This document shows positions 1 through 64,000 of a DNA stretch of 64,000 nt, piece by piece. A program made the position numbers and the translations under genes. The notes under the pieces were generated by a model. It was given only the letters and a program-made list of their open reading frames with translations, ran no database searches and was not told the DNA's origin. The DNA comes from Niallia sp. Man26 (lineage in GTDB: Bacteria > Bacillota > Bacilli > Bacillales > Cytobacillaceae). The stretch lies in assembly GCF_022049065.2 (NCBI RefSeq), contig NZ_CP095743.1, positions 3,363,001 to 3,427,000 on the forward strand. The letters run 5' to 3'. Each line of letters begins with the position of its first letter. Position 1 is the stretch's first letter.

Positions 1-267
1 ATAAATAAAGAACCAGATGGTAATCCCTGCAAGCATCCATGGGAAGAACTCGTATGTTCCTCCACCAGCATATTCAATAGGATCCCTGTCTTGTACATAC
101 CCGAAAACAAACCAATAAATTGCAATCTGAATAGCAGGGTTCAACAGTTCCCATAAGCTTCCCAAATAGTTATTGTTGTTGGCACTTTTCAGTTCATAGG
201 CAGCCAATCTATTAATCAAATGAAAATTATCATATTGTTCTTTTATTACTTTAAACATTGAAACCAT
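1..267 (-). CDS. tagG: Teichoic acid ABC exporter permease TagG (5'-end of gene only)
   Basis: This is the N-terminal part of the membrane subunit of the TagGH exporter, which moves finished wall teichoic acid across the membrane. The gene runs off the left edge, so only about 89 codons are visible. The frame reads KEQYDNFHLINRLAAYELKS, then LGSLWELLNPAIQIAIYW and EFFPWMLAGITIWF. This is the usual TagG N-terminus, a short amphipathic lead followed by the first ABC-2 membrane segments. Two in-frame ATG codons are possible (267 or 258). I chose the upstream one, but neither has a strong ribosome binding site. It lies 74 nt downstream of tagF on the same strand, so it is probably co-transcribed. 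The ATPase TagH would be expected just outside the window. Confidence 0.85.
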   Translation of the reverse strand, partial: MVSMFKVIKEQYDNFHLINRLAAYELKSANNNNYLGSLWELLNPAIQIAIYWFVFGYVQDRDPIEYAGGGTYEFFPWMLAGITIWFFIY

Positions 268-341
268 GTAAACCTAACCCTTCTCTCATAAGCCAAATAG
301 GACTAAATGGGCTTTTTAATGTAAGCTTAAGTAAGTTTGCT

Positions 342-2453
342 CTACTTAAGGAATACTTCTTCAACCACTCTCTTAGATGCTTCCCCATCTTCCAAATAAC
401 AAAACGTATTATAGAACTCCTCGAACTGTTCGTTAAGAGGCTCTTTTTCCGCTTGGCGGATATATTCAATAACTTCATCCGTTGTTTTTGCTAATGGACC
501 TGGTGCCTTTTGCTCAAAATCAAAGTAAAAGCCGCGAAGCTTGTCACGATATGTGTCAATATCATATACGTAGAAGATCATTGGTCTTCTTAAGTTACCG
601 TAATCGAAGAATACGGAAGAATAATCAGTAATCAGCAAATCAGAAATCAAGTAAAGCTCCCTGATATCCTCATAATTCGAGAAGTCATAGGCAAAGCCTA
701 CATATGGAGTAAGATCGAAGTTCTCTGCAACTAAATAGTGCATCCGTAAAACGACGATATAATCATCACCAAGCTCTTCTCTTAGCTGGTCAAGGTTTAA
801 CTCTAAATCAAACTTATATTTTCCTTTTCCATAGAACTGATCATCACGCCATGTTGGTGCATAAAGGATAATTTTCTTATCCATCGGCAAGGCGAATTTC
901 TCCTTAATGGCAGTGATATTATCCACATGATTATCATTAATCAACGCATCATTCCGCGGATAACCTGATTCAATCATCGTTCTGTCGAAATCGAAAGCTC
1001 TTGCAAAGATTTCGCTTGAATAAGCATTTGGTGATACAAGATAATCCCAGTTGCTTGCTTCTTTAAGGAAATTTCTTTTATATTTCTTTGTATTGGTTCC
1101 AGGCATATGCACTTCATCCATATCGGCAGCAAGTCGTTTCAGCGGTGTACCATGCCAAGTCTGCAAGTATGTTGTATTCTTTGGCTTTGGAATCCACAGC
1201 GGCAGACGGCTGTTGCTTACCCAATATTGAGCTCGCGCCATTCTGAAGAGCCATTTGATAGAGAATCTCGGCGTGATGTTAATGCCTCTGTCCTCAAAGT
1301 TTTGAATGAATCTTTTATCAACACTCCAGTACAGCTTATACTCCGGGTGGTTTTCTTTTAAATATTCATAAATCGCTCTTGGGCTGTCACTGTACTGTTT
1401 ACCCAAAAAGCTTTCAAATATGACTGTATTTTTGCTTGCTGGAAGCATGCCGAGCATTTTAAATGCAAGCTTAAAGAGCTTCTTCGCCTTTTTGCTTCGC
1501 TTAATACGCACAAGCTTGCCTTTAATTCTTGCTTTAAGCTCCATTTTTGCATTAAAATCAGCAACTTTAACAGAAAGATAATTGTTTTTCGCTGTTGATT
1601 TAAGCAATACTCTTTTTTTGCCGTACATCGTAGTAATACGAGTTCTTTGTCTTTTATATTTTGGATTAAAGGACACAAACTTTAATCTTGGGCTGAGTAT
1701 TTTTACTGTTTCGCCATTTTCTTCATACGTAAGCTCCAAATAGAAGCGATAATAGATAGCTTCTGACTGGAAAAGATATTGGCTCAAGTCAAGTTTGCCT
1801 TCAAAGCCGATTGTTTCGTAGTTATGGTCGGTACCGCCGTACATTTCCTGCAAGTCGCTTCGATGCTTGTTCTCAAGAGCAATATTATATACTTCCTCAT
1901 TGATATTATTCGTGATAATCAGCTTTTTTTCGACAGGCTGCTTTTGTGACTGCGGATTGAAGCCGTATCCAGAAATATGCACAAGACTACCGCTTGTGAG
2001 ATGGGCTTCCTCAATATTCGCAATAATTCTTTGGACAACTGTCTTAAAGGACACATTTCCTTTATTCGTTGTATAAGCATAGAACATTGTACCCTCTTCA
2101 TATAGGTAGAAGTTAAGCTCTAGTGCTGCCTTATTGCTTTTTATTCTATATTTCTTTTCTATGTCTGCTTCTTCGTCCTTCACAACTAAGTACAGATCCC
2201 AAACAGCTTCTTTGCTGAAATCCTCTTTATTGTCAGTCAGGCTTATTGCCGATTCGTAAATTCCAAAATCCTCATTTATATCAATTTGCTTGATGGATCC
2301 TGCGACTACATTTTCAGAGCCCCTTTGAATTAGTACAAGGCTTGTCTGCTTCGCCTCAAGCAATTCATGTTTAAAACAGAACTTCACAGATAATAGATCA
2401 TTATTGATAAATACCTTATGTGCCTGTTTATGAACATATCCAGATTCACTCAT
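342..2453 (-). CDS. tagF: CDP-glycerol:poly(glycerophosphate) glycerophosphotransferase (TagF-like polymerase)
   Basis: This protein of 703 aa polymerises glycerol phosphate from CDP-glycerol onto the wall teichoic acid primer at the inner membrane face. The C-terminal glycerophosphotransferase domain (about residues 345-700) carries the family blocks YLQTWHGTPLKRL (about 431-443), VSPNAYSSEIFARAF, ILYAPTWRDD (about 528-537) and ITDYSSVFFDYGNLRRPMIF (about 605-625). The N-terminal 320 residues form a beta-rich region with a basic linker (KRSKKAKK). The start at 2453 is supported by GAGAGGAG seven bases upstream; longer frames reach a non-ATG codon without a binding site. A near-consensus promoter lies at 2513-2541. 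The length fits TagF (about 700-750 aa) and not the shorter TagB primase, which is encoded separately at 11344. Confidence 0.9.
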   Translation of the reverse strand: MSESGYVHKQAHKVFINNDLLSVKFCFKHELLEAKQTSLVLIQRGSENVVAGSIKQIDINEDFGIYESAISLTDNKEDFSKEAVWDLYLVVKDEEADIEKKYRIKSNKAALELNFYLYEEGTMFYAYTTNKGNVSFKTVVQRIIANIEEAHLTSGSLVHISGYGFNPQSQKQPVEKKLIITNNINEEVYNIALENKHRSDLQEMYGGTDHNYETIGFEGKLDLSQYLFQSEAIYYRFYLELTYEENGETVKILSPRLKFVSFNPKYKRQRTRITTMYGKKRVLLKSTAKNNYLSVKVADFNAKMELKARIKGKLVRIKRSKKAKKLFKLAFKMLGMLPASKNTVIFESFLGKQYSDSPRAIYEYLKENHPEYKLYWSVDKRFIQNFEDRGINITPRFSIKWLFRMARAQYWVSNSRLPLWIPKPKNTTYLQTWHGTPLKRLAADMDEVHMPGTNTKKYKRNFLKEASNWDYLVSPNAYSSEIFARAFDFDRTMIESGYPRNDALINDNHVDNITAIKEKFALPMDKKIILYAPTWRDDQFYGKGKYKFDLELNLDQLREELGDDYIVVLRMHYLVAENFDLTPYVGFAYDFSNYEDIRELYLISDLLITDYSSVFFDYGNLRRPMIFYVYDIDTYRDKLRGFYFDFEQKAPGPLAKTTDEVIEYIRQAEKEPLNEQFEEFYNTFCYLEDGEASKRVVEEVFLK

Positions 2454-2512
2454 TATGCTACTCCTCTCAAACATACAGTACCGAAATTCACGTACTTTAC
2501 AATCTATCAAAC

Positions 2513-2541
2513 ATTATATAGGTTACGTGAATGGATTTCAA
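2513..2541 (-). promoter_or_regulatory. SigA-type promoter of tagF
   Basis: On the minus strand TTGAAA (2541-2536) is followed by exactly 17 bases and then TATAAT (2518-2513). Both hexamers are close to consensus. The predicted start near 2506 leaves a leader of about 50 nt before tagF. It sits directly downstream of the terminator at 2602-2645, so tagF-tagG can be transcribed independently of the upstream glycosyltransferase. Confidence 0.7.
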
Positions 2542-2601
2542 ACTTATTTAGAAGACCCCTGCCCAAAGTCATTGACAATCGTCATTCTTGTCACAGAAAT
2601 G

Positions 2602-2645
2602 AAAAAAACCTATAGCTGCAGGCCTTTACAGGCCCGCACTATAGG
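2602..2645 (-). terminator. Rho-independent terminator of the GT2 gene at 2652
   Basis: On the minus strand a long imperfect stem (outer arm CCTATAG with its complement, inner arm GGCCT with AGGCC) is followed by seven T. It begins six bases after the stop of the upstream gene. Confidence 0.85.
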
Positions 2646-2651
2646 ATGAGC

Positions 2652-4196
2652 TTACTTAATATTCAAGCCAAGATTTGAATTGATCGTCGTATAGAATTGG
2701 TACAGCTTCTTATCCATAATCTTTTGTGTGTAATCTAAGCGGATTAAGCTGATTTTTTGGTATTCATTATAGCGGACAAATATTGCATAGCTTCCTTTTG
2801 AGAACTCAAGCATTGTAGTCAATGGAATAGTCAATCGGAAATGATGCTTATCGACTCTCTCGACAGCAAAGGAATACTGATTTTCCGTATTTCCTCGGTC
2901 ACGGAGAATCATATCATCCACATTATCAATGGAATCACCATATAAATGGAAGTCCAATGTATAATCGTTTTCGCCGAACACACCCTCTTCATAAAAGCCG
3001 GCCATAGCAACGCGAATATGCTTCTTATCTTCAAATGGTGTAACCATGTAAGGCTCATTATCACGCACGACAATATCCTTCACTTTTTCTTTTTTATCCC
3101 ATTTGTACAAATCGGCAATTTTATCTTGTTCACCGTTTAAGTACATGTTATAAACAACTTTATTAATCGGATGGAAGAATTGATCCTCAATGTTGTAGCC
3201 AAGATCCTTTGTTGTTTCAAGAACTTCATTAAATTTATCGTAATATGCTTTTTTATTTTTGCTTTTAAAGAAATGCTGACGATTAAAGAATCTTGTGATG
3301 CAATCGAATTCGTAGAGACGATTCAAAATCATCTTTTCCGTTTTCTCATCGAGTTTCTTCGCCTTCACATAGTTGATAACTTTAATGTTTGTATCCATCT
3401 TCTGCATAATGCTCGTCTGTTTCGTCAGTGAAGCATCGTTTTCATCAAGCCTGTTCAGGTAGTAGATAACATTAGTAGTCGTTGAGATTGTTTTAGTTGC
3501 TACTAAAACATCAATAAAGAACTGCTTGTCTTCTGCGTATTTCATTTCCGGGTAACGGATATTGTTTTCTTTTAGCAGGCTTGTTTTCATCATACGGGAA
3601 CGCGGCCCTAAATGCTGGAATATATGTGGGATTGATGTTGCAAGAATGCCTCTTCTTTCTTTGCATGACTCATGTTCCCCAACTATTTTAGTAGATTTGC
3701 TTTCTACTTGGATTGTCTTCCCAACAACATAATCATCATTTGTTTCTTTAAGAATATTGTAAAGAATCTCCAAGCCGTTGCTTTCCAACCAGTCATCAGC
3801 ATCAAGGAAGGTAATATACGGAGCTGTTGCAAGCTCGATACCAAGGTTTCTTGGCTGTGCAGGCGTTCCTGTATTTTCCTTCAAGAAAACAACCATCATA
3901 TTTTGATGTTTTTGAGCATATTCCAGCAGCATTGGTCTGGACATATCTGTTGAACCGTCATCAACAAGAATATATTCCACATTATCAAAGCCGATTGTCT
4001 GGTTGATAACAGAATCTACTGTTTTGCTTAAGTATTTTTCTGCATTATAAACAGGTGTGACTACTGTTACCAGCTTATCCTTCTTCTTTTTTAAGACATT
4101 GAATATGCTGCTTTTTTTATTGTAGACATAGTAGCCTTCATTATTATAGTCAATTTTATGTTGTGCTTCGAATTGTTTTTTATTATAGCTAGACAC
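2652..4196 (-). CDS. Family 2 glycosyltransferase with C-terminal beta-rich domain, probable teichoic acid tailoring enzyme
   Basis: This is a 514-aa inverting GT-A glycosyltransferase. Motifs are VTVVTPVYNAEKYL (about 43-56), VDDGSTD (78-84) and FLDADDW (130-136), the nucleotide- and metal-binding aspartates of GT2. The C-terminal 150 residues (from about KKHIRVAMAGF) look like a beta-sandwich and resemble the N-terminal region of the neighbouring TagF-like protein. Such extensions also occur in teichoic acid glycosyltransferases of the TarS/TarP type. The start is GTG at 4196, preceded by GAGGCGGTG about eight bases upstream. No membrane segments are seen, so it is probably a peripheral cytosolic enzyme. 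The position between teichoic acid genes suggests it glycosylates wall teichoic acid; the sugar and acceptor cannot be read from sequence. Confidence 0.75.
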   Translation of the reverse strand: MSSYNKKQFEAQHKIDYNNEGYYVYNKKSSIFNVLKKKKDKLVTVVTPVYNAEKYLSKTVDSVINQTIGFDNVEYILVDDGSTDMSRPMLLEYAQKHQNMMVVFLKENTGTPAQPRNLGIELATAPYITFLDADDWLESNGLEILYNILKETNDDYVVGKTIQVESKSTKIVGEHESCKERRGILATSIPHIFQHLGPRSRMMKTSLLKENNIRYPEMKYAEDKQFFIDVLVATKTISTTTNVIYYLNRLDENDASLTKQTSIMQKMDTNIKVINYVKAKKLDEKTEKMILNRLYEFDCITRFFNRQHFFKSKNKKAYYDKFNEVLETTKDLGYNIEDQFFHPINKVVYNMYLNGEQDKIADLYKWDKKEKVKDIVVRDNEPYMVTPFEDKKHIRVAMAGFYEEGVFGENDYTLDFHLYGDSIDNVDDMILRDRGNTENQYSFAVERVDKHHFRLTIPLTTMLEFSKGSYAIFVRYNEYQKISLIRLDYTQKIMDKKLYQFYTTINSNLGLNIK

Positions 4197-4390
4197 TATA
4201 AAAACACCGCCTCTTCATTATCAAATACACTATGTATTTTAGATGGACTTTTTGTTTACAAAAGTAACCATTTTATTATTATACACATTTTGCAGTTTTT
4301 CTTAAACATTAACCTATCATATTTAGGCAAGCAAGCAAAAATAAGCATTATTACTACTATTCTAAATAGTAGTATTGCACTAAATCAAAT

Positions 4391-4422
4391 AAAAGCCAGC
4401 ACTCCTTAAAAAAAGTGCTGGC
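4391..4422 (-). terminator. Terminator of the PA14-glucosaminidase gene
   Basis: The 9-bp perfect stem GCCAGCACT/AGTGCTGGC (4395-4403 with 4414-4422) is followed on the minus strand by TTTTATTT. It lies just after the stop at 4430. Confidence 0.85.
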
Positions 4423-4429
4423 ATCTTTA

Positions 4430-7400
4430 TCATTTATAGATCGGAACTTCAAAATACATCTCGTAGGAATCAAGCAAATCATATAATGATTTCATTCTGT
4501 TTACTTGTTTGCTTGCCCATCCTACATCTGTAGCATATTGGTGAACTCCTGGATTGTCGGAATTCCATCTCATCTTATAGAGCGTGTCTTGTTTGTATGT
4601 GGCATTATTTATATAATTTTTGCCGATAAACTCTGCTCCGCCGACGATTGCTTTTTCCGGCGTTGTCCAGCCTTGTTTGTAAGCATATTCTGATCCGCTC
4701 TTAGTCGGTGAATCATCGTATGCTGCGATTCCATACATATTATAAACAGTTTTTGGTGTTACTGCTTTGCCGTCCACGCTCGAAACGGTTACGCCTGTAG
4801 CAAGCTCAGAGGTTCCGTTTCCTGTTTCAAGCATAGCATGAGAAATCAAATATATTTCATTGATTCCATACTGCTTGCCAGCATCTATGAAGGAACTCGC
4901 CTTTCCGACGAAAATTCCTTTGCCATTCAGAATTTTTTCGTTTACTTCGGTCTCATTTAAGTTCGCACTTTCAGACAGCTTCAGGAATTGAAGCTTCTGC
5001 TTTTCATCATTCATAAAGTTCTCTGGATTTAAATAGTATTTAATGTCCACAGGACCTGCGTTGACCCATGTGTGATAGGACAGCCTATATTGTGCAGGCA
5101 CATCAGATGTGGCTGCAGCAGTTTCATCATAATATTTATAGAAATCTACTTCATACCAGTCCATCCCGGAATCGTCCGCTACCTTTGACAAAATAGTCAC
5201 TTTATCACCAGTTGTAAATTTGCCGATTACCCAATCAGTCAGGCTTGGACCTCCTCGGACATTCCAGCTGCCGCTTGTAATAAGTCCGTAATTACTATAG
5301 CTGCTAATATAAGAGAACGCATCTTCTCTCATATATGCTTTATACTTTTTATCTGTTTGAGCATATTTGCTCGCCTGAATTGTAACAGCATCATCTAATG
5401 AATAAGATAAATAGTCATATGCTGTAAATACAGCTTTTGCTTTCTTCATTTCAAACTTCACTGAGGCATTTCCAGTGTTCTCGTAATATTTAAGAACAAA
5501 TTTATGCTCACCCTTTGCAAGGCTGTAGCCCGAAACTTCCCGCTTGCCAGCACTGCTTTGCCATGAATCTATTACTTTTTCACCATCAATCTCTAAGATG
5601 ACCCCATCATCAGCAAGGATTGTGAAATTATATAAACCATCTTCTGCAATATAAATATTTTTCCGGTAAACAGCCGAAAACTTATCTGCACTCAAGCCGG
5701 ATGGCGATCCTGAACCCCAGTCAAAGTAAACATCTGTTACCTTTGCAATTGAATCCTTGCCCCCGACAATGACTGGTTTTACACTGTCTGTCAATGTATA
5801 GACAGGAATCTCATCCTCCCCGATAATCTTCGGATAATACTCTGCATACCAGCCAGAATCATGAACTAAATTATCTTCTGAGTACGGCACAAAGGATAGC
5901 TGGAATTTCGCAGCACTCTTATTGTCGTAATACCGCACTTCAATCCAGTGGATATTGCCGTCCTTCGTATCGGCAATTTTAACTTTTGTAGCCTTCTCAC
6001 GGTAAGATCCGTTACTCCACTGATCAATGACTAATTGACCATCAACAAAAATCTGAACCCCATCATCAGACAGCCCGCGGATGATATATTCTCCTGCTTC
6101 GATTCGTTTTGCTGTCACATACTTTGCTGAGAAGCCATCTGCTTTCACTGTTGATGCAGGTGCATTTGTTCCAAAATCTTGGGTAAGTGCTAAACTGTTG
6201 CTGTTATTTACAACCTTTGAATTCACTGGAGCTCCTGCCAATGTCATATTATTATAATAGTACGCAATCCAGTTGCCTAATGGCTGTACATCTGCAAAAG
6301 CATAGGCACTGCTGCCATTATCATAGTAATCTGTCTGGATTAGATGATCGCCAGAGCTTAAACCTGTGATCAATCCGTTATTATACACGCCGCCTGAATT
6401 TTTCCAGCGGTCGATAATAGCTTGATTGTCTACTTTGACACGAATGCCGTCATCTGCAAACGTTGAAACAAAATAATCCTGATTTCCTGTGATTTTTTTC
6501 AGGAAAGATGCAGAAAAACCATCTGCGGGAATTCCAGCAAGTGGCGCACTCTTATTCCATTTATATTGAATAAGCTTGACCGTTTGCTTTGCATTCTTTC
6601 CGCCGACAACTATACCATTTCCAGATAGACTCTTTGTTGGATAAAATATATTCAGCCAATCACTTGAAGTAACAGTTTGCTCCAATGGTTTGATATCAAA
6701 GCTTAGCTTTGACTTCCCGCTTTTCTCCAAGTATTGAACTTTAATCCAATGAACATCCCTTTTAGCGGCATCTGATACTTCCAGATCACTAATGCTGATT
6801 TTCATTGCATTTTCTGCTGAGCTGCTGCCCCACTTGTCTAACACCAGCTTATCATCTACATAAACACGGATTCCGTCATCTGCCATTGCACGAATAACAT
6901 AATCTCCTGCTGACAGCTTCATCGCAGTAATGAACTGTGCTGTATAATTGTCAGCTGGAACGCCGGATGCAGGACTTCCAGTGCCAACATCAAAGCTGAA
7001 AGCACCATTTCCGTCTCCCTTTATAGTTTTCTTGTTCGCAGGCACTCCTTTTAATCCAGTGTTTGCATAATAATAACCAAGCCACTGTCCAAACGGAAGG
7101 GCATCTGCACTCACAAAAGCATTGCTTGTTTTTTCCAAATAATTAATTTGCAAAACATTATTAGATGATTGCAGATTTGTTATTGCTGCTTTATTCTCTT
7201 TACCTGAAGATGAAGTCCAGCGATTGAATAAAGACTGTCCATTGACTGCTGCACTAATGCCATCGTCTGCAATTGTATGAACAAAGTAATTACCTGCATT
7301 CAGCAGCTTATAATAAGAAGCAGAAAAATTGTCTTTACTAGTTTTCGAGTTTGGAGCATTAGTTTTCCAGTTGAAAAACACATTGCTGATTCCTCCATAC

Positions 7401-8335
7401 ACATTTCCTGTTCCAGCTGCAGTTGTTCCGTTAAAATAGGCACCTAACCACGAGTTGGCAGTCAACTCTTCCTTAACAGGTTTAATGGAGAAATCTAAAT
7501 AGCTTTTGCCCGTTTTTTCCACATATTCAATTCTGATTGCATGCGCGCTTCCTTGGGCAGAATCAGCCACATTAATTAGGATTTTTTCTTCTCCCGGACT
7601 TTTCTTTTCAAGGATTTTTTTATTATCTATAAAAACTTGGATTTCATCATCAGATTTTGTGCTGATCACATACTGCCCTGCGGCAAGGTTTTTATAGGTG
7701 TACAGCTTCATCGAAAAATTATTTGCACCAATATTTTTTGCACCTGGTGCATTATAGCCATAATTAAATGCGAGGTCTGACTCTGAAGATGTGAAATGAA
7801 AGGCATCTTCAGGTGCACCTTTTTTAGTTGTATTATTGTAGAAATAGCCGACCCAACTGTCAAAAGGCAGCACATCAGCAAACAGGATAGACTTTCCTCC
7901 TGCCTCCACATACTCTGCAGTTACATTATGGGCTCCTGCTGTCATATTTTTCATAGGTGTAGAAAAGGTTTGGCCAGAGGTGCTCCAACCATCTATATAT
8001 AATTTATTATCCAGATACATCCTGACACCATCATCAGCAAATGCTTGCAGAAAATAATCCTTCTGACTATCTTGGACATTAATGGTCTGTGTAAATGATG
8101 CGGAAAAATTATTCGTCCCAACACCAGTCATCGGCTTATCATAGCCCCAGTTCAGATGAAGATTTTGAAACTGTGCAGCTATGCCTTCTCCTGACAGGCT
8201 GGAATTATTATAGAAATTCCCTGACCAGGCTGCTTCTGCTGCCTTTTTTTGTTCAGGGCAAATAAACCAAAGACCAACAATAGAAAAAAACAACAAAACA
8301 TAAGTCTTCTTGCCTAGTAACTTTTCTATAATCAT
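4430..8335 (-). CDS. Secreted autolysin: seven PA14 modules, SH3-like region and LytD-type glucosaminidase
   Basis: This is a secreted protein of about 1300 aa. A signal peptide is visible (basic start, hydrophobic YVLLFFSIVGLWFIC, alanine-rich cleavage zone). Seven tandem PA14 modules follow, roughly at residues 40-160, 165-290, 300-415, 420-555, 565-690, 692-823 and 833-970. Each has a Trp-Tyr opening (such as WLGYYY) and a DDG motif (FADDGVRM, ADDGIRV, SDDGVQI), except module 2, which has SDDE. An SH3-like stretch (NVRGGPSLTDWVIGKF, about 1028-1043) precedes the endo-beta-N-acetylglucosaminidase domain (about 1105-1301), where SHAMLETGNGTSELA carries the likely catalytic Glu. PA14 modules bind glycans in known proteins, so here they may anchor the enzyme to wall or capsular sugar. 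The start is uncertain: ATG codons at 8347, 8344 and 8335 are all in frame and none has a well-spaced binding site. Confidence 0.85.
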   Translation of the reverse strand: MIIEKLLGKKTYVLLFFSIVGLWFICPEQKKAAEAAWSGNFYNNSSLSGEGIAAQFQNLHLNWGYDKPMTGVGTNNFSASFTQTINVQDSQKDYFLQAFADDGVRMYLDNKLYIDGWSTSGQTFSTPMKNMTAGAHNVTAEYVEAGGKSILFADVLPFDSWVGYFYNNTTKKGAPEDAFHFTSSESDLAFNYGYNAPGAKNIGANNFSMKLYTYKNLAAGQYVISTKSDDEIQVFIDNKKILEKKSPGEEKILINVADSAQGSAHAIRIEYVEKTGKSYLDFSIKPVKEELTANSWLGAYFNGTTAAGTGNVYGGISNVFFNWKTNAPNSKTSKDNFSASYYKLLNAGNYFVHTIADDGISAAVNGQSLFNRWTSSSGKENKAAITNLQSSNNVLQINYLEKTSNAFVSADALPFGQWLGYYYANTGLKGVPANKKTIKGDGNGAFSFDVGTGSPASGVPADNYTAQFITAMKLSAGDYVIRAMADDGIRVYVDDKLVLDKWGSSSAENAMKISISDLEVSDAAKRDVHWIKVQYLEKSGKSKLSFDIKPLEQTVTSSDWLNIFYPTKSLSGNGIVVGGKNAKQTVKLIQYKWNKSAPLAGIPADGFSASFLKKITGNQDYFVSTFADDGIRVKVDNQAIIDRWKNSGGVYNNGLITGLSSGDHLIQTDYYDNGSSAYAFADVQPLGNWIAYYYNNMTLAGAPVNSKVVNNSNSLALTQDFGTNAPASTVKADGFSAKYVTAKRIEAGEYIIRGLSDDGVQIFVDGQLVIDQWSNGSYREKATKVKIADTKDGNIHWIEVRYYDNKSAAKFQLSFVPYSEDNLVHDSGWYAEYYPKIIGEDEIPVYTLTDSVKPVIVGGKDSIAKVTDVYFDWGSGSPSGLSADKFSAVYRKNIYIAEDGLYNFTILADDGVILEIDGEKVIDSWQSSAGKREVSGYSLAKGEHKFVLKYYENTGNASVKFEMKKAKAVFTAYDYLSYSLDDAVTIQASKYAQTDKKYKAYMREDAFSYISSYSNYGLITSGSWNVRGGPSLTDWVIGKFTTGDKVTILSKVADDSGMDWYEVDFYKYYDETAAATSDVPAQYRLSYHTWVNAGPVDIKYYLNPENFMNDEKQKLQFLKLSESANLNETEVNEKILNGKGIFVGKASSFIDAGKQYGINEIYLISHAMLETGNGTSELATGVTVSSVDGKAVTPKTVYNMYGIAAYDDSPTKSGSEYAYKQGWTTPEKAIVGGAEFIGKNYINNATYKQDTLYKMRWNSDNPGVHQYATDVGWASKQVNRMKSLYDLLDSYEMYFEVPIYK

Positions 8336-8444
8336 ACACCTCATCATTTTAGTAGTTTTATATACTTATATTATCTATGAAAAGAGGGTGTATGTTAATA
8401 GCATCCAGTATGAAAATCACAGGTAAATCATCCTAATACTGGCA

Positions 8445-8474
8445 ATAAAAAAAAGAGGGTTTTCACCCTCTTTT
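8445..8474 (-). terminator. Terminator of galU (first copy)
   Basis: The stem AAGAGGGT/ACCCTCTT (from about 8452 to 8472) has a 4-base loop and is followed on the minus strand by nine T. It lies 11 bases after the galU stop. Confidence 0.85.
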
Positions 8475-8484
8475 ATAAAGCTTA

Positions 8485-9378
8485 TTATTTATTGTTTACA
8501 GGCTCATCCTGCAATTTTTCAACTAAGTCTTTTAAGTACACTTCCAACTTGTCTTTAATATCATCACGTTTTAAAGCAAGCTCGATTGTTGTCTGAATGA
8601 AACCTAACTGCTCACCGACATCATAACGATTTCCTTCAAATTCGTAAGCGAACACTCGTTGGATTTGGTTAAGCTTTTCGATCGCATCTGTCAGCTGGAT
8701 TTCTCCGCCTGCACCTACTTCTTGCTCTTCAAGGAATCGGAAAATTTCCGGAGTGAAAATATAGCGGCCGATAATCGCTAAATTAGATGGAGCAGTACCT
8801 TGCTTTGGCTTCTCTACGAACTTTTTCACTTGGTGTCTTCTTCCAGAGTCGTCAATCGGATCAACAATACCATATCGGTGTGTCTCTGAATCAGGAACAA
8901 CTTGAACACCGATTACGGATGATAATGTTTGGTCATATTGGGACATAAGCTGACCTAAACATGGATCTTCACTATCGACAATATCATCGCCTAACAAGAC
9001 TGCAAATGGTTCATCACCGATGAAGTTTCTCGCACACCATACAGCATGACCTAAACCTTTCGGCTCTTTTTGACGAATATAGTGAATATCAACATTAGAT
9101 GATTCTTTCACTTTTTTAAGAAGGTCGAACTTCTCTTTCGCAACTAGGTTTTCTTCTAATTCCCAAGCGTTATCAAAATGGTCCTCAATCGCTCTTTTCC
9201 CTTTTCCAGTAACAATGATGATGTCTTCAATTCCAGAAGCAATTGCTTCTTCAACAATATATTGGATAGTCGGTTTGTCTACGATTGGTAGCATTTCCTT
9301 TGGCATCGCTTTTGTAGCTGGTAAAAATCTAGTTCCAAGACCTGCAGCTGGTATTATCGCTTTTCTTACTTTAGACAT
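8485..9378 (-). CDS. galU: UTP-glucose-1-phosphate uridylyltransferase (first copy)
   Basis: GalU makes UDP-glucose from glucose-1-phosphate and UTP, the precursor for glycolipid, teichoic acid glucosylation and UDP-galactose/UDP-glucuronate. The 297-aa protein has the nucleotidyltransferase signature [19 protein letters not shown] (about 13-31), then [18 protein letters not shown] (metal-binding Asp), FVEKP and [12 protein letters not shown]. The start is supported by TTTGGAGG nine bases upstream. It is transcribed alone, from a probable promoter at 9413-9441 to a strong terminator. A second GalU at 15949 shares long identical blocks, so this is a recent paralog pair. Copy 1 ends in a lysine- and glutamate-rich tail that differs from copy 2. 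Confidence 0.95.
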
Positions 9379-9412
9379 TTATTTACCTCCAAATTATTCC
9401 TATCTTACCTCT

Positions 9413-9441
9413 ATTTTATATGCAATACTATTTATTGTCCA
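9413..9441 (-). promoter_or_regulatory. Probable SigA promoter of galU copy 1
   Basis: On the minus strand TGGACA (9441-9436), a 17-base spacer and TAAAAT (9418-9413) precede galU by about 35 nt. The match is good but not perfect. Confidence 0.5.
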
Positions 9442-9689
9442 CCGATTACAGCAGGGCAAAAGTTTCTATTTTGTTTCAATTATTAATTAGTATACAGAAA
9501 AATGTTTGTTCTGATACATATGTACAAATACATCTGATTGGAGTACTTCTATGTTACTAGGCATAATTGCTGATTCAGAAACGAATATTAATATAATAAT
9601 TTGTTGAAATTTGTATTCAAACCCGCGTATTTCTGCTATCTTAAAAGTAGTTTTATCAATATTTGTCAAGATATGGAGGTATAGCCAAT
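9442..9689. other. Intergenic region between divergent galU and LCP genes
   Basis: This AT-rich stretch must hold the promoter of the LCP gene on the plus strand. TTGAAA around 9603 followed by TATTTC is a weak candidate only. No hairpin, repeat or small gene with a convincing ribosome binding site was seen. Confidence 0.4.
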
Positions 9690-10619
9690 ATGAGGTCGGA
9701 AAAACCTAAAAAGAAGAAACGAAAGTGGCTGCGAATCACTGGCATTATACTGCTGATCCTTTTAATAGGTATCGGTGCTTATGTATATACGGTTTATAAT
9801 TCCCTATCAAATGCCGTGAACTCAATGCACGAGCCTGTTGACAGGGAAACAACAAAACGAACAGAAACGTTAAGTTTAGAGCAGCAGGAGCCTTTTTCAG
9901 TATTGATGCTCGGCGTCGATGAACGCGACGGAGACAGCGGTAGATCAGATACGATGATTGTCATGACCGTTAATCCAGAGAAGAAATCTGTAAAAATGCT
10001 CAGCATCCCTCGCGATACACGGACAGAAATTGTCGGACACGGAACAACAGATAAAATCAATCACGCTTATGCATTTGGCGGTGTTGCCATGTCTATGGAT
10101 ACTGTTGAGAACTTCCTGGACATCCCAATTGATTATTATATGCAAATCAATATGGAAGGTTTTAAAGATATTGTAGATTCTGTTGGCGGAGTTACTGTTA
10201 ATAATGACCTTGATTTCACGTATGAGGGTGTTCATTTCCCTGAAGGACAGGTTACCCTTGACGGTGAAAAAGCACTTAAATTCTCTCGTATGCGTTATGA
10301 AGACCCTCGCGGAGACTTCGGACGCCAGCTGAGACAGCGCATGATCATCCAAGCAGTGTTGAAGGAAGGGGCAAGTTTAAACTCCCTTACTAACTTCGAT
10401 GATATCTTTGCTGCGTTAAGCAAAAACATTAAGACAAACCTTACATTTGATGAAATGGTAGATATCCAAAAGAATTATAAACAAGCTGCCGGCAATATCG
10501 AGCAATTAACGATTAATGGCACAGGCCAGACAATTGACGGCGTTTGGTATTTAATTGTGGATGATGCAGAAAAAACTAACATCCAGACGGAACTAAAAGA
10601 CCATTTAAAAGTAAATTAA
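9690..10619 (+). CDS. LytR-CpsA-Psr (LCP) family wall polymer ligase
   Basis: This is a membrane-anchored phosphotransferase of the TagT/TagU/TagV type that attaches teichoic acid or other anionic polymers from lipid carriers to peptidoglycan. The 309-aa protein has a basic cytosolic start (KPKKKKRKWLR), one membrane segment (about residues 14-35) and an extracellular LCP domain. Motifs are LMLGVDERDGDSGRSDTMI, SIPRDTRTEI (the arginine pair that binds the lipid pyrophosphate), DKINHAYAFGG and LKFSRMRY..DFGRQLRQR. The ATG at 9690 was chosen because GGAGG lies ten bases upstream at 9675-9679; an earlier in-frame TTG lacks one. It is monocistronic and ends at a 14-bp stem terminator. Neighbouring tag genes support a teichoic acid role, and a second LCP gene lies at 26750. 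Confidence 0.9.
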   Translation: MRSEKPKKKKRKWLRITGIILLILLIGIGAYVYTVYNSLSNAVNSMHEPVDRETTKRTETLSLEQQEPFSVLMLGVDERDGDSGRSDTMIVMTVNPEKKSVKMLSIPRDTRTEIVGHGTTDKINHAYAFGGVAMSMDTVENFLDIPIDYYMQINMEGFKDIVDSVGGVTVNNDLDFTYEGVHFPEGQVTLDGEKALKFSRMRYEDPRGDFGRQLRQRMIIQAVLKEGASLNSLTNFDDIFAALSKNIKTNLTFDEMVDIQKNYKQAAGNIEQLTINGTGQTIDGVWYLIVDDAEKTNIQTELKDHLKVN

Positions 10620-10624
10620 CCTTA

Positions 10625-10660
10625 GAAGGAGATAAGCATATGCTGCTTATCTCCTTCCCT
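10625..10660 (+). terminator. Terminator of the LCP gene
   Basis: A perfect 14-bp stem (10625-10638 with 10644-10657) has a 5-base loop. The following tract is only moderately T-rich (CCTTTGCCTTT), so termination may be incomplete. Confidence 0.7.
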
Positions 10661-10949
10661 TTGCCTTTATGACACTGTTTGACAGAAAATATGTTTAGAT
10701 GACATTTTTTTCAGCAATTTTTCAATTTTATGAAAGCAGCTGGCGATTAATATAGAAATACTTGTCATAATGGGGGAAAGGTTTTAAAATAAGGTAATTG
10801 GGAAACAATAAATCATAAATTTAAGGTAATTATGAGAAAACGCTTGGACAAAAATCCATGCACATTGACTAACACTGCTAAATAAAATAACAGAATGACT
10901 AGCCGTTATTATAAGAAGCACAAGGAACTTCACATTTAGGAGGATACAA
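10661..10949 (+). other. tagD upstream region with probable promoter
   Basis: This gene-free stretch precedes tagD. Two weak SigA-type candidates are seen: TTGACT at 10865-10870 with a poor -10, and ATAACA with 17 bases to TATAAG, ending near 10913. The second would give a leader of about 30 nt to tagD. No riboswitch-like structure was recognised. Confidence 0.35.
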
Positions 10950-11342
10950 ATGAAAAAAGTAATCACTTATGGCACCTTCGATTTATTGCACTGGGGTCAT
11001 ATTAATATTTTGAAAAGAGCAAAAGAACTTGGGGATCATTTAACAGTTGCCCTGTCCAGCGATGAATTTAATGCAATTAAAGATAAAAAAGCATACCATA
11101 GCTATGAAAACAGAAAAATGATTTTGGAAGCAATCCGTTATGTGGATGAAGTTATCCCTGAACATGATTGGGATCAAAAGGTTAGAGACGTTGTTGACCA
11201 TAACATCGATGTATTCGTAATGGGTGATGACTGGGAAGGGAAGTTCGACTTCTTGAAAGATTATTGCGAAGTTGTTTACCTGCCTAGAACTGTTGGTATC
11301 TCTACTTCTAAAATCAAGAAGGACCTATTCAAGGTAAAGTAA
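10950..11342 (+). CDS. tagD: Glycerol-3-phosphate cytidylyltransferase
   Basis: TagD makes CDP-glycerol from CTP and sn-glycerol-3-phosphate, the activated substrate of TagB and TagF. The 130-aa length is typical. The nucleotidyltransferase HxGH motif appears as HWGH (about residues 14-17), and the C-terminal signature RTVGISTSKIKK (about 114-125) is intact. AGGAGG is placed six bases before the ATG. tagB follows after a single base, so the two are translationally linked in one short operon ending at 12538. The presence of TagD/TagB/TagF shows a poly(glycerol phosphate) teichoic acid and not a ribitol type. Confidence 0.96.
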   Translation: MKKVITYGTFDLLHWGHINILKRAKELGDHLTVALSSDEFNAIKDKKAYHSYENRKMILEAIRYVDEVIPEHDWDQKVRDVVDHNIDVFVMGDDWEGKFDFLKDYCEVVYLPRTVGISTSKIKKDLFKVK

Positions 11343-11343
11343 T

Positions 11344-12516
11344 ATGGTAAGGGAATGTGCGATTTCCTTGTATTTAACGCTATTTTCTTTGTTGTTTCGG
11401 ATTAGCAGCCTATTCCCGCAACAAAAGAAAATAGTTTTTTGTGTGTCTTTCCCTGAAAACAGCATGCATATATATGAAGAACTTAAGAAAACTGCTGACG
11501 ACAAACGCTGTATTTTTCTGGCAGCAACAGCACAAACGAAAGAAATGCTCGAGGAAAAACAAATTGGTCAAGTGCTTGAATTTACACCACGAAAGCCTAA
11601 AGCCTTTTTGGCAGGAATTCGGCATCTTGCGACTGCAAAAGTAGTTATTCTTGATAATTATTTCGGCTTCCTCTCAAGCATTACATTCAAGCCAAATGTT
11701 AAGGTGCTTCAAATTTGGCATGCTGCCGGTGCCATCAAAACCTTCGGATTGAAGGATTCGAGTATTCAAAATCGGACAAGCAAAGCTAATCAGCGATTTA
11801 AGGATGTATACAGCAAGTTTCAATATGTAATTACCGGCTCACATGAGATGGATCATATTTTTCATGAAGCATTCTCGATTCAAGAACGGCAAATAATGCA
11901 TACCGGAATACCTCGCACAGATATCTTTTTTGACGAAACACGCAAAAAGGAAACAATAACAAAAGTATATAGCGAGTACCCTCAGTTTGAAAATAAAAGA
12001 ATTCTATTATATGCTCCAACCTTCAGAGGCGAAAATAATGGCATTACAAATTCAAACCTCGACATAAAGCAATTGAAAAACAGGCTAGGTGAGGACACTG
12101 TCATCTTAATTAGACTTCACCCATCTATTAAAGAAAAGGCACACTTGCCTGAAATGGATGCTGCTGTCTATGATGTTTCAGAATATCCTTATATTAATGA
12201 ACTGCTTCTCATTACCGACCTGCTCATTACGGATTACTCTTCTATCCCATTCGAGTACTCTTTCTTGAGAAGACCAATGATATTCTTCCCATATGATCTC
12301 GAAGAATATGCAAAGGACAGAGGTTTTTGGACAGACTATGACAAACTCGTACCAGGTCCTGTCGCCTATACGACAGCAGAGCTCGCAGACATCCTGGCAA
12401 AAAACGAGTATGACTTAGATCGCATAGATACATTCCATAAACGCTGGAACGAATATTCCACAGGACAGTCCAGCGAAAAAGTCGCTGCATTAATAATAGA
12501 ATGGCTAAACGACTGA
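11344..12516 (+). CDS. tagB: CDP-glycerol glycerophosphotransferase, TagB-type primase
   Basis: TagB adds the first glycerol phosphate to the ManNAc-GlcNAc-lipid linkage unit made by TagO and TagA. The 390-aa length matches TagB (about 380 aa) and is much shorter than TagF. Motifs are VLQIWHAAGAIKTFGLKD (about 118-135, with the TagB-type WHAxG block in place of WHGTP of polymerases), YVITGSHEMDHIF, ILLYAPTFRGE, LIRLHPS and LITDYSSIPFEYSFLRRPMI. An N-terminal amphipathic/hydrophobic helix (LYLTLFSLLFRISSLF) would hold it to the membrane. It starts one base after tagD; the AAGGTAAAG inside the tagD end is the likely binding site. The stop codon lies inside the terminator stem. Confidence 0.9.
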   Translation: MVRECAISLYLTLFSLLFRISSLFPQQKKIVFCVSFPENSMHIYEELKKTADDKRCIFLAATAQTKEMLEEKQIGQVLEFTPRKPKAFLAGIRHLATAKVVILDNYFGFLSSITFKPNVKVLQIWHAAGAIKTFGLKDSSIQNRTSKANQRFKDVYSKFQYVITGSHEMDHIFHEAFSIQERQIMHTGIPRTDIFFDETRKKETITKVYSEYPQFENKRILLYAPTFRGENNGITNSNLDIKQLKNRLGEDTVILIRLHPSIKEKAHLPEMDAAVYDVSEYPYINELLLITDLLITDYSSIPFEYSFLRRPMIFFPYDLEEYAKDRGFWTDYDKLVPGPVAYTTAELADILAKNEYDLDRIDTFHKRWNEYSTGQSSEKVAALIIEWLND

Positions 12517-12538
12517 AGCTGTCTTCAGTCGTTTTTTT
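12510..12538 (+). terminator. Terminator of tagD-tagB
   Basis: The 9-bp perfect stem CGACTGAAG/CTTCAGTCG (12510-12518 with 12523-12531) is followed by seven T. It overlaps the tagB stop codon. Confidence 0.92.
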
Positions 12539-12620
12539 CTATATATAGTAGAAAATATTAATTGGAGCTATCAGAAATTAACATCCTCCTTCTAAACGCC
12601 CCCCTGAAAATGTCTACAGC

Positions 12621-12655
12621 AAAAACCGACTAAAGCGCCCTTTAGTCGGTTTTTT
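12621..12655. terminator. Second, symmetric terminator-like hairpin
   Basis: The 15-bp perfect stem of AAAAACCGACTAAAG with its complement (12621-12635 and 12640-12654) has a 4-base loop. Flanking A and T runs make it work in either direction. It lies about 80 nt after the tagB terminator with no gene between, so it is a backup terminator or the end of a short unannotated RNA. Confidence 0.7.
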
Positions 12656-12690
12656 GACGAAATAATGCAGAACATGCTGGAATAAGGAAA

Positions 12691-12711
12691 TTCCCCGAAA
12701 TTTCTCGGGAA
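12691..12711. repeat. Nested palindrome upstream of a 33-codon ORF
   Basis: TTCCCcGAAATTTCtcGGGAA has an outer TTCCC/GGGAA pair and an inner perfect GAAATTTC palindrome. It sits about 105 nt before the small ORF at 12816 and could be an operator. No known regulator was matched. Confidence 0.4.
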
Positions 12712-12815
12712 ATAAAATGTCAGCATTTGTTGATATTTTTGTTGTTTCTTATTTGTCCGAATGCGGTATAAGTAGTATATGAAAACAAACTTCCAATAGG
12801 AAAGGATGATACTAA

Positions 12816-12917
12816 ATGAAAATAAAAGCAGGAAGCTGGAGACTATTAACTACTCAGGACAAGCAGTTCATCTTGCACACATTAAGTATTCTTTCTAAAT
12901 TTAAGGGCGGAAAATAA
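12816..12917 (+). CDS. Possible 33-aa small protein of unknown function
   Basis: The frame starts at ATG and encodes MKIKAGSWRLLTTQ... ending ILSKFKGGK. It is preceded by AGGAAAGGATG with a 7-base gap to the ATG, and TATAAG at 12767-12772 could serve as a -10 box. The peptide is basic (about six lysines) with an amphipathic central part and has no signal peptide or membrane segment. It is too short for family assignment, and I do not recognise it. It is flanked by its own terminator-like hairpin upstream and a convergent VOC gene downstream, so it would be an independent transcript. Chance occurrence of a frame this short is possible. Confidence 0.4.
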   Translation: MKIKAGSWRLLTTQDKQFILHTLSILSKFKGGK

Positions 12918-12932
12918 AAAGGGCGAAAGCTG

Positions 12933-13319
12933 TCACTTTTCATAAATTTCGATTGGCAGCCCATCTGGATCTGCAAAAAATGTAAATTTTTTATCTGTAA
13001 ATTCATCTACACGAATATCTTCTACTTCAATAGATTGACTTTGTAAATAGGAAACTGTTTCAGCAATGTCATCCACTTCAAATGCGATATGACGCAAGCC
13101 TGCTGCTTCCGGAAAACTCGGCCTTTTCTTCGGATTGGGAAAAGAGAATAGCTCTAGCTGATAAACATCGTTAACCATAAGGTCGAGTTTATATGAATTA
13201 CGCTCTTCCCGAAAGACTTCTCTAATTGGTTTGAATTTTAAAATATCCACATAAAATGATTTAGAAATTTGATAATCACTGCAAATAATTGCTATATGAT
13301 GCACTTTGTTGACTTTCAT
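12933..13319 (-). CDS. VOC (glyoxalase/bleomycin-resistance fold) family protein
   Basis: This 128-aa single-module VOC protein may be a metal-dependent lyase or dioxygenase-like enzyme. The four expected metal-ligand positions are visible: KVHHIAIICSD near the start, YQLELFSFP in the middle, LRHIAFEVDDI, and GLPIEIYEK at the end. The paired beta-alpha-beta-beta-beta arrangement is complete. It resembles B. subtilis YwbC-type proteins often labelled lactoylglutathione lyase, but the substrate is unknown. The ATG at 13319 is chosen for the AAGGAG seven bases upstream; the longer frame to 13397 includes the galE terminator and is not credible. Confidence 0.8.
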   Translation of the reverse strand: MKVNKVHHIAIICSDYQISKSFYVDILKFKPIREVFREERNSYKLDLMVNDVYQLELFSFPNPKKRPSFPEAAGLRHIAFEVDDIAETVSYLQSQSIEVEDIRVDEFTDKKFTFFADPDGLPIEIYEK

Positions 13320-13353
13320 ATTATCGCTCCTTTTTCCATATGTTTCATTCTGT

Positions 13354-13389
13354 AAAAAAAGCGAAGAAATGCAAGCTGCATTCCTCCGC
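13354..13389 (-). terminator. Terminator of galE
   Basis: A 13-bp stem (13361-13373 with 13377-13389), including two G-U pairs on the minus-strand RNA, is followed by seven T. It lies 12 bases after the galE stop. Confidence 0.8.
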
Positions 13390-13400
13390 CAAAGCAAACA

Positions 13401-14366
13401 TCATGCTTTTTTATGCCAGTCCCAAGCACTTTCGATAATAGTCTCTAAGCCTCTTTCTGCCTTCCAGCCAAGATCTTCATAGATTTTGCTTGATGAGGCA
13501 ATGAGTCTTGCAGGGTCTCCTGCTCGTCTTTCAGCCAAAACAACATTAGCTTGTTTGCCTGTCACCTTTTCACATGTTTCAATGACTTCTTTAACGGAAT
13601 AGCCAACACCATTTCCCAGATTATATGTTTCCGCCTGTTTGCTGCCATCTAAAAGAGCCTCCACTGCTTTAATATGGGCAGCTGCTAAATCTGTTACATG
13701 GATATAGTCACGGATACATGTGCCATCTTCTGTCGGATAATCTGTTCCAAAAACAGAAATAGACTCTCTTTGTCCTAATACATGCTGCAGGATAATCGGA
13801 ATCAAATGTGTTTCCGGATCATGCTGTTCACCGATAGCTCCTGACTCATGGGCACCTGCTGCATTAAAGTAGCGAAGAACCACATAGTTCAATCCGTATG
13901 CTGCATGAAAATCAGCTAAGATTTGTTCTACCATCAGCTTTGATTTTCCATAAGGATTGATTGGGGATGTTTTAGAGCTTTCTAAAATAATTTCATCTTC
14001 TGGAATACCGTATGTAGCTGCTGTTGATGAAAAAATGAAATTTTTAACATTATATTTAAGCATTGTCTTCAACAATGTTAAAGTATTGGCAACATTATTT
14101 TCATAGTATTTATATGGGTCTTGCACTGATTCGCCGACTAAGCTGAACGCAGCAAAATGCATAACTGCTTTAATTGGATATTTAGAAAAAATCGGCTCCA
14201 AATCTTCTTCTTTTCCTAAATCTCCTTTAATGAATACTGCTCTTTCATCCACAGATTCCTGATGGCCTGTCGCCAGGTTATCGAGTACGATGACTTCTTC
14301 CTTTTCAACTAGTTCTTTTACTAGATGACTGCCGATATAGCCGGCTCCGCCTACTACTAGAATCAT
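13401..14366 (-). CDS. galE: UDP-glucose 4-epimerase
   Basis: GalE interconverts UDP-glucose and UDP-galactose (and in some bacilli the GlcNAc/GalNAc forms). It is a 321-aa extended short-chain dehydrogenase. The NAD-binding GGAGYIGSH is at residues 6-14, SSTAATYG supplies the catalytic Ser/Thr, and YGKSK the Tyr-Lys pair (about 149-153). NLGNGVGYSV and the C-terminal RRAGDPARL complete the family. AAAGGAG precedes the ATG by seven bases. It is a single-gene unit located between tagB and tagA. Together with two GalU copies it points to a galactose- or UDP-hexose-derived surface polymer. Confidence 0.95.
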   Translation of the reverse strand: MILVVGGAGYIGSHLVKELVEKEEVIVLDNLATGHQESVDERAVFIKGDLGKEEDLEPIFSKYPIKAVMHFAAFSLVGESVQDPYKYYENNVANTLTLLKTMLKYNVKNFIFSSTAATYGIPEDEIILESSKTSPINPYGKSKLMVEQILADFHAAYGLNYVVLRYFNAAGAHESGAIGEQHDPETHLIPIILQHVLGQRESISVFGTDYPTEDGTCIRDYIHVTDLAAAHIKAVEALLDGSKQAETYNLGNGVGYSVKEVIETCEKVTGKQANVVLAERRAGDPARLIASSSKIYEDLGWKAERGLETIIESAWDWHKKA

Positions 14367-14546
14367 ATTAAATCTCCTTTATATACATAATTTTTCTCAC
14401 AATCTATTAATACCCGTATATTGTCATTTTATCACATGACTATTTAGAAAAAAATTTTCATTGGCAATTTTTCCTTATTTCATACTTTGTACAGGTGTGA
14501 ATTTCCCTAGAAAAAAAGGAAGGATGTCATCATCCCCCCTTTTTCG

Positions 14547-15305
14547 TCAGCCAGCTGCCGGCATTTTTCTTTTTCTGTTTTTTAAAACATAATAAAAAAA
14601 TTCCACATGACCGACTAAGTTACGCTTCCATAATCTCTTCGGCTCTTTCAGCATTCGATAAAGCCATTCAAGACGCAGCTTGCGAAAAAAAGCCGGGGCT
14701 CTTGTAACATTGCCTGACGAAAAGTCTAAAAATGCCCCGACTGCAAATGCCAGCGTGCAATTTAACCTTTCCCTGTTTTCAGCAATCCATTTTTCCTGTA
14801 TAGGCATCCCTAATCCTACTAGAAGGATGTCTGTTTGCTTGTCATTAATATCCGCAATAACATCAGCTACACTGCCGGAATCAAAATAGCCGTGCTGTTC
14901 TCCAACAAAGTTCAAATGAGGGAACTGCTGCTGTAATCTATGCAGAGCCGCCTCAGCAACACCAGGCTTTGCTCCGAGTAAATATACATTATATTGTCTA
15001 TCTTTATGACTTTTAAGCTTATTAAACAAAGCCGGAATAAAGTCTGTGCCGTTCAAGTTCTCCTTAAAAGAAAAGCCAAACATTTTAGCGCCAATTTCGA
15101 TCCCGATTCCGTCATTCAGCAAAAATTCACTGCTGTTAAGAAGGTTTAAGTATTCGTTATCCTTCTGGGCTAAGTTATAACAATGATCGTTCAGGAAAAA
15201 TACATTTGCTTTATCATATGCCTTTAATTTATCTGTCATTGCGGCAATCGCTTCATTTGTATGAAGAACATTCACCTCAATGTTTCCCATCCACTTCTTG
15301 TCCAT
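14547..15305 (-). CDS. tagA: N-acetylglucosaminyldiphosphoundecaprenol N-acetyl-beta-D-mannosaminyltransferase (WecG/TagA/CpsF family)
   Basis: TagA adds ManNAc from UDP-ManNAc to the GlcNAc-lipid made by TagO, the committed step of wall teichoic acid assembly. The 252-aa GT26 protein has FLNDHCYNLA, LLNDGIGIEIGAKMFG with the likely catalytic Asp (about residue 65), LNGTDF, YLLGAKPG, LVGLGMPIQEKWI and VGAFLDFSSGNVTRAP. The C-terminal basic/aromatic tail (WLYRMLKEPKRLWKR) is the membrane-binding appendage. The ATG at 15305 is preferred because AGGAG lies ten bases upstream; the ATG at 15329 has no binding site. It is monocistronic here, unlike the tagAB pair in B. subtilis. Confidence 0.93.
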   Translation of the reverse strand: MDKKWMGNIEVNVLHTNEAIAAMTDKLKAYDKANVFFLNDHCYNLAQKDNEYLNLLNSSEFLLNDGIGIEIGAKMFGFSFKENLNGTDFIPALFNKLKSHKDRQYNVYLLGAKPGVAEAALHRLQQQFPHLNFVGEQHGYFDSGSVADVIADINDKQTDILLVGLGMPIQEKWIAENRERLNCTLAFAVGAFLDFSSGNVTRAPAFFRKLRLEWLYRMLKEPKRLWKRNLVGHVEFFYYVLKNRKRKMPAAG

Positions 15306-15550
15306 CTCGTAATGTCTCCTGCCTTGCATAGTGTAGCTTCATTATATAAAAATTTAAGGCATGTTACAATTATCCCCATGGTTCTTTGCTGAAACTAGTC
15401 ATTTTGTTGGATTTTGTCGAAACTTTACCTCACTAAAAACTTTTAATATGTGAATAAAAAGTGATAAAATATACATGTGTTTTTAAAAGACTTTTCAAAC
15501 TAGCAATATGCTTGAACTTAAGACAGCAACAAAACAAATTATCCAAGATA

Positions 15551-15647
15551 AAGGCAAACCATCTGAAAAGATGGGACGCAAAGCTACAGATCTAAGGCAG
15601 CTCATACTGCTATGATGGCTGGGTCACCTTATGAGAATATAAGGAGG
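15551..15647 (+). ncRNA. Class I cyclic di-GMP riboswitch (GEMM-I) with translational expression platform
   Basis: The conserved GEMM-I blocks appear in order: GGCAAACC (15553-15560), a P2 hairpin CCATC/GATGG capped by a GAAA tetraloop (15565-15568), GGGACGCAAAGC (15573-15584), TCTAAG (15591-15596) and TATGA (15611-15615) forming an 11-nt-type tetraloop receptor around a GCAG/CTGC hairpin, then GGCTGGGT (15617-15624). P1 would pair AAGG (15551-15554) with CCTT (15627-15630). Downstream, CCTTAT (15627-15632) can instead pair with ATAAGG (15639-15644), covering the AAGGAGG ribosome site at 15641-15647 of the SinI-like gene. The two pairings are exclusive, so ligand-stabilised P1 should free the ribosome site (ON switch). 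No intrinsic terminator lies between. TAAAAT at 15465-15470 is a possible -10 for the transcript. Confidence 0.88.
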
Positions 15648-15657
15648 TTTTATTACG

Positions 15658-15813
15658 GTGTTAAATTTGTTACCAGTAAAAGAACTAGAAACGATAGATC
15701 CAGCAGAGCTAGATAGCGAGTGGGTTGAATTGGTGCTTGAAGCCAAACGCTTAGGACTTACTAGCAAACAAGTAAGTGCTTTTCTTTCCAATCAAAAACC
15801 AGATTTAAAATAG
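15658..15813 (+). CDS. SinI/SlrA-family anti-repressor (51 aa)
   Basis: The frame starts with GTG ten bases after AAGGAGG and encodes 51 residues. The core LDSEWVELVLEAKRLGLTSK (about residues 19-38) followed by QVSAFLSN matches the SinI helix that binds SinR; B. subtilis SinI has LDQEWVELMVEAKEANIS and then a similar FL-type end. The size is like SlrA (52 aa). Known family members bind SinR-type repressors and relieve repression of biofilm matrix genes. No partner sinR follows: the next gene is galU on the opposite strand. The leader is a c-di-GMP riboswitch, so its translation is predicted to respond to c-di-GMP. A TTG at 15667 is an alternative start. The identification rests on this short motif but the match is position-specific. 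Confidence 0.85.
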   Translation: MLNLLPVKELETIDPAELDSEWVELVLEAKRLGLTSKQVSAFLSNQKPDLK

Positions 15814-15896
15814 TATACACTACTTTTCTGAACAATCTTTTAAAAACACCTCTTATGGATATGCAACATGCATGGCACAGTTTATGTACATAAAGA

Positions 15897-15923
15897 CAAA
15901 CATTCCATATAATGAAATGTTTG
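15897..15923 (-). terminator. Weak hairpin after galU copy 2
   Basis: An 8-bp stem CAAACATT/AATGTTTG with an 11-base loop lies 26 nt beyond the galU2 stop. The downstream minus-strand tract (TCTTTATG) is poor in T, so terminator function is doubtful. It could also serve the SinI-like gene from the other side. Confidence 0.35.
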
Positions 15924-15948
15924 CCGTAAAGAACGTTATCTGTGCTTC

Positions 15949-16854
15949 TTATCCATATTGCTCCACATTTGCCTTATTACCCTTCGTTTTCTCTATCCTG
16001 TCATGTAAAAACTTATAAACCTCATCTTTAATTTCTTCATTCTGAAGTGCAAAATCAATGGTCGTTTTTACAAAGCCAAGCTTTTCACCGACATCATATC
16101 TGTCTCCTTCAAAATCATAAGCAAAGACGCGCTGTATTTGATTCAGCTGCTGAATAGCGTCAGTCAACTGAATTTCTCCGCCTGCACCTGTTTTTTGGTT
16201 CTCTAAAAACATAAAAATTTCCGGTGTCAGGATATATCTGCCTAAAATCGCCAAATTCGATGGCGCAGTCCCTTTCTCCGGCTTCTCAACGAAATTCTTC
16301 ACTTGATATCTTCTGCCTGCTTTCTCTCCAGGATCAACAATGCCATATCGGTCTGTTTCCTCTTCTGGAACTTGCTGAACTCCAATGATGGAGGACTGAG
16401 TTTCCTCAAATTGATTAATCAGCTGCTTTAAGCACGGAACATCACTCTGCACAATGTCGTCTCCAAGGAGCACGGCAAAAGGTTCATCCCCAATGAAATT
16501 CCTTGCACACCAAACTGCATGCCCCAACCCTTTAGGCTCCTTTTGACGGATATAATGGATATCAGCCAAATTAGAGGCAAAGCGGACTTTATTCAGCAAA
16601 TCATCTTTGCCTTTTGCTTCAAGATTCCATTCCAAATCATTGGCACTGTCAAAATGATCCTCGATTGATCTTTTTCCTTTACCAGTGACAATAATAATGT
16701 CCTCAATTCCAGAAGCGACCGCTTCCTCTACTATGTACTGGATAGTCGGCTTGTCTACGATAGGAAGCATTTCCTTTGGCATTGCTTTTGTAGCAGGCAA
16801 AAATCTAGTTCCAAGTCCTGCTGCTGGTATGATAGCCTTCCTAATTTTCTTCAT
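15949..16854 (-). CDS. galU: UTP-glucose-1-phosphate uridylyltransferase (second copy)
   Basis: This second 301-aa UDP-glucose pyrophosphorylase makes the same product as the copy at 8485. The N-terminal 50 residues are almost identical between copies, including [19 protein letters not shown], and LLGDDIV, FVEKP and [12 protein letters not shown] are all intact, so both should be active. They differ mainly around residues 70-95 and in the C-terminal tail (here [14 protein letters not shown]). AGGAGG sits nine bases before ATG. The upstream gene on the same strand ends 72 nt away, so transcription may come from a local promoter or from read-through. Paralogs in bacilli (gtaB, yngB, ytdA) are often dedicated to different polymers or growth conditions. 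Confidence 0.94.
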
Positions 16855-16926
16855 GGTGTATTCCCTCCTAATTATTATAGGATTCTTTTCCCTTGTTTCT
16901 ATCAGGATAAACTATCATTTCTACTA

Positions 16927-17850
16927 TTAGATATAGGGATTCTTCCGGTGGCTTTTTCTGCTTTGTTCACTTAAGCCTTGGGAGATTAAATAGAACGAAA
17001 ATAGAAATAGCATAAAAGCTAGTAAAGGATATATAAGAATCCACTGTGTATAAGATAGAAACGCACGAGACTGCCCAATCAGCCCAGACCATTCATTTGT
17101 CATAGAGATATAAGTAGAGAAATCAGGCTGAAACACAGTTCCACCAAAAAACAAATTAAATATCGCCAACTGTCCCATTAAATGCAGCACCTGAATGGTT
17201 TCATTCAAATACAGAATGATAAAATCCCCTTTTAAAATAGGCAGGATATGTTTTTTTAAAATATGGCTTTTGTTCCCGCCAAGTGTGACGGAAGCCATAA
17301 TAAAAAGATTTTCTTTTATTTCGGCTGTTTTTGAATAAACAACATTATACACACCTGGCACTCCAAGTGCTGCCATTAGCACTCCTTGTATCATAATAAG
17401 AGAGAATGTTGACAGACTTGGGTTTATATTGATTCCGAGCATAATGAAATAAATGATGATAACAGGCGGAATACTCGTTAATAGTGTTATTCGTCCATGC
17501 TTGCTTCTTTTTCTTCCGTTTGCAGCCAATCCGCCAAATACACCAGCAATTCCTCCTGCAAAAAGCCGGACTGCAGCAACAATTAACACCGTAAACACTG
17601 TATATTTAGCACCATGAAGAATAAGGGATAATATATCCTTCCCCCATTTATCTGTTCCAAATAAATATTGCTCTGATGGTTCTAATGGCGGAGCAACAAA
17701 TTCTTTGCCATTATCTGTCTCCATGTATCCTACCTTCACCTTATAATCAGCAGGATATGGAGCAATATAAGAACCGAACAAACCAATCAGCACAAACACT
17801 GCTAATAGGAACAGACCTGTGACAAGCTTTACATTCCATTTCTTAGTCAT
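16927..17850 (-). CDS. ABC transporter permease, DppC/OppC type
   Basis: This 307-aa protein has an N-terminal membrane helix, an extracellular loop with PLEPSEQYLFGTDKWGKDILS (the usual HxLGTDxxGRD-like motif of OppC-type permeases) and five further helices forming the BPD_transp_1 domain. The EAA-like loop is around NLFIMASVTLGGNKSHILKKHILP. It overlaps the end of the upstream permease by eight bases, so the two are translationally coupled. No substrate-binding protein or ATPase gene adjoins the pair, which is unusual for this family. The substrate (oligopeptide, nickel or other) cannot be inferred. Confidence 0.85.
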   Translation of the reverse strand: MTKKWNVKLVTGLFLLAVFVLIGLFGSYIAPYPADYKVKVGYMETDNGKEFVAPPLEPSEQYLFGTDKWGKDILSLILHGAKYTVFTVLIVAAVRLFAGGIAGVFGGLAANGRKRSKHGRITLLTSIPPVIIIYFIMLGININPSLSTFSLIMIQGVLMAALGVPGVYNVVYSKTAEIKENLFIMASVTLGGNKSHILKKHILPILKGDFIILYLNETIQVLHLMGQLAIFNLFFGGTVFQPDFSTYISMTNEWSGLIGQSRAFLSYTQWILIYPLLAFMLFLFSFYLISQGLSEQSRKSHRKNPYI

Positions 17851-18724
17851 ACTTCAAGATCCTTTCCATAAAAATAATAAGCATGTACAGCAGGAAAAAA
17901 ACTGCTCCATATAACAAGAACAAAGCTACCAGGCAAAATATGACCAAATTATACTGATAGCCAAAATAAGCTTGTGTCTGAAAGAACAAGGCCGTTATCC
18001 CGTTCAGGTTAAAGATATATTCTACAATGAATAAATTGCTGATCATAATTGCCAAAATTTTATGCAAATCTGCTTTTAAATAAGGGGTCACATTCGCTGT
18101 AACATGGTACAAGTAAATATCCTTTTTCTTAACCCCTTTAGCAATCGCTGTAAGAATATAATCCTGTGTCAGCACATCCTTTGTTTTTTCATTTAACGCT
18201 TTAACGGCATACAACAGCGGAATAATAATCAAAGTGATAATTGGCAGCAGAACTGCTGTATCATTCGAATCAAAGGAAGCCACTTTAGCAAGCTTAATAC
18301 CAAAGTTTTTATATACAATGGTTACGAACAGCTGCAGCAGCAATATAAGGATAAAATCAGGCAATATACCTAGCAGGCTGATTACCTTGCCAAAAAAGCG
18401 TTCGTTCACCTTCCAAAACCATATTCCGAGCAGAAAAGTCAGTGCAAGCACACTGATACCGGCAATTATTAAATAATAAAAAGAATCGGCAAAACTGTCC
18501 CCGATAACAGTAAAGATAAAAACAGACCGATCTCCTTGGGTAAAATAATAGGAATCTCCGCTAAACAATCCTATGAAAAAAACTTTTATGATGGCAAAAA
18601 CTCCAGAAACATTAAATACAATTTCTCCACTGTTCCCACTGAACAAAACAAGAGGAAATGCAGCAAGCACAAGCAAGAAAATGAGGCTGAGCAATTGGGC
18701 AAAGGTTGCCTTCCATATTCTCAT
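17843..18724 (-). CDS. ABC transporter permease, DppB/OppB type
   Basis: This 293-aa partner of the following permease has about six membrane helices. The permease loop DYILTAIAKGVKKKDIYLYH (about 184-203) is the conserved cytosolic coupling motif that contacts an ATPase, so the protein should still need DppD/F-type ATPases encoded elsewhere. Compared with canonical DppB, the periplasmic loop after helix 1 is divergent. GGGAGG lies six bases before the ATG. Upstream is a gene-free region ending in a bidirectional terminator at 18886, so this operon likely has its own promoter between 18725 and 18880. Confidence 0.82.
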   Translation of the reverse strand: MRIWKATFAQLLSLIFLLVLAAFPLVLFSGNSGEIVFNVSGVFAIIKVFFIGLFSGDSYYFTQGDRSVFIFTVIGDSFADSFYYLIIAGISVLALTFLLGIWFWKVNERFFGKVISLLGILPDFILILLLQLFVTIVYKNFGIKLAKVASFDSNDTAVLLPIITLIIIPLLYAVKALNEKTKDVLTQDYILTAIAKGVKKKDIYLYHVTANVTPYLKADLHKILAIMISNLFIVEYIFNLNGITALFFQTQAYFGYQYNLVIFCLVALFLLYGAVFFLLYMLIIFMERILKYD

Positions 18725-18885
18725 AAAATTCCTCCCGTTCTGTTAATTACTATTTTTATATATAATTCGATTCACTAAATACCAACCATACTAATCTACC
18801 ATATAATTCTAGTGCTTATCAATAAAGATTTTTACAATTTAGAATAAACGAACAGATTTACTTTAGCATTATATCTGTATAACAG

Positions 18886-18915
18886 AAAAGAGCGTCTCTC
18901 TTTGGACGCTCTTTA
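18886..18915. terminator. Bidirectional terminator
   Basis: The stem AAAGAGCGTC/GACGCTCTTT (about 18887-18896 with 18905-18914) has an 8-base loop and A/T flanks on both sides. On the minus strand it is the likely end of the ssbB transcript. The gene-free flanks 18725-18885 and 18916-19026 show nothing else definite. Confidence 0.75.
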
Positions 18916-19026
18916 AATTTGGGGTTGGTATGGGGATTTGATTGATTCTCTTTAAGAAGGTTTTTGTTTAAAACGACCTTTAAACGGGAGGGAGAAATCT
19001 ACTTCTTTTTTGGGAATATATGCTTT

Positions 19027-19188
19027 TTAGAGTGTAGGCAAGGAGCGTTGTGTTTTGGAGAATTCCTCTTGTATTACATATTCTAATTGGCGAATCCGAA
19101 CATTTTGCTGTTCCATTTTTTTTAGTGTTTTAGCTTGCATGGAAATTAAAGCGGACAGCAAGTCGGACATATTTTCACTGCTGTTCAT
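19027..19188 (-). CDS. Small (53 aa) helical protein downstream of ssbB
   Basis: The frame starts at ATG 19188, eight bases after AAGGAGGTG, an excellent ribosome site. It encodes a polar, probably coiled-coil peptide (MNSSENMSDLLSALISMQ..., then KKMEQQNVRIRQLEYVIQEE). It begins 38 nt after the ssbB stop on the same strand, so it is the second gene of that operon. No family was recognised. A role linked to single-stranded DNA handling or competence is only guilt by association. Confidence 0.6.
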   Translation of the reverse strand: MNSSENMSDLLSALISMQAKTLKKMEQQNVRIRQLEYVIQEEFSKTQRSLPTL

Positions 19189-19226
19189 CCATTTGCCACC
19201 TCCTTTTTCGCTTCATTGTCTTGGCA

Positions 19227-19571
19227 TCATGTTGGAATGAGCTGCTCTTGATTTTTCGGTTCCAAAAACCGAACATATTCTGCAACCACTTCCGTCACAT
19301 AAACTCTTTTTCCTTCTTCATTTTCATAGTTTCTCGTCTGGATTCTCCCGATTAAGGCTATCATAAAGCCTTTGCGGCAGTAATGGACGATATTTTCTGC
19401 TGCTTTGTTCCAGAAAATGCACGGAATGAAATCTGCTTCGTACTCACCTGCTTGATTGCGATAGTTTCGCTGAACTGCAAGCAAAATATTAGTGACAGAA
19501 GTACCTCCTTGTGTTAGCTTCAGTTCAGGATCACGGGTCAATCTCCCTACTAATGTGACCTGATTTATCAA
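19227..19571 (-). CDS. ssbB: Single-stranded DNA-binding protein, short SsbB type
   Basis: This 114-aa OB-fold protein has MINQVTLVGRLTRDPELK at the start and then AVQRNYRNQAGEYEADFIPC, CRKGFMIALIGRIQTRNYEN and YVTEVVAEYVRFLEP. The length and the lack of the acidic DDDLPF tail match SsbB/YwpH of B. subtilis (113 aa), which protects incoming DNA in competence, and not the essential replicative SsbA. The start is TTG at 19571 with AGGGGTG six bases upstream; no ATG fits. Upstream, one AAAA-N5-GTTT element at 19677-19689 resembles half of a ComK box, but no convincing pair was found. Confidence 0.9.
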   Translation of the reverse strand: MINQVTLVGRLTRDPELKLTQGGTSVTNILLAVQRNYRNQAGEYEADFIPCIFWNKAAENIVHYCRKGFMIALIGRIQTRNYENEEGKRVYVTEVVAEYVRFLEPKNQEQLIPT

Positions 19572-19745
19572 TGGATCACCCCTTTCTTCCTAGCAAGCTT
19601 ATCATACTAAAAGAGGAGAATATTGAAAAATCAGTAAGCCTAATAGGAATAGAAGTTAGCAGTTAGAAAACTCATGTTTCCTTTTAGAAAAATTAACATT
19701 ATCAAAGGTTTTTATGGGCAAATTTTATCTTTCGGTAATTTATAT

Positions 19746-19778
19746 AAAAAAACGGATAAAGCATAAATGCTTTATCCG
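19746..19778 (-). terminator. Terminator of pgcA
   Basis: A perfect 11-bp stem CGGATAAAGCA/TGCTTTATCCG (19753-19763 with 19768-19778) with loop TAAA is followed on the minus strand by seven T. Confidence 0.9.
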
Positions 19779-19787
19779 CTTCTTCTA

Positions 19788-21524
19788 TTATTGTTCGTAA
19801 GATGCGATTACTGCTTGGACTTTATCCATAACGCCAGCTTTCAGCTGAGCCAGCTTCCCTTGGCTTTCTTCAAGAGAAGAGCTAGTAACACTGAAATAGA
19901 ATTTAGCTTTTGGTTCCGTTCCTGATGGACGCAGGCAGAACCATGAGCCGTCTTCTAAATAGTATTTAATAACATTGGATTTTGGAAGATCGATTAGGAT
20001 TTCCTTCACATTCTCCGTACGTTTGCTTGTCTGATAATCTTCGATTGCAACAACTTGCAGCCCGCTCACTTCAGAAATAGGATCTTGACGGAATGTATCC
20101 ATAATGTAAGAGATTTGCTCCGCGCCATCTTTTCCTTTAAGAGTTAGAGATTCAAGTCCTTCTTGGTAGAAGCCGTATTTTTCAAAGATTGCAAGCAAGC
20201 CTTCAAACAATGTCATGCCTTTTGCTTTGTAATACGCCGCAACTTCTGCCGCAAAGATTGCTGACTGCACAGCATCTTTATCGCGTACGAAATCACCAAT
20301 CAAGTAACCATAGCTTTCCTCATATCCAAATAGGAAAGTATGCTGATTAGTTTGTTCAAATTCTTTGATTTTTTCTCCAATGAATTTGAAGCCAGTCAAT
20401 GTATCTAATGTTGGGATACCATATGCTTCTGCAATTGTTCTTCCAATTTCAGATGTTACGATTGTTTTAATAACAATACCATTTTCAGGCAGAATACCTT
20501 TTGCTTTTTTCTCTGACAGCAAGTACTCAAGCATTAACGCTCCTAATTGGTTACCAGTAAGAACTGTATATTCTCCTGTTAAGTCCTTCACAGCAACACC
20601 AAGGCGGTCTGCATCTGGATCTGTTCCTAAAAGAATATCTGCATCAATTTCTTTTCCATAACGGATAGCAATTTCAAATGCAGCATGCTCTTCCGGGTTT
20701 GGAGATTTTACTGTAGAGAAGTTTGCATCTGGCAGCTCTTGCTCCTTAACAACTGTTACATTGCCGAAGCCAAATGCATGTAGTCCTGCGCGCACAGGCT
20801 TATTCGCCGTACCGTGCAGCGGTGTGAAGACGATTTTCAAATCTTCCGCTTCTGGAAGCTTGTTAAGCTGAATAGTTTTCAGCTGTTCCACATAAGCTGC
20901 ATCAACGTCAGCTCCGATATATGTCAATAAGCCTTGTTCTAATAGCTCAGACTCTTCGAGCACTTCGATTGTAAGCTCATCTTCTACTGCGTTTACATAT
21001 TTAATAATCACATCTGCGGCTTCCGGAGGCAGCTGCCCACCATCTTCCCCATATGCTTTAAAGCCATTATATTCAGGCGGATTATGGCTTGCAGTGATAA
21101 CGACACCAGCAAATGTATTAAGGTGGCGCACTGCAAATGATAGCTCAGGTGTTGGGCGGAGCTCTTCGAATACATAGGATTTGATACCAAGCTTGCCCAC
21201 TACTTTTGCAACTTCCAACGCAAATTCTGGTGATTGGTGACGGGAGTCATATGCTACTGCCACACCGCGCTCCATCGCCTCTTTGCCTTGTTCTAGTATG
21301 TATTTTCCCAATCCTTGGGCAGCTTTACGCACTGTATAGATGTTCATGCGGTTGATGCCGGGGCCAAGTTCGCCGCGCATTCCGCCAGTGCCAAATTCTA
21401 AATGCTTGTAAAAGCTATCCTCGAGCAGTTTTTCAGATTTTTGCAATTCCAGCAATTGCGCTTTTAAATTTGGCTCTAAATCTTCAAAACTAGCCCATTT
21501 TGCTACTATATCTTGATAAACCAT
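19788..21524 (-). CDS. pgcA: Alpha-phosphoglucomutase / phosphomannomutase family
   Basis: This enzyme interconverts glucose-6-phosphate and glucose-1-phosphate, feeding both GalU enzymes of the window. The 578-aa protein is the long PgcA (YhxB) form. Motifs are [13 protein letters not shown] near residues 43-55, [14 protein letters not shown] with the phosphoserine (Ser about 144), the metal loop [10 protein letters not shown], and [11 protein letters not shown] for substrate recognition. The phosphate-binding loop [12 protein letters not shown] is near the C-terminus. The GGTGGG upstream of the ATG is about 12 bases away, a weak site. In B. subtilis this enzyme is needed for glucolipid and glucosylated teichoic acid, and for biofilm. 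Confidence 0.95.
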
Positions 21525-21645
21525 ATTGCCAGATTCCCACCTTTAATTAATATTTTTACCTGTCTTAACATTACCTAAAATATGTATTTATGTAAAGGGC
21601 AATCCGGGGCAGAAGCCATCGTTTTCCCTTTACTAATTTAGGTAT

Positions 21646-22155
21646 TTACTCCTTAGTTTTCGTCCATATTTCAATCAGCGGTCCTCGCTTACCAAATATG
21701 GGATCTTCTTCGGGAAATGGAGCGTTTTCTATTTCTGCAATAGCAGCACGGTAATCCTCCTCCGTATCCCTTCTTGTATTATAATCCTGTCCGTTAGGAT
21801 ATGCACCAATGACTTGCAAATCCGGAGTCCCGGACAGCTTCTTATGGCCAGTTCCAGCAGGTAGCAGCAGCACATCACCTGCATGAAGAACAAGCTTGCT
21901 CCCTTGTTCCCCGCCAATTTGCACCAAAGCAGAACCCTTCATTATCCCAAGCACCTCATGGGCATTACTGTGATAATGATGGTATGAGAAAACTCCATCC
22001 ACCCAGCTGTTTCTCCAGTTATGAGATTGGAATATCTTCCCTATATTATGTTCACTATTTTTTAACACCCGCTTATAATGCAGGACTGGAAATGTAGGAT
22101 GATTAGGAATAAAGCCATTTGGCTCAAAGTAGTAGAGCGTGATATCTCGAGTCAT
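21646..22155 (-). CDS. Cupin-domain protein (YjlB-like)
   Basis: This 169-aa protein has a single double-stranded beta-helix cupin domain. The metal-binding motif reads YHHYHSNAHEVLGIMKGSA (two His, Glu expected) and the second motif GDVLLLPAGTGHKKL (His). The N-terminal YYFEPNGFIPNHPTFPVLHY is typical of YjlB-type cupins of bacilli, whose function is unknown. The ribosome site is GAGGGGGAG. It is a single gene between pgcA and a divergent chemoreceptor gene. Confidence 0.8.
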   Translation of the reverse strand: MTRDITLYYFEPNGFIPNHPTFPVLHYKRVLKNSEHNIGKIFQSHNWRNSWVDGVFSYHHYHSNAHEVLGIMKGSALVQIGGEQGSKLVLHAGDVLLLPAGTGHKKLSGTPDLQVIGAYPNGQDYNTRRDTEEDYRAAIAEIENAPFPEEDPIFGKRGPLIEIWTKTKE

Positions 22156-22255
22156 CTTAGCCCACTCCCCCTCTCTACCTTCCCTATACCCCCTTTAAGC
22201 AAAAATCACTCCTACTAAAGCATTAAAAAAGTTTTTTGTATTTTCATCAATATAC

Positions 22256-22282
22256 TTTAAATTCCATTTTTCTTGCCGATAT
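22256..22282 (+). promoter_or_regulatory. Probable SigD (flagellar) promoter of the chemoreceptor gene
   Basis: GCCGATAT at 22275-22282 is a perfect SigD -10 element. The -35 is TTTAAA at 22256-22261: a TTTA reading gives the usual 15-base spacing, while the better TAAA match gives 13. It lies about 115 nt upstream of the chemoreceptor start, consistent with co-regulation with motility genes. Confidence 0.6.
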
Positions 22283-22398
22283 AGAAAGAACCCACATAAG
22301 AAAAGGAACAGCGCCTTTTGATCTAATTTTATCCCTTTACATACGGTGCTTTGTTTTCGTTTCTACAACTTATTTTTCTTAAAGGAGAAGGACAGGTA

Positions 22399-24099
22399 AT
22401 GAACATCAGCATTAAACAAAAACTTATCGGAAGCTTTATTATCATTTCCCTCATTTTTACCATTGCTTCCTATTACTCTTACAGCAGCTCCAAAAAAACA
22501 GAAGATTCTTTTGAATATCTTATTAACACTGTTGCTGAGCTGCGCACTATCAGTGATGAAATCAAAACTAATACAGCACAGCAAGTAGCAAGCTACAGAG
22601 GCTTTATGCTTTATGAAACACCAGAATTTAAAAGCCAGCTAAATGGAGCAAACAGCAATATTAAAAATCTTGTTGAAAAAGGCAAAAAGCTCGCAACACT
22701 TAAAGAAACAAAAGACAGACTAGATGAAATCCAAAAATTGAATGAGGAATTCTTCCAAAATGCAAACTCTGTTATGAACAGCCTGTCAAGCCCGTCCACC
22801 AATAAAGAGGCAGCTATTGCTGAAGGCTTAGAAACAATTACACCTCTTTCAAATAATATGTTAGACAGAACCACCTCCTTAATAACATGGCTAAATAACG
22901 AGATTATGGAACCAAAAATAGCTGAAGCTCAACAAGATGCGCAAAACCGTTCCCTTATCATCTTGATTGTCAGCATTGCAGCAACTGTCATTGCTATTGC
23001 TGCAGGTGTGTTCCAGTCGCTCTTTATTACAAAACCAATCAGCAAGCTGCAAAGAAAAATGCAGCAAGTCGCAGACGGAGATTTAAACACAGAACCGCTG
23101 TTGCTTAAAAATAAAGATGAAATTTATCACTTGAATGAATCATTTACACAAATGCAAGACAGCTTAAAAGACATGATTACGAAAATTGCCAGCAATGCAG
23201 ACCATGTTGCTTCAAGTGCAGAACAGCTGAATGCAAGTGCCGACCAGTCAACACGGGCAGCGGAAAACATCACATCCTCCATTCAGCAGATTGCTAGCAG
23301 CACAGACATTACAATTGCTAAAACAAACGATAACTCCAGCTCTCTGTCTGGCATCCTTAATGGCATTCTTAAAATTGAGAAGGATACAAATGTTGTCTCA
23401 GAGCTTTCCAAAACAGCTTCTAGCAATGCAGAAAAGGGGTCAAATTCTATCAGCAGCTCCTTGGCTCAAATGGAATCCATCTTTCAGTCTGTTAATCGTT
23501 CCAATAGTGTTATCGCTTCTCTTTCTGAAAGGTCTAAGGAAATCGGTTCGATCATTGATATTATCAGCAATATTGCTGAACAGACAAACCTGCTTGCATT
23601 GAATGCGGCTATTGAAGCTGCCAGAGCCGGAGAGAACGGCAAAGGCTTTGCTGTTGTTGCAGATGAAGTGCGCAAGCTTGCAGAACAATCACAAGTATCA
23701 GCAAAGGATATTTCCAGACTGTTGAGCGGCATTCAAAAGGATACTGCTGAATCAGTTGAACTATTAAATGATGCGAAGTCACAAGCAGAAAATGGTGTGA
23801 AAATCTCAACAGAAACTGCTGCTACATTTGGTGAGATTTTGAACAGCACAAAAATGGTTACACCTAAAATCAGCGCGGTGGCAGAAACGATTCAGCGCAT
23901 CGCTTCTTATGTAAAAGAAGTAACAGCCTCTGCTGATGAAATCGCCACATTATCAAAAGTAAATGGCAATAATACAGAGGAAGTTGCTTCATCGACTGAG
24001 GAGCAATTAGCTTCAATGGAAGAAATCAAGGCTTCCGCTCAAGTATTAGCTGGCATGGCTGAAGAACTGATGACAGTTGTGAACCAATTCAAAATCTAA
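22399..24099 (+). CDS. Methyl-accepting chemotaxis protein
   Basis: This is a 566-aa transmembrane chemoreceptor. It has an N-terminal helix (about 10-30), a small extracellular four-helix-bundle-type sensor (about 31-180), a second helix (about 183-208), a HAMP domain ([18 protein letters not shown]) and a long cytoplasmic coiled coil. The highly conserved hairpin tip reads [25 protein letters not shown] followed by [16 protein letters not shown], which binds CheA/CheW. The ATG at 22399 follows AAAGGAGAAGGACAGGTA; the longer frame lacks a binding site. The ligand is unknown. It is monocistronic, with a SigD-type promoter and a strong terminator. Confidence 0.93.
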
Positions 24100-24115
24100 A
24101 ATCTGAAACTATTTT

Positions 24116-24148
24116 AACCCACAAAGGATATTTCCTTTGTGGGTTTTT
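24116..24148 (+). terminator. Terminator of the chemoreceptor gene
   Basis: A perfect 13-bp stem (24116-24128 with 24133-24145) is followed by a T run. Confidence 0.92.
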
Positions 24149-24189
24149 CGTGCTTATTTTTATTGTATGCTTGAACATTTCAAAAAAGA

Positions 24190-24816
24190 CTACGCCTGTC
24201 CTACTGGCACCTTTACATCTAAGCTTTTCAGAATTTCTTCAGAGCTAGTTACAGTACCAAAAAACTGGTGTATTGTCTTTAATGACATATCATACGCTTC
24301 ACGGGTGAAAGCGCCTGTACAATCAGACAATAGAAGCACATCATAATCAAGCATAAAGCCGTCTCTGGCAGTTGATTCCACACATATATTTGTGCTGACA
24401 CCTGCCATAAGCAATGTTTCAATTTCCATGGCGCGGAGGACAGAATCAAATCTTGTGTTGATAAAAGCACTATAACGATGCTTCACCACAATAACATCCT
24501 CTTTTTCGTCTGGAGTTAATTGGAAGAATTCAGCACCCCATGTGTCTTTGCGGCAAAGATCTGTTTGGCTTTTACCCTTTAATCGCTTTACCCAAGTCTT
24601 TGAGTCTGTACTGTCCTCATGAATTGTCTGAATGTAGATTACCGGCACGTTCTTTTCCTTGCATGCACGTATCATTCTATGAAGATTTGGCATCATCTGT
24701 TCCGCCATTGAGACGTCCAAGCCTTGCTTTGCCAAGCTTCCTTCTTTATGACAGTAGTCGTTTTGCACATCGACAATAACAAGTGCACTTCGAGCTGGAT
24801 TCCATTCTACACCCAT
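24190..24816 (-). CDS. Isochorismatase-family cysteine hydrolase
   Basis: This 208-aa alpha/beta hydrolase of the isochorismatase/nicotinamidase superfamily has a complete catalytic triad: Asp in VIVDVQNDYCHKEGS (about residue 16), Lys in VVKHRYSAF (about 111) and Cys in GVSTNICVESTARDG (about 144). The cis-peptide AGVST is kept. The NICVESTARDG variant is like amidases such as ureidoacrylate or N-carbamoylsarcosine hydrolases, but the substrate cannot be fixed. It is a single gene; the pyrimidine cluster lies 20 kb away, so a shared pathway is not implied by position. Confidence 0.85.
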   Translation of the reverse strand: MGVEWNPARSALVIVDVQNDYCHKEGSLAKQGLDVSMAEQMMPNLHRMIRACKEKNVPVIYIQTIHEDSTDSKTWVKRLKGKSQTDLCRKDTWGAEFFQLTPDEKEDVIVVKHRYSAFINTRFDSVLRAMEIETLLMAGVSTNICVESTARDGFMLDYDVLLLSDCTGAFTREAYDMSLKTIHQFFGTVTSSEEILKSLDVKVPVGQA

Positions 24817-24895
24817 CCATATTCACCCTTTCCTAAGTCATTTAAGCATTGCTCCTTCTTAGTATTTGTTAAAGGCTAAACTGTATCCACAAAAA

Positions 24896-24937
24896 AACAA
24901 CTGCTTGAAGGAGTGAATACCTTAAAGCAGTTGTTTG
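24896..24937 (-). terminator. Terminator of the aldehyde dehydrogenase gene
   Basis: The stem AACAACTGCTT-AAGG pairs with CCTT-AAGCAGTTGTT (one mismatch pair) and is followed by a T run on the minus strand. Confidence 0.85.
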
Positions 24938-24952
24938 TAATCAGCCTGAAAC

Positions 24953-26386
24953 TTAAATATTTAATTCAAGAGACAAGTATTTATACTCTAAATAGTCCTC
25001 AATTCCATACTTACCGCCTTCACGGCCAACACCAGATTCCTTAACGCCGCCAAACGGTGCTTGTGCAACTGTTGGCAGCGGATCATTAATGCCAATGATG
25101 CCATACTCCAACGATTCAGACACGCGGAAGATTCGCGAAACGTCATTAGTGTAAAAATAAGCAGCAAGGCCATAGACTGTATTATTGGCTAATGCTACTG
25201 CTTCCTCTTCTGTTTCGAAATCAAAGAGTGGAGCAACCGGCCCAAACGTTTCTTCCGAAGCAATTTTCATATCATGTGTGGCATGTGCTAGGATAGTCGG
25301 TTCATAGAAGAAACCATTTTTGAATTGGTCTCCTTCCGGTTTTTTCCCGCCTGTAAGCAGCTTCGCTCCTTTTTTGATAGAATCCTCAACATGCTCAGCT
25401 GTTTTTTTAACCGCATTTTCATTGATGAGCGGCCCGATTGTGATGCCGTCCTCAAGCCCATTTCCAACAACCAGTGCTGTCATTTTCTCTGTCAGTATTT
25501 GAGCGAATTTTTCACTGATGCTCTTCTGTACATAAACACGGTTTGTACATACACAGGTTTGGCCTGCATTGCGGAATTTACTTGCAATCACACCGTCTGC
25601 TGCTTTCTCCAAATCTGCATCTTCAAAGATAAGGAATGGAGCATGACCGCCAAGTTCCATCGAGATTTTTTTCATTGTATCTGCCGCGCGCTTCGCAAGC
25701 TCTTTACCTACCTTAGTTGAACCAGTAAATGTTATCTTGCGAACATCTGGGCTTTCCATCATCGCATCTCCAATTTCCTTTGGCATGCCGTGAACAAGAT
25801 TTAATACGCCTTTCGGCAAACCAGCATCATGAAAAGCCTTCATGACTTCAATGGCAGTCAGCGGCGTGGACTCTGCCGGTTTAATTACTACCGTACAGCC
25901 TGCTGCAAGAGCTGGGGCAACCTTTCTTAGTATCATCGCTATCGGAAAATTCCAAGGAGTAATAGCGCCAACGACACCAATTGGCTGCCTTAATACAAGA
26001 ATCCTCTTCGTTGGAGAGCTGGAAGGAACTGTGTCGCCATATATGCGTTTTCCTTCCTCTGCATACCAATCAAGGTATTCTGCTGCAAGCTGCACTTCTC
26101 CTCTGCTTTCTGCAAGAGGTTTTCCCATCTCTGTTGTAATGGTGTTTGCTAATGAATCAACACGGTCACGAAGTAAATCAGCCGCTTTTTTCAAATATAC
26201 ATACCTGTCTTTTGCTGTCAGCTTCGACCACGCACTAAGCGCCTCTTTAGCAGCGCCAATAGCTATTTGTGCATCTTCCTTTCCGCCTTTTGCTGTTTCT
26301 TTAATCAGCTCTCCTGTGGCCGGATTATGAACAGGATATGTTTCACCGCCTAGCGCTTCACACCATTCTCCATTTATATACAACAT
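24953..26386 (-). CDS. NAD(P)-dependent aldehyde dehydrogenase, succinate-semialdehyde dehydrogenase type
   Basis: This is a 477-aa class 3-type aldehyde dehydrogenase. Motifs are TPWNFPIAMILRKVAPALAAG, KPAESTPL, FTGSTKVGKEL (cofactor), the general-base Glu in MELGGHAPFLIFEDAD and the nucleophilic Cys in GQTCVCTNRVYVQ. The last is the double-Cys pattern seen in GabD-type succinate-semialdehyde dehydrogenases. It ends with FGGVKESGVGREGGKYGIEDYLE. AAGGAGG precedes the ATG. It is a single-gene transcript. It could also oxidise malonate semialdehyde formed by the pyrimidine pathway, but that is speculation. Confidence 0.88.
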   Translation of the reverse strand: MLYINGEWCEALGGETYPVHNPATGELIKETAKGGKEDAQIAIGAAKEALSAWSKLTAKDRYVYLKKAADLLRDRVDSLANTITTEMGKPLAESRGEVQLAAEYLDWYAEEGKRIYGDTVPSSSPTKRILVLRQPIGVVGAITPWNFPIAMILRKVAPALAAGCTVVIKPAESTPLTAIEVMKAFHDAGLPKGVLNLVHGMPKEIGDAMMESPDVRKITFTGSTKVGKELAKRAADTMKKISMELGGHAPFLIFEDADLEKAADGVIASKFRNAGQTCVCTNRVYVQKSISEKFAQILTEKMTALVVGNGLEDGITIGPLINENAVKKTAEHVEDSIKKGAKLLTGGKKPEGDQFKNGFFYEPTILAHATHDMKIASEETFGPVAPLFDFETEEEAVALANNTVYGLAAYFYTNDVSRIFRVSESLEYGIIGINDPLPTVAQAPFGGVKESGVGREGGKYGIEDYLEYKYLSLELNI

Positions 26387-26724
26387 ATATAATCCTCCTT
26401 TTTGGATGCGGGCAATTTAAGTTGTTGGATTACCAAAACATTGTGCTAAAGTACACATATATACGTTCCTTAAAGCACACCTCTTTTCATCTTAAAAACT
26501 CGATGAGGTTTTAAATCCAAAAAACTGTTACCCGATGCATGTATTTTCATTAAATTCGGTTTATGTGTTTTATAAGATACAACCCTATTTTAACAGATTG
26601 CACAGGCTATCCCCTGCCTAGAAGCTCACAGCAGGATTGGATAATAACACCAATGATACTTCAGTCTGCCTTATATTGCCCTTTAACGGGGAGTTCAGTC
26701 TTCAAATTAATATGCTTGGAAGGT
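26387..26724. other. Gene-free region upstream of the aldehyde dehydrogenase gene
   Basis: This stretch separates the aldehyde dehydrogenase (transcribed away) from the end of the second LCP gene, so it must hold the dehydrogenase promoter. Open frames crossing it lack ribosome sites and run into the LCP gene on the other strand. No convincing operator or structured RNA was recognised. Confidence 0.4.
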
Positions 26725-26752
26725 ATAAAAAAAGAGCGGTTTCCCGCTCTTA
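26725..26752 (-). terminator. Terminator of the second LCP gene
   Basis: The stem AAGAGCGG/CCGCTCTT (26732-26739 with 26744-26751) overlaps the stop codon and is followed on the minus strand by seven T. Confidence 0.85.
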
Positions 26753-27670
26753 TTCCAAGTTACCAGCAAGCATATCGTGAACCTTTTGCTTTTCCTCATC
26801 AGAAACAAGCAAGTAATACGTTCCAGTGGAAGTATCACCTGTTCCAGCAACTTCATACTGTTCTATATTATTTCTTGCATTGCGATAGTTCTTTTGAATA
26901 TCCATCATTTCGTCAAAAGTCATGTTTGTTTTCACATTGCTGCCAAGCACATTTAAGATATCATCGAACTTAGAGACAGAAGAAATGCTTGCTGCCTTGT
27001 CAATGATAGCTGTCAGCACCTTCCGCTGGCGTTCATTTCTGCCGAAATCTCCGTTTGGATCAAGATGGCGCATACGTACAAATCCAAGTGCCTTCGCACC
27101 ATCCAATTGGATGTTGCCTTCTGCATAATGATAACCTTTTTTATAGTAGCCTTCATCAATCCAGTCCAGTTCATTATTGACTGTAATTCCACCGACTGCA
27201 TCAACAAGATCACTTAAAGCTTCCATATTTACTTGTGCATAATAATCAATATCAATGCCAGTGAAATTCTCTACCGTATCAAGAGCCATCTTCACACCGC
27301 CGTAGGCATAAGCTGCATTGATTTTTGTTGTTTTATCTGCACCGATAATTTCTGTTTTTGTGTCCCTTGGGATGCTAACTATCTGCATTTTTTTCGCTTG
27401 CGGGTTGACTGTCAATACCATAAGCGTATCAGAGCGCCCTACATCCCCTTCTCTTTCGTCCACACCCATTAATGCAATCGAAATTGGCTTACTGTTGGAC
27501 AAATTTTCTTCCCTTTTCTTTGCCGCAGATTGCTCCTCATCATCGATTGGCTGGTACATCTTATCTGCCGTTTTTTCCACATAATGATAAAGATAAGCCG
27601 CATATCCGCCAATTCCTAACACAAGCACGGCAAGGATACAGCCGATTGTTATCAGAATTTTTTTCTTCAT
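26750..27670 (-). CDS. LytR-CpsA-Psr (LCP) family wall polymer ligase, second copy
   Basis: This 306-aa LCP protein has one membrane anchor (ILITIGCILAVLVLGIGGYA, about 4-24) and the extracellular LCP domain: IALMGVDEREGDVGRSDTL, SIPRDTKTEI, TKINAAYAYGGVKMAL and LGFVRMRHLDPNGDFGRN. It is clearly homologous to the protein at 9690 along its full length, including the C-terminal KTNMTFDEMMDIQKNYR block. B. subtilis has three such enzymes with overlapping roles in attaching teichoic acids to peptidoglycan. The ribosome site AAAGAGAG is weak. It forms a single-gene transcript away from the tag genes. Confidence 0.92.
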   Translation of the reverse strand: MKKKILITIGCILAVLVLGIGGYAAYLYHYVEKTADKMYQPIDDEEQSAAKKREENLSNSKPISIALMGVDEREGDVGRSDTLMVLTVNPQAKKMQIVSIPRDTKTEIIGADKTTKINAAYAYGGVKMALDTVENFTGIDIDYYAQVNMEALSDLVDAVGGITVNNELDWIDEGYYKKGYHYAEGNIQLDGAKALGFVRMRHLDPNGDFGRNERQRKVLTAIIDKAASISSVSKFDDILNVLGSNVKTNMTFDEMMDIQKNYRNARNNIEQYEVAGTGDTSTGTYYLLVSDEEKQKVHDMLAGNLE

Positions 27671-27752
27671 ATCATTCTCTCTTTCTTAGTCAAAATATGT
27701 TTGATAATAGCAAATAAACATTAAAAGAACATGAAAAACAGGCGGTTCACAT

Positions 27753-27783
27753 AAAAAAAGCTTCCATAAGAGGAAGCTTTTTC
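27753..27783 (-). terminator. Terminator of the gamma-glutamyltransferase gene
   Basis: The stem AAAAAGCTTCC/GGAAGCTTTTT (27755-27765 with 27772-27782) overlaps the end of the coding region and has flanking A/T runs. Confidence 0.85.
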
Positions 27784-27784
27784 C

Positions 27785-29395
27785 TTACCAAGAAGCTACA
27801 CAGCCATCTGTTCTCGACTCTGTTCCGCCTGCAAGAACACCGTTTTTCTGACGAACAATAATCTGGCCTCTTCCGAACGAACCAGAATCAAGAGCCCATT
27901 GCACTTCGTGGCCTTTTCTTGCTAATGCGTGAGCAATATGCTCAGGGAAGGACGGCTCAATATGAACGACCTTTTTCTCCACCCACTGCCAGCGTGGAGC
28001 ATCCAATGCAGATTGCGGATTTAGAGAGAAGTCAATCAAGTTCATCGCTACTTGCAGATGACCTTGAGGCTGCATGAAGCCACCCATTACACCAAATGGG
28101 CCGACCGCTTCATTATCCTTTGTGATAAATCCAGGAATAATTGTATGATATGTTTTTTTGCCAGGAACGAGCGCATTATCATGCTCAGGATCAAGACTGA
28201 AGCCATGGCCTCTGTTCTGCAGGGCTATGCCTGTTTCGGGCACAACTACACCAGACCCAAATCCCATATAGTTGCTTTGAATAAAGGAAACCATATTGCC
28301 TTCTTCATCTGCTGCTGCTAAATAGACTGTTCCTCCTTTTGGCGGATTACCTGGCATTGGCTCAATGGCCGTTTCACCAATAAGGCTGCGTCTAGCCTTG
28401 GCATATTCATCAGACAGAAGCTCTGCAGTTTTAACACTCATTTTATCTTCCTCAGTGATATATTTAAGACCATCTGTGAAAGCAAGCTTCATTGCTTCAA
28501 TTTGAAGATGATATGTTTCAACTGCATCCTTTGCAGAGAACTGATCCTCCTTCAGCGTGTTAAGCGCCATCAAGGCAATCAGTCCTTGGCCGTTAGGTGG
28601 TATTTCCCAAACATCATAACCTTTATAGTGGACAGAAATCGGGTCGACCCATTCAGGAGCATAAGCTGCCAAGTCTTCCTTCCTAATATAGCCGCCGTAT
28701 TTTTTAGAAAATGCATCAATTTTATCAGCAATTTCCCCTTTGTAGAAAGCCTCGCCATTCGTCTCGGCGATAGCGCGCAGTGTTTTGCCGTGATACTCAG
28801 ACTTCCATATATCGCCGATTTTTGGGGGTGTGCCATTTGGGGCAAAGGTTTCAAACCAATTTTGAAAAACATCATCTGTACAGGCTTTAGAAAATGCTTG
28901 ATGTGCTTTCTCCCAAAAGTGGCCTAATGTCGCCGATACAGGATAGCCTTCTTCTGCATAAGCAATCGCCGGTTTTAGCACCTCTGTTAATGGCAGCTTA
29001 CCGAACTTCTTAGATAATTCAACCCAAGCTGCAGGTGCGCCAGGCACCGTTACTGGAGTTAAGCCATACTTAGGCATCTTTTCATGACCTGCCTCTTTCA
29101 CAGCATCAATCGAGATTGCACTTGGAGCAGGGCCGCTGGCATTTAAGCCATGAAGCTTATTATTAATCCAAACAATTGCAAAGGCGTCCCCGCCAATGCC
29201 GTTTGAAGTAGGTTCAACGACAGTTAAGGCTGCTGCAGTAGCTATTGCCGCATCTACTGCATTCCCGCCTTTTTTTAGAATATCAATTCCTGCTTGTGCA
29301 GCAAGGGGCTGGGATGTTGCAACCATTCCTTTCTTCGCATAAATGGTGTTTCTTTTTGATGGATATGGATTGTAAAGCGGATCGTGATTTAGCAT
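27785..29395 (-). CDS. Gamma-glutamyltransferase family protein, YwrD-like (no signal peptide)
   Basis: This 536-aa Ntn-hydrolase is made as one chain and is expected to self-cleave before the Thr in PPKGGTVYLAAADEEGNMVS (about residue 350), which becomes the nucleophile of the small subunit. Other family blocks are GGNAVDAAIATAAALTVVEP, SNGIGGDAFAIVW and VMGGFMQPQGHLQV. There is no signal peptide (it starts MLNHDPLYNPYPSKR), unlike secreted Ggt, so it is probably cytosolic like B. subtilis YwrD. It may hydrolyse gamma-glutamyl compounds or related N-acyl substrates. AGGAGG lies six bases before ATG. Confidence 0.9.
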   Translation of the reverse strand: MLNHDPLYNPYPSKRNTIYAKKGMVATSQPLAAQAGIDILKKGGNAVDAAIATAAALTVVEPTSNGIGGDAFAIVWINNKLHGLNASGPAPSAISIDAVKEAGHEKMPKYGLTPVTVPGAPAAWVELSKKFGKLPLTEVLKPAIAYAEEGYPVSATLGHFWEKAHQAFSKACTDDVFQNWFETFAPNGTPPKIGDIWKSEYHGKTLRAIAETNGEAFYKGEIADKIDAFSKKYGGYIRKEDLAAYAPEWVDPISVHYKGYDVWEIPPNGQGLIALMALNTLKEDQFSAKDAVETYHLQIEAMKLAFTDGLKYITEEDKMSVKTAELLSDEYAKARRSLIGETAIEPMPGNPPKGGTVYLAAADEEGNMVSFIQSNYMGFGSGVVVPETGIALQNRGHGFSLDPEHDNALVPGKKTYHTIIPGFITKDNEAVGPFGVMGGFMQPQGHLQVAMNLIDFSLNPQSALDAPRWQWVEKKVVHIEPSFPEHIAHALARKGHEVQWALDSGSFGRGQIIVRQKNGVLAGGTESRTDGCVASW

Positions 29396-29501
29396 AGTGC
29401 CTCCTGTTATGTATGTATTGGGCAGGGTTACCCTTTTATAATGAAAATTTACAATTTTCTATTATTTTAACATAAGAAATCATTTAGCTATACAGCAAAT
29501 T

Positions 29502-29533
29502 AAAAAAAGCAGCAATTCTTGATGAATTGCTGC
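29502..29533 (-). terminator. Terminator of the GAP1-like gene
   Basis: A 10-bp perfect stem GCAGCAATTC/GAATTGCTGC (29509-29518 with 29524-29533) is followed on the minus strand by seven T. Confidence 0.9.
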
Positions 29534-29534
29534 C

Positions 29535-31742
29535 TCATTTTAACAGAAAACCGCCTGCGGCAAGGATAGCTATCAAAACTAGCAAAAATCCGTATTTGCC
29601 AAATAATAGCGAGACCTTGCTTGAGCGTTTCCTCTTTACTTCCTTTAGAAGCTTCTTAAAAGACTGTGATCTTATTGCCTTTAACTTACGCTGATAGTCT
29701 TTATCCTTCCAGATTGAATTACGGTCTCCGGCTAGATAGCCTTTGAGTGCCCGAACATAGCCAATATCCTGCATTCCATATTTCTTGTATGACCATCTAA
29801 TATACTCGAGCATCTGCACACCAGTACCATAAATAGCAAGAAAAGCAAACAGCTTGTCATGTTCTACCTTCCCGTCACGTCTTTGGAAGAAAAGGACAAG
29901 TCTTTCATATGGTTCAAACAGACCTGCTTCTTTCATCATATTTTTTCCAGCTTGCTTTGCATCATCTACAAGATAACCATCAACAAGCTCTGTTATGCTG
30001 TAAATATGATCTATCTGCTCAAAAAATGCTTTATATAGCGCACTGAGCAGTCTAAAGATTTCCCCTTCCACACCCTTTTTGTAAAGAGCAGCATCCCTTT
30101 GCCCTTGAGGTGAAAGAAACAGCACTCCAAAAATGCGGACATCCTCCAGCTGCAAGCGCTCCAATTGAGCCAGCTTCAAAAGCTCCAGCTTTATATCTGG
30201 CATTACTACCTCTATGAAGTCAGGATGTATGTGCTGTTCTGTTAAAAAGACAAATAATTCTTCTGCAACAAAGAAGGGCTTGCTGCTTTTTTTCACTTCA
30301 AGCAGGAACCGTTTTTTAACACGCTTAACAAATTCCTTATCATCAATAAAGAAAGAATGCGCATGCAAAAGATCTGCCAAATTGGCTAGGAATAATTCAA
30401 GCGAGTGGCGCTGACTGAGTTTATCGTCTACATGAAGAAATAGGACCTCTTGATAGGACCCTTTAATATCATCCATAAAGAGAAGAACCTGCTTATATAA
30501 AAGTGGGTATTTCTGCAATAATGTCCAAATCTCATGAGCAAGCTGCTCATCATTGAAATAAGCAAGTGTCCTTACCGTAAACTCCACCGCTTCGACCTGA
30601 CGAGTTATTTGGTTGATCGCAAACACAGCCTTCATATACTCTTTTGCAATCGCCGGGTCTTTTTGGAGCCTTTCCCTGTGCAGAATCTTCCCTGTTATGT
30701 CGATTATTTCTGGTTTTTCTTTATGGTTTTTTTGAAGCAATGCCAATAGAAGCTGCAAAATACCTAGCTTATCCCGTTCATAACCATCATAAGCGGTTTC
30801 CTCCAGCAAATAGATGGCACATAATCGATTATAATAGCTGATATTCAGTTGATCAGCCAGCTTTAAACCTTTCAGTGCCCTTTCTGCAAATAGGAAAAAA
30901 TCATCCAGTCTTGAAGCTGTCTGCAGGGCATCATATGCAAAATCGAGGTATTCATGTTTTTGTCCTTCCATATCCACACCACTTATTCTTTTCGTTGTAA
31001 AATCAAAAACAAACTGATTTTCGAATACATGATTTCTTAGTCGAATGCTCCCTGGCTCCACAAACATCAAATGAACATATTTTTGCTTTGCTGCAGCTTC
31101 CTTGAACGATACAGCCCCCAATACTGCCCTCGCAGCATATGGCAAATGTATGTACAGCAGTTCTAATAAAGTCATTGCATGCCTACTATGCTCAAGAATA
31201 GGTACATCTAGGGATATATATACGGTTTTTCCGCTTTCTGTTGCAGCTAAACAAGCCAACAACAGTTTTTTAAAGATGCTTTCATCGATTTTCAGGCTGT
31301 AAAACAGCTCCTGCTTTTTTCTATATATATTTTCCGTCTTTTTGCAGGGAATATCCGCTAATTCTGCCAATGATTCCTCATCATCCACTTCCGTCCCATT
31401 TGCAAACTGGGCATGAAACAGTTTTTCAGGATTTTTAACCCACTCATCCTTACTCGCACCAGGAATGATAAAATAATGCGCCGATAGTATATTAGACTGA
31501 GCATTAAGCAGCTGTTGGCCGATGACAAGTTGTCCTGTTTCAGGCTGGATAAGCAGAAAAGAAGGAGGATAGTTATCCTTATGCTTATTATCCTTCTGTA
31601 TCTCTGAACTGGAAAGAGGTTGAAGATACTTTTCAATAAAGTCCTCATCAAGCTCAGGAGTGAATATGGCTCTGTCTATTCCTTCCCCGAGCCCTTTTTT
31701 ACTCTTCATATATATGTATTGCTGAATAAAGTTATTGCCCAC
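29535..31742 (-). CDS. Large tail-anchored protein with GAP1-N2-like N-terminus
   Basis: This protein has 735 aa. The start is GTG at 31742, six bases after GGAGGGG. The N-terminus (IQQYIYMKSKKGLGEG..., PELDEDFIEKYLQPLSS, SFLLIQPETGQLVIGQ) resembles the GAP1-N2 module described for bacterial GTPase-associated protein 1, where a Q.Y...GL..G pattern precedes a Ser-rich turn. Residues 150-280 continue with a GAP1-M-like segment (LLELLYIHLPYAARAVLGAVSF). The rest is all-helical and of unknown fold. A basic stretch (KKLLKEVKRKRSSK) and one hydrophobic helix (FLLVLIAILAAGGFLLK) at the very end make it a tail-anchored membrane protein facing the cytosol. No GTPase gene adjoins it. The assignment is from remembered family patterns and is moderate. 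Confidence 0.65.
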   Translation of the reverse strand: MGNNFIQQYIYMKSKKGLGEGIDRAIFTPELDEDFIEKYLQPLSSSEIQKDNKHKDNYPPSFLLIQPETGQLVIGQQLLNAQSNILSAHYFIIPGASKDEWVKNPEKLFHAQFANGTEVDDEESLAELADIPCKKTENIYRKKQELFYSLKIDESIFKKLLLACLAATESGKTVYISLDVPILEHSRHAMTLLELLYIHLPYAARAVLGAVSFKEAAAKQKYVHLMFVEPGSIRLRNHVFENQFVFDFTTKRISGVDMEGQKHEYLDFAYDALQTASRLDDFFLFAERALKGLKLADQLNISYYNRLCAIYLLEETAYDGYERDKLGILQLLLALLQKNHKEKPEIIDITGKILHRERLQKDPAIAKEYMKAVFAINQITRQVEAVEFTVRTLAYFNDEQLAHEIWTLLQKYPLLYKQVLLFMDDIKGSYQEVLFLHVDDKLSQRHSLELFLANLADLLHAHSFFIDDKEFVKRVKKRFLLEVKKSSKPFFVAEELFVFLTEQHIHPDFIEVVMPDIKLELLKLAQLERLQLEDVRIFGVLFLSPQGQRDAALYKKGVEGEIFRLLSALYKAFFEQIDHIYSITELVDGYLVDDAKQAGKNMMKEAGLFEPYERLVLFFQRRDGKVEHDKLFAFLAIYGTGVQMLEYIRWSYKKYGMQDIGYVRALKGYLAGDRNSIWKDKDYQRKLKAIRSQSFKKLLKEVKRKRSSKVSLLFGKYGFLLVLIAILAAGGFLLK

Positions 31743-31961
31743 ATGGCGCCCCTCCCTTCTGTGAAAATTGCCGATTATAAAAGAGAAACATATTTTTTAA
31801 AGCTTGCTTTGGACGTATATAGCTCGTCCGCCAAATGTTGTTTTTTATTTGTCATATAATGCAAATATTACACTATATTAGTACTACCGTAAACGGATTA
31901 TTACTAGTATAATAGAACGTTTTGCAAGAAAACTGTACGAGCCGTTATATTTGCAGCAAAT

Positions 31962-31992
31962 AAAAAAAGCAGACACGTAAATACGTGCCTGC
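31962..31992 (-). terminator. Terminator of the VanZ-like gene
   Basis: The stem GCAG-CACGTA pairs with TACGTG-CTGC (31969-31979 with 31982-31992, one mismatch) and is followed on the minus strand by seven T. Confidence 0.8.
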
Positions 31993-32436
31993 CTATACAG
32001 AAATTGAAATACTGTCTGCTGCTTTTTTTACTGCTTTATATAGACCAAAACCGGCCATTGTGCCCACCGTGTTTAAAATAAGATCATCCACATCGCTCCA
32101 TCTGTATTCCATAAACCATTGGATGGATTCAATCGCTGCCGATAAGCAGCAGCCAACTGCCGTACATAAGATAAATTGGTTAAATCTCGGTAAAGCAAGC
32201 GGCAGAAAAAAGCCGAATGGCATAAACAAGGCGATATTGCCAATGTTGTTAACGATGAAAGTAAAAACGGACCGCTCAACAAACATTTCCTTTATCATCA
32301 AAAACGGAACAAAGTTATGCCCGCCTGGTTCAATTCCGATACCTAAATAACGATTTGGAAACATTGTCATGATAAAAATAAAACAGATGGAAGCAAGCAG
32401 CATCAGCCTTTTGTTCCTTTTATTTAATTTGACCAC
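31993..32436 (-). CDS. VanZ family membrane protein
   Basis: This 147-aa protein has four predicted membrane helices. The VanZ signature appears as NNIGNIALFMPFGFFLPLAL, then ESIQWFMEYRWSDVDDLILNTVGTMAGF. VanZ-type proteins are linked to low-level teicoplanin resistance in enterococci; most Bacillus homologs have no assigned role. The start is GTG at 32436 with AAGGAAGATG upstream. It is transcribed as a single gene. Confidence 0.88.
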   Translation of the reverse strand: MVKLNKRNKRLMLLASICFIFIMTMFPNRYLGIGIEPGGHNFVPFLMIKEMFVERSVFTFIVNNIGNIALFMPFGFFLPLALPRFNQFILCTAVGCCLSAAIESIQWFMEYRWSDVDDLILNTVGTMAGFGLYKAVKKAADSISISV

Positions 32437-32514
32437 CTAATCATCTTCCTTGCTCTTTCAATTTTGAGTTTTGCTTATCATAACACATTTTCCAAAATTT
32501 CCATAAAATAATCC

Positions 32515-32555
32515 CAAAAAAGAGCCTGCCTTTTAAAATAAAGGCATGACTCCTA
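32515..32555 (-). terminator. Probable terminator of the RpiR-type regulator gene
   Basis: An imperfect stem with core TGCCTT/AAGGCA (32527-32532 with 32541-32546) and weaker outer pairing is followed by a T run on the minus strand. It ends about 30 nt beyond the stop. Confidence 0.55.
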
Positions 32556-32584
32556 TTTTTATGAATTATCGGATTGTTAACAGC

Positions 32585-33388
32585 TTATTGTTTATAGAAA
32601 AGCTGCTGATAGTAAGCGATGGCAAAATCAAAAAAGTACATTAGCGAAAATCTTTCTGAGGAAAATCCTGTTTTGTCATGAGTGTCACCATTTAAATAAT
32701 AAACAATATCAGCATTTTCTAAAAGGTCTTCATCCTGATTATGTGTTATTAGGATGATTTTCGCCTTCGTTTTTGTCAGCTTTGTCATTAATTCCTCATT
32801 GCCTTTAACAAATCTTCCCGACGGACTTGCAACAATCGCAACGGAATTTTCATCTAAGTCGTCCATATCTGTCTTTTGTTCCTGCACATCTGAATAAGCG
32901 CTTACAAATTTTCCTAATCTTACAAGCCTGAATTGAAAATCCTGTGCCATTGCTTGAGACAGCTGTGTGCCATAAAAAGAAACCTTATTAGCATGGTGAA
33001 TGCATTCCATAATGCCCTGCACCTTTTCGACATCAATAATATTCTCTGATGCCTTCAGCCAGCCGACAATCTTTTCATAAAGCACTTTTTGCAGGACTTC
33101 GCCAATCTGCTCTGGATTATCCACTTTCTGCGACTGGAAAGCTGGTGACGCATCCATCACACTTATTTTGGCATAATCCTTAAATTCCTGAAAGTTCTTG
33201 TAGCCAATCCTGCGGCAAAACCTCGTAACAGCAGCAGGTGAAGTAAAGCAGGAATCTGCCAATGCACTTATATTCATATCTGGAATCTTATAAACATCGC
33301 CTAGCAATTTCAATGCAATGAAATAATTCGTATCCCTCGTTTTATGATTATTAATAAAGTCCAACAATCTAAATATAATATCCTTCAT
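32585..33388 (-). CDS. MurR/RpiR family transcriptional regulator
   Basis: This is a 267-aa regulator with an N-terminal helix-turn-helix (about 1-75; SALADSCFTSPAAVTRFCRRIGYKNF is the recognition region) and a C-terminal SIS sugar-phosphate-binding domain (KVSFYGTQLSQAMAQDFQFRL, then SVAIVASPSGRF and KIILITHNQDEDL). Such proteins respond to phosphosugars. The ATG at 33388 is taken, with GTGGTGAT just upstream; an ATG at 33409 is in frame but has no site. No sugar operon adjoins it. The fructosamine operon about 3 kb away has its own GntR regulator, so the target is unclear. Confidence 0.88.
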   Translation of the reverse strand: MKDIIFRLLDFINNHKTRDTNYFIALKLLGDVYKIPDMNISALADSCFTSPAAVTRFCRRIGYKNFQEFKDYAKISVMDASPAFQSQKVDNPEQIGEVLQKVLYEKIVGWLKASENIIDVEKVQGIMECIHHANKVSFYGTQLSQAMAQDFQFRLVRLGKFVSAYSDVQEQKTDMDDLDENSVAIVASPSGRFVKGNEELMTKLTKTKAKIILITHNQDEDLLENADIVYYLNGDTHDKTGFSSERFSLMYFFDFAIAYYQQLFYKQ

Positions 33389-33498
33389 CTTTATCACCAC
33401 TTGCTTCATAGTTGTACAGCTAAAATGAAAACCCTGCCATCTTTCCTAGTTTTATTTTGATTTCATAAGAATGAAAAAGCAAGTCTTTTGATACATAC

Positions 33499-33531
33499 AA
33501 AAAAAACCACTCTATTTAATAGAGCAGTTTT
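33499..33531 (-). terminator. Terminator of the beta-hydroxyacid dehydrogenase gene
   Basis: The short stem CTCTATT/AATAGAG is extended by AAAC/GTTT flanks and followed by a T run on the minus strand. Confidence 0.7.
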
Positions 33532-33546
33532 CTATGTATATTTCTC

Positions 33547-34398
33547 TTACTTTTTACTGCGGAGCTCTTTAATCACTGCCATAACATCCATCTCTCCAAG
33601 CTCGCCATCAAGGGCATCCTTGTATGTATGATAGGCAGAATTTCCAATCGCATTTAATTCTCCTGTTTCCTTAGCAAGACGCAAATCCTTTGCCATATGC
33701 TTCAATGCAAAGGCAGCCGGATACTCATCCTTTAGAATGGCTGGTGTTTTCATTTTAGAAATCGCCGTTCCTACTGCACTCTCATTAATGATTGTGAGCA
33801 TGTCTTCTATTTGAATTCCTTGTTTTTCGGCAAACAGTACAGATTCAGCAATTCCTTGCACAGTAATGCCAAGAAGCAGGTTGATTGCAAGCTTCGCATT
33901 GCTGCCAGATCCGCTTTCTCCTAAGTAAATGGACATTTTGCACATCGGCTCAAACAATTCCTTCACCGAGTTAAAAGTTTCCTCTTCGCCACCTGCAAGC
34001 ACAAGCAATTTGCCTTCCTTTGCAGGAGCAACACTTCCAGACACAGGAGCATCTACAAAGCCGATTCCCTTCTCCTTCGCCGCTGCATAGACCTGCTGCG
34101 ACGTAGATGGTGCGACCGTGCTCATATCAATGAAAACCTGTCCCTTCTTTGCTGAATCCAGCAGTCCTTTTGAAAAATATAAATCCTTAACTGCTTCATC
34201 ATCAGAAACCATCGTGAAAATAACATCACTGCTTTGCACAAGCTCTTCAAGGGATTGTGCTTGTATTGCTCCAGCTTCAATCAGCTCACTTGCCTTTGAT
34301 GCTGTTCTGTTAAAAACTGTCACACTGTAACCTGCCTTCAACAGATTTAAGGAGATTGGCACACCCATATTTCCTAAACCGATCCATCCTAACTGCAT
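33547..34398 (-). CDS. NAD(P)-dependent beta-hydroxyacid dehydrogenase (3-hydroxyisobutyrate dehydrogenase family)
   Basis: This 283-aa oxidoreductase resembles B. subtilis YkwC. The dinucleotide site is LGWIGLGNMGVPISLNLLKAG (residues 3-23). The substrate-binding block FVDAPVSGSVAPAKEGKL and the catalytic Lys in SNAKLAINLLLG (about residue 170) follow. Substrates in this family include 3-hydroxyisobutyrate, tartronate semialdehyde and succinate semialdehyde (glyoxylate reductase-like). There is no operon context. A conserved GE-rich C-terminus (DGELGEMDVMAVIKELR) is present. Confidence 0.88.
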   Translation of the reverse strand: MQLGWIGLGNMGVPISLNLLKAGYSVTVFNRTASKASELIEAGAIQAQSLEELVQSSDVIFTMVSDDEAVKDLYFSKGLLDSAKKGQVFIDMSTVAPSTSQQVYAAAKEKGIGFVDAPVSGSVAPAKEGKLLVLAGGEEETFNSVKELFEPMCKMSIYLGESGSGSNAKLAINLLLGITVQGIAESVLFAEKQGIQIEDMLTIINESAVGTAISKMKTPAILKDEYPAAFALKHMAKDLRLAKETGELNAIGNSAYHTYKDALDGELGEMDVMAVIKELRSKK

Positions 34399-34483
34399 TA
34401 TTAAAGCACCATCCTTGTGGATTATTTTTCTTATATTTTACCATAATATCCATTAGCAGTGACTGGGTTGCGATAAGCGATAA

Positions 34484-35215
34484 TCATGAAAAATAATCAA
34501 GAATGAGAGAAGTCAGCAGCCCTAAGGCAGTAATTAATCCTGTAACAGATCCACCTTCTTCATATGCTTCTGGCATCATCGTCGAGCCTACCATGGCAAT
34601 AATTCCCCCGCCGGCAAACGCACCTATTCCAGCCATTAATTCTTCTGAAGCATGATCAAGGAAAACATAGCCGCAGAAGGAGCTCGCTGTTGAGATTACT
34701 AGCACACTGATCCACAGTACGAGAATCTTCTTTTTAGAATAGTTGCTTTTCAGCAGCCCAGTTGTACTAGAAAGTCCTTCTGGAATATTGCTGATAAAGA
34801 TGGCGATCACAAGCAAAGCACTCACACTGTTTTGTCCTATTAAACTGGCCCCAATCATAATCGACTCAGGAATCGCATCCATAACTGTCCCAATAAAAAT
34901 CGCCAGCCCTGATTGATTGCCCTCTTTGTCACCAGAAGACCTTTTCCTGTCCTTCGCACCATTTCGCGATACAAGCAAATCCAATACAAAAAAGACAACT
35001 GCCCCAGCCAAAAATCCTATACCTGTCGGCAGCAAACCTCCGCTTTCCACCGCATCACCAAGGAGCTCATATGTAGAAGCACCAATTAACACTCCTGTAC
35101 CGAATGCCATTATAAAGCCTATTATCCTCTTTTTAATCGGCAGTAATAGTGCAGCTAAAGCACCTAATAAAACAGCCGAGCCAGAAATACCACCCCACAT
35201 CGCTGCAGACCACAT
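34484..35215 (-). CDS. ZIP family divalent metal transporter
   Basis: This 243-aa protein has about eight membrane helices. The metal-binding helices carry DAIPESIMIGASL and SNIPEGLSSTTGL; the usual HNxPEG histidine is replaced by Ser here. MMPEAYEEGG lies in a later helix. A short hydrophilic charged loop (SRNGAKDRKRSSGDKEGN) has no histidine-rich cluster, unlike many eukaryotic ZIPs. The metal is likely zinc, iron or manganese but is not fixed. AAGGAGG lies eight bases before the ATG. Confidence 0.85.
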   Translation of the reverse strand: MWSAAMWGGISGSAVLLGALAALLLPIKKRIIGFIMAFGTGVLIGASTYELLGDAVESGGLLPTGIGFLAGAVVFFVLDLLVSRNGAKDRKRSSGDKEGNQSGLAIFIGTVMDAIPESIMIGASLIGQNSVSALLVIAIFISNIPEGLSSTTGLLKSNYSKKKILVLWISVLVISTASSFCGYVFLDHASEELMAGIGAFAGGGIIAMVGSTMMPEAYEEGGSVTGLITALGLLTSLILDYFS

Positions 35216-35459
35216 GCGTAACCCTCCTTATTCTTATGTCTTTTTATATCTTTCTCTTTTTTTGTTCTATTAAAACCAGTGGTTGGTTTGGCAGAACTAC
35301 AACAATGGAAATTTGCTCCATATAGTAAATTTGTGGTTATCTTAACATCATTAATTAGGAAAAAGCTTCTATATTCTCTCATCAAACACTAACCACACTG
35401 CCCCTCCCTCGAATCTGCTATAATATTTTTAAAATAACTTATGAAAGGAGGACAACTCG

Positions 35460-36194
35460 ATGCTAAACAGCGACAGTTCTATCCCGCTCTATTTACAGTT
35501 GAAGCAGGCCATAACGGAGAACATTAATCGCGGGGTATATTTGCAAGGTGAAAAGTTGCCGACAGAAACGGAGCTTTGTGAGGCTTATAATGTCAGCAGA
35601 ATTACTGTCCGTAAAGCAGTGCTGGATTTGGTTGAGGAAGGTCTGCTTGTGAGGCAGCAAGGCAAGGGGACTTTTGTGAAGCGGCCAAAGCTGAAGAGAG
35701 AGCTTGTTTCTGTGAATGGCTATTCAGAATATATGGTGTCATCGGGAAATACACCGCATTACAAGCTGCTTTCTTATACGATTAAAGAGGCATCAAAAGA
35801 TATTTCTGAGAAGCTGAATATTCCAATCGGCTGTAATGTGCTGGAGCTGAGAAGAATTCTGTACCGTGATAAGGAACCTCTGTCTTATGAAATTTCGACT
35901 TATTCTCTCGATCTGTTTCCTGATTTGGATCAGCATATTTCAGAGGATGTTTCCATGCACGGCATTTTAAGGGATAAATATGATGTTGCTCCTGCCCGTA
36001 ACAATAAGATTCTGAATGTAGTCTTTGCGAGTTTTGAAGAAGCTGAGGCTTTAAGCTGCGGTATAAGTGATCCTTTATATGAACTAGAGAAGATTGCGTA
36101 TAATGATGAACAGGTGGCTATTTATATGTCTATTCTTTACTATCACACAAATCATGTCAGCTTTACGATTTCAAGCCCCTTTGACCAACAATAG
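35460..36194 (+). CDS. frlR: GntR/HutC-family regulator of the fructosamine operon
   Basis: This 244-aa protein has an N-terminal winged helix (about 8-70; LPTETELCEAYNVSRITVRKAVLDL, then GKGTFVKRPK) and a C-terminal UTRA effector domain ending SFTISSPFD. It resembles YurK/FrlR, which represses the frl operon in B. subtilis and is relieved by a phosphorylated fructosamine. AAAGGAGGACAACTCG precedes the ATG. The gene is convergent with the operon and shares its terminator region. The tandem palindrome at the operon promoter (41501-41530) is a candidate binding site. Confidence 0.85.
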   Translation: MLNSDSSIPLYLQLKQAITENINRGVYLQGEKLPTETELCEAYNVSRITVRKAVLDLVEEGLLVRQQGKGTFVKRPKLKRELVSVNGYSEYMVSSGNTPHYKLLSYTIKEASKDISEKLNIPIGCNVLELRRILYRDKEPLSYEISTYSLDLFPDLDQHISEDVSMHGILRDKYDVAPARNNKILNVVFASFEEAEALSCGISDPLYELEKIAYNDEQVAIYMSILYYHTNHVSFTISSPFDQQ

Positions 36195-36225
36195 GCTGGC
36201 ATCTCTTGATGCCAGCCTTAGTTTG
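36194..36225 (+). terminator. Terminator between frlR and the fructosamine operon
   Basis: A perfect 10-bp stem GGCTGGCATC/GATGCCAGCC (36194-36203 with 36208-36217) with loop TCTT is followed by a T-rich tract. It lies between two convergent genes and may serve both. Confidence 0.85.
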
Positions 36226-36235
36226 TTTCTTCCTA

Positions 36236-37204
36236 TTAATATTCCAATTTCCACATATATCTTCTTTTTGTAAGAGGATGATTGCGGACGATTGCCAGCT
36301 GCTCTGCATAAACTCGGATGACTCCAGAAATCAACATTGGATTAAAGTAGTCGACTACTTCGCTTGAAATTGCGGAGCCAAGGCCAAAGTCTTTCGCATC
36401 CACAACCGTTGTTTTTGCATCAAAGCGCTGGAGGAATTCTAATGCTCTCGCATCCATGCTTCTTGTTCTGCCGTCATTCATCAGCAAAAGGAATGGCACG
36501 TCTTTATCCACCACTTCGAATGGGCCGTGGAAGAACTCTCCGTCATGGAATGTGCCTGAATTAATCCATTGCATTTCCATCAGCAAGCAAATCGAGAAGG
36601 AATAAGCTACCTCATGTGTGGCACCGCTGCTCATTACATAGATGACTTCATCATCCTTATACGCATCAGCAAAATTTCTAGCTTGTGGAACAACAGAAGC
36701 TACTGCATTGTTTATCAAGCCATAAATTTTATCAAAGCCATCGAGCATTTTTTCGTAATGCTCATATCCTTCAAATTGATTCAATATTTCTGTTGCCAAA
36801 CCTAATACTTTTGTCATTTTCTCCATTTTAGCTGCATAGCTCTCATGAAAGCCATGGTACACAACATATTCAGCATCTGATGTAATAGCTGAATCTTCCA
36901 CATGTGTAACGGCAATGACATGTGCTCCTCTTTCCTTAGCAAGAGAAGTTGCTTCGACTGTTTCCGGAGTAGCTCCTCCTAGTGAGCATGTGATAACAAT
37001 GCTTGTGTCATCAACCGAAACAGGTGTAGCAAAGTTAAATTCATTCGCAGTATAAAGACTTGTTCTAAGCTGTCTTGCATTTCCTTCTAAAAAGTATTTG
37101 GCCGGATACAGCTCCGCTTTGGATGCACCGCACCCAACGAAGAATACACTTTTAATTTCGGGTTGTTGTTCCTTAATAGCTGAGATAATTCTATTCAATT
37201 CCAT
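36236..37204 (-). CDS. frlB: SIS-domain fructosamine-6-phosphate deglycase (FrlB-like)
   Basis: This enzyme is expected to split fructoselysine- or fructosamino-acid-6-phosphate into glucose-6-phosphate and the free amino acid. The 322-aa length matches FrlB (about 330 aa). There are two SIS domains: SVFFVGCGASKAELYPAKYF with TSLYTANEFNFA and IVITCSLGGATPETVEA in the first, and VIYVMSSGATHEVAYSFSIC and FHGPFEVVDKDVPFLLLMND in the second. The glutamine amidotransferase half of GlmS is absent. The ATG at 37204 is chosen for AGGAGG with an 8-base gap. It is the last gene of the operon. Confidence 0.85.
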   Translation of the reverse strand: MELNRIISAIKEQQPEIKSVFFVGCGASKAELYPAKYFLEGNARQLRTSLYTANEFNFATPVSVDDTSIVITCSLGGATPETVEATSLAKERGAHVIAVTHVEDSAITSDAEYVVYHGFHESYAAKMEKMTKVLGLATEILNQFEGYEHYEKMLDGFDKIYGLINNAVASVVPQARNFADAYKDDEVIYVMSSGATHEVAYSFSICLLMEMQWINSGTFHDGEFFHGPFEVVDKDVPFLLLMNDGRTRSMDARALEFLQRFDAKTTVVDAKDFGLGSAISSEVVDYFNPMLISGVIRVYAEQLAIVRNHPLTKRRYMWKLEY

Positions 37205-37271
37205 TTTTTCATTCCTCCTAAAGTTTTGATATATATTGTGACAGGCAGCAATGCTGCCGAATTCCCATTTT

Positions 37272-38108
37272 TCAATTGCTGAAATAAGGTTCAAATGCCT
37301 TCATATTGCGCTTGTCATGTTCACCAGGATTTGTGAAATATCTGGAGTCAGTAATTTCTTGGCCTAAATAGCCTGTATAGCCGTTTTGCTTCAGCGTGGC
37401 CAGAAATTCGCCGAGGTTATGATGACCATCTCCCCAAATCAAATGGCCATAAGGATTGCCGTCAACAAAATGAGTATGGATGATGTTCGCCCCAAAGACA
37501 TCGAACCAGTCTTGCAATGTTTCCCCTGCAACACCCATTGCAGTTGTGTCTACCAGAATCTTCATATGTGGATGATTAATTTCATCAAACATTCTTTTCG
37601 CATCATTCACCGTAATAACAAGATTGGATTCTTCTGGCCGCAAGCTTTCGAGCGCCAAAGTGATACCTTCCCTTTCAGCCGTTGCAGTGAGTCTGGACAG
37701 CATTTCACTGGATCGCTTCCACGCTTCCTCTCGATCTTCATCAAGATAGCCCCAGCCTGAATTGCACTGCATGATTTCACAGCCCAGCTCAGCAGCTGCT
37801 TTAATGCCATTAGAGAAATATTCAAAGCTTTTTTCAAAGATTTCCGGCTTTGTTGCCGCGAACTGGTATTGGTACATACAGTTTTCCGGAGTGAAACAGA
37901 CGAGCTGCAAGCCTCTTTCTACTAGCTTTTTCTTAAGAACCTTGCAGTCAGAATAGACCGTCGGATCTAAATAATAATGGGGAACTCCCGTCCAGAATTC
38001 GATAGATTGGATTCCTGCTGCAACTTGTGCATCCAAAAAGGAGTCGAGCGAGTAACGCATATAATGAATATTCATACCTGCTACTTGGTCTCTTCTTATA
38101 AAAGACAT
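37272..38108 (-). CDS. Sugar phosphate isomerase/epimerase (TIM barrel), FrlC-like
   Basis: This 278-aa AP-endonuclease-type TIM barrel has metal ligands suggested by LALESLRPEESN (Glu), KILVDTTAM (Asp), THFVDGNPYGHLIWGDGHHNLGEF (His) and LGQEIT (Glu). It resembles E. coli FrlC, which epimerises psicoselysine and fructoselysine at C3, in length, fold and the GYLGQE/GYxGYxxxE end. B. subtilis frl lacks such an enzyme, so its presence suggests that an isomeric Amadori substrate can also be used. AGGAGG precedes the ATG. It is 22 nt from the kinase gene and 67 nt from the deglycase gene. Confidence 0.78.
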   Translation of the reverse strand: MSFIRRDQVAGMNIHYMRYSLDSFLDAQVAAGIQSIEFWTGVPHYYLDPTVYSDCKVLKKKLVERGLQLVCFTPENCMYQYQFAATKPEIFEKSFEYFSNGIKAAAELGCEIMQCNSGWGYLDEDREEAWKRSSEMLSRLTATAEREGITLALESLRPEESNLVITVNDAKRMFDEINHPHMKILVDTTAMGVAGETLQDWFDVFGANIIHTHFVDGNPYGHLIWGDGHHNLGEFLATLKQNGYTGYLGQEITDSRYFTNPGEHDKRNMKAFEPYFSN

Positions 38109-38130
38109 CCTTTATACCCTCCTTGTATAG

Positions 38131-38976
38131 TTATACCGTTTCATATACCTTGCCGTATCCGAAGGAGCCGTCTACTAAGCATTGGTTTGAAGCGAAATCA
38201 GCGGCTGTATGCAAGCTTTTCTTAATCGCAGCATCCCTGCCTTCCTGCCCTTTTCCATTTAAATAATGGATAATGAAGGAGGTGATAAATGAATCTCCTG
38301 CCCCCATCGTATCGACAGCTTTTACAAGCTTTGGCTCCTGCATATAAAATCTTGCTCCATCAAAAAGCAAAGCTCCCTTTTCACCCAGTGTGCATAATAC
38401 AAGCTCGCATCCTAAATCGATTGTTTTGGTCATTAAGTTTAAAATATGGTCTAATTTCATATGACTGCAGGAATAATAGGCAAAATCTATTTGGGGTGCA
38501 ATCTGATTGACCTGTTCTTTGGTGAAATCAGACGAAAAATCAAAGCCGATTGGCACTCCCAGTGCTTTTATTTTCGATAATTCCTTTTCTGCGAAACCGT
38601 AAAGCCCTGTATGCACTAAATCAAATGTGCTTATATAACGATAATCTTCGTCTGTCAGGTTCAAGCCGTATTCCCGGAGAACGCCGCAGCGATTGCTGCC
38701 AATAAACACCCTGTCTCCATCCACTAGCGTTACTCTGGCACAGCCATTTTCCCCTTCATACACTTTGCTTCGGGAAACATCTAATCCAATTTCCTTAATG
38801 CTTGCTTGAACATGGTCTGCTTCTTTATCTGTTCCAAAAGCTCCTAAGAAGGCTGCTGCTGCGCCAAACCGCTGTGCATATACGGCAAAGTTGAGCGCGT
38901 TGCCCCCGGGATACATCGTTTGAGTATGTTCATATTTATCGACGACATTATCGCCTATTCCGATTACTTTCAGCAT
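38131..38976 (-). CDS. frlD: PfkB-family fructosamine kinase (FrlD-like)
   Basis: This 281-aa ribokinase-fold kinase is expected to phosphorylate fructosamino acids at C6. The N-terminal signature is GIGDNVVDKYEHTQTMYPGG, with NALNFAVYAQRFGAAAAFLG next. The C-terminal PfkB signature VDTMGAGDSFITSFI (about 227-241) holds the catalytic Asp and anion hole. The short lid and length match FrlD (about 284 aa). The ATG at 38976 follows GAGGTGGGATTT; a GTG nine bases earlier overlaps that site and is less likely. It lies between the ABC ATPase and the epimerase genes with short gaps. Confidence 0.85.
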   Translation of the reverse strand: MLKVIGIGDNVVDKYEHTQTMYPGGNALNFAVYAQRFGAAAAFLGAFGTDKEADHVQASIKEIGLDVSRSKVYEGENGCARVTLVDGDRVFIGSNRCGVLREYGLNLTDEDYRYISTFDLVHTGLYGFAEKELSKIKALGVPIGFDFSSDFTKEQVNQIAPQIDFAYYSCSHMKLDHILNLMTKTIDLGCELVLCTLGEKGALLFDGARFYMQEPKLVKAVDTMGAGDSFITSFIIHYLNGKGQEGRDAAIKKSLHTAADFASNQCLVDGSFGYGKVYETV

Positions 38977-38990
38977 AAATCCCACCTCAT

Positions 38991-39713
38991 TTAAAGAACT
39001 TTTGATAGAAAATCGATGGTTCTTGGATGCTCAGGCTTCGCAAAGAAATCTTGCGGGTTATTTTCCTCAAGGATTTTTCCTTGATCGATAAATAAAATCC
39101 TGTCTCCGACCTCTTTGGCAAAGCCCATTTCATGTGTTACAACAACCATTGTCATTCCTTCCTTTGCAAGATCCTTCATGACGGCAAGAACCTCTCCGAC
39201 CATCTCTGGATCAAGTGCTGATGTCGGCTCATCAAACAGCATCACTTCCGGCTGCATCGCCAAAGCCCGGGCAATGGCAATCCGTTGCTGCTGCCCGCCT
39301 GAAAGAGAGGATGGGTAAACATCCATTTTCTCCAAAAGTCCAACTTTTTTTAACAGTCCGATTGCCAAGTCCTTTGCCGCTCCTGTCTTCAATCCCTTTA
39401 CACGGACAGGTGCATGGCAGATGTTTTGACAAACGGTTTTATGAGGGAAAAGATTGAATTGCTGAAAGACCATCCCCATCTTCTCCCTGACTTTATCAAT
39501 ATTGGTATCCTTCGATGTGATGTCCTGCTCATTCACATAAATATGACCGCTTGTCGGTATTTCAAGAAGATTTAAACAGCGCAGTAACGTGCTTTTTCCA
39601 GAACCGGAAGGACCGATAATGACGACAACCTCCCCCTTTTGGATGGTTACATCAATGCCTTTGAGCACTTCACTTTTCCCATAGCTTTTATGCAAGTTTT
39701 TAACGCCTATCAC
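38991..39713 (-). CDS. Polar amino acid ABC transporter ATP-binding protein
   Basis: This is a 240-aa GlnQ-type ATPase. Walker A is GPSGSGKST (about 34-42), the Q-loop is [14 protein letters not shown], the signature [16 protein letters not shown], Walker [15 protein letters not shown] and the switch His [11 protein letters not shown]. It overlaps the permease gene by 14 bases, so the two are coupled. In this operon it should power uptake of fructosamino acids. B. subtilis Frl instead uses a sugar-type MsmX-dependent importer, so this importer is of a different class. Confidence 0.93.
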
Positions 39714-40362
39714 TTGTTTTCAGTCTCCTTTCAACCACTGCCAACAGTCTCGACAATGTAAAAGTCATGATTAAATAGCCAATAGAGGCAATGATGATTG
39801 GCTCTAATCCTAATGCCGTATTTCCTCTGACAATCGTAGTTTTGTACATTAGCTCTGCAACACCGATAATAGACACGATAGACGAGTCCTTAATGCTGCC
39901 GATAAACTGATTTCCAAGTGCTGGCAAAATATTCTTGAATGCTTGTGGAAGAATGATGTCAAACATTGCTTGTCTCTGACTCATACCAAGGCTTCTTGCT
40001 GCCTCCATTTGCCCAATGTTTACTGCATCAATTCCGGAGCGAATAGTTTCTGAAATATATGCTGCTGCATTAAGTGATAAAGCAATGGCGCCTACTGCCA
40101 GATCAGGAATGTCATAGCCGACGAACAACAGCGGCACCCCTATGTAAATGATGTAAATTTGTGCAAGCAGCGGTGTACCCCTGATAAACTCGACATATAT
40201 ATCGCCAATCCACCTTAAAACAGTAAATCTTGACCGCCTTAGCAGTGTCAGACCAACTCCAAAGATGCTTCCCAATATCACGGCAATGACAGCCAGGATA
40301 ATAGTGATGTATGCCCCAGTTAAAAAGAACTGATAGTAATCCCCGAAAAATGAAAAGTTCAT
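39700..40362 (-). CDS. Polar amino acid ABC transporter permease
   Basis: This 220-aa HisM/GlnP-type permease has about five helices. The family blocks are [48 protein letters not shown] (EAA loop) and [21 protein letters not shown]. It probably works as a homodimer with the ATPase that follows. It is separated from the binding-protein gene by 112 nt containing a hairpin, an arrangement that often lowers expression of the membrane parts relative to the binding protein. Confidence 0.92.
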
Positions 40363-40410
40363 TGTGTCACCCCTTATCCTAAAACTGTCTCACATACAAT
40401 ATTTAGAGAA

Positions 40411-40442
40411 GGCAGCTCACAGCCCAATAAGGGGAAGCTGCC
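40411..40442 (-). terminator. Intercistronic hairpin after the binding-protein gene
   Basis: GGCAGCT (40411-40417) pairs with AGCTGCC (40436-40442) around an 18-base loop on the minus-strand transcript. The following TTCTCTAAA is not a clear T run, so this is more likely a partial terminator or mRNA-stabilising stem. Confidence 0.5.
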
Positions 40443-40474
40443 AGCCATGCTTATTAGCTATAACTACTAAACAA

Positions 40475-41305
40475 TCAGTCTTCGAGCTCTACACCATCCA
40501 TGGCATCTTTCAGCCATTTCTCATAATCTGGCTTAATTCTTTCAATTGTTCCATTGATAGCATTCATAATTTCCTCATTTGTGCCATTCGGCATGGCAAT
40601 GGCTGCACCAGCAGAAGGATCTTCATAGTAAACTTGACTTGCGACAATGCTGCTGTTTGCTTTAGCAAGGAGCGTTGCTGTCGGAATGTCAACAAGCACC
40701 GCATCGACTTTCTTGTTAGCTAAATCAAGCGACAGTTCAGTAGATTTCCCAAGAAGCTTTAGGGTTGCATCTGGCAGTTCACTTTCTAAAATAGCTTGCT
40801 GAACGGAAGTTTTAATTGCTCCTATCTTCTTATCTGCAAAATCCTCTTCAGACTTGTACTTGTCCAAATCTCCCTTCCTGACCATCATCACATTGCGCCC
40901 TTTATAGTAAACATCTGTAAAGTCAGCATTCTTTTCTCTTTCCTCTGTCGGGCTCATCGCCGAAATAATCATGTCAATCTTTCCGCTTTGCAGTGCGACA
41001 AGCAGCCCGTCAAAGTCCATATCCTTAATCTCGTACTCGACCCCTAAATCTTTTGCTACCTCATCAAGTAGTTTAATGTCCGACCCGACAATTTTGTCCT
41101 CTCCATTCTCGACAAGATGGTATTCATATGGCGGGGTTGCAGCCATTGTGCCTACGACAATCTTTCCTTTTTTCTGCAGGTCTTCCAGACTGTCGACAGC
41201 GCCGCTTGAACTAGTAGCCGATGAAGATCCACATGCTGCTAAAGCCAAAATAGTTGTTCCTGCCATCATTAATGTTGTCATTGCTTTAAAGAGCCTTTTC
41301 TTCAT
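40475..41305 (-). CDS. Polar amino acid-type ABC substrate-binding lipoprotein
   Basis: This is a 276-aa extracellular solute-binding protein, family 3. The lipoprotein signal ends in LALAACGSS, with the lipidated Cys near residue 25. The mature protein shows GKIVVGTMAATPPYEYH, GSDIKLLDEVAKDLGVE, DFDGLLVALQSGKIDMIISAMSPTEER and the hinge segment KKIGAIKTSVQQAILES. The substrate is probably a fructosamino acid, given the operon. GGGGGAG precedes the ATG. It is the first gene after the promoter at 41524-41552. Confidence 0.92.
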   Translation of the reverse strand: MKKRLFKAMTTLMMAGTTILALAACGSSSATSSSGAVDSLEDLQKKGKIVVGTMAATPPYEYHLVENGEDKIVGSDIKLLDEVAKDLGVEYEIKDMDFDGLLVALQSGKIDMIISAMSPTEEREKNADFTDVYYKGRNVMMVRKGDLDKYKSEEDFADKKIGAIKTSVQQAILESELPDATLKLLGKSTELSLDLANKKVDAVLVDIPTATLLAKANSSIVASQVYYEDPSAGAAIAMPNGTNEEIMNAINGTIERIKPDYEKWLKDAMDGVELED

Positions 41306-41500
41306 TCATTTCTCCCCCATTTAAATAATAGTTTTATCTAACTTGGTAATAAGACTAAATATTCAAATAACTCTTCAGAAAAATTTACGGCTATTTTACT
41401 GTCCTTGCTTATCAGCTAATATTTCAACTGATACATATAAAGCTCCTTACAATTAAAACGAGTAATCCTGTATTCTCCAACAGTTGTTTTTCATCTATTT

Positions 41501-41530
41501 GTTATATAACGTTATATAACGTTATAATAA
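41501..41530. promoter_or_regulatory. Tandem palindrome operator at the fructosamine operon promoter
   Basis: GTTATATAAC, a perfect 10-bp palindrome, occurs at 41501-41510 and 41511-41520, with the half copy GTTATAATAA at 41521-41530. The copies abut the -10 box and cover the predicted transcription start near 41517. A repressor bound here would block initiation; the GntR protein at 35460 is the natural candidate. Confidence 0.65.
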
Positions 41531-41552
41531 TACCCACGCTAACACCTGTCAA
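41524..41552 (-). promoter_or_regulatory. Strong SigA promoter of the fructosamine operon
   Basis: On the minus strand a perfect TTGACA (41552-41547), a 17-base spacer and TATTAT (41529-41524) lie about 210 nt upstream of the binding-protein gene. The remainder of the 41306-41500 leader shows no riboswitch or small gene that I can recognise. Confidence 0.8.
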
Positions 41553-41607
41553 TATTATTCTGAAAATTTCTACTAAACTAAAAATTAATCGTACTTTCCT
41601 CCCAAAA

Positions 41608-41638
41608 CAAAAAAAAGATAGAGCATTATACTCTATCT
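41608..41638 (-). terminator. Terminator of the membrane glycosyltransferase gene
   Basis: The stem GATAGAG/CTCTATC (41617-41623 with 41631-41637) is followed on the minus strand by a T run. Confidence 0.85.
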
Positions 41639-41660
41639 CTACTAAAATATTAAACTTTCA

Positions 41661-43190
41661 TCAGGCTGTATGTCTGCCGCGCAGTGTCCAAATTTGATAA
41701 ACCATCATTGCAGATTTAATGACTGTCAAATAAGTCAGCACAACCCAGCCTCCCATCAAGTACGGTTCAACATTTGCTTGCACAGAAGCGCTCGTTAAGA
41801 AATCGCGTTTATCGTAGCATAAGTAAGCAATTAACGCTACGCCAAGTATACTTAATAAAATACCTTGTGCCAGTTTACTTTTTGTTTTCCCTGATTCTGC
41901 TGCATATTGGTTTGCCCAGCCGTCCTTCTTGTTGGCGGAAAGCTTACCGAGCCATACTTGGCCAAATGTCATTAAGTTAACCCATAAATACATTTCGGGA
42001 CTTATCAATAACCCTGCCATCACCACATCTATCGGTCGATACATCGGTGTTTTTATCGCAAGAATTATATTTAACACAGATGCAAGGGCAATAGGTGTCA
42101 GCCATATCCATGACCAATAATACTGGTCTGTTGCAAGGGCGAGCGCTAGCAAGACGATAAACATCACACGAATAAGCAAGTCGGAAAAGAGCTTAACCTG
42201 ATTTCGCCAAATTTTCCCCTTATGTCTTGTCTTCACACTCAAATCTTTATTTGTCAGCAAGTCCACCGTTCCTGAATTCCATTTATTCCGCTGCTCCCGG
42301 AAGGTATGATAAGAACGCATCGCATCAACAAAGCAGCGTCCTTCAGGGCTGATTAACGTTTTCCAGCCGGATTTCTGCAGCTGCCAAGTAAGCAGCATAT
42401 CCTCTACATCACTGTCATTTTGCCACGGTCCATCAAGTTTATTATCATTCACAACCTCCTGCAAAGCTTCAGGTCTGAACAATGTTGCCTGACCGCCAAG
42501 AACATAAGTGCTTCCGCCATGGTATTGAAGATCAAGGAGCCAGCTCGCCATATCCTGCTTCTGCTGATGTGTCCACCATCTTGCCATCGGTCCGCCATAT
42601 TCTCCGTTTGCAATCTTTTCTTCATAGAAAACATCGTCCTTGCTCAGCAAGCTTTTCTTCTTAGGCATGCGCATCGTATACTTGGCCATAACGCCGCCAA
42701 TATTTCGTGCACTCATCAGGCCTTCCCATAAATGCTTTAAGCAATTAGGAGCAAGCCTGCTGTCTGCATCCATTCCAAGCACGCCTTTAATGCTTTGTTT
42801 ATAGATGATTTGCGAGTCTGTCAGCTCTTTATCGTAAATATCTAGCAAATCGCCGTATAACAGCTTCCAACCAGAATTCAACGCACCAACTTTACGGAGC
42901 TTGTTTCCGTCTGTCACGATGACCTTTAAGTTCAGATTGAATTCCTCACCTGCTGCAATGGCTCTCTCCTCTGTGCGATCAGAACAATTATCAGCAATAA
43001 CATAAACATCAAGGTCTACACCTTTTGGCAATGTTTGATCTCTTAAGCCAGCAAGGCAATCTCGAATCGAATTTTCCTCATTATGAGCAGGAATCAACGC
43101 AATGATCCGCGGCCTCATATATGTTTTTTTTACACCTGGCATACTAAAAATCGACATTCTACCTTGTTCTCTTTGTACTAATAATGACAT
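41661..43190 (-). CDS. Membrane-bound family 2 glycosyltransferase, processive polysaccharide synthase type
   Basis: This 509-aa protein has a GT-A catalytic domain (about 25-320) followed by about five membrane helices (from RVMFIVLLALALATD on). The D,D,D,QxxRW set of processive GT2 enzymes is visible: IPAHNEENSI and IADNCSD, LGMDADSRL, NDSDVEDMLLTW, and REQRNKWNSG, where Lys replaces the usual Arg. VLGGQATLFRPEAL is the acceptor-side loop. Enzymes of this layout make poly-GlcNAc, hyaluronan or cellulose-like polymers; the sugar cannot be deduced here. GGTGAATTCAT precedes the ATG. It is monocistronic. Its promoter and leader carry SinR-type inverted repeats, which suggests a biofilm matrix role. 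Confidence 0.85.
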   Translation of the reverse strand: MSLLVQREQGRMSIFSMPGVKKTYMRPRIIALIPAHNEENSIRDCLAGLRDQTLPKGVDLDVYVIADNCSDRTEERAIAAGEEFNLNLKVIVTDGNKLRKVGALNSGWKLLYGDLLDIYDKELTDSQIIYKQSIKGVLGMDADSRLAPNCLKHLWEGLMSARNIGGVMAKYTMRMPKKKSLLSKDDVFYEEKIANGEYGGPMARWWTHQQKQDMASWLLDLQYHGGSTYVLGGQATLFRPEALQEVVNDNKLDGPWQNDSDVEDMLLTWQLQKSGWKTLISPEGRCFVDAMRSYHTFREQRNKWNSGTVDLLTNKDLSVKTRHKGKIWRNQVKLFSDLLIRVMFIVLLALALATDQYYWSWIWLTPIALASVLNIILAIKTPMYRPIDVVMAGLLISPEMYLWVNLMTFGQVWLGKLSANKKDGWANQYAAESGKTKSKLAQGILLSILGVALIAYLCYDKRDFLTSASVQANVEPYLMGGWVVLTYLTVIKSAMMVYQIWTLRGRHTA

Positions 43191-43243
43191 ATGAATTCAC
43201 CAACTCTCTCTTTTTTGTTTTATAGAAAACGTATCGTTTGTTT

Positions 43244-43259
43244 GTTCTTTAAAAAGAAC
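43244..43259. promoter_or_regulatory. SinR-type operator, box 1 (perfect 7-2-7 inverted repeat)
   Basis: GTTCTTT at 43244-43250 and its complement AAAGAAC at 43253-43259 are separated by AA. Both arms match the SinR consensus GTTCTYT, and the spacing equals that of the eps operator in B. subtilis. It lies in the leader of the glycosyltransferase gene, about 60 nt before the start codon. Confidence 0.75.
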
Positions 43260-43312
43260 GCTTCAGCCAAAAAAATAGGAAAAAGAAACTGTTCTATATT
43301 TTTCTTTCAGTT

Positions 43313-43328
43313 GTTCTTAACTAAGAAC
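43313..43328. promoter_or_regulatory. SinR-type operator, box 2, abutting the -10 element
   Basis: GTTCTTA (43313-43319), gap AC, TAAGAAC (43322-43328). Each arm differs from GTTCTYT only at the last position. It begins directly after the -10 box of the glycosyltransferase promoter and covers the predicted start site. Confidence 0.7.
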
Positions 43329-43357
43329 ATATTAACATCTCTCTATTGCAGCGTCAA
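43329..43357 (-). promoter_or_regulatory. SigA promoter of the membrane glycosyltransferase gene
   Basis: On the minus strand TTGACG (43357-43352), a 17-base spacer and TAATAT (43334-43329) give a near-consensus promoter. The leader to the start codon is about 130 nt. Confidence 0.75.
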
Positions 43358-43441
43358 TTTATTTTATTAATAAATCGACAAAAAATTAAGTGAACCATTC
43401 GTGAAATCCTTATCATAACCTTTGTAAAGGCAAATAAATTA

Positions 43442-43457
43442 TTTCTTTATAAAGAAC
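43442..43457. promoter_or_regulatory. SinR-type operator, box 3
   Basis: TTTCTTT (43442-43448), gap AT, AAAGAAC (43451-43457). One arm matches GTTCTYT fully and the other differs at one base. It lies upstream of both divergent promoters, about 130 bp from box 2 and about 35 bp before the metN -35. Confidence 0.55.
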
Positions 43458-43488
43458 AGCTGGTTTTTACTATTATGATTATTAAATA

Positions 43489-43517
43489 TTGTATTCCCGC
43501 CAGTATTTCATTATTAT
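43489..43517 (+). promoter_or_regulatory. Probable SigA promoter of metN-metP
   Basis: TTGTAT (43489-43494), a 17-base spacer and TATTAT (43512-43517) precede metN by about 45 nt. No SAM-binding S-box structure fits in this short leader. Confidence 0.6.
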
Positions 43518-43561
43518 TAATGCAGCAAAGATTATAGTAAGTTTTAATGAAAGGATTGCCC

Positions 43562-44581
43562 ATGATTGAGTTAAAAAACGTTTATAAAACATTTATACAA
43601 AAAGACAACGAAGTGCAGGCATTAAAAAATATAAATCTTAAGGTGGAAACAGGAGATATCTTTGGTGTCATCGGCTTTAGCGGTGCTGGCAAAAGCACGC
43701 TCATCCGCCTTGTTAATCTGCTGGAGCGGCCGACTAAAGGAGAGGTAATCGTTGGCGGTCAATCTCTGCTAGACCTTAACAGTAAACAGCTGCGGACAGC
43801 GAAGAAGCAAATTGGCATGGTTTTTCAGCATTTTAACTTATTAGAATCAAAGAGTGTGTTTGACAATATTGCAATACCTCTTATTCTGCAAAAAAGAAAA
43901 AAGGGAGAAATCCGCAAGCGGGTTATGGAGCTTCTTGAGTTTGTCGGCCTGGCAGACAAGGAGAAAGCTTATCCTAATGAATTATCGGGCGGACAGAAAC
44001 AGCGTGTCGGCATTGCAAGAGCACTTGCCACCAATCCTTCTGTCCTGTTATGCGATGAGGCAACATCCGCTTTAGACCCGCAAACGACAAGGTCAATCCT
44101 CCGGCTGTTAAAGCGAATTAATGAAGAATATAATATTACGGTTATGATTATTACCCATGAAATGGCTGTCATTCAGGAAATCTGCAATAAGGTTGCCGTT
44201 ATGGAACAAGGAGAGATTATTGAACAAGGCACTGTTCTTGACGTATTCTCCAATCCTGCTCATCACACTACCAAAAGCTTTGTGAGCACAATTGTTCAGC
44301 ATGATCTTCCTGCAAGCATGAAAGGCAAATACAAAAACGAGCCTGGCAGCAGATTAGTTAAGCTAGAGTTTCTCGGAAGTGAAATGGCACAGCCATTTCT
44401 TTATGAATTAGTTACTCGCTTTGGAGTAAGTCCGAGAATATTGTTTGCCAACACGGTCGAAATTCAGGAGCATTTGATCAGCACAATGACTGTCACACTG
44501 AGTGGCGAAGACGAACAGATTATAACAGCACTTTCTTATTTAAAAGAACAAGGAATACAAGTGAAGGAGGTGGCTGAATAA
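43562..44581 (+). CDS. metN: Methionine ABC transporter ATP-binding protein
   Basis: This 339-aa ATPase has Walker A GFSGAGKST (38-46), Q-loop MVFQHFNLLESKSV, signature LSGGQKQRVGIARALA, Walker B VLLCDEATSALDP and switch MIITHEMAV. The C-terminal regulatory NIL/ACT-type domain (from about 265; PFLYELVTRFGVSPRILFAN) senses methionine in known MetN proteins and marks it as a methionine-type importer. The ATG at 43562 follows AAAGGA with a 6-base gap. The stop overlaps the metP start by one base (TAATG). No metQ binding-protein gene is adjacent, which is unusual. Confidence 0.92.
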   Translation: MIELKNVYKTFIQKDNEVQALKNINLKVETGDIFGVIGFSGAGKSTLIRLVNLLERPTKGEVIVGGQSLLDLNSKQLRTAKKQIGMVFQHFNLLESKSVFDNIAIPLILQKRKKGEIRKRVMELLEFVGLADKEKAYPNELSGGQKQRVGIARALATNPSVLLCDEATSALDPQTTRSILRLLKRINEEYNITVMIITHEMAVIQEICNKVAVMEQGEIIEQGTVLDVFSNPAHHTTKSFVSTIVQHDLPASMKGKYKNEPGSRLVKLEFLGSEMAQPFLYELVTRFGVSPRILFANTVEIQEHLISTMTVTLSGEDEQIITALSYLKEQGIQVKEVAE

Positions 44582-45240
44582 TGTTTGATACATTTATAAC
44601 GACAGATTTATTTATGCAGGCAATCGTCGAAACTTTATATATGGTAGGATGGTCGCTTTTAATAGGTACCTTGATTGGAGGACCGCTCGGTATCCTGCTT
44701 GTTGTAACAAGAAAAGGCGGGGTCTTGGAAAACAGGCTCTTGTATAATATCCTGAATCCGATCATAAATATTATCCGCTCCCTGCCATTTATTATCCTGC
44801 TGATTGCCATCATTCCCTTTACCAGATTTGTCGTCCAAACGACGATTGGGACAGAAGCAGCGATTGTGCCGCTGATTATTTATATTGCACCATACATAGC
44901 CAGACTTGTTGAGAATTCCATCTTAGAAGTGAACCCTGGTATTTTAGAAGCTGCTGAATCAATGGGAGCAACTCCCTTTCAAGTTATCTGGTATTTTCTG
45001 CTGCCAGAGGCCTTCGGTTCGCTCATCCTCTCGATTACAACGGCAGCAATCGGCTTGCTTGGTGCGACTGCAATGGCCGGAACAGTCGGCGGCGGCGGTG
45101 TCGGCAGCCTTGCGTTAACATATGGCTATCAGCGTTTTGACACATTCGTTATGGTAATAACAGTGATCGTCCTTATTATTCTTGTCCAAGTGATTCAATC
45201 TCTAGGAACCTTTTTAGCCCGTAAAGTTCGGAGAAGATAA
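44581..45240 (+). CDS. metP: Methionine ABC transporter permease
   Basis: This 219-aa MetI/MetP-type permease has five membrane helices. The coupling loop is ILEAAESMGATPFQVIWYFLLPEA, and GGGGVGSLALTYGYQRFDTF is characteristic of MetI. It is translationally coupled to metN. The following gene is the terminator-separated small membrane protein and not MetQ. Confidence 0.92.
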   Translation: MFDTFITTDLFMQAIVETLYMVGWSLLIGTLIGGPLGILLVVTRKGGVLENRLLYNILNPIINIIRSLPFIILLIAIIPFTRFVVQTTIGTEAAIVPLIIYIAPYIARLVENSILEVNPGILEAAESMGATPFQVIWYFLLPEAFGSLILSITTAAIGLLGATAMAGTVGGGGVGSLALTYGYQRFDTFVMVITVIVLIILVQVIQSLGTFLARKVRRR

Positions 45241-45245
45241 AAAAA

Positions 45246-45283
45246 CACCAAAAAACTGACCGCTTCAATAGGTCAGTTTTTTT
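45246..45283 (+). terminator. Terminator of metN-metP
   Basis: The stem AAAAACTGACC/GGTCAGTTTTT (45251-45261 with 45271-45281) lies directly after the metP stop, with a T run. Confidence 0.88.
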
Positions 45284-45373
45284 GGTTGTTACGAAAATTT
45301 CCATATTTACGTGCATTCATTTAATAGAAGCCACAATTCTAAATGGTAAAATAAGATAAAAGGAGTTGGTCTG

Positions 45374-45598
45374 ATGTTTTTTAAAGAAGATAAAAATTTC
45401 GACAGGGTAAGTATAAATATAGCAAGCTATTCTGCTTTTATTTATTGGGGAATTTTTTTACTTATTAACGGCTTTTACGAAACATATGGAAAAGGGCCGC
45501 TAGTCAATTCCCTATTTCTGCTGAATTCGGGATTAGTCATCTTTTTCACTAGTGAAATACTTGCTAAATGGATAAGAAAAAGAAGAACCAATGCATGA
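45374..45598 (+). CDS. Small two-helix membrane protein of unknown function
   Basis: This 74-aa protein has a charged start (MFFKEDKNFDRVS), two hydrophobic helices (about 16-34 and 44-62) and a basic end (KWIRKRRTNA). AAAAGGAG lies eight bases before the ATG, so it is probably expressed. No family was recognised. It is convergent with the carbamoylase gene and unrelated in context to metNP. Confidence 0.65.
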   Translation: MFFKEDKNFDRVSINIASYSAFIYWGIFLLINGFYETYGKGPLVNSLFLLNSGLVIFFTSEILAKWIRKRRTNA

Positions 45599-45619
45599 TT
45601 CTTCCTTGTGAGTACTACC

Positions 45620-46852
45620 CTATTTCTTCAACAATTCCAGCACTGTCTCCAACAGCAGGTTAACTCCTCTTTCACAATCCTCCCATAATGTCAGCTCTGC
45701 TTCGCAATGGCTTTTTCCATTAATGCTCGGCACAAACAGCATTGCTGTCGGAATGTAGCTGGCGATAAATTGGGCATCATGACCTGCGCCGCTTGCCATT
45801 TTTCGATACGAATATCCAAGCTGTTTAACGGCGTTTTCCATCACAGCTAGAATAGCTTCATCAAACCAGACAGTCGTCCGGTCCCACTGCTTCTCTGCCT
45901 TCATTGCACAGCCTTCTAAAGCAGAGACCTCTGTAAGACTCCCAATAATATTCTCCACTTCACGAATGACAGCTGGTTCCTTATGTCTGGCTTCTAAAGT
46001 GAAGACAACTTTATTCGGGATGACGGTGTGTATATTTGGGGAGATATTCATTCTTCCAATTGTGTATACAAGGTCATCTGCTAAAGCTCCGAGCCTTGTT
46101 CGTATCTCTGCGATAATATTATGACTTGCAAATAAGGCATCTTTTCTCATATCCATTGGTGTTGTTCCCGCATGGTCCGACTCACCTGTCACTTCTATTT
46201 CATAACAGACCATCCCGACAACACACTCCACAATGCCAATCGACAAGTTCTCACGCTCAAGCACTGGTCCTTGTTCAATATGCAATTCTAAAAATGCCGC
46301 TGCTTCCTTTAAACGGGACTCTTTTAGCCCTGCATACTCGATTTTGTTTAATGCCTCCTGAAAGGTAATACCAGCTGTATCTGTTTTTTTCAGCATGGTA
46401 TCTTTCTCAAATTTGCCGGATAGAATGCCTGATGCCATCATTGATGGTTCAAACCTTGCTCCCTCTTCGTTAGTAAAGTTGATGACCGTTATCGGAACAG
46501 CAGGTTTTACATTGTTTTCAACAAGTGTGCGCACAACCTCAAGGCCTGCAGCAACACCGAGGACACCGTCAAAACGTCCGCCTTTTTTAACCGTATCGAG
46601 ATGGGAGCCGATTGCTATCGGCGGCTTAGCCTCTTGGCCGGGAAGAGTCGCATACATATTGCCTAGATCATCAACTGTCACTTCCATGCCAAGCTCTTCA
46701 CAACAATCGTAAAAATAATCCCTTGCTTGCCGGTCCTCCTCTGATAGAGACAGCCTTGTTACTCCATTGTTCTTTGTTCTGCCAAAGTCTGCAAATCTCT
46801 CTAATGAATCTTGCAATCTCTTGCCATTAATCAACAGCTTTTGCCCTTCCAT
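45620..46852 (-). CDS. Zn-dependent N-carbamoyl-amino acid hydrolase / beta-ureidopropionase (M20 family)
   Basis: This 410-aa amidohydrolase of the hydantoinase/carbamoylase group has a di-metal site with ligands in IAIGSHLDTVKKGGRFDGVLG (His, Asp), VINFTNEEGARF (Glu-Glu), FLELHIEQGPVLE (His) and MASGAGHDAQFIA (His near the end). The lid/dimer domain has VTGESDHAGTTPMDMRKDA. Given the operon it should hydrolyse N-carbamoyl-beta-alanine to beta-alanine, CO2 and ammonia, the third step of reductive uracil breakdown. Allantoate amidohydrolases look similar, but no other allantoin genes are present. GGAGGAG precedes the ATG. It is the last gene of the cluster. Confidence 0.88.
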   Translation of the reverse strand: MEGQKLLINGKRLQDSLERFADFGRTKNNGVTRLSLSEEDRQARDYFYDCCEELGMEVTVDDLGNMYATLPGQEAKPPIAIGSHLDTVKKGGRFDGVLGVAAGLEVVRTLVENNVKPAVPITVINFTNEEGARFEPSMMASGILSGKFEKDTMLKKTDTAGITFQEALNKIEYAGLKESRLKEAAAFLELHIEQGPVLERENLSIGIVECVVGMVCYEIEVTGESDHAGTTPMDMRKDALFASHNIIAEIRTRLGALADDLVYTIGRMNISPNIHTVIPNKVVFTLEARHKEPAVIREVENIIGSLTEVSALEGCAMKAEKQWDRTTVWFDEAILAVMENAVKQLGYSYRKMASGAGHDAQFIASYIPTAMLFVPSINGKSHCEAELTLWEDCERGVNLLLETVLELLKK

Positions 46853-46875
46853 GCTAACTCCTCCACTTCTTTAAC

Positions 46876-47112
46876 TTATTTAGCAAAGTTTACTGCTTGC
46901 TGCTCTATCAGCTTTACAGCAAAATATTTCCGAGCATTCGCTGTTGATAGATGCACTGTTTCCATCTCTGCCTCTTCTTCCTTAGCATCTCGTTTTGCAA
47001 AATCTACAAACGCTCCATCTAAGTTCTCTGTTACTTTGGCGATTTTATACCCTTTTTCCAAGAGGATATCCATCTGCTCTCTCTCTTGCAGGAACTGCTC
47101 ATAATCTGACAT
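46876..47112 (-). CDS. Small acidic protein of the pyrimidine degradation operon (unknown function)
   Basis: This 78-aa protein has a helical, charged sequence starting MSDYEQFLQEREQMDILLEK and followed by AFVDFAKRDAKEEEAEME and a C-terminal ARKYFAVKLIEQQAVNFAK. It lacks a signal peptide, membrane helix or cysteines. AGGAGGG precedes the ATG. It sits 16 nt after the permease gene and 23 nt before the carbamoylase gene, firmly inside the operon. I do not recognise a family. A regulatory or chaperone partner of the permease or carbamoylase is possible but not shown. Confidence 0.75.
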   Translation of the reverse strand: MSDYEQFLQEREQMDILLEKGYKIAKVTENLDGAFVDFAKRDAKEEEAEMETVHLSTANARKYFAVKLIEQQAVNFAK

Positions 47113-47128
47113 AAATCGAACCCTCCTT

Positions 47129-48604
47129 TTACACTCTTTCAGCAGCAGCATCTGTAATAACTTCTGCCTCTATGTCTGCTCCCTCTACTGCCCAATCGCG
47201 GCCTGCCGTTATTCCTAAATACTGGCTGTCATCTGGATCAACCATTTCTGCCTGCGGATATTTTTTGAACCACCAATATTTTGCTAAAATATAATAAAGC
47301 CCAGCACCCACCACAAAGCCGACAATAGAGGAATAAGCAGACAGCATGTTGGCGATGACTCCACCTACAATCCAGGAAATGAAGCCTGCCAGATTAAAAC
47401 CTTTCAAATAGCGGAACTGGCCGTCTTTTTCATATAAGTCCTGCACATTCACTCTCCTTTTACGAAGCAAATAATAATCGGCGAACAAGATGCCGACAAT
47501 GCTAGTAAGAATCCCGCCAATTACAAGCAGAGCACTGTTAAGAACAGTAAACAAACTCCAAGGCTGGGCGAGCATGCCGATGATGCCAGCAAGGACAACT
47601 CCCACCCAGAAGGGCATTTTCGGTCCGCCCACATTAGAAAAGATGGTCGCAGCCGGTATAACATTGGCCGATGTATTAGTTGACCACTGTGCAAGCACAA
47701 TCATAAGCATTAGAACACCTAATGTAATTCCGCTTGCCGTTTCCTGAAGGGCGACAACAGGATCGGAGTTAGCTACAGCCATATAGGAAACAGCACCAAT
47801 AATGATCATAAAGGTATTCACAATTGGCATGATGATAATGCTGCCCAACAGCTGTGTTTTGTTTCTTTTAAACCAATTTCGTTCCTTTTTCGGTGCCCGG
47901 AAATAGCGGGAAAGTGTTGGCATATCGGCTGCAAGGGTAGCCCAAAAACCCATATTGCTCATAACGACAACCATAAAGGCAGTAAATGCTGCTCCCCCTG
48001 TGACTGGACTTTCCACCCATGTCCAGATATTCTTTCCCTGCTCTACCGCTTTGTCAGACAAAGCAATATACATCCAGCAGGAAATTAAGATAATAATAGG
48101 GGCAGCCAAATCGGCAAAGCGTTCGATTGACTTGATGCCAAGAGAAGTATTAATCAGCTGGAATGCTGCAAACAGCAAGAAACAAATAAACCAATTATCA
48201 AAACCAAATAATAGATTCAAAATGGCATTGATTGCTGTCGAGCCAAAATAGGTGTTAATCCCAAACCAGCATGCGGCAGTGATGCCGCGGACAATCGATG
48301 GAATATGAGTTCCGATTGTTCCAAACGGCGCCCGCATATAGACAGGAAAGGAAAGGCCATGCTCAACTCCAATATCACCGATGATGGTCATTAATACTCC
48401 AATTGCCACAGACCCAAGAAGTGTTGCCAATATCACCAGGCCAAGGGGCAGGTGTATAATTGCGCCTCCTCCAATTGCAAAAGCTGCCAGCACGATGGCC
48501 ATACCGACCCAGATGACGGCAAATCCAAACGGACCAATATTCCGTTCACTTGAAGCAATCGGCAATAAATCAGGTGATCGTAAATAATTGCTTTTCTTTT
48601 CCAT
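47129..48604 (-). CDS. NCS1 family nucleobase:cation symporter
   Basis: This 491-aa transporter has about twelve membrane helices. The NCS1 start NIGPFGFAVIWVGMAIVLAAF, the helix-3 motif FPVYMRAPFGTIGTHIPSIVRG, and a later TNTSANVIPAATIFSNVGGP match uracil/allantoin/hydantoin-type permeases. The aromatic residues of helix 6 (FWATLAADMPTLSRYFR) are typical. In this cluster uracil, thymine or dihydropyrimidine is the most likely substrate. The ATG at 48604 is preferred over a GTG twelve bases earlier because the GGTGAAG site fits it better. Confidence 0.9.
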   Translation of the reverse strand: MEKKSNYLRSPDLLPIASSERNIGPFGFAVIWVGMAIVLAAFAIGGGAIIHLPLGLVILATLLGSVAIGVLMTIIGDIGVEHGLSFPVYMRAPFGTIGTHIPSIVRGITAACWFGINTYFGSTAINAILNLLFGFDNWFICFLLFAAFQLINTSLGIKSIERFADLAAPIIILISCWMYIALSDKAVEQGKNIWTWVESPVTGGAAFTAFMVVVMSNMGFWATLAADMPTLSRYFRAPKKERNWFKRNKTQLLGSIIIMPIVNTFMIIIGAVSYMAVANSDPVVALQETASGITLGVLMLMIVLAQWSTNTSANVIPAATIFSNVGGPKMPFWVGVVLAGIIGMLAQPWSLFTVLNSALLVIGGILTSIVGILFADYYLLRKRRVNVQDLYEKDGQFRYLKGFNLAGFISWIVGGVIANMLSAYSSIVGFVVGAGLYYILAKYWWFKKYPQAEMVDPDDSQYLGITAGRDWAVEGADIEAEVITDAAAERV

Positions 48605-48661
48605 ACCTATCTTCACCCGCCTAAACTTATTTGAATATTGAAAATATTTAAATCACAAAGC

Positions 48662-48682
48662 AGGCTGATTTTATATCAGCCT
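48662..48682 (-). other. Intercistronic hairpin between hydA and the permease gene
   Basis: A perfect 8-bp stem AGGCTGAT/ATCAGCCT (48662-48669 with 48675-48682) lies in the 88-nt gap. There is no T run after it, so it is likely a processing or stability element and not a full terminator. Confidence 0.5.
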
Positions 48683-48692
48683 ATTCTGTCTT

Positions 48693-50111
48693 TTAAATCG
48701 TAATCGTGCTGCCTGCGGAAATTTTCTTTGCTTCTCCATATTTTGCCCGTTTAATGAATTGCCCTGCCCCAGCTTGACCTGTAAACAGTTTATCTTTAAT
48801 GACAAACTCTCCTCTGGACAAAACAGACACAGGCTCACCTGTTACTTCCATACCTTCAAAAGGATTATAGTCGACAGCCATATGATGTGTTTCTGCAGAG
48901 ATAACCCGCTTTACATCAGGATCAAAAATGACTAAATCTGCGTCAGAACCGACGGCGATTGTCCCCTTTTGCGGATAAAGGCCAAACAGCTTTGCTGCTT
49001 TTGTTGACATGATATCTACAAACTGGTTAAGAGATATCCGTCCACCAACCACACCCTCTGAGTATAAAATACTGACACGGTCCTCAATAATAGGACCGCC
49101 ATTCGGGATTTTAGAGAAATCATCTTTGCCTAAATCCTTCTGTCCTTTAAAGTCAAAAGAGCATTGGTCAGAGCCGAGAGTCTGGAGCTGACCTGTTTTT
49201 AAGGCATTCCACAGAATTTCCTGATTATGCTTTTCTCGAAGCGGCGGTGACCAAACATATTTCGCTCCTTCAAAATCAGGCTTCTCTAAATAGGATTGAT
49301 CGAGCACTAAATACTGGGGACATGTTTCTCCCCAAATATCAATTCCGCTATTTCTTGCGGCTGCGATTTTTTCTGCCGCCTCGGCACAGCTTACATGCAC
49401 AACATACAGCTGTGATTTTGCCAGCCCTGTTAATGCTGCTGCCCTGCCTGTCGCTTCTCCCTCTGCTTCCGGCGGCCTTGTTAAGGCATGATAAATAGGT
49501 GCTGTATTGCCTTCTTGCAATGCTTTTTTCACTAAATAGTCGATTACATCGCCGTTTTCAGCATGAACCATCACTAATGCGCCCAATTCCTTGGCTGCAA
49601 GCAACGTTCGAAAAAGAGTCTCGTCATCTGCTTGAAACTGGTTTTTATATGCCATGAACACCTTTAAGGAAGTAATTCCTTCCTCATTAATCATCGCAGG
49701 CAGCTCGTTCAAGGCAGCTTCATTTGCTTCCACAATTTGAAGATGAAAGCCATAGTCTATGACCGCTTTTTCCTTTGCTTTTGCATGCCATGCTTCTACT
49801 GCAGCCTTTAAAGGCTTACCTTTTGTAGTCAGACAAAAGTCGATAACTGTTGTTGTTCCGCCGAAGGCTGCCGCCATTGTTCCTGTTTCAAAATCATCCT
49901 TTGTGACAGTGCCTCCGAATGGCATATCTAAATGGGTATGCGGGTCAATTCCCCCTGGAAAAATATACGAGCCAGCTGCATCAATAATCTCTGCCCCGGT
50001 TTCATCCAATTGACTGCCAATTTGGGCGATTATGCCATTTTCTATACATAGATCTGCCTGATACGTATCTGCTGCTGTCACGATTATTCCATTTTTAATG
50101 ATTTTTCTCAT
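48693..50111 (-). CDS. hydA: Dihydropyrimidinase (D-hydantoinase)
   Basis: HydA opens dihydrouracil or dihydrothymine to the N-carbamoyl-beta-amino acid. The 472-aa amidohydrolase-superfamily protein has PGGIDPHTHLDMPFGG (metal His pair), SLKVFMAYKNQF (Lys that becomes carboxylated), MVHAENGD (His), VVHVSCAEAAEK (His) and QTLGSDQCSFDF (Asp). The substrate loop NGGPIIEDRVSILYSEG is the dihydropyrimidinase form. It lies 23 nt after preA in the same operon. Confidence 0.95.
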   Translation of the reverse strand: MRKIIKNGIIVTAADTYQADLCIENGIIAQIGSQLDETGAEIIDAAGSYIFPGGIDPHTHLDMPFGGTVTKDDFETGTMAAAFGGTTTVIDFCLTTKGKPLKAAVEAWHAKAKEKAVIDYGFHLQIVEANEAALNELPAMINEEGITSLKVFMAYKNQFQADDETLFRTLLAAKELGALVMVHAENGDVIDYLVKKALQEGNTAPIYHALTRPPEAEGEATGRAAALTGLAKSQLYVVHVSCAEAAEKIAAARNSGIDIWGETCPQYLVLDQSYLEKPDFEGAKYVWSPPLREKHNQEILWNALKTGQLQTLGSDQCSFDFKGQKDLGKDDFSKIPNGGPIIEDRVSILYSEGVVGGRISLNQFVDIMSTKAAKLFGLYPQKGTIAVGSDADLVIFDPDVKRVISAETHHMAVDYNPFEGMEVTGEPVSVLSRGEFVIKDKLFTGQAGAGQFIKRAKYGEAKKISAGSTITI

Positions 50112-50134
50112 CGATCACCGCTCCTCGTAGTTTT

Positions 50135-51412
50135 TTATGGACGAACAGAATTTGCTAATGCACCTAATGCGCCTTGGCGCTCGTTCCAAGTCATTGGCGG
50201 AAGTCCATTTTGCATCTGAACCATATCAATCGCCCCTTCCACAGGGCATACAATAGAACATAGATTGCAACCGACACAATCTTCCTCTCTCACTTTTAAA
50301 TAGCTCATGCCGCTTGCGTCCTTTAGCATATCAATGCATTGGTGAGAAGTATCTTCACAAGCGATATGGCATTTATTGCAATTGATACAAACATCATTAT
50401 TGATTTTGGCAACAACGCTGTAGTTGAGATCCAAGTCGCCCCAGTCAGAATACTTCGGCACTGACTTTCCGACTAAATCCATGACAGATGACAGTCCCTT
50501 TTCCTCTAAGTAGAAGTCGAGCCCTTCTATCATATCCTCGACAATTCGGAATCCGTGGTGCATGGCGGCCGTGCAAACTTGCACACCTGTGGCACCCATC
50601 AGCATGAATTCGACTGTATCTCGCCAGCTCGATATCCCCCCAATACCGGAAATCGGCACATTGATATGCGGGTTGCGGGCACATTCTCCAACCATATGAA
50701 GGGCGATTGGCTTGACGGCTGGTCCGCAATAGCCGCCATGGGCGCCTTTCCCAGCAACATGGGGAATTGTTTCCCATGTGTCAATATCAACACCTGCCAA
50801 GCTGTTAATGGTATTGATCATGCTGATGGAATCGGCGCCGCCATGAACAGCTGCTTCAGCTGTTGCGGTAATGTCTGTAATATTTGGAGTAAGCTTGACA
50901 ATAACAGGTGTTGTGGCAACTTCCTTCGCCCAGTATGTCTGCTTTTCAACCAGTTCAGGCACTTGGCCTGAAGCGGCTCCCATCCCCCGTTCCGCCATAC
51001 CGTGAGGACAGCCGAAGTTCAGTTCAAGCCCGTCAACACCGACAGCCTCCACTCGTTTCACAATTTCATGCCATTTATCCTGCTGCGGTTCCACCATCAA
51101 GCTTGCTATAATCGCATGATTTGGGAATCTTTTTTTCGTTTCATAAATTTCCTTCAAGTTTACTTCTAATGGGCGGTCTGTAATGAGCTCAATATTGTTA
51201 AAGCCTGCCACTCTTTGCCCATTAAAGCTGACTGCAGCAAATCTCGAGGATACATTTAATATCGGGTCACCGAGTGTTTTCCAGACAGCTCCTCCCCAGC
51301 CAGCTTCAAACGCACGCTGCACTTGATAGCCTGAATTAGTTGGGGGAGCGGACGCAAGCCAGAACGGATTAGGTGATTTAATGCCTGCTAAATTAATGCT
51401 TAAGTCTGCCAT
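50135..51412 (-). CDS. preA: NAD-dependent dihydropyrimidine dehydrogenase, catalytic subunit PreA
   Basis: PreA reduces uracil or thymine to the 5,6-dihydro form with PreT. The 425-aa protein has an FMN-binding TIM barrel (about 1-320; NPFWLASAPPTNSG, LELNFGCPHGMAERGMGAA with the general-acid Cys, PVSGIGGISSWRD-like phosphate site reading PISGIGGISSWRD). Two C-terminal [4Fe-4S] motifs follow, CINCNKCHIAC and CVGCNLCSIVCPVEGA. AGGAGG lies just upstream. It follows preT by 37 nt. Confidence 0.95.
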   Translation of the reverse strand: MADLSINLAGIKSPNPFWLASAPPTNSGYQVQRAFEAGWGGAVWKTLGDPILNVSSRFAAVSFNGQRVAGFNNIELITDRPLEVNLKEIYETKKRFPNHAIIASLMVEPQQDKWHEIVKRVEAVGVDGLELNFGCPHGMAERGMGAASGQVPELVEKQTYWAKEVATTPVIVKLTPNITDITATAEAAVHGGADSISMINTINSLAGVDIDTWETIPHVAGKGAHGGYCGPAVKPIALHMVGECARNPHINVPISGIGGISSWRDTVEFMLMGATGVQVCTAAMHHGFRIVEDMIEGLDFYLEEKGLSSVMDLVGKSVPKYSDWGDLDLNYSVVAKINNDVCINCNKCHIACEDTSHQCIDMLKDASGMSYLKVREEDCVGCNLCSIVCPVEGAIDMVQMQNGLPPMTWNERQGALGALANSVRP

Positions 51413-51449
51413 AAACGACCTCCTAGTTTTAGTAAAAAGGCATGCTTAT

Positions 51450-52808
51450 TTAAGCTGTCTCTGCTGTTTCTTGAGTCAGTTTCCTGTGAATCGCATAAGC
51501 ACTTTCCTTCCCTTGCTGTGCGGCAGACACAACCATTGCCTCTCCCTGTCCTTTGCCAAAAATCGCATCTCCGCATGCAAATACCTTTTCGTTAGAAGTT
51601 TGATAAGAATTTAAATTAATAGAAATGACTCCGCCATCATGATCAAGTTCAAATTGCTCAATCAGGGGCAAATGACGTGATTGCCCAATCGCCTTTATTA
51701 CGACGTCAACATCAAGCTTGAATTCCGAACCACAGACAGCTGCGGGCTTAGAGCGGCCATCCTCGTCAGGCTCGCCAAGCTCCATTTTCACACACTCCAG
51801 AGCTGTGACGTTGCCAGCCTCATCGCTGATAATCGTTTGAGGAGCTGTCAGCCACTTAAACTCTACTCCATCTTGTTTAGCAAATTCGTATTCAAATCGA
51901 TAGGCGGTCATTTCCGCTGCTGTCCGACGATATACAATCTGAACTTGCTCTGCTCCGAGGCGGACAGAACAAGTAGCAGCATCAATCGCTGTGTTTCCTG
52001 CCCCGATAACTGCTACTTTCTTTCCGACTAAGTGATTCGTAATGGGCTTTGTCTTTGTTTCCTTCACGAATTCAATGGCATCATACACACCATCCAGTTT
52101 CTCACCAGCTATATTCAAGTCAGGGACATTCGCCATCCCTATTGCCAAGAGAACAGAATCATAGTTTTCGAGAAGAGCACTCGCAGAAATATCAGTACCT
52201 ACTCTTGTATTTGTGCGGATTTCCACATCAAGACTCTTCACCTGCTCCACTTCCCAATAGGAAATTTCCTTCGGAAGGCGGAACGAGACAATTCCATAAG
52301 TGTTCAGCCCGCCTGCCTCCTTCTCTGCTTCAAAGATGGTCACCTTGTAGCCAAGCAGTGCAAGCTCTCTTGCCGCAGACAGGCCAGCAGGTCCTCCCCC
52401 GACAATCGCTATCCTTTTGCCATTGCTTATGCCTGCCTTAAACATTACTTGCTTATTCTTTATTGCCCAATCTGTCGCATAACGCTGGAGATTGCCAATC
52501 ATGATTGGCTTTGTAGAGGAGTTCAACACGCAAGCTCCTTCACACAATTCCTCTGTCGGACATACTCTTGCACAGCTGGCACCAACAGGATTGGCTGTCA
52601 TTATTGTTTTAGCAGACCCTTTCATATTTCCTGACGCGATTTTTTTAATAAAAGACGGAATATTAATTCCTGTAGGACATGCAGTAATACACGGCGCATC
52701 ATAACAGTAAAGACAGCGGTTCGCTTCTTCTGTTGCCTCCTGTGCTGAAAGAGGCGGTGCTGCTTCTAAAAAATTAGCGGATAAATTTACTTTTGAAATG
52801 AGACTCAT
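51450..52808 (-). CDS. preT: NAD-dependent dihydropyrimidine dehydrogenase, FAD subunit PreT
   Basis: PreT passes electrons between NAD(H) and PreA through FAD and Fe-S centres. The 452-aa protein resembles the small subunit of glutamate synthase. The N-terminal Fe-S region has CLYCYDAPCITACPTGINIP and GASCARVCPTEELCEGAC. The FAD site is AIVGGGPAGLSAARELALLG, the NAD site AVIGAGNTAIDAATCSVRLG, and VFACGDAIFGKGQGE closes the FAD fold. The ATG at 52808 is set by AAGGAGG with a 6-base gap; a frame extending to 52907 has no site. A probable promoter lies at 52949-52977. Confidence 0.95.
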   Translation of the reverse strand: MSLISKVNLSANFLEAAPPLSAQEATEEANRCLYCYDAPCITACPTGINIPSFIKKIASGNMKGSAKTIMTANPVGASCARVCPTEELCEGACVLNSSTKPIMIGNLQRYATDWAIKNKQVMFKAGISNGKRIAIVGGGPAGLSAARELALLGYKVTIFEAEKEAGGLNTYGIVSFRLPKEISYWEVEQVKSLDVEIRTNTRVGTDISASALLENYDSVLLAIGMANVPDLNIAGEKLDGVYDAIEFVKETKTKPITNHLVGKKVAVIGAGNTAIDAATCSVRLGAEQVQIVYRRTAAEMTAYRFEYEFAKQDGVEFKWLTAPQTIISDEAGNVTALECVKMELGEPDEDGRSKPAAVCGSEFKLDVDVVIKAIGQSRHLPLIEQFELDHDGGVISINLNSYQTSNEKVFACGDAIFGKGQGEAMVVSAAQQGKESAYAIHRKLTQETAETA

Positions 52809-52948
52809 AGAAACCTCCTTATATTTAGGGAAGGATTTACTTCCTATTGATCTATTGGGTATTCTTGTTACTCGGAGTTTTATGGTAAGTCTAGGACGAA
52901 GATTCATTGGTGGAAGGAAAGCTTACAATTTAAGGAATAGTTTCATAA

Positions 52949-52977
52949 ATTATAATTGGTAATTATTTGTTAGTCTA
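52949..52977 (-). promoter_or_regulatory. Probable SigA promoter of the preT operon
   Basis: On the minus strand TAGACT (52977-52972), a 17-base spacer and a perfect TATAAT (52954-52949) lie about 135 nt before preT. It sits within the 319-base gap after the aminotransferase gene (52809-53127), where no other gene is seen. The gap also has a loose ATGGGGGA/TCTCCCAT-type hairpin near 53052-53077. Confidence 0.55.
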
Positions 52978-53127
52978 TATAGTATTCAATCAAGTTTAGC
53001 TTCATTACGAACAGGAGAACAAGCTCTTATCTTGCTTCATGCCAGTAATACCAATGGGAGAAGGCAAATTCCCCCATGATGGCATCCGTTATTCATTAAT
53101 ATTATTAATGGCAGATAATCTTACAAT

Positions 53128-54489
53128 CTACTTACAAATATTCTCAGCCAATACTTTCTTCAATGTCCCAATCAAATACATGAGATCTGCATCTGTACTT
53201 GATAAGGGCGGACAAATGGTCAGCACATTATTGTAGCCGTCGACAGTGTCGCCATTCTTCCCAATAATGAGTCCTTCCTGCCGGCACGCTTGAACAATCT
53301 TGGCAGCAAAAGCAGACGGTGCTGGCTCTTTGCTTTGTTTATTAGCAACAAGCTCGATGCCGACAATCATTCCTAATCCGCGGACATCCCCGATGTTCGG
53401 GTGAGTCTCGGCAAGGGGCAGCAGCTCCTTGAGAAGAAAGGAGCCTTTTTCTGCTGATCTGTCTACCAGATTCTCCGCCTCGATAATTTCAAGGTTTTTC
53501 AAAGCGACAGCACAGGCGGATGGATTTCCGCCAAATGTATTGATATGGCGAAAATGGACATTCTCTTCAGTTCCTTTGAACTTCTCAAAGATTTCCTTTT
53601 TTACGGCGGTCACAGATAAAGGCAGATAGGCACTTGTCAGCCCCTTGGCCATCGTCACAATATCCGGTTTTATTCCAAAATGCTGATGACCGAATTTTTT
53701 CCCTGTTCGGCCAAACCCGCAAATCACCTCATCAATGATGAGAAGGACACCATATTTCTCGCATATCTCTTGCACCTTTTCGATATACACTTTATCTGGA
53801 ATCAGAATGCCGCCGCCTGTAATTAACGGCTCCATAATAACAGCGGCGATGGTTTCCTTCTGCTCCCAGATAATTTTCTGTTCCAATTCCTCTGCCCTTA
53901 AATTACTATGCTCTTTTGCTGTCATGCCGTTAGATCGGCGGTACGGATCGGGAGGTGCTACGTGCAGGAAGCCAGACGCTAAAGGCTCATATTTATATTT
54001 CCGCAATGCCTGTCCTGTTGCAGCTAACGCTCCCATGGAACTGCCATGATAAGCTCGATGCCGGGAAATGAACTTATAGCGGCCTGAATTCCCATTTTGC
54101 TGGTGATATTGGCGGCTGATTTTAAAAGCTACCTCATTTGCTTCTGAACCGCTGTTTGAATAGAAAATCATATATTCGCCTTCCAGCCATTCATTGATTT
54201 TTTCTGCAAGCTGTATAGCAGGCAAGTGGCTCTGTGTTAACGGGGCATAGCAAAGCTCCTTCATCTGCTCAAATGCTGCTTGGGCGAGCTCCTCCCTGCC
54301 GTATCCGATATTCACACACCAAAGCCCTGACATACCGTCCATATACCTGTTCCCTTCATGGTCAGTCAGCCATGCCCCCTCTCCTTTAGCTGTTATCATT
54401 GCCGGCTTTTCCTCCACATATGGAGAGATATGATGCCAAACATTCCCTTGATCCTTTTCAGTCCATGAAGCAGTTCGCAGCTGATCCAT
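53128..54489 (-). CDS. Class III aminotransferase, probable beta-alanine transaminase
   Basis: This is a 453-aa PLP enzyme. Motifs are MDGMSGLWCVNIGYG, FYSNSGSEANEVAFK (phosphate cup), RHRAYHGSSMGALAATG, LIIDEVICGFGRTGK (PLP-binding Asp) and MAKGLTSAYLPLS with the Schiff-base Lys, then HINTFGGNPSACAVAL. In this cluster it likely moves the amino group of beta-alanine (or beta-aminoisobutyrate from thymine) to pyruvate or 2-oxoglutarate, giving malonate semialdehyde. The ATG at 54489 follows AAAGGGG; a longer frame to 54546 lacks a site. It is divergent from pucR and separated from preT by a gap with its own promoter. Confidence 0.88.
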   Translation of the reverse strand: MDQLRTASWTEKDQGNVWHHISPYVEEKPAMITAKGEGAWLTDHEGNRYMDGMSGLWCVNIGYGREELAQAAFEQMKELCYAPLTQSHLPAIQLAEKINEWLEGEYMIFYSNSGSEANEVAFKISRQYHQQNGNSGRYKFISRHRAYHGSSMGALAATGQALRKYKYEPLASGFLHVAPPDPYRRSNGMTAKEHSNLRAEELEQKIIWEQKETIAAVIMEPLITGGGILIPDKVYIEKVQEICEKYGVLLIIDEVICGFGRTGKKFGHQHFGIKPDIVTMAKGLTSAYLPLSVTAVKKEIFEKFKGTEENVHFRHINTFGGNPSACAVALKNLEIIEAENLVDRSAEKGSFLLKELLPLAETHPNIGDVRGLGMIVGIELVANKQSKEPAPSAFAAKIVQACRQEGLIIGKNGDTVDGYNNVLTICPPLSSTDADLMYLIGTLKKVLAENICK

Positions 54490-54648
54490 TTTAATAACCC
54501 CTTTCTTTGTGCCCGTGCCCCTCCAATTGGATTGACGGCAAGCCATTTTTTAAGATAGTATCTAATTTACAGATTATTTAAATAATTGTCATTTAACATC
54601 ATGTAACATAGTAAGCTAAATCATTTAACAAAAGTGGGGGCTAAAGTG

Positions 54649-56274
54649 ATGAAGATGATGCTGACAGTTGAGGATGTTTTGCAGCGCAAGCCATTTCATT
54701 CTGCAAAGGTGCTTGCAGGGAGGAAAGGACTAAACCGTCCCGTGAAGTGGTCTCATATATTAGAAGTCAATAATGCAGAGGAATTTGTAAACGGCGAGGA
54801 GCTGATTTTAACGACAGGCATGAATCTGCAGCACGGTCAAAAAAGTCAGTTAGCTTATATAGAAAAGCTGATTAAGCTGAATACTGCTTGCATATGTATC
54901 GAGCTTGGCTCCTCCATACTTGGGATTGCACAAGATGCACTGGCACTTGCAGAGATGCATGATTATCCTGTTATTGTGTTTGAAGAAACAGTCAAATTTG
55001 TCGAAATCACGCAGGATTTACATACTGCAATCATTAATAGTCACCACGAAATGCTGACTGACCTTGACCGGCTGTCAACGGAATTTCACTCCCTTTCCTT
55101 GCAGCCTAACGGCATCATGAAAATATTGCAGGCTGTTTACCAGTATTTTCACAAGCCAGCCTGCTTTCTCTCACCAGACTCTATTCAATATTATCCAGTT
55201 AATAAAAAGGAAGCTGCGTTTTTTATAAAGGAACTAGACTTAGAGAATCGGCCATATATGGAGCATAATGATGACATCCTTCTTTCAGCAGCAGTTCGGA
55301 TGTTTGACCAGGTGTGGGGCTATATCGTCTTAATGGAAGCTGATCAAATCCATCATGATTTCTCCACACTTGTACTTGACCGAGCGGCAACTGCCATATC
55401 ACAAGTGACTCTGCGCTATAAAGAATTAGCAGAAAAAAAGCATTGTTTAGAAGAGGATTTCATTCGCTCCTGCTTGTCCAACGACTCTGTCGACTTTAAT
55501 CGTTTTCATTCTATCTTGCCTACCTATTATGCAAATGCAGCTTACCGGCTTCTGTGTATTCCAACACATCAAAACCAGCTTAGCTTCATGAACAGCAAAG
55601 CGGATTTTCAAAACACGCATACGGCGATGATGCTGCGGACATTATTGCAAAAGGAAGGATATTCTCCTATCATTTCAGTTCATCCACATGAAATTATTTG
55701 TATCATCTTCTCTAGTCCTAGTAATGTAAATACTAATGGCCAATGGGAAAAGCTCCGTGTAAAGCTGACTCAGCTGTGTGCTAAGCTTTTGAATGGTCAA
55801 TTATTTGGAATAAGCTCGTCTTACTCGAGCCTTGAGCTTGTGACAAAGGCTTATGAAGAGGCAAATGACGTCCTGCATTTACGAAAACAGGCCGAAATAA
55901 TCAGCCCTTTTTTCGACAATCTCGGCATATACCGGCTGTTGCTCCCCCTTCAGAAAACAGGGGCATTACAGCGCTATATCGAGGATTATATAGGGGGAAT
56001 TATTGAATATGATAAGGTGAATAACAGCGAGCTCCTCAAAACATTGGCCGTGTACTTTGAGTGCAACGGCTCCAGAAAGATGGCGGCAGAAAGGCTGTTT
56101 ATCGTCAGGCAAACCTTGTATCACAGGCTGGAGAAATTACGGAGTCTCCTTGGCGATGGGTTTACTGAGCCAACGAGCCGCTTGGCTTTAGAAGCAGCAA
56201 TTAAAGGCTATGAACTTGAAAATAGCCTTCGCAAAAAGCAGGAAAATCTGCTGATTCACGAAGGCCGGAACTAA
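54649..56274 (+). CDS. pucR: PucR-family transcriptional regulator of the pyrimidine cluster
   Basis: This 541-aa activator-type regulator has an N-terminal PucR ligand domain (about 5-125; LTVEDVLQRKPFHSAKVLAG, then EFVNGEELILTTGMNL), a central GGDEF-like/CdaR region, and a C-terminal helix-turn-helix (TLAVYFECNGSRKMAAERLF, then VRQTLYHRLEKL). Such proteins control purine or other nitrogen catabolism. The divergent position next to the aminotransferase and pyd genes points to control of this cluster by a pyrimidine intermediate such as beta-alanine or dihydrouracil. The ATG at 54649 follows GGGGG with an 8-base gap; a GTG at 54634 is less likely. Confidence 0.88.
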   Translation: MKMMLTVEDVLQRKPFHSAKVLAGRKGLNRPVKWSHILEVNNAEEFVNGEELILTTGMNLQHGQKSQLAYIEKLIKLNTACICIELGSSILGIAQDALALAEMHDYPVIVFEETVKFVEITQDLHTAIINSHHEMLTDLDRLSTEFHSLSLQPNGIMKILQAVYQYFHKPACFLSPDSIQYYPVNKKEAAFFIKELDLENRPYMEHNDDILLSAAVRMFDQVWGYIVLMEADQIHHDFSTLVLDRAATAISQVTLRYKELAEKKHCLEEDFIRSCLSNDSVDFNRFHSILPTYYANAAYRLLCIPTHQNQLSFMNSKADFQNTHTAMMLRTLLQKEGYSPIISVHPHEIICIIFSSPSNVNTNGQWEKLRVKLTQLCAKLLNGQLFGISSSYSSLELVTKAYEEANDVLHLRKQAEIISPFFDNLGIYRLLLPLQKTGALQRYIEDYIGGIIEYDKVNNSELLKTLAVYFECNGSRKMAAERLFIVRQTLYHRLEKLRSLLGDGFTEPTSRLALEAAIKGYELENSLRKKQENLLIHEGRN

Positions 56275-56275
56275 T

Positions 56276-56749
56276 TTACGTACATTGGAAGGAAGAAATG
56301 CGGTCTGCATCTGTTCCGTAATACACCCAGCGGTTATTTCTCCAGCGCCATCCAGCAACAGAAGTTCTGCCGATATAAGTAGGATAGAACCAGAATGAGT
56401 TGCCATTGCGCAGCCACACATAAGTGTAGCGGAATCTGCATCTTCTCATAGAACCAGGATCAACTGCATACAGCTGTGGTCCTTGTGGTCCCTGAAGCTG
56501 CGGTGTAAAGGTAGGCGGCGGTCCTGATGGAGGACCATATTGATCGCCTCCTGAACCTCCTCCAAAATCCGGCTGGAAAGAAGGTCCCCCAAAATCCGGC
56601 TGGAAGGAAGGTCCTCCTGGAGAAAATGGCGGCGGACCGCTCGGAGGACCACCAGGAATAGGAAAGAAAGATCCTCCTCCGATTTGGTTTAAACGATATG
56701 GATCTTGTTCATTTGCAACATTGTATGGATTAATAGGCGGATAATACAT
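56276..56749 (-). CDS. Pro/Gly-rich protein with conserved aromatic C-terminus, coat-like
   Basis: This is a 157-aa protein. Residues 1-85 are low complexity (GGPPSGPPPFSPGGPSF and a tandem FQPDFGGPS repeat). Residues 95-157 form a compact Arg/Trp/Tyr-rich region with two Cys (MRRCRFRYTYVWLRNGNSFW, then TYIGRTSVAGWRWRNNRWVY, ending SFQCT). It has no signal peptide. This layout is seen in spore-surface and other structural proteins of bacilli, but I cannot name a family. AAAGGGG lies before the ATG. Its stop is one base from the convergent pucR stop, with no terminator between. Confidence 0.7.
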   Translation of the reverse strand: MYYPPINPYNVANEQDPYRLNQIGGGSFFPIPGGPPSGPPPFSPGGPSFQPDFGGPSFQPDFGGGSGGDQYGPPSGPPPTFTPQLQGPQGPQLYAVDPGSMRRCRFRYTYVWLRNGNSFWFYPTYIGRTSVAGWRWRNNRWVYYGTDADRISSFQCT

Positions 56750-56857
56750 GCATAATCCCCTTTCAGTTTTTATGCTTTACTGTATGCTGCCCGCCTAATT
56801 TGGTGCCCGTACCGTTATAAGAATCAACATTTAAATATTTAAAACGCTTTCATTAAT

Positions 56858-57241
56858 TCAAACAAAGCCATGGATTCTAATTTTGTTATTTTCTATGTCT
56901 ACAAAATAAAACTCATAGTATGTGGGGAATGGATTGTCAACAGGACCGACCAGCACACCCTTTTCCTTTAGCTGCTCATGTGCCGCAAAGATGTCATCAG
57001 CTTGCAAATCAAGGCAATCATTGACTGGAAGCTGGTTTATTGGATTTCTCAAATAACGGTTGCATAAGGCCAATTTTGTATATTCATTTATGGTAAAGAA
57101 ATAGGCGGCATCATGTCTTTCTGTAGGTTCCAGCTCTAAAATATAAGAATACCACTCTACAGCACTCTGAAGATGTTCGACATATGTCCAGATGACTACC
57201 TTGCCATTAATCATCGTTTTTGGGATAAACACTTCACTCAA
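56858..57241 (-). CDS. VOC family (glyoxalase-like) protein
   Basis: This 127-aa protein has one VOC module: VVIWTYVEHLQSAVEWYSYIL, then LALCNRYL, DCLDLQADDIFAAHEQLKEKG and FYFVDIENNKIRIHGFV. The usual metal ligands (His/Glu) are largely missing (IWTYV and LALC in their positions), so it may bind a ligand without catalysis. The start is TTG at 57241, seven bases after GGAGGA; no ATG fits. Confidence 0.75.
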   Translation of the reverse strand: MSEVFIPKTMINGKVVIWTYVEHLQSAVEWYSYILELEPTERHDAAYFFTINEYTKLALCNRYLRNPINQLPVNDCLDLQADDIFAAHEQLKEKGVLVGPVDNPFPTYYEFYFVDIENNKIRIHGFV

Positions 57242-57360
57242 CCTTATCTCCTCCCCATTTTATTCTTCTTTTTTATGTACGTTATCTCTATGCTTCCTCC
57301 TCTCTTTCTTAACTATATGCTGTTAAACGATGTATTTTACATAAAAAACATAAAAGGATA

Positions 57361-57380
57361 AGCCTTTAAGCAACAAGGCT
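57361..57380 (-). terminator. Weak terminator of the ger operon
   Basis: AGCCTT (57361-57366) pairs with AAGGCT (57375-57380) on the minus-strand transcript and is followed by TATCCTTTTATG. It overlaps the stop of the 32-aa gene. The T run is poor. Confidence 0.4.
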
Positions 57381-57477
57381 AAAACAACAGCTTAATGATG
57401 AGCCAAATGACAAGAATCCAAATTGGTATTGATATAATGGTGCCCCAAAAGCAGCCTGCAGCAAATGATTTTTTCAC
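57379..57477 (-). CDS. 32-aa single-helix membrane peptide at the end of the ger operon
   Basis: The frame begins at GTG 57477, seven bases after AAGGATG, and encodes MKKSFAAGCFWGTIISIPIW followed by ILVIWLIIKLLF. It is almost wholly one membrane helix with a basic start. It lies 20 nt after gerB on the same strand. Some ger operons carry a small fourth D-subunit gene with two membrane helices; this peptide is shorter and its link to them is only suggested by position. Confidence 0.6.
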   Translation of the reverse strand: MKKSFAAGCFWGTIISIPIWILVIWLIIKLLF

Positions 57478-57497
57478 TAAATTTCATCCTTTTTATC

Positions 57498-58610
57498 CTA
57501 GACTGTTTTTGCTTCCTCTTTCTTTTTAAGCTTTTTCTTAAATATCGCTCCTAATACAAACAGCATCCCAGGCAGTCCTATGGCAATGCTGAGGCTGACA
57601 AGAACCCATTCCTTCTCAATGATGCCCATTGCCCGATGATGACTGCCTATCATCCAATAGCTAAAGGCACTTAGAACAAGACCAACAGGAATGATTACAG
57701 GACGATAATCCTTTAAGCCGATGATTTTTTGAACAGCTATAGAGGAGCATAAAAACGTCATCATAATTTGTGTTAAAATGGACAGCGCGAAAAAGGCAAT
57801 CATAATCATTTCATAACGGTGCAAAAATAGACCGATTTCGGCACTTCTGGCCATTTGCATACAAGACACAATATATTGTGCAGCAACTTCTGGCGACAGA
57901 ACACCAACCTCTAAAATCGGCCACATGACGATGATGACACCGCTGAAAATCAACCCAGACGTACTTGATCGAATCCATGTCGCACTATCTCTGACAAGGG
58001 GAAGAATCATACAAGCCATCATTGTCGCCATTGCCCAGTCTGCATCATGATGCCTGCTTGCCCATAATGTTGAGAAGAAGCCGGAGTCAAAGGTTGGCTG
58101 CAGCTCTTTAATATCAAATTCACTAATCGATCCTGCCAGAAGCAAAATATTCAACGCCATCACAGAGAAAACACCGATAAGCGCCATTCTTGCAATTACT
58201 TCTATGCCAAAATGAATGGCATATGACCCAATTAGAAAGGCAGCAACAATGAACAAAATAGTATGAGCTTCAGGTAAAAAATAATCTTTCAAATGGTAAA
58301 CGAAAGTAGCCATTATCGTGCCATATGCACCTAAGAAAAACAAAAATACAAGGGCTGCGACCCCTTTGCCAATCCATTTTCCTAGTATCTGTCCATACTG
58401 ATCAATCATATCTCCATTCGGGAGCCGCTTAATCGCAAAAATCACAATTGCCATAATGACAATGCCCTGAATCGAAGAAAATATCGTGGATATCCATATA
58501 TCTCCACCCACTTCCCTTGCCATAATGCCTTGTGTCAGTCCAATTGACTTCGCATAAAGCATATTAATAATCAATGCCATGAACATGCCATTTGTTATTT
58601 GTACTTTCAT
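57498..58610 (-). CDS. Spore germinant receptor B subunit (GerB/GerAB family)
   Basis: This 370-aa inner-membrane protein has ten helices of the amino acid permease-like spore germination family; it binds the germinant in the receptor complex. It shows FMALIINMLYAKSIGLTQGI, MAREVGGDIWISTIFSSIQG and HHDADWAMATMMACMILPL. It overlaps the C-subunit gene by four bases (ATGA), so the two are translationally coupled. The germinant cannot be inferred. Confidence 0.9.
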   Translation of the reverse strand: MKVQITNGMFMALIINMLYAKSIGLTQGIMAREVGGDIWISTIFSSIQGIVIMAIVIFAIKRLPNGDMIDQYGQILGKWIGKGVAALVFLFFLGAYGTIMATFVYHLKDYFLPEAHTILFIVAAFLIGSYAIHFGIEVIARMALIGVFSVMALNILLLAGSISEFDIKELQPTFDSGFFSTLWASRHHDADWAMATMMACMILPLVRDSATWIRSSTSGLIFSGVIIVMWPILEVGVLSPEVAAQYIVSCMQMARSAEIGLFLHRYEMIMIAFFALSILTQIMMTFLCSSIAVQKIIGLKDYRPVIIPVGLVLSAFSYWMIGSHHRAMGIIEKEWVLVSLSIAIGLPGMLFVLGAIFKKKLKKKEEAKTV

Positions 58611-59824
58611 TCTTCCTTTTTCTCCTTTTTGCCTGATGTTGTCGGCTTATAAAGCAGGGATCCGCTCTCTACTTTTGCACTAACCTTTAAATTTATCTTT
58701 ACAGTTGGAAATACTTCATCCCAAGAATTAGCATAATGCTTCCACTCATATGGATATTCGTTTTGAAAAACCTTCCCTAGTTCCAATACATCTGCTCCGT
58801 AATCTTTTTGGATTTTATCCACTGTTGTCTTTATTTGACTTGTCAGCTCTTTTTCCACATTGTCTTCGAGCTTCTTTACATGCTTTTTATTAGACAGGTC
58901 AAGAGAACAGCCTGCTTCCACAACGCGGATATGCGCTTTAAAGGACGCATCATAGCTGATGTCACCATCCTTATATTTTGGCTTCACGTTAAAGGATTGA
59001 TTTGTTAACTCCACACTTAGAGGCGTATTTGGATCATCAGGACAGCTCACTACTGCCACACCTGAATCGAGCTTTTCTCTGAACAAAACCAGCCCTCTCA
59101 ACTCTTCTGGCTTCAATGTTCCCACAAGCTTATCCCCTTTAAAAATACCGGCCCCTGCTAAGACGACCTGCTTCGTTTGTGCTCCTTTATCAGGTGCTTT
59201 ATTGTCAATTTTACTCGTTTCAAAGGCAACCCTCGCAAGCAGCGGCTCTGTCGACTCACTTAAATAAGCACTTAACAAGTCCATAATCACTGTTCTCGGC
59301 GCCTGATTAGATATGGTTGTGTAGCGAAACAGCTTTGCGAGCGCTTCGCCTGGGATTACTTCGAGACTTGTAACGGTAGAAATGACTTCATTCGCTTTCT
59401 CTGGTGTTACAGTTACCCATGTTCTCATTCTTAGTTCAGGGTTACGTGTGAAGAAATCGATAACATCCCCGATTCCTTCCTTCGCTACCTCCTCATTAAT
59501 GACAATAATAAAGTTATGAGCCCAAAAAACCCTTCGTGATGACATGCTCGACATTTGACGGATTGCTTCAAAAATCGATGAGCCTTCTGTTTCCACCGTC
59601 CAAACTGGCTCTCCTGATTGACCTGATGGTGCTCCTGTCTGGCCCCGGGCATCTGCAGGTCTGGCTACTTGGGCTGTTACCTTAACTGTCCCTTCCTTTT
59701 CTCCTTTATCAAGGCCAACTGCCATCACTAAAGCTAAATCGCTAATTTCCCGCTTGCCCGAGCATGCCCCAAGCAAAAGAACAACAGACAGCAACGCATG
59801 AAAAAGGATGATTTTTTTCATCAT
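58607..59824 (-). CDS. Spore germinant receptor C subunit lipoprotein (GerC/GerAC family)
   Basis: This 405-aa lipoprotein has a signal peptide ending LLLGACSGK with the lipidated Cys near residue 21. Typical blocks follow: EISDLALVMAVGLDKG, FWAHNFIIVINEEVAKEGI, DFFTRNPELRMRTWV and IPGEALAKLF. The C-terminal domain has LGKVFQNEYPYEWKHYANSW. It acts on the outer face of the spore inner membrane. It overlaps both neighbours by four bases. Confidence 0.92.
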   Translation of the reverse strand: MMKKIILFHALLSVVLLLGACSGKREISDLALVMAVGLDKGEKEGTVKVTAQVARPADARGQTGAPSGQSGEPVWTVETEGSSIFEAIRQMSSMSSRRVFWAHNFIIVINEEVAKEGIGDVIDFFTRNPELRMRTWVTVTPEKANEVISTVTSLEVIPGEALAKLFRYTTISNQAPRTVIMDLLSAYLSESTEPLLARVAFETSKIDNKAPDKGAQTKQVVLAGAGIFKGDKLVGTLKPEELRGLVLFREKLDSGVAVVSCPDDPNTPLSVELTNQSFNVKPKYKDGDISYDASFKAHIRVVEAGCSLDLSNKKHVKKLEDNVEKELTSQIKTTVDKIQKDYGADVLELGKVFQNEYPYEWKHYANSWDEVFPTVKINLKVSAKVESGSLLYKPTTSGKKEKKEE

Positions 59825-61512
59825 TTCTCATCCCCTTTTCCTTTTGGTGACTTTCGTCTCTTCAGCTGTTTAATGCCTGTCCCACCGCTGTCCTCTTTCG
59901 TTTCTGACTGCTGTTCAGCATTGCTCTCCGGCTCCTTCCGCTCAGAGGTTTCCTCTGCCTTCGTATGGGTGCTTTCTCCATGCTCATCTCCTTTTGGAGG
60001 CTGAGGCAGCTGGCTTTCCCCAATCTTAGAAGTATCATTGTCTGCTAATTGAGGGCGCTTCTTCATTGCCCACCATGGCATGCGGAAAATAGTATCCTTC
60101 TGGTCCTGCGGCTGAAAAGGCGTTGCTGGTGCTAAGTAGGATTCGCCAAATGAGCGGATGCTTAAGGCGTGAATTGCTATAAGTGCAAACATTGATGCAA
60201 AGCCAAGCAATCCTAATGTTCCTGATGCAATTAACAACGGAAATCGTATCAGCCGGATTGAATAAGAGGCTGAGTAGTTCGGAATTACAAAAGAGGATAT
60301 CCCGGTTGTCGCCACGATAATGACCATAAATGGTGACACGATGCCGGCTTGAACAGCTGCTTGCCCAATAACAAGAGAACCAACGATGCTCACAGCCGAG
60401 CCGACTGGTTTTGGCATGCGCAAACCAGCTTCCCGCATCAGCTCAAAGGTCAGCTCCATCAACAACGCTTCCAGCAAGACAGGAAAGGGGACAACCTCAC
60501 GCCCTGAAGCGATTGTTAACGCGAGAGGGGTTGGAATCATCTCTTGATGAAAGCTGACAAGCATCACATAAATCGACGTCAATGTTAAGCTGAGAATAAA
60601 GGCTGTATAGCGGACAATTCGAAAAAAGCTTCCTGCCATGAAACCTAAATAATAATCATCGCTCGCCTGCAGGAACTCCCAGAAATAAGTTGGTACAACA
60701 AGAACAAAGGGTGTATTATCAACAAAAATCGCCACCCTGCCCTCTAGAAGCGAGGAAGCGACCTTATCAGGACGTTCGGTGCTCATGATGGTCGTGAAAG
60801 GAGATAATGGTGCGTCCCTTATCAGCTCCTCAATATAACCGCTTTCTAATATGCCATCAATATCAATTCTATTCAGACGTTCCTTCACTTCATCGACAAG
60901 CCCTTTTTTAACAATTCCATTTATATAGGCAATATTGATGTCTGTTTTCGTACGTTTCCCTGCATTCAGCTCTTCGAGACGAAAGCCTGTATCTCGTATC
61001 CTTCTTCTCACAAGAGCAGTGTTAACTCGAATGCTTTCTGTGAAGCCATCCCGCGGACCGCGCACAACTTGCTCTGCCTGAGGCTCTGATACTCCTCTTT
61101 GCGCCCAGCCTTTTGTCGGCACTTGAAAGGCTTTGTTGCAGCCTTCAACAAGCAGCACTGTGTCACCAGATAAAATCGATTTTATAGCACTCTCAAGCTC
61201 TGTCGTTTCAATGAAGTTAGTGTTCATAAGAACATGCTCTTCTAAGAGCCTCTCAATATCACGAGTATCCAAGTCATTGCGGATAATGACCTCATTTCCT
61301 TCAAACATCAGGGATTGCACTATCTTTTCAATAATTTGCGTATTTACTAAACCGTCAATATAAAAACAAGCAGCATGAACATCCTTTTTTTCTAAAAAGG
61401 TTACTTTCCGTTCAATAAAATCGGCACTGCCGCCAAGAAGCTCCTTAATGATGGAACTGTTATAGGTTAGTGAATAGGTGAAATCTCGCTGAGGTGTATT
61501 ATTTGCTACCAT
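59821..61512 (-). CDS. Spore germinant receptor A subunit (GerA/GerAA family)
   Basis: This 563-aa protein has a large N-terminal cytosolic part, about five membrane helices (between about 285 and 440) and a long hydrophilic C-terminal tail (about 470-563, rich in Glu, Lys and Gln). Family motifs are VRGPRDGFTESIRVNTALVR, RIDIDGILESGYIEELI, FQASDDYY-like FLQASDDYYLGF, and MREAGLRMPKPVGSAVSIVG. AAAGGATGATGAATA precedes the ATG. As first gene of the operon it should be expressed in the forespore, but I did not find a clear SigG promoter. Confidence 0.93.
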   Translation of the reverse strand: MVANNTPQRDFTYSLTYNSSIIKELLGGSADFIERKVTFLEKKDVHAACFYIDGLVNTQIIEKIVQSLMFEGNEVIIRNDLDTRDIERLLEEHVLMNTNFIETTELESAIKSILSGDTVLLVEGCNKAFQVPTKGWAQRGVSEPQAEQVVRGPRDGFTESIRVNTALVRRRIRDTGFRLEELNAGKRTKTDINIAYINGIVKKGLVDEVKERLNRIDIDGILESGYIEELIRDAPLSPFTTIMSTERPDKVASSLLEGRVAIFVDNTPFVLVVPTYFWEFLQASDDYYLGFMAGSFFRIVRYTAFILSLTLTSIYVMLVSFHQEMIPTPLALTIASGREVVPFPVLLEALLMELTFELMREAGLRMPKPVGSAVSIVGSLVIGQAAVQAGIVSPFMVIIVATTGISSFVIPNYSASYSIRLIRFPLLIASGTLGLLGFASMFALIAIHALSIRSFGESYLAPATPFQPQDQKDTIFRMPWWAMKKRPQLADNDTSKIGESQLPQPPKGDEHGESTHTKAEETSERKEPESNAEQQSETKEDSGGTGIKQLKRRKSPKGKGDEK

Positions 61513-61689
61513 TATTCATCATCCTTTAATCTGCGTATCATTCACAGCTTCTTTTATCCTTCATAACCAACTGTATGCCGTTCTATTCTTTTTGTTGAAA
61601 AATGTATAATTATGACTGCTTTTGTTGATTAAATAGAATATAGTTCCAATTGCTATAATAGAATTTTACTTATTAAGGAGTATTTGCCA

Positions 61690-61896
61690 ATGAATTTATA
61701 TCATACATGGATTTACGAATATGTCCTCAATGCCAAGTGGTTCATCTGGGTGATTGTCTACACCGTGCTTGCCTTAAACGTCATGGCACCTGTGATTATT
61801 TGGGGACTGATGAATGGCACTGCTTTAAAAAAATGGGGAAAGATGATTGTGGAGAAAACAAAAAAGAAAATGAAGCAAAAGAATCTCGAATCCTAA
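61690..61896 (+). CDS. Small membrane protein (68 aa), unknown function
   Basis: The ATG at 61690 follows AAGGAG with a 9-base gap. The product starts MNLYHTWIYEYVLNAKWFIW, has a hydrophobic stretch of about 25 residues (VIVYTVLALNVMAPVIIWGL) and a basic tail rich in Lys (KKWGKMIVEKTKKKMKQK). It is divergent from the ger operon and convergent with the UDP-glucose dehydrogenase gene. No family was recognised. Confidence 0.65.
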   Translation: MNLYHTWIYEYVLNAKWFIWVIVYTVLALNVMAPVIIWGLMNGTALKKWGKMIVEKTKKKMKQKNLES

Positions 61897-61926
61897 TCTT
61901 TGCTTCATTTTCCACCTTTTATTTTA

Positions 61927-63252
61927 TTAAATTTTTTGCAAAACCTTTTCATTCACAGACGGACGGCCAATGGAGTGGTAATGGACTCCAGCTTCTTCTG
62001 CCTCCGCAAGTGCATAGCAGTTCCTGCCGTCGTATACGTGCGGCGTTTTCATATTTTCTGTAAACGAAGTTAAAGGAGCATTCTTGATTTCCGGCCACTC
62101 TGTAAACACAAAGCAAATATCTGCATCCTGCAACGCTTCTTCTATGGTTGATGCAAAAGCCACTTCGGTCGGGTAGATTTTTTTGAAATTCTGTTCTCCT
62201 ACCGGATCATAGACATGCACAGATGCGCCTTCGTTCAAAAGCAAGCGAACATTCGGAATAGACGGAGCTTCTCGCAAATCATCTGTTCCCGGCTTAAAAG
62301 TGACACCTAAAACAGCCACCTTCAAGCCAGCAAAACTGGCAAAGTCTTTCCTTGCCTTTTTGATGAGCTTAAACTTCTGCTTTTCATTAACCTCAATCGC
62401 TGCCTTCACAGTGCGAAGAACATAGCCTTCTTCCTCAGACAGCCAGTGCAGCGCCTTCGTATCCTTCGGGAAGCATGAGCCACCGTAACCAATACCAGCC
62501 TGCAGAAATTTGTCCCCAATCCGGCTGTCCATGCTCATCCCTTTCGTAACATCATCAATATTAGCACCAACTGCCTCACATAGATTGGCAATATCGTTCA
62601 CAAAGGAGATTTTAAGTGCCAGAAAGTCATTGGACGCATACTTGACCATTTCCGCACTGCGGCGACCCATATTAAGAATTGGCTGCTGGAACGGCTGGTA
62701 AATTTGTGTTAAGAGCTGTCTTGCATTCTCTGATTCTGTACCGATAACGATTCGCGATGCATGCAGTGTGTCTCTGACAGCAGTGCCTTGTGCCAAAAAC
62801 TCCGGATTTGCGGCTACCTCAACGTTTATATCACGCTTCACATGCTTTTTTATAAATGCTTCGACCTTATCGTTTGTACCGATTGGAACAGTCGATTTAA
62901 TCACTACTAAACAGTCTCTTTGGACATTTTCGGCTATTTGTCTGGCCACAGTGTATAAGAACGTAAGATTGGCAGAGCCATCCTCGTTTTCTGGTGTACC
63001 GACACCGATGATGATGACACTTGAATTTGCATATGCTGATTTATGGTCTGTTGTAAAAAACAGGCTGCCAGCATCCTTATTTCTGACGATCAGCTCATCT
63101 AGCTGCGGCTCATAAATAGGAGAGATGCCTTTATTCAATAAATCAATCTTATCCTGAATGGGATCAACACATGTCACTACATGGCCTGCTTCTGCCAAAC
63201 ATACGCCAGTCACTAATCCTACATACCCTGTTCCTGCTACTGTAATCTCCAT
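61927..63252 (-). CDS. UDP-glucose 6-dehydrogenase
   Basis: This enzyme oxidises UDP-glucose twice to UDP-glucuronate, used for teichuronic acid or acidic exopolysaccharide. The 441-aa protein has the NAD site TVAGTGYVGLVTGVCLAE (4-21), GVGTPENEDGSANL, STVPIGTNDKVE, NPEFLAQGTAVRD, the catalytic Cys in GYGGSCFPKDTKAL (about 264) and GVTFKPGTDDLREAPS. It resembles TuaD/YtcA/Ugd. It lies alone, without teichuronic acid genes in the window. GGGAG is about ten bases upstream of the ATG. Confidence 0.93.
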   Translation of the reverse strand: MEITVAGTGYVGLVTGVCLAEAGHVVTCVDPIQDKIDLLNKGISPIYEPQLDELIVRNKDAGSLFFTTDHKSAYANSSVIIIGVGTPENEDGSANLTFLYTVARQIAENVQRDCLVVIKSTVPIGTNDKVEAFIKKHVKRDINVEVAANPEFLAQGTAVRDTLHASRIVIGTESENARQLLTQIYQPFQQPILNMGRRSAEMVKYASNDFLALKISFVNDIANLCEAVGANIDDVTKGMSMDSRIGDKFLQAGIGYGGSCFPKDTKALHWLSEEEGYVLRTVKAAIEVNEKQKFKLIKKARKDFASFAGLKVAVLGVTFKPGTDDLREAPSIPNVRLLLNEGASVHVYDPVGEQNFKKIYPTEVAFASTIEEALQDADICFVFTEWPEIKNAPLTSFTENMKTPHVYDGRNCYALAEAEEAGVHYHSIGRPSVNEKVLQKI

Positions 63253-63540
63253 TCGATCGAAACTCCCTCATCTTTTTATTGTCTATAAACCCGATTGCAA
63301 TCTTTTCCCTTCATTTTAGCAGTGGCTTGTAAAGCTAATTCGTCATCTTTGTAAAGGTTGTATGAACTAACCCTATCGCCTAAGGCAAACAACAGCTATC
63401 ATGGCAATTACCTAGTTTTCACACCCACTTCTTTTGTCTAAAATAGATTTCCACTATTCGCAGCCTGTTAATATTTCTTATATATTGAAAACACCTAGGA
63501 AACTAACAAGAAAAAGCGCTTTTTCGAAAGGGATTTTCTG

Positions 63541-64000
63541 TTGAATGACAAGGACTATCAATTGTTAACCGAACAGTATACACCGATGATTCACCATTTG
63601 CTGAAAAAACTATCTATCTATAAAAATAAAGAAGAGTTTTTGCAAATTGGCCTTATCAGCATCTGGGAAGCATGGCAGAACTATAAAGAAGATAAAGGAA
63701 AGTTTCACTCTTATTTGTATATGTATATGAGAGGAAGATTTCTCGATGAACTGAAACGCCGTTCTAAAGAGGAACAGCAGACTGTATACCCTGAGGAGGC
63801 ATTTTGGGAAACGGCTGGAAGTCACATGCTGACTCTAGATGAGCACTATATTCAAACATTGTGCAGTACACTTACTGCAAAAGAAGCAAAGTGGGTCACC
63901 TATTTTTCCATCCAGCAGTTGACAATAGCTGAAATTGCCGCAAAAGAGCATGTCAGCAAGTCAGCAGTGAAGGCTTGGAAAAAAGGTGCGGTAGAAAAGC
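63541..64000 (+). CDS. Small sigma-70 family RNA polymerase sigma factor (3'-truncated by the window)
   Basis: The frame is open to the right edge (153 codons visible). The start is TTG at 63541, seven bases after AAAGGGA. Region 2 is visible as EEFLQIGLISIWEAWQNYKE, then GKFHSYLYMYMRGRFLDELK, the usual core-binding and -10 recognition pattern. Region 4 has TAKEAKWVTYF and the helix-turn-helix LTIAEIAAKEHVSKSAVKAW. The lack of a region 3 and the small size fit an ECF-like or SigH/ComX-like alternative sigma factor. Promoter targets are unknown. A perfect palindrome AAAAAGCGCTTTTT lies just upstream at 63511-63524. Confidence 0.8.
   Translation, partial: MNDKDYQLLTEQYTPMIHHLLKKLSIYKNKEEFLQIGLISIWEAWQNYKEDKGKFHSYLYMYMRGRFLDELKRRSKEEQQTVYPEEAFWETAGSHMLTLDEHYIQTLCSTLTAKEAKWVTYFSIQQLTIAEIAAKEHVSKSAVKAWKKGAVEK

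Follow-up and report, generated by a model that had tools for sequence, protein, structure and literature searches.

Candidate c-di-GMP-I riboswitch control of SinI-domain anti-repressor genes in Niallia sp. Man26 and related Bacillales

By which route does c-di-GMP enter the control of matrix genes in Bacillus-type bacteria? A stretch of 64,000 nucleotides from Niallia sp. Man26 (contig NZ_CP095743.1, positions 3,363,001 to 3,427,000; hereafter, the window) bears on this question, as an initial annotation placed a c-di-GMP-I riboswitch in it directly before a 51-codon gene for a SinI/SlrA-type anti-repressor. If true, a riboswitch on such an anti-repressor would let the second messenger feed directly into the SinR switch, with no protein receptor, and would offer a role for the many GGDEF and EAL places of the genome (23 GGDEF; 15 EAL, of which 14 exceed the cut-off). 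The features on which the argument depends are as follows, in window coordinates.

15415 to 15421, plus strand: exact Spo0A-box core TGTCGAA (putative), upstream of the promoter-like site
15443 to 15470, plus strand: promoter-like hexamers TTAATA-16-TAAAAT, 9 of 12 positions, a weak consensus match
15543 to 15631, plus strand: c-di-GMP-I (GEMM-I) riboswitch aptamer (RF01051, 80.4 bits, cut-off 35, E 3.3e-14)
15551 to 15554, plus strand: 5' strand of the P1 switching helix, pairing with 15627-15630 (constrained fold, three of the four pairs forced)
15627 to 15644, plus strand: predicted anti-Shine-Dalgarno hairpin CCUUAUG-AGAA-UAUAAGG, which includes the 3' P1 strand (minimum free energy folds)
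15641 to 15647, plus strand: Shine-Dalgarno sequence (SD) AAGGAGG, nine bases after the aptamer end (from the sequence)
15658 to 15813, plus strand: SinI-domain gene of 51 codons with a GTG start, stop included (PF08671 and PDB match)

The aptamer covers the RF01051 covariance model in full (positions 1-87 of 87) and is the sole Rfam match to reach the gathering score in the 64-kb window. It begins 8 nt ahead of position 15551, where the initial annotation had placed its start. Its full-model score assigns it to the family, and the conserved core is present; the call of a c-di-GMP-I riboswitch before the gene is borne out.

The assignment of the gene product to the SinI/SlrA type was likewise upheld by the Pfam SinI model, which matched residues 18-43 of the 51-aa product at 41.8 bits (PF08671, cut-off 31.4). 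Sequence matches in the PDB, ranging from E 0.0019 to 0.014, were to SinI of B. subtilis (1b0n_B, E 0.0019) and to the C-terminal helices of SinR. The equivalog cut-off of the NCBIfam model NF046031, 'anti-repressor SinI', was missed (22.5 of 80 bits), and the product is therefore filed as a SinI-domain protein and not as a SinI equivalog. A homologue search with the 51-aa protein returned only three near relatives. Helices at residues 20-31 and 36-45 were predicted in a single-chain model with a mean pLDDT of 78.9, and a Foldseek search with this model gave nothing better than E 6.6, so that the structure route contributes nothing to the identification.

The window pair is flanked by a WecG/TagA-family gene (14547-15329, minus strand) and a nucleotidyltransferase gene (15949-16854, minus strand, GtaB/GalU-like by eye); neither immediate neighbor is sinR. 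The window copy is a paralogue of the sinR-adjacent copy, which is located elsewhere in the genome and has a riboswitch there too. In all, the genome contains 13 c-di-GMP-I riboswitches and six SinI-domain places; four of these places are in frames shorter than 100 aa, and three of the four have a riboswitch. A riboswitch-paired SinI paralogue (C1:520282) is flanked by two SinR-like genes, and the two SinR-like proteins of the genome match SinR (1b0n_A) at E 2.9e-38 and 3.2e-26. The SinI-domain protein of the window might target a partner other than SinR itself, either the second SinR-like protein or one tied to the TagA-family and nucleotidyltransferase neighbors. Its position away from sinR would fit such a partner, and with two SinR-like proteins and four small SinI-domain genes in one genome, specificities may be split. 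The SinI domain, with its invariant D and W, is nevertheless common to the window copy and the sinR-adjacent copies, and we regard a different partner as possible but rather doubtful. As for the surroundings, the nucleotidyltransferase genes at 8485-9378 and 15949-16854, both on the minus strand, resemble each other (GtaB/GalU-like), and a phosphoglucomutase gene (19788-21524) occupies the same cell-wall/UDP-glucose region as both.

Recurrence of the pair was assessed in 13 Niallia genomes, which together contained 118 c-di-GMP-I riboswitches and 70 SinI places at E <= 0.001 (60 over the Pfam cut-off). A riboswitch stood directly upstream on the same strand of 30 of the 43 small SinI places (frames shorter than 100 aa), and before none of the 27 longer, SinR-like SinI-domain frames. 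In the 30 pairs, the distance from the riboswitch end to the domain match was 42-78 nt, and one of the paired domains fell below the Pfam cut-off at 30.5 bits. Each of the 13 genomes had at least two riboswitch-SinI pairs, so the search of related genomes for the same leader-gene pair, proposed in the initial annotation as a check, was positive throughout the genus sample. Where a small SinI place adjoined a SinR-like place, a riboswitch was present in 11 of the 13 genomes; the sinR-linked small SinI places of G006 and G008 had none at the Rfam level.

The other 13 of the 43 small SinI places had no riboswitch at the Rfam level. A lenient search of 11 of them yielded three weak matches before unpaired SinI genes, all in G006 and G008.

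L078, 1352 to 1424: weak c-di-GMP-I match
L082, 440 to 525: weak c-di-GMP-I match
L080, 622 to 712, minus strand: weak c-di-GMP-I match

These three scored 18.9, 15.1 and 12.0 bits (E 0.0084, 0.057 and 0.28) and were on the expected strand, 52-79 nt upstream; the remaining places among the 11 had no riboswitch at the expected position. At one weak-match place the SinI domain scores 30.6 bits and so falls below the cut-off. The three matches are perhaps decayed riboswitches or relics, and the presence of decayed-looking copies in the genus invites the reading that the window pair, too, is a functionless duplicate in decay. We consider that very improbable, given the 80.4 bits of the window aptamer and the pattern of substitution in its gene: compared with four same-class orthologues of the genus, 7-13 of the 51 codons differ synonymously and 3-8 differ in the amino acid, synonymous differences being the more numerous in all four comparisons.

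Beyond the genus, the pair was sought with a strict DNA pattern that requires D-x-E-W and limited spacing and misses other variants. A named genome collection gave at least 120 matches, 80 of them among the matches listed; by title, nearly all of these 80 belong to Bacillus-type genera, including Neobacillus, Cytobacillus, Lederbergia, Peribacillus, Metabacillus and Thalassobacillus. A covariance model built from 16 genus aptamers confirmed the riboswitch in 75 of the 80, and PF08671 was matched at E <= 0.001 by 74 of the 79 products read from the listed loci. Five loci (L094, L110, L113, L128 and L142) were pattern matches with no covariance-model match, and a further one, L124, has a riboswitch before a 322-aa product that is, by reading, the one GGDEF match; all of these were excluded from the leader counts. 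Among the 74 named pairs retained, a SinR-like gene was found no more than 2 kb away in 54, and the match printed for each of these was downstream; in the other 20 there was none within that distance. In an even draw from the order, the pattern alone was found in 42 of 150 genomes and 27 of 84 genera, leaving 108 genomes without the strict pattern, and the reversed pattern matched nothing in the same 150 genomes. A draw of 121 genomes from the class gave seven with the pattern, including 4 of the 112 outside the order (pattern alone). Recurrence of the pair and the reversed-pattern controls led us to reject chance pairing. There was no c-di-GMP-I riboswitch match in 14 control genomes, B. subtilis among them.

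Two of the matches deserve separate mention. G180:C5:27666-30341, from outside the order, contains two riboswitch-SinI pattern matches, spaced by about 2.5 kb, whose leaders closely resemble each other and which may stem from a local duplication. L106, from a record titled Chryseobacterium sp. ISL-80, is a typical Bacillus-type riboswitch-sinI-sinR locus, and its label may be wrong.

How might the aptamer act on the gene? In the free fold of the window leader, the 3' P1 strand CCUUAU (15627-15632) is predicted to lie on the AUAAGG of the SD, with a probability of 0.99 for pairing between the P1 CC and the SD. Forcing P1 gives -33.5 kcal/mol compared with -37.2 kcal/mol for the free fold, a cost of 3.7 kcal/mol, and makes AAGGAGG more accessible, its mean unpaired probability rising from 0.16 to 0.71; the last two G of the SD remain paired with the early coding sequence even then. 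In silico, the expression platform of the window is accordingly predicted to be coupled to P1 through a strand that P1 and the SD have in common.

The same analysis was extended to 104 leaders (30 from the genus and 74 from the named collection), which represent about 101 places, L053/L093, L058/L112 and L064/L161 being shared by both sets. The SD was miscalled in three leaders (own_L069, L133 and L087), which were retained and counted as failures; the totals of 84, 77 and 99 leaders or upstream regions given here and below refer to distinct sequences, and the statistics throughout ignore common ancestry. The P1 CC paired with the SD at a probability above 0.5 in 77 of the 104 leaders and below it in 27. 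Set against shuffles of the linker, a comparison from which one leader was left out for too short a linker, 77 of 103 leaders compare with 38% of shuffles (Wilcoxon p 4e-14, without ancestry correction). When 84 distinct leaders were folded singly, the anti-SD hairpin formed in 75, with base pairs that vary at positions 3 to 10. Complementarity between the two strands was also conserved: in 77 leaders whose linker was sufficiently long, and in a fixed register, the two strands of one leader pair on average at 4.27 of 6 positions, compared with 3.88 for swapped strands (sd 0.10), a value of 4.27 being reached in 0 of 1000 swaps, and shifted registers gave at most 3.53. P1 could be forced in 101 of the 104 leaders, the other three being left unforced. 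SD exposure then rose by more than 0.1 in 63 of the 104 (14 of 30 genus, 49 of 74 named) and fell by more than 0.1 in eight (three genus, five named). Taken over the leaders, the pairing and SD-exposure data favor an ON switch that operates at translation.

The opposite sense, an OFF switch, or control through transcription or RNA stability instead of SD exposure, has some points on its side. Both senses occur among c-di-GMP riboswitches in Bacillus, one 'on' and one 'off' being named in a table in the available part of PMC7793685, and the eight leaders in which exposure drops would suit an OFF switch. Furthermore, another riboswitch of the same genome (L009, C1:1598985-1599075) is followed, by eye, by a hairpin with a T8 run and then a long open frame, and so appears to have a transcription-type platform in the same cell as the window pair. 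The window leader, however, has no T-run behind its hairpin, and a terminator scan of the plus strand found none, which led us to reject a transcription terminator as its platform. Considering also the excess of CC-SD pairing over linker shuffles and the 63 leaders in which exposure goes up, we judge these alternatives unlikely and retain the translational ON switch.

The region upstream of the aptamer contains TGTCGAA, an exact match to the core of the Spo0A-box consensus and a putative Spo0A box ahead of the riboswitch. The promoter-like site at 15443-15470 is one of five in the scanned region compared with a shuffle mean of 2.4 and is not evidence by itself. Across the loci, TGTCGAAA was more frequent than any other 8-mer within 250 nt upstream of the aptamer. 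TGTCGAA occurred in 43 of the 104 loci (19 of 30 genus, 24 of 74 named) compared with 2.2 in shuffles that preserve base content only. Among distinct upstream regions, 42 of 99 had the exact core and 57 lacked it, set against 78 of 2202 equally sized background windows; AT-rich background windows had it in 144 of 3550 cases, and the regions upstream of the other c-di-GMP-I riboswitches of the same genome in 1 of 10. With the box upstream here and in many relatives, the riboswitch need not replace Spo0A, and transcription by Spo0A~P may combine with translation under c-di-GMP.

Starting from membership of the riboswitch and SinI-domain families by model, recurrence of the pair, the alternative pairing in silico with its conserved complementarity, and enrichment of the box, we infer ligand binding, the direction of control, SinR binding, Spo0A action and the biofilm outcome in the following manner. 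With the ligand absent, the 3' P1 strand would sit on the AUAAGG of the SD and hinder ribosomes. c-di-GMP bound at the P1 junction would let P1 keep this strand, leaving the SD free, and the SinI-like protein would be made. This protein would bind SinR, or a paralogue of it, via the common helical hook and lift the repression of matrix genes. Transcription would require Spo0A~P, as the upstream box suggests, so that the output would amount to an AND of Spo0A~P and c-di-GMP. We think it likely that the locus is best explained in this way, as a SinI-type anti-repressor gene whose translation the riboswitch turns on. The original proposal that c-di-GMP acts on a SinI-type anti-repressor via RNA gains support from the riboswitch and domain calls, the recurrence, the SinR-like neighbors and the recurrent SD-sequestering platform. 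In the source bacterium and many relatives, c-di-GMP appears to switch on SinI-family proteins through the mRNA itself, and these small proteins are expected to release the biofilm brake. About as likely as not is a broader scheme for much of the order, in which the anti-repressor leader gates entry into biofilm, Spo0A~P deciding whether the mRNA is made and c-di-GMP whether it is translated; B. subtilis-like lineages would be without the RNA arm, and in genomes like the source the c-di-GMP arm would have expanded to several anti-repressor paralogues.

One claim of the initial annotation, that no case of this pairing had been described, did not survive. A 2015 paper on B. methanolicus MGA3 lists a putative c-di-GMP riboswitch upstream of sinI, as in the window, in a '(c-di-GMP)-sinI' row and one sentence (BMMGA3_08510, 'control of biofilm formation'; PMC4342826). 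In its available part, that listing concerns a single species and includes no mechanism, platform, Spo0A box or survey of relatives (PMC4342826). A literature search covering few subscription papers found no description of the platform, spread or Spo0A link of the pair among the matches listed; among these matches there is one printed mention of the pairing, which does not present it as a circuit that is conserved and widespread.

Known systems offer partial parallels. In B. subtilis, according to the available part of PMC3163267, a SinI-domain protein acts on SinR at sinI-sinR and sinI is under Spo0A control; the source genome has a close SinR too, and the window has the Spo0A-box core upstream. 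The window pair differs in having a predicted RNA input of c-di-GMP, which was not found in B. subtilis, and the B. subtilis wiring should be carried over to relatives with caution, if at all. In B. thuringiensis, a c-di-GMP 'on' riboswitch controls cbpA, as here a gene of surface or sessile life (PMC7423583, PMC7793685, as available in part); its target is a collagen-binding surface protein (PMC7423583), whereas that of the window riboswitch would be an anti-repressor of a master regulator. Expression of sinI in B. thuringiensis was up on an array through a c-di-GMP-making protein, as far as the available part of PMC7793685 reports.

Two further SinI loci of the source genome may be recorded. 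In a second riboswitch-SinI pair, C2:913738-913942, only a very short linker separates the aptamer from the SD, and a gene for a GGDEF diguanylate cyclase lies convergent to the pair. The small SinI-domain gene at C1:3480385 has no riboswitch and carries TTGTCGAA, a Spo0A-type core, upstream.
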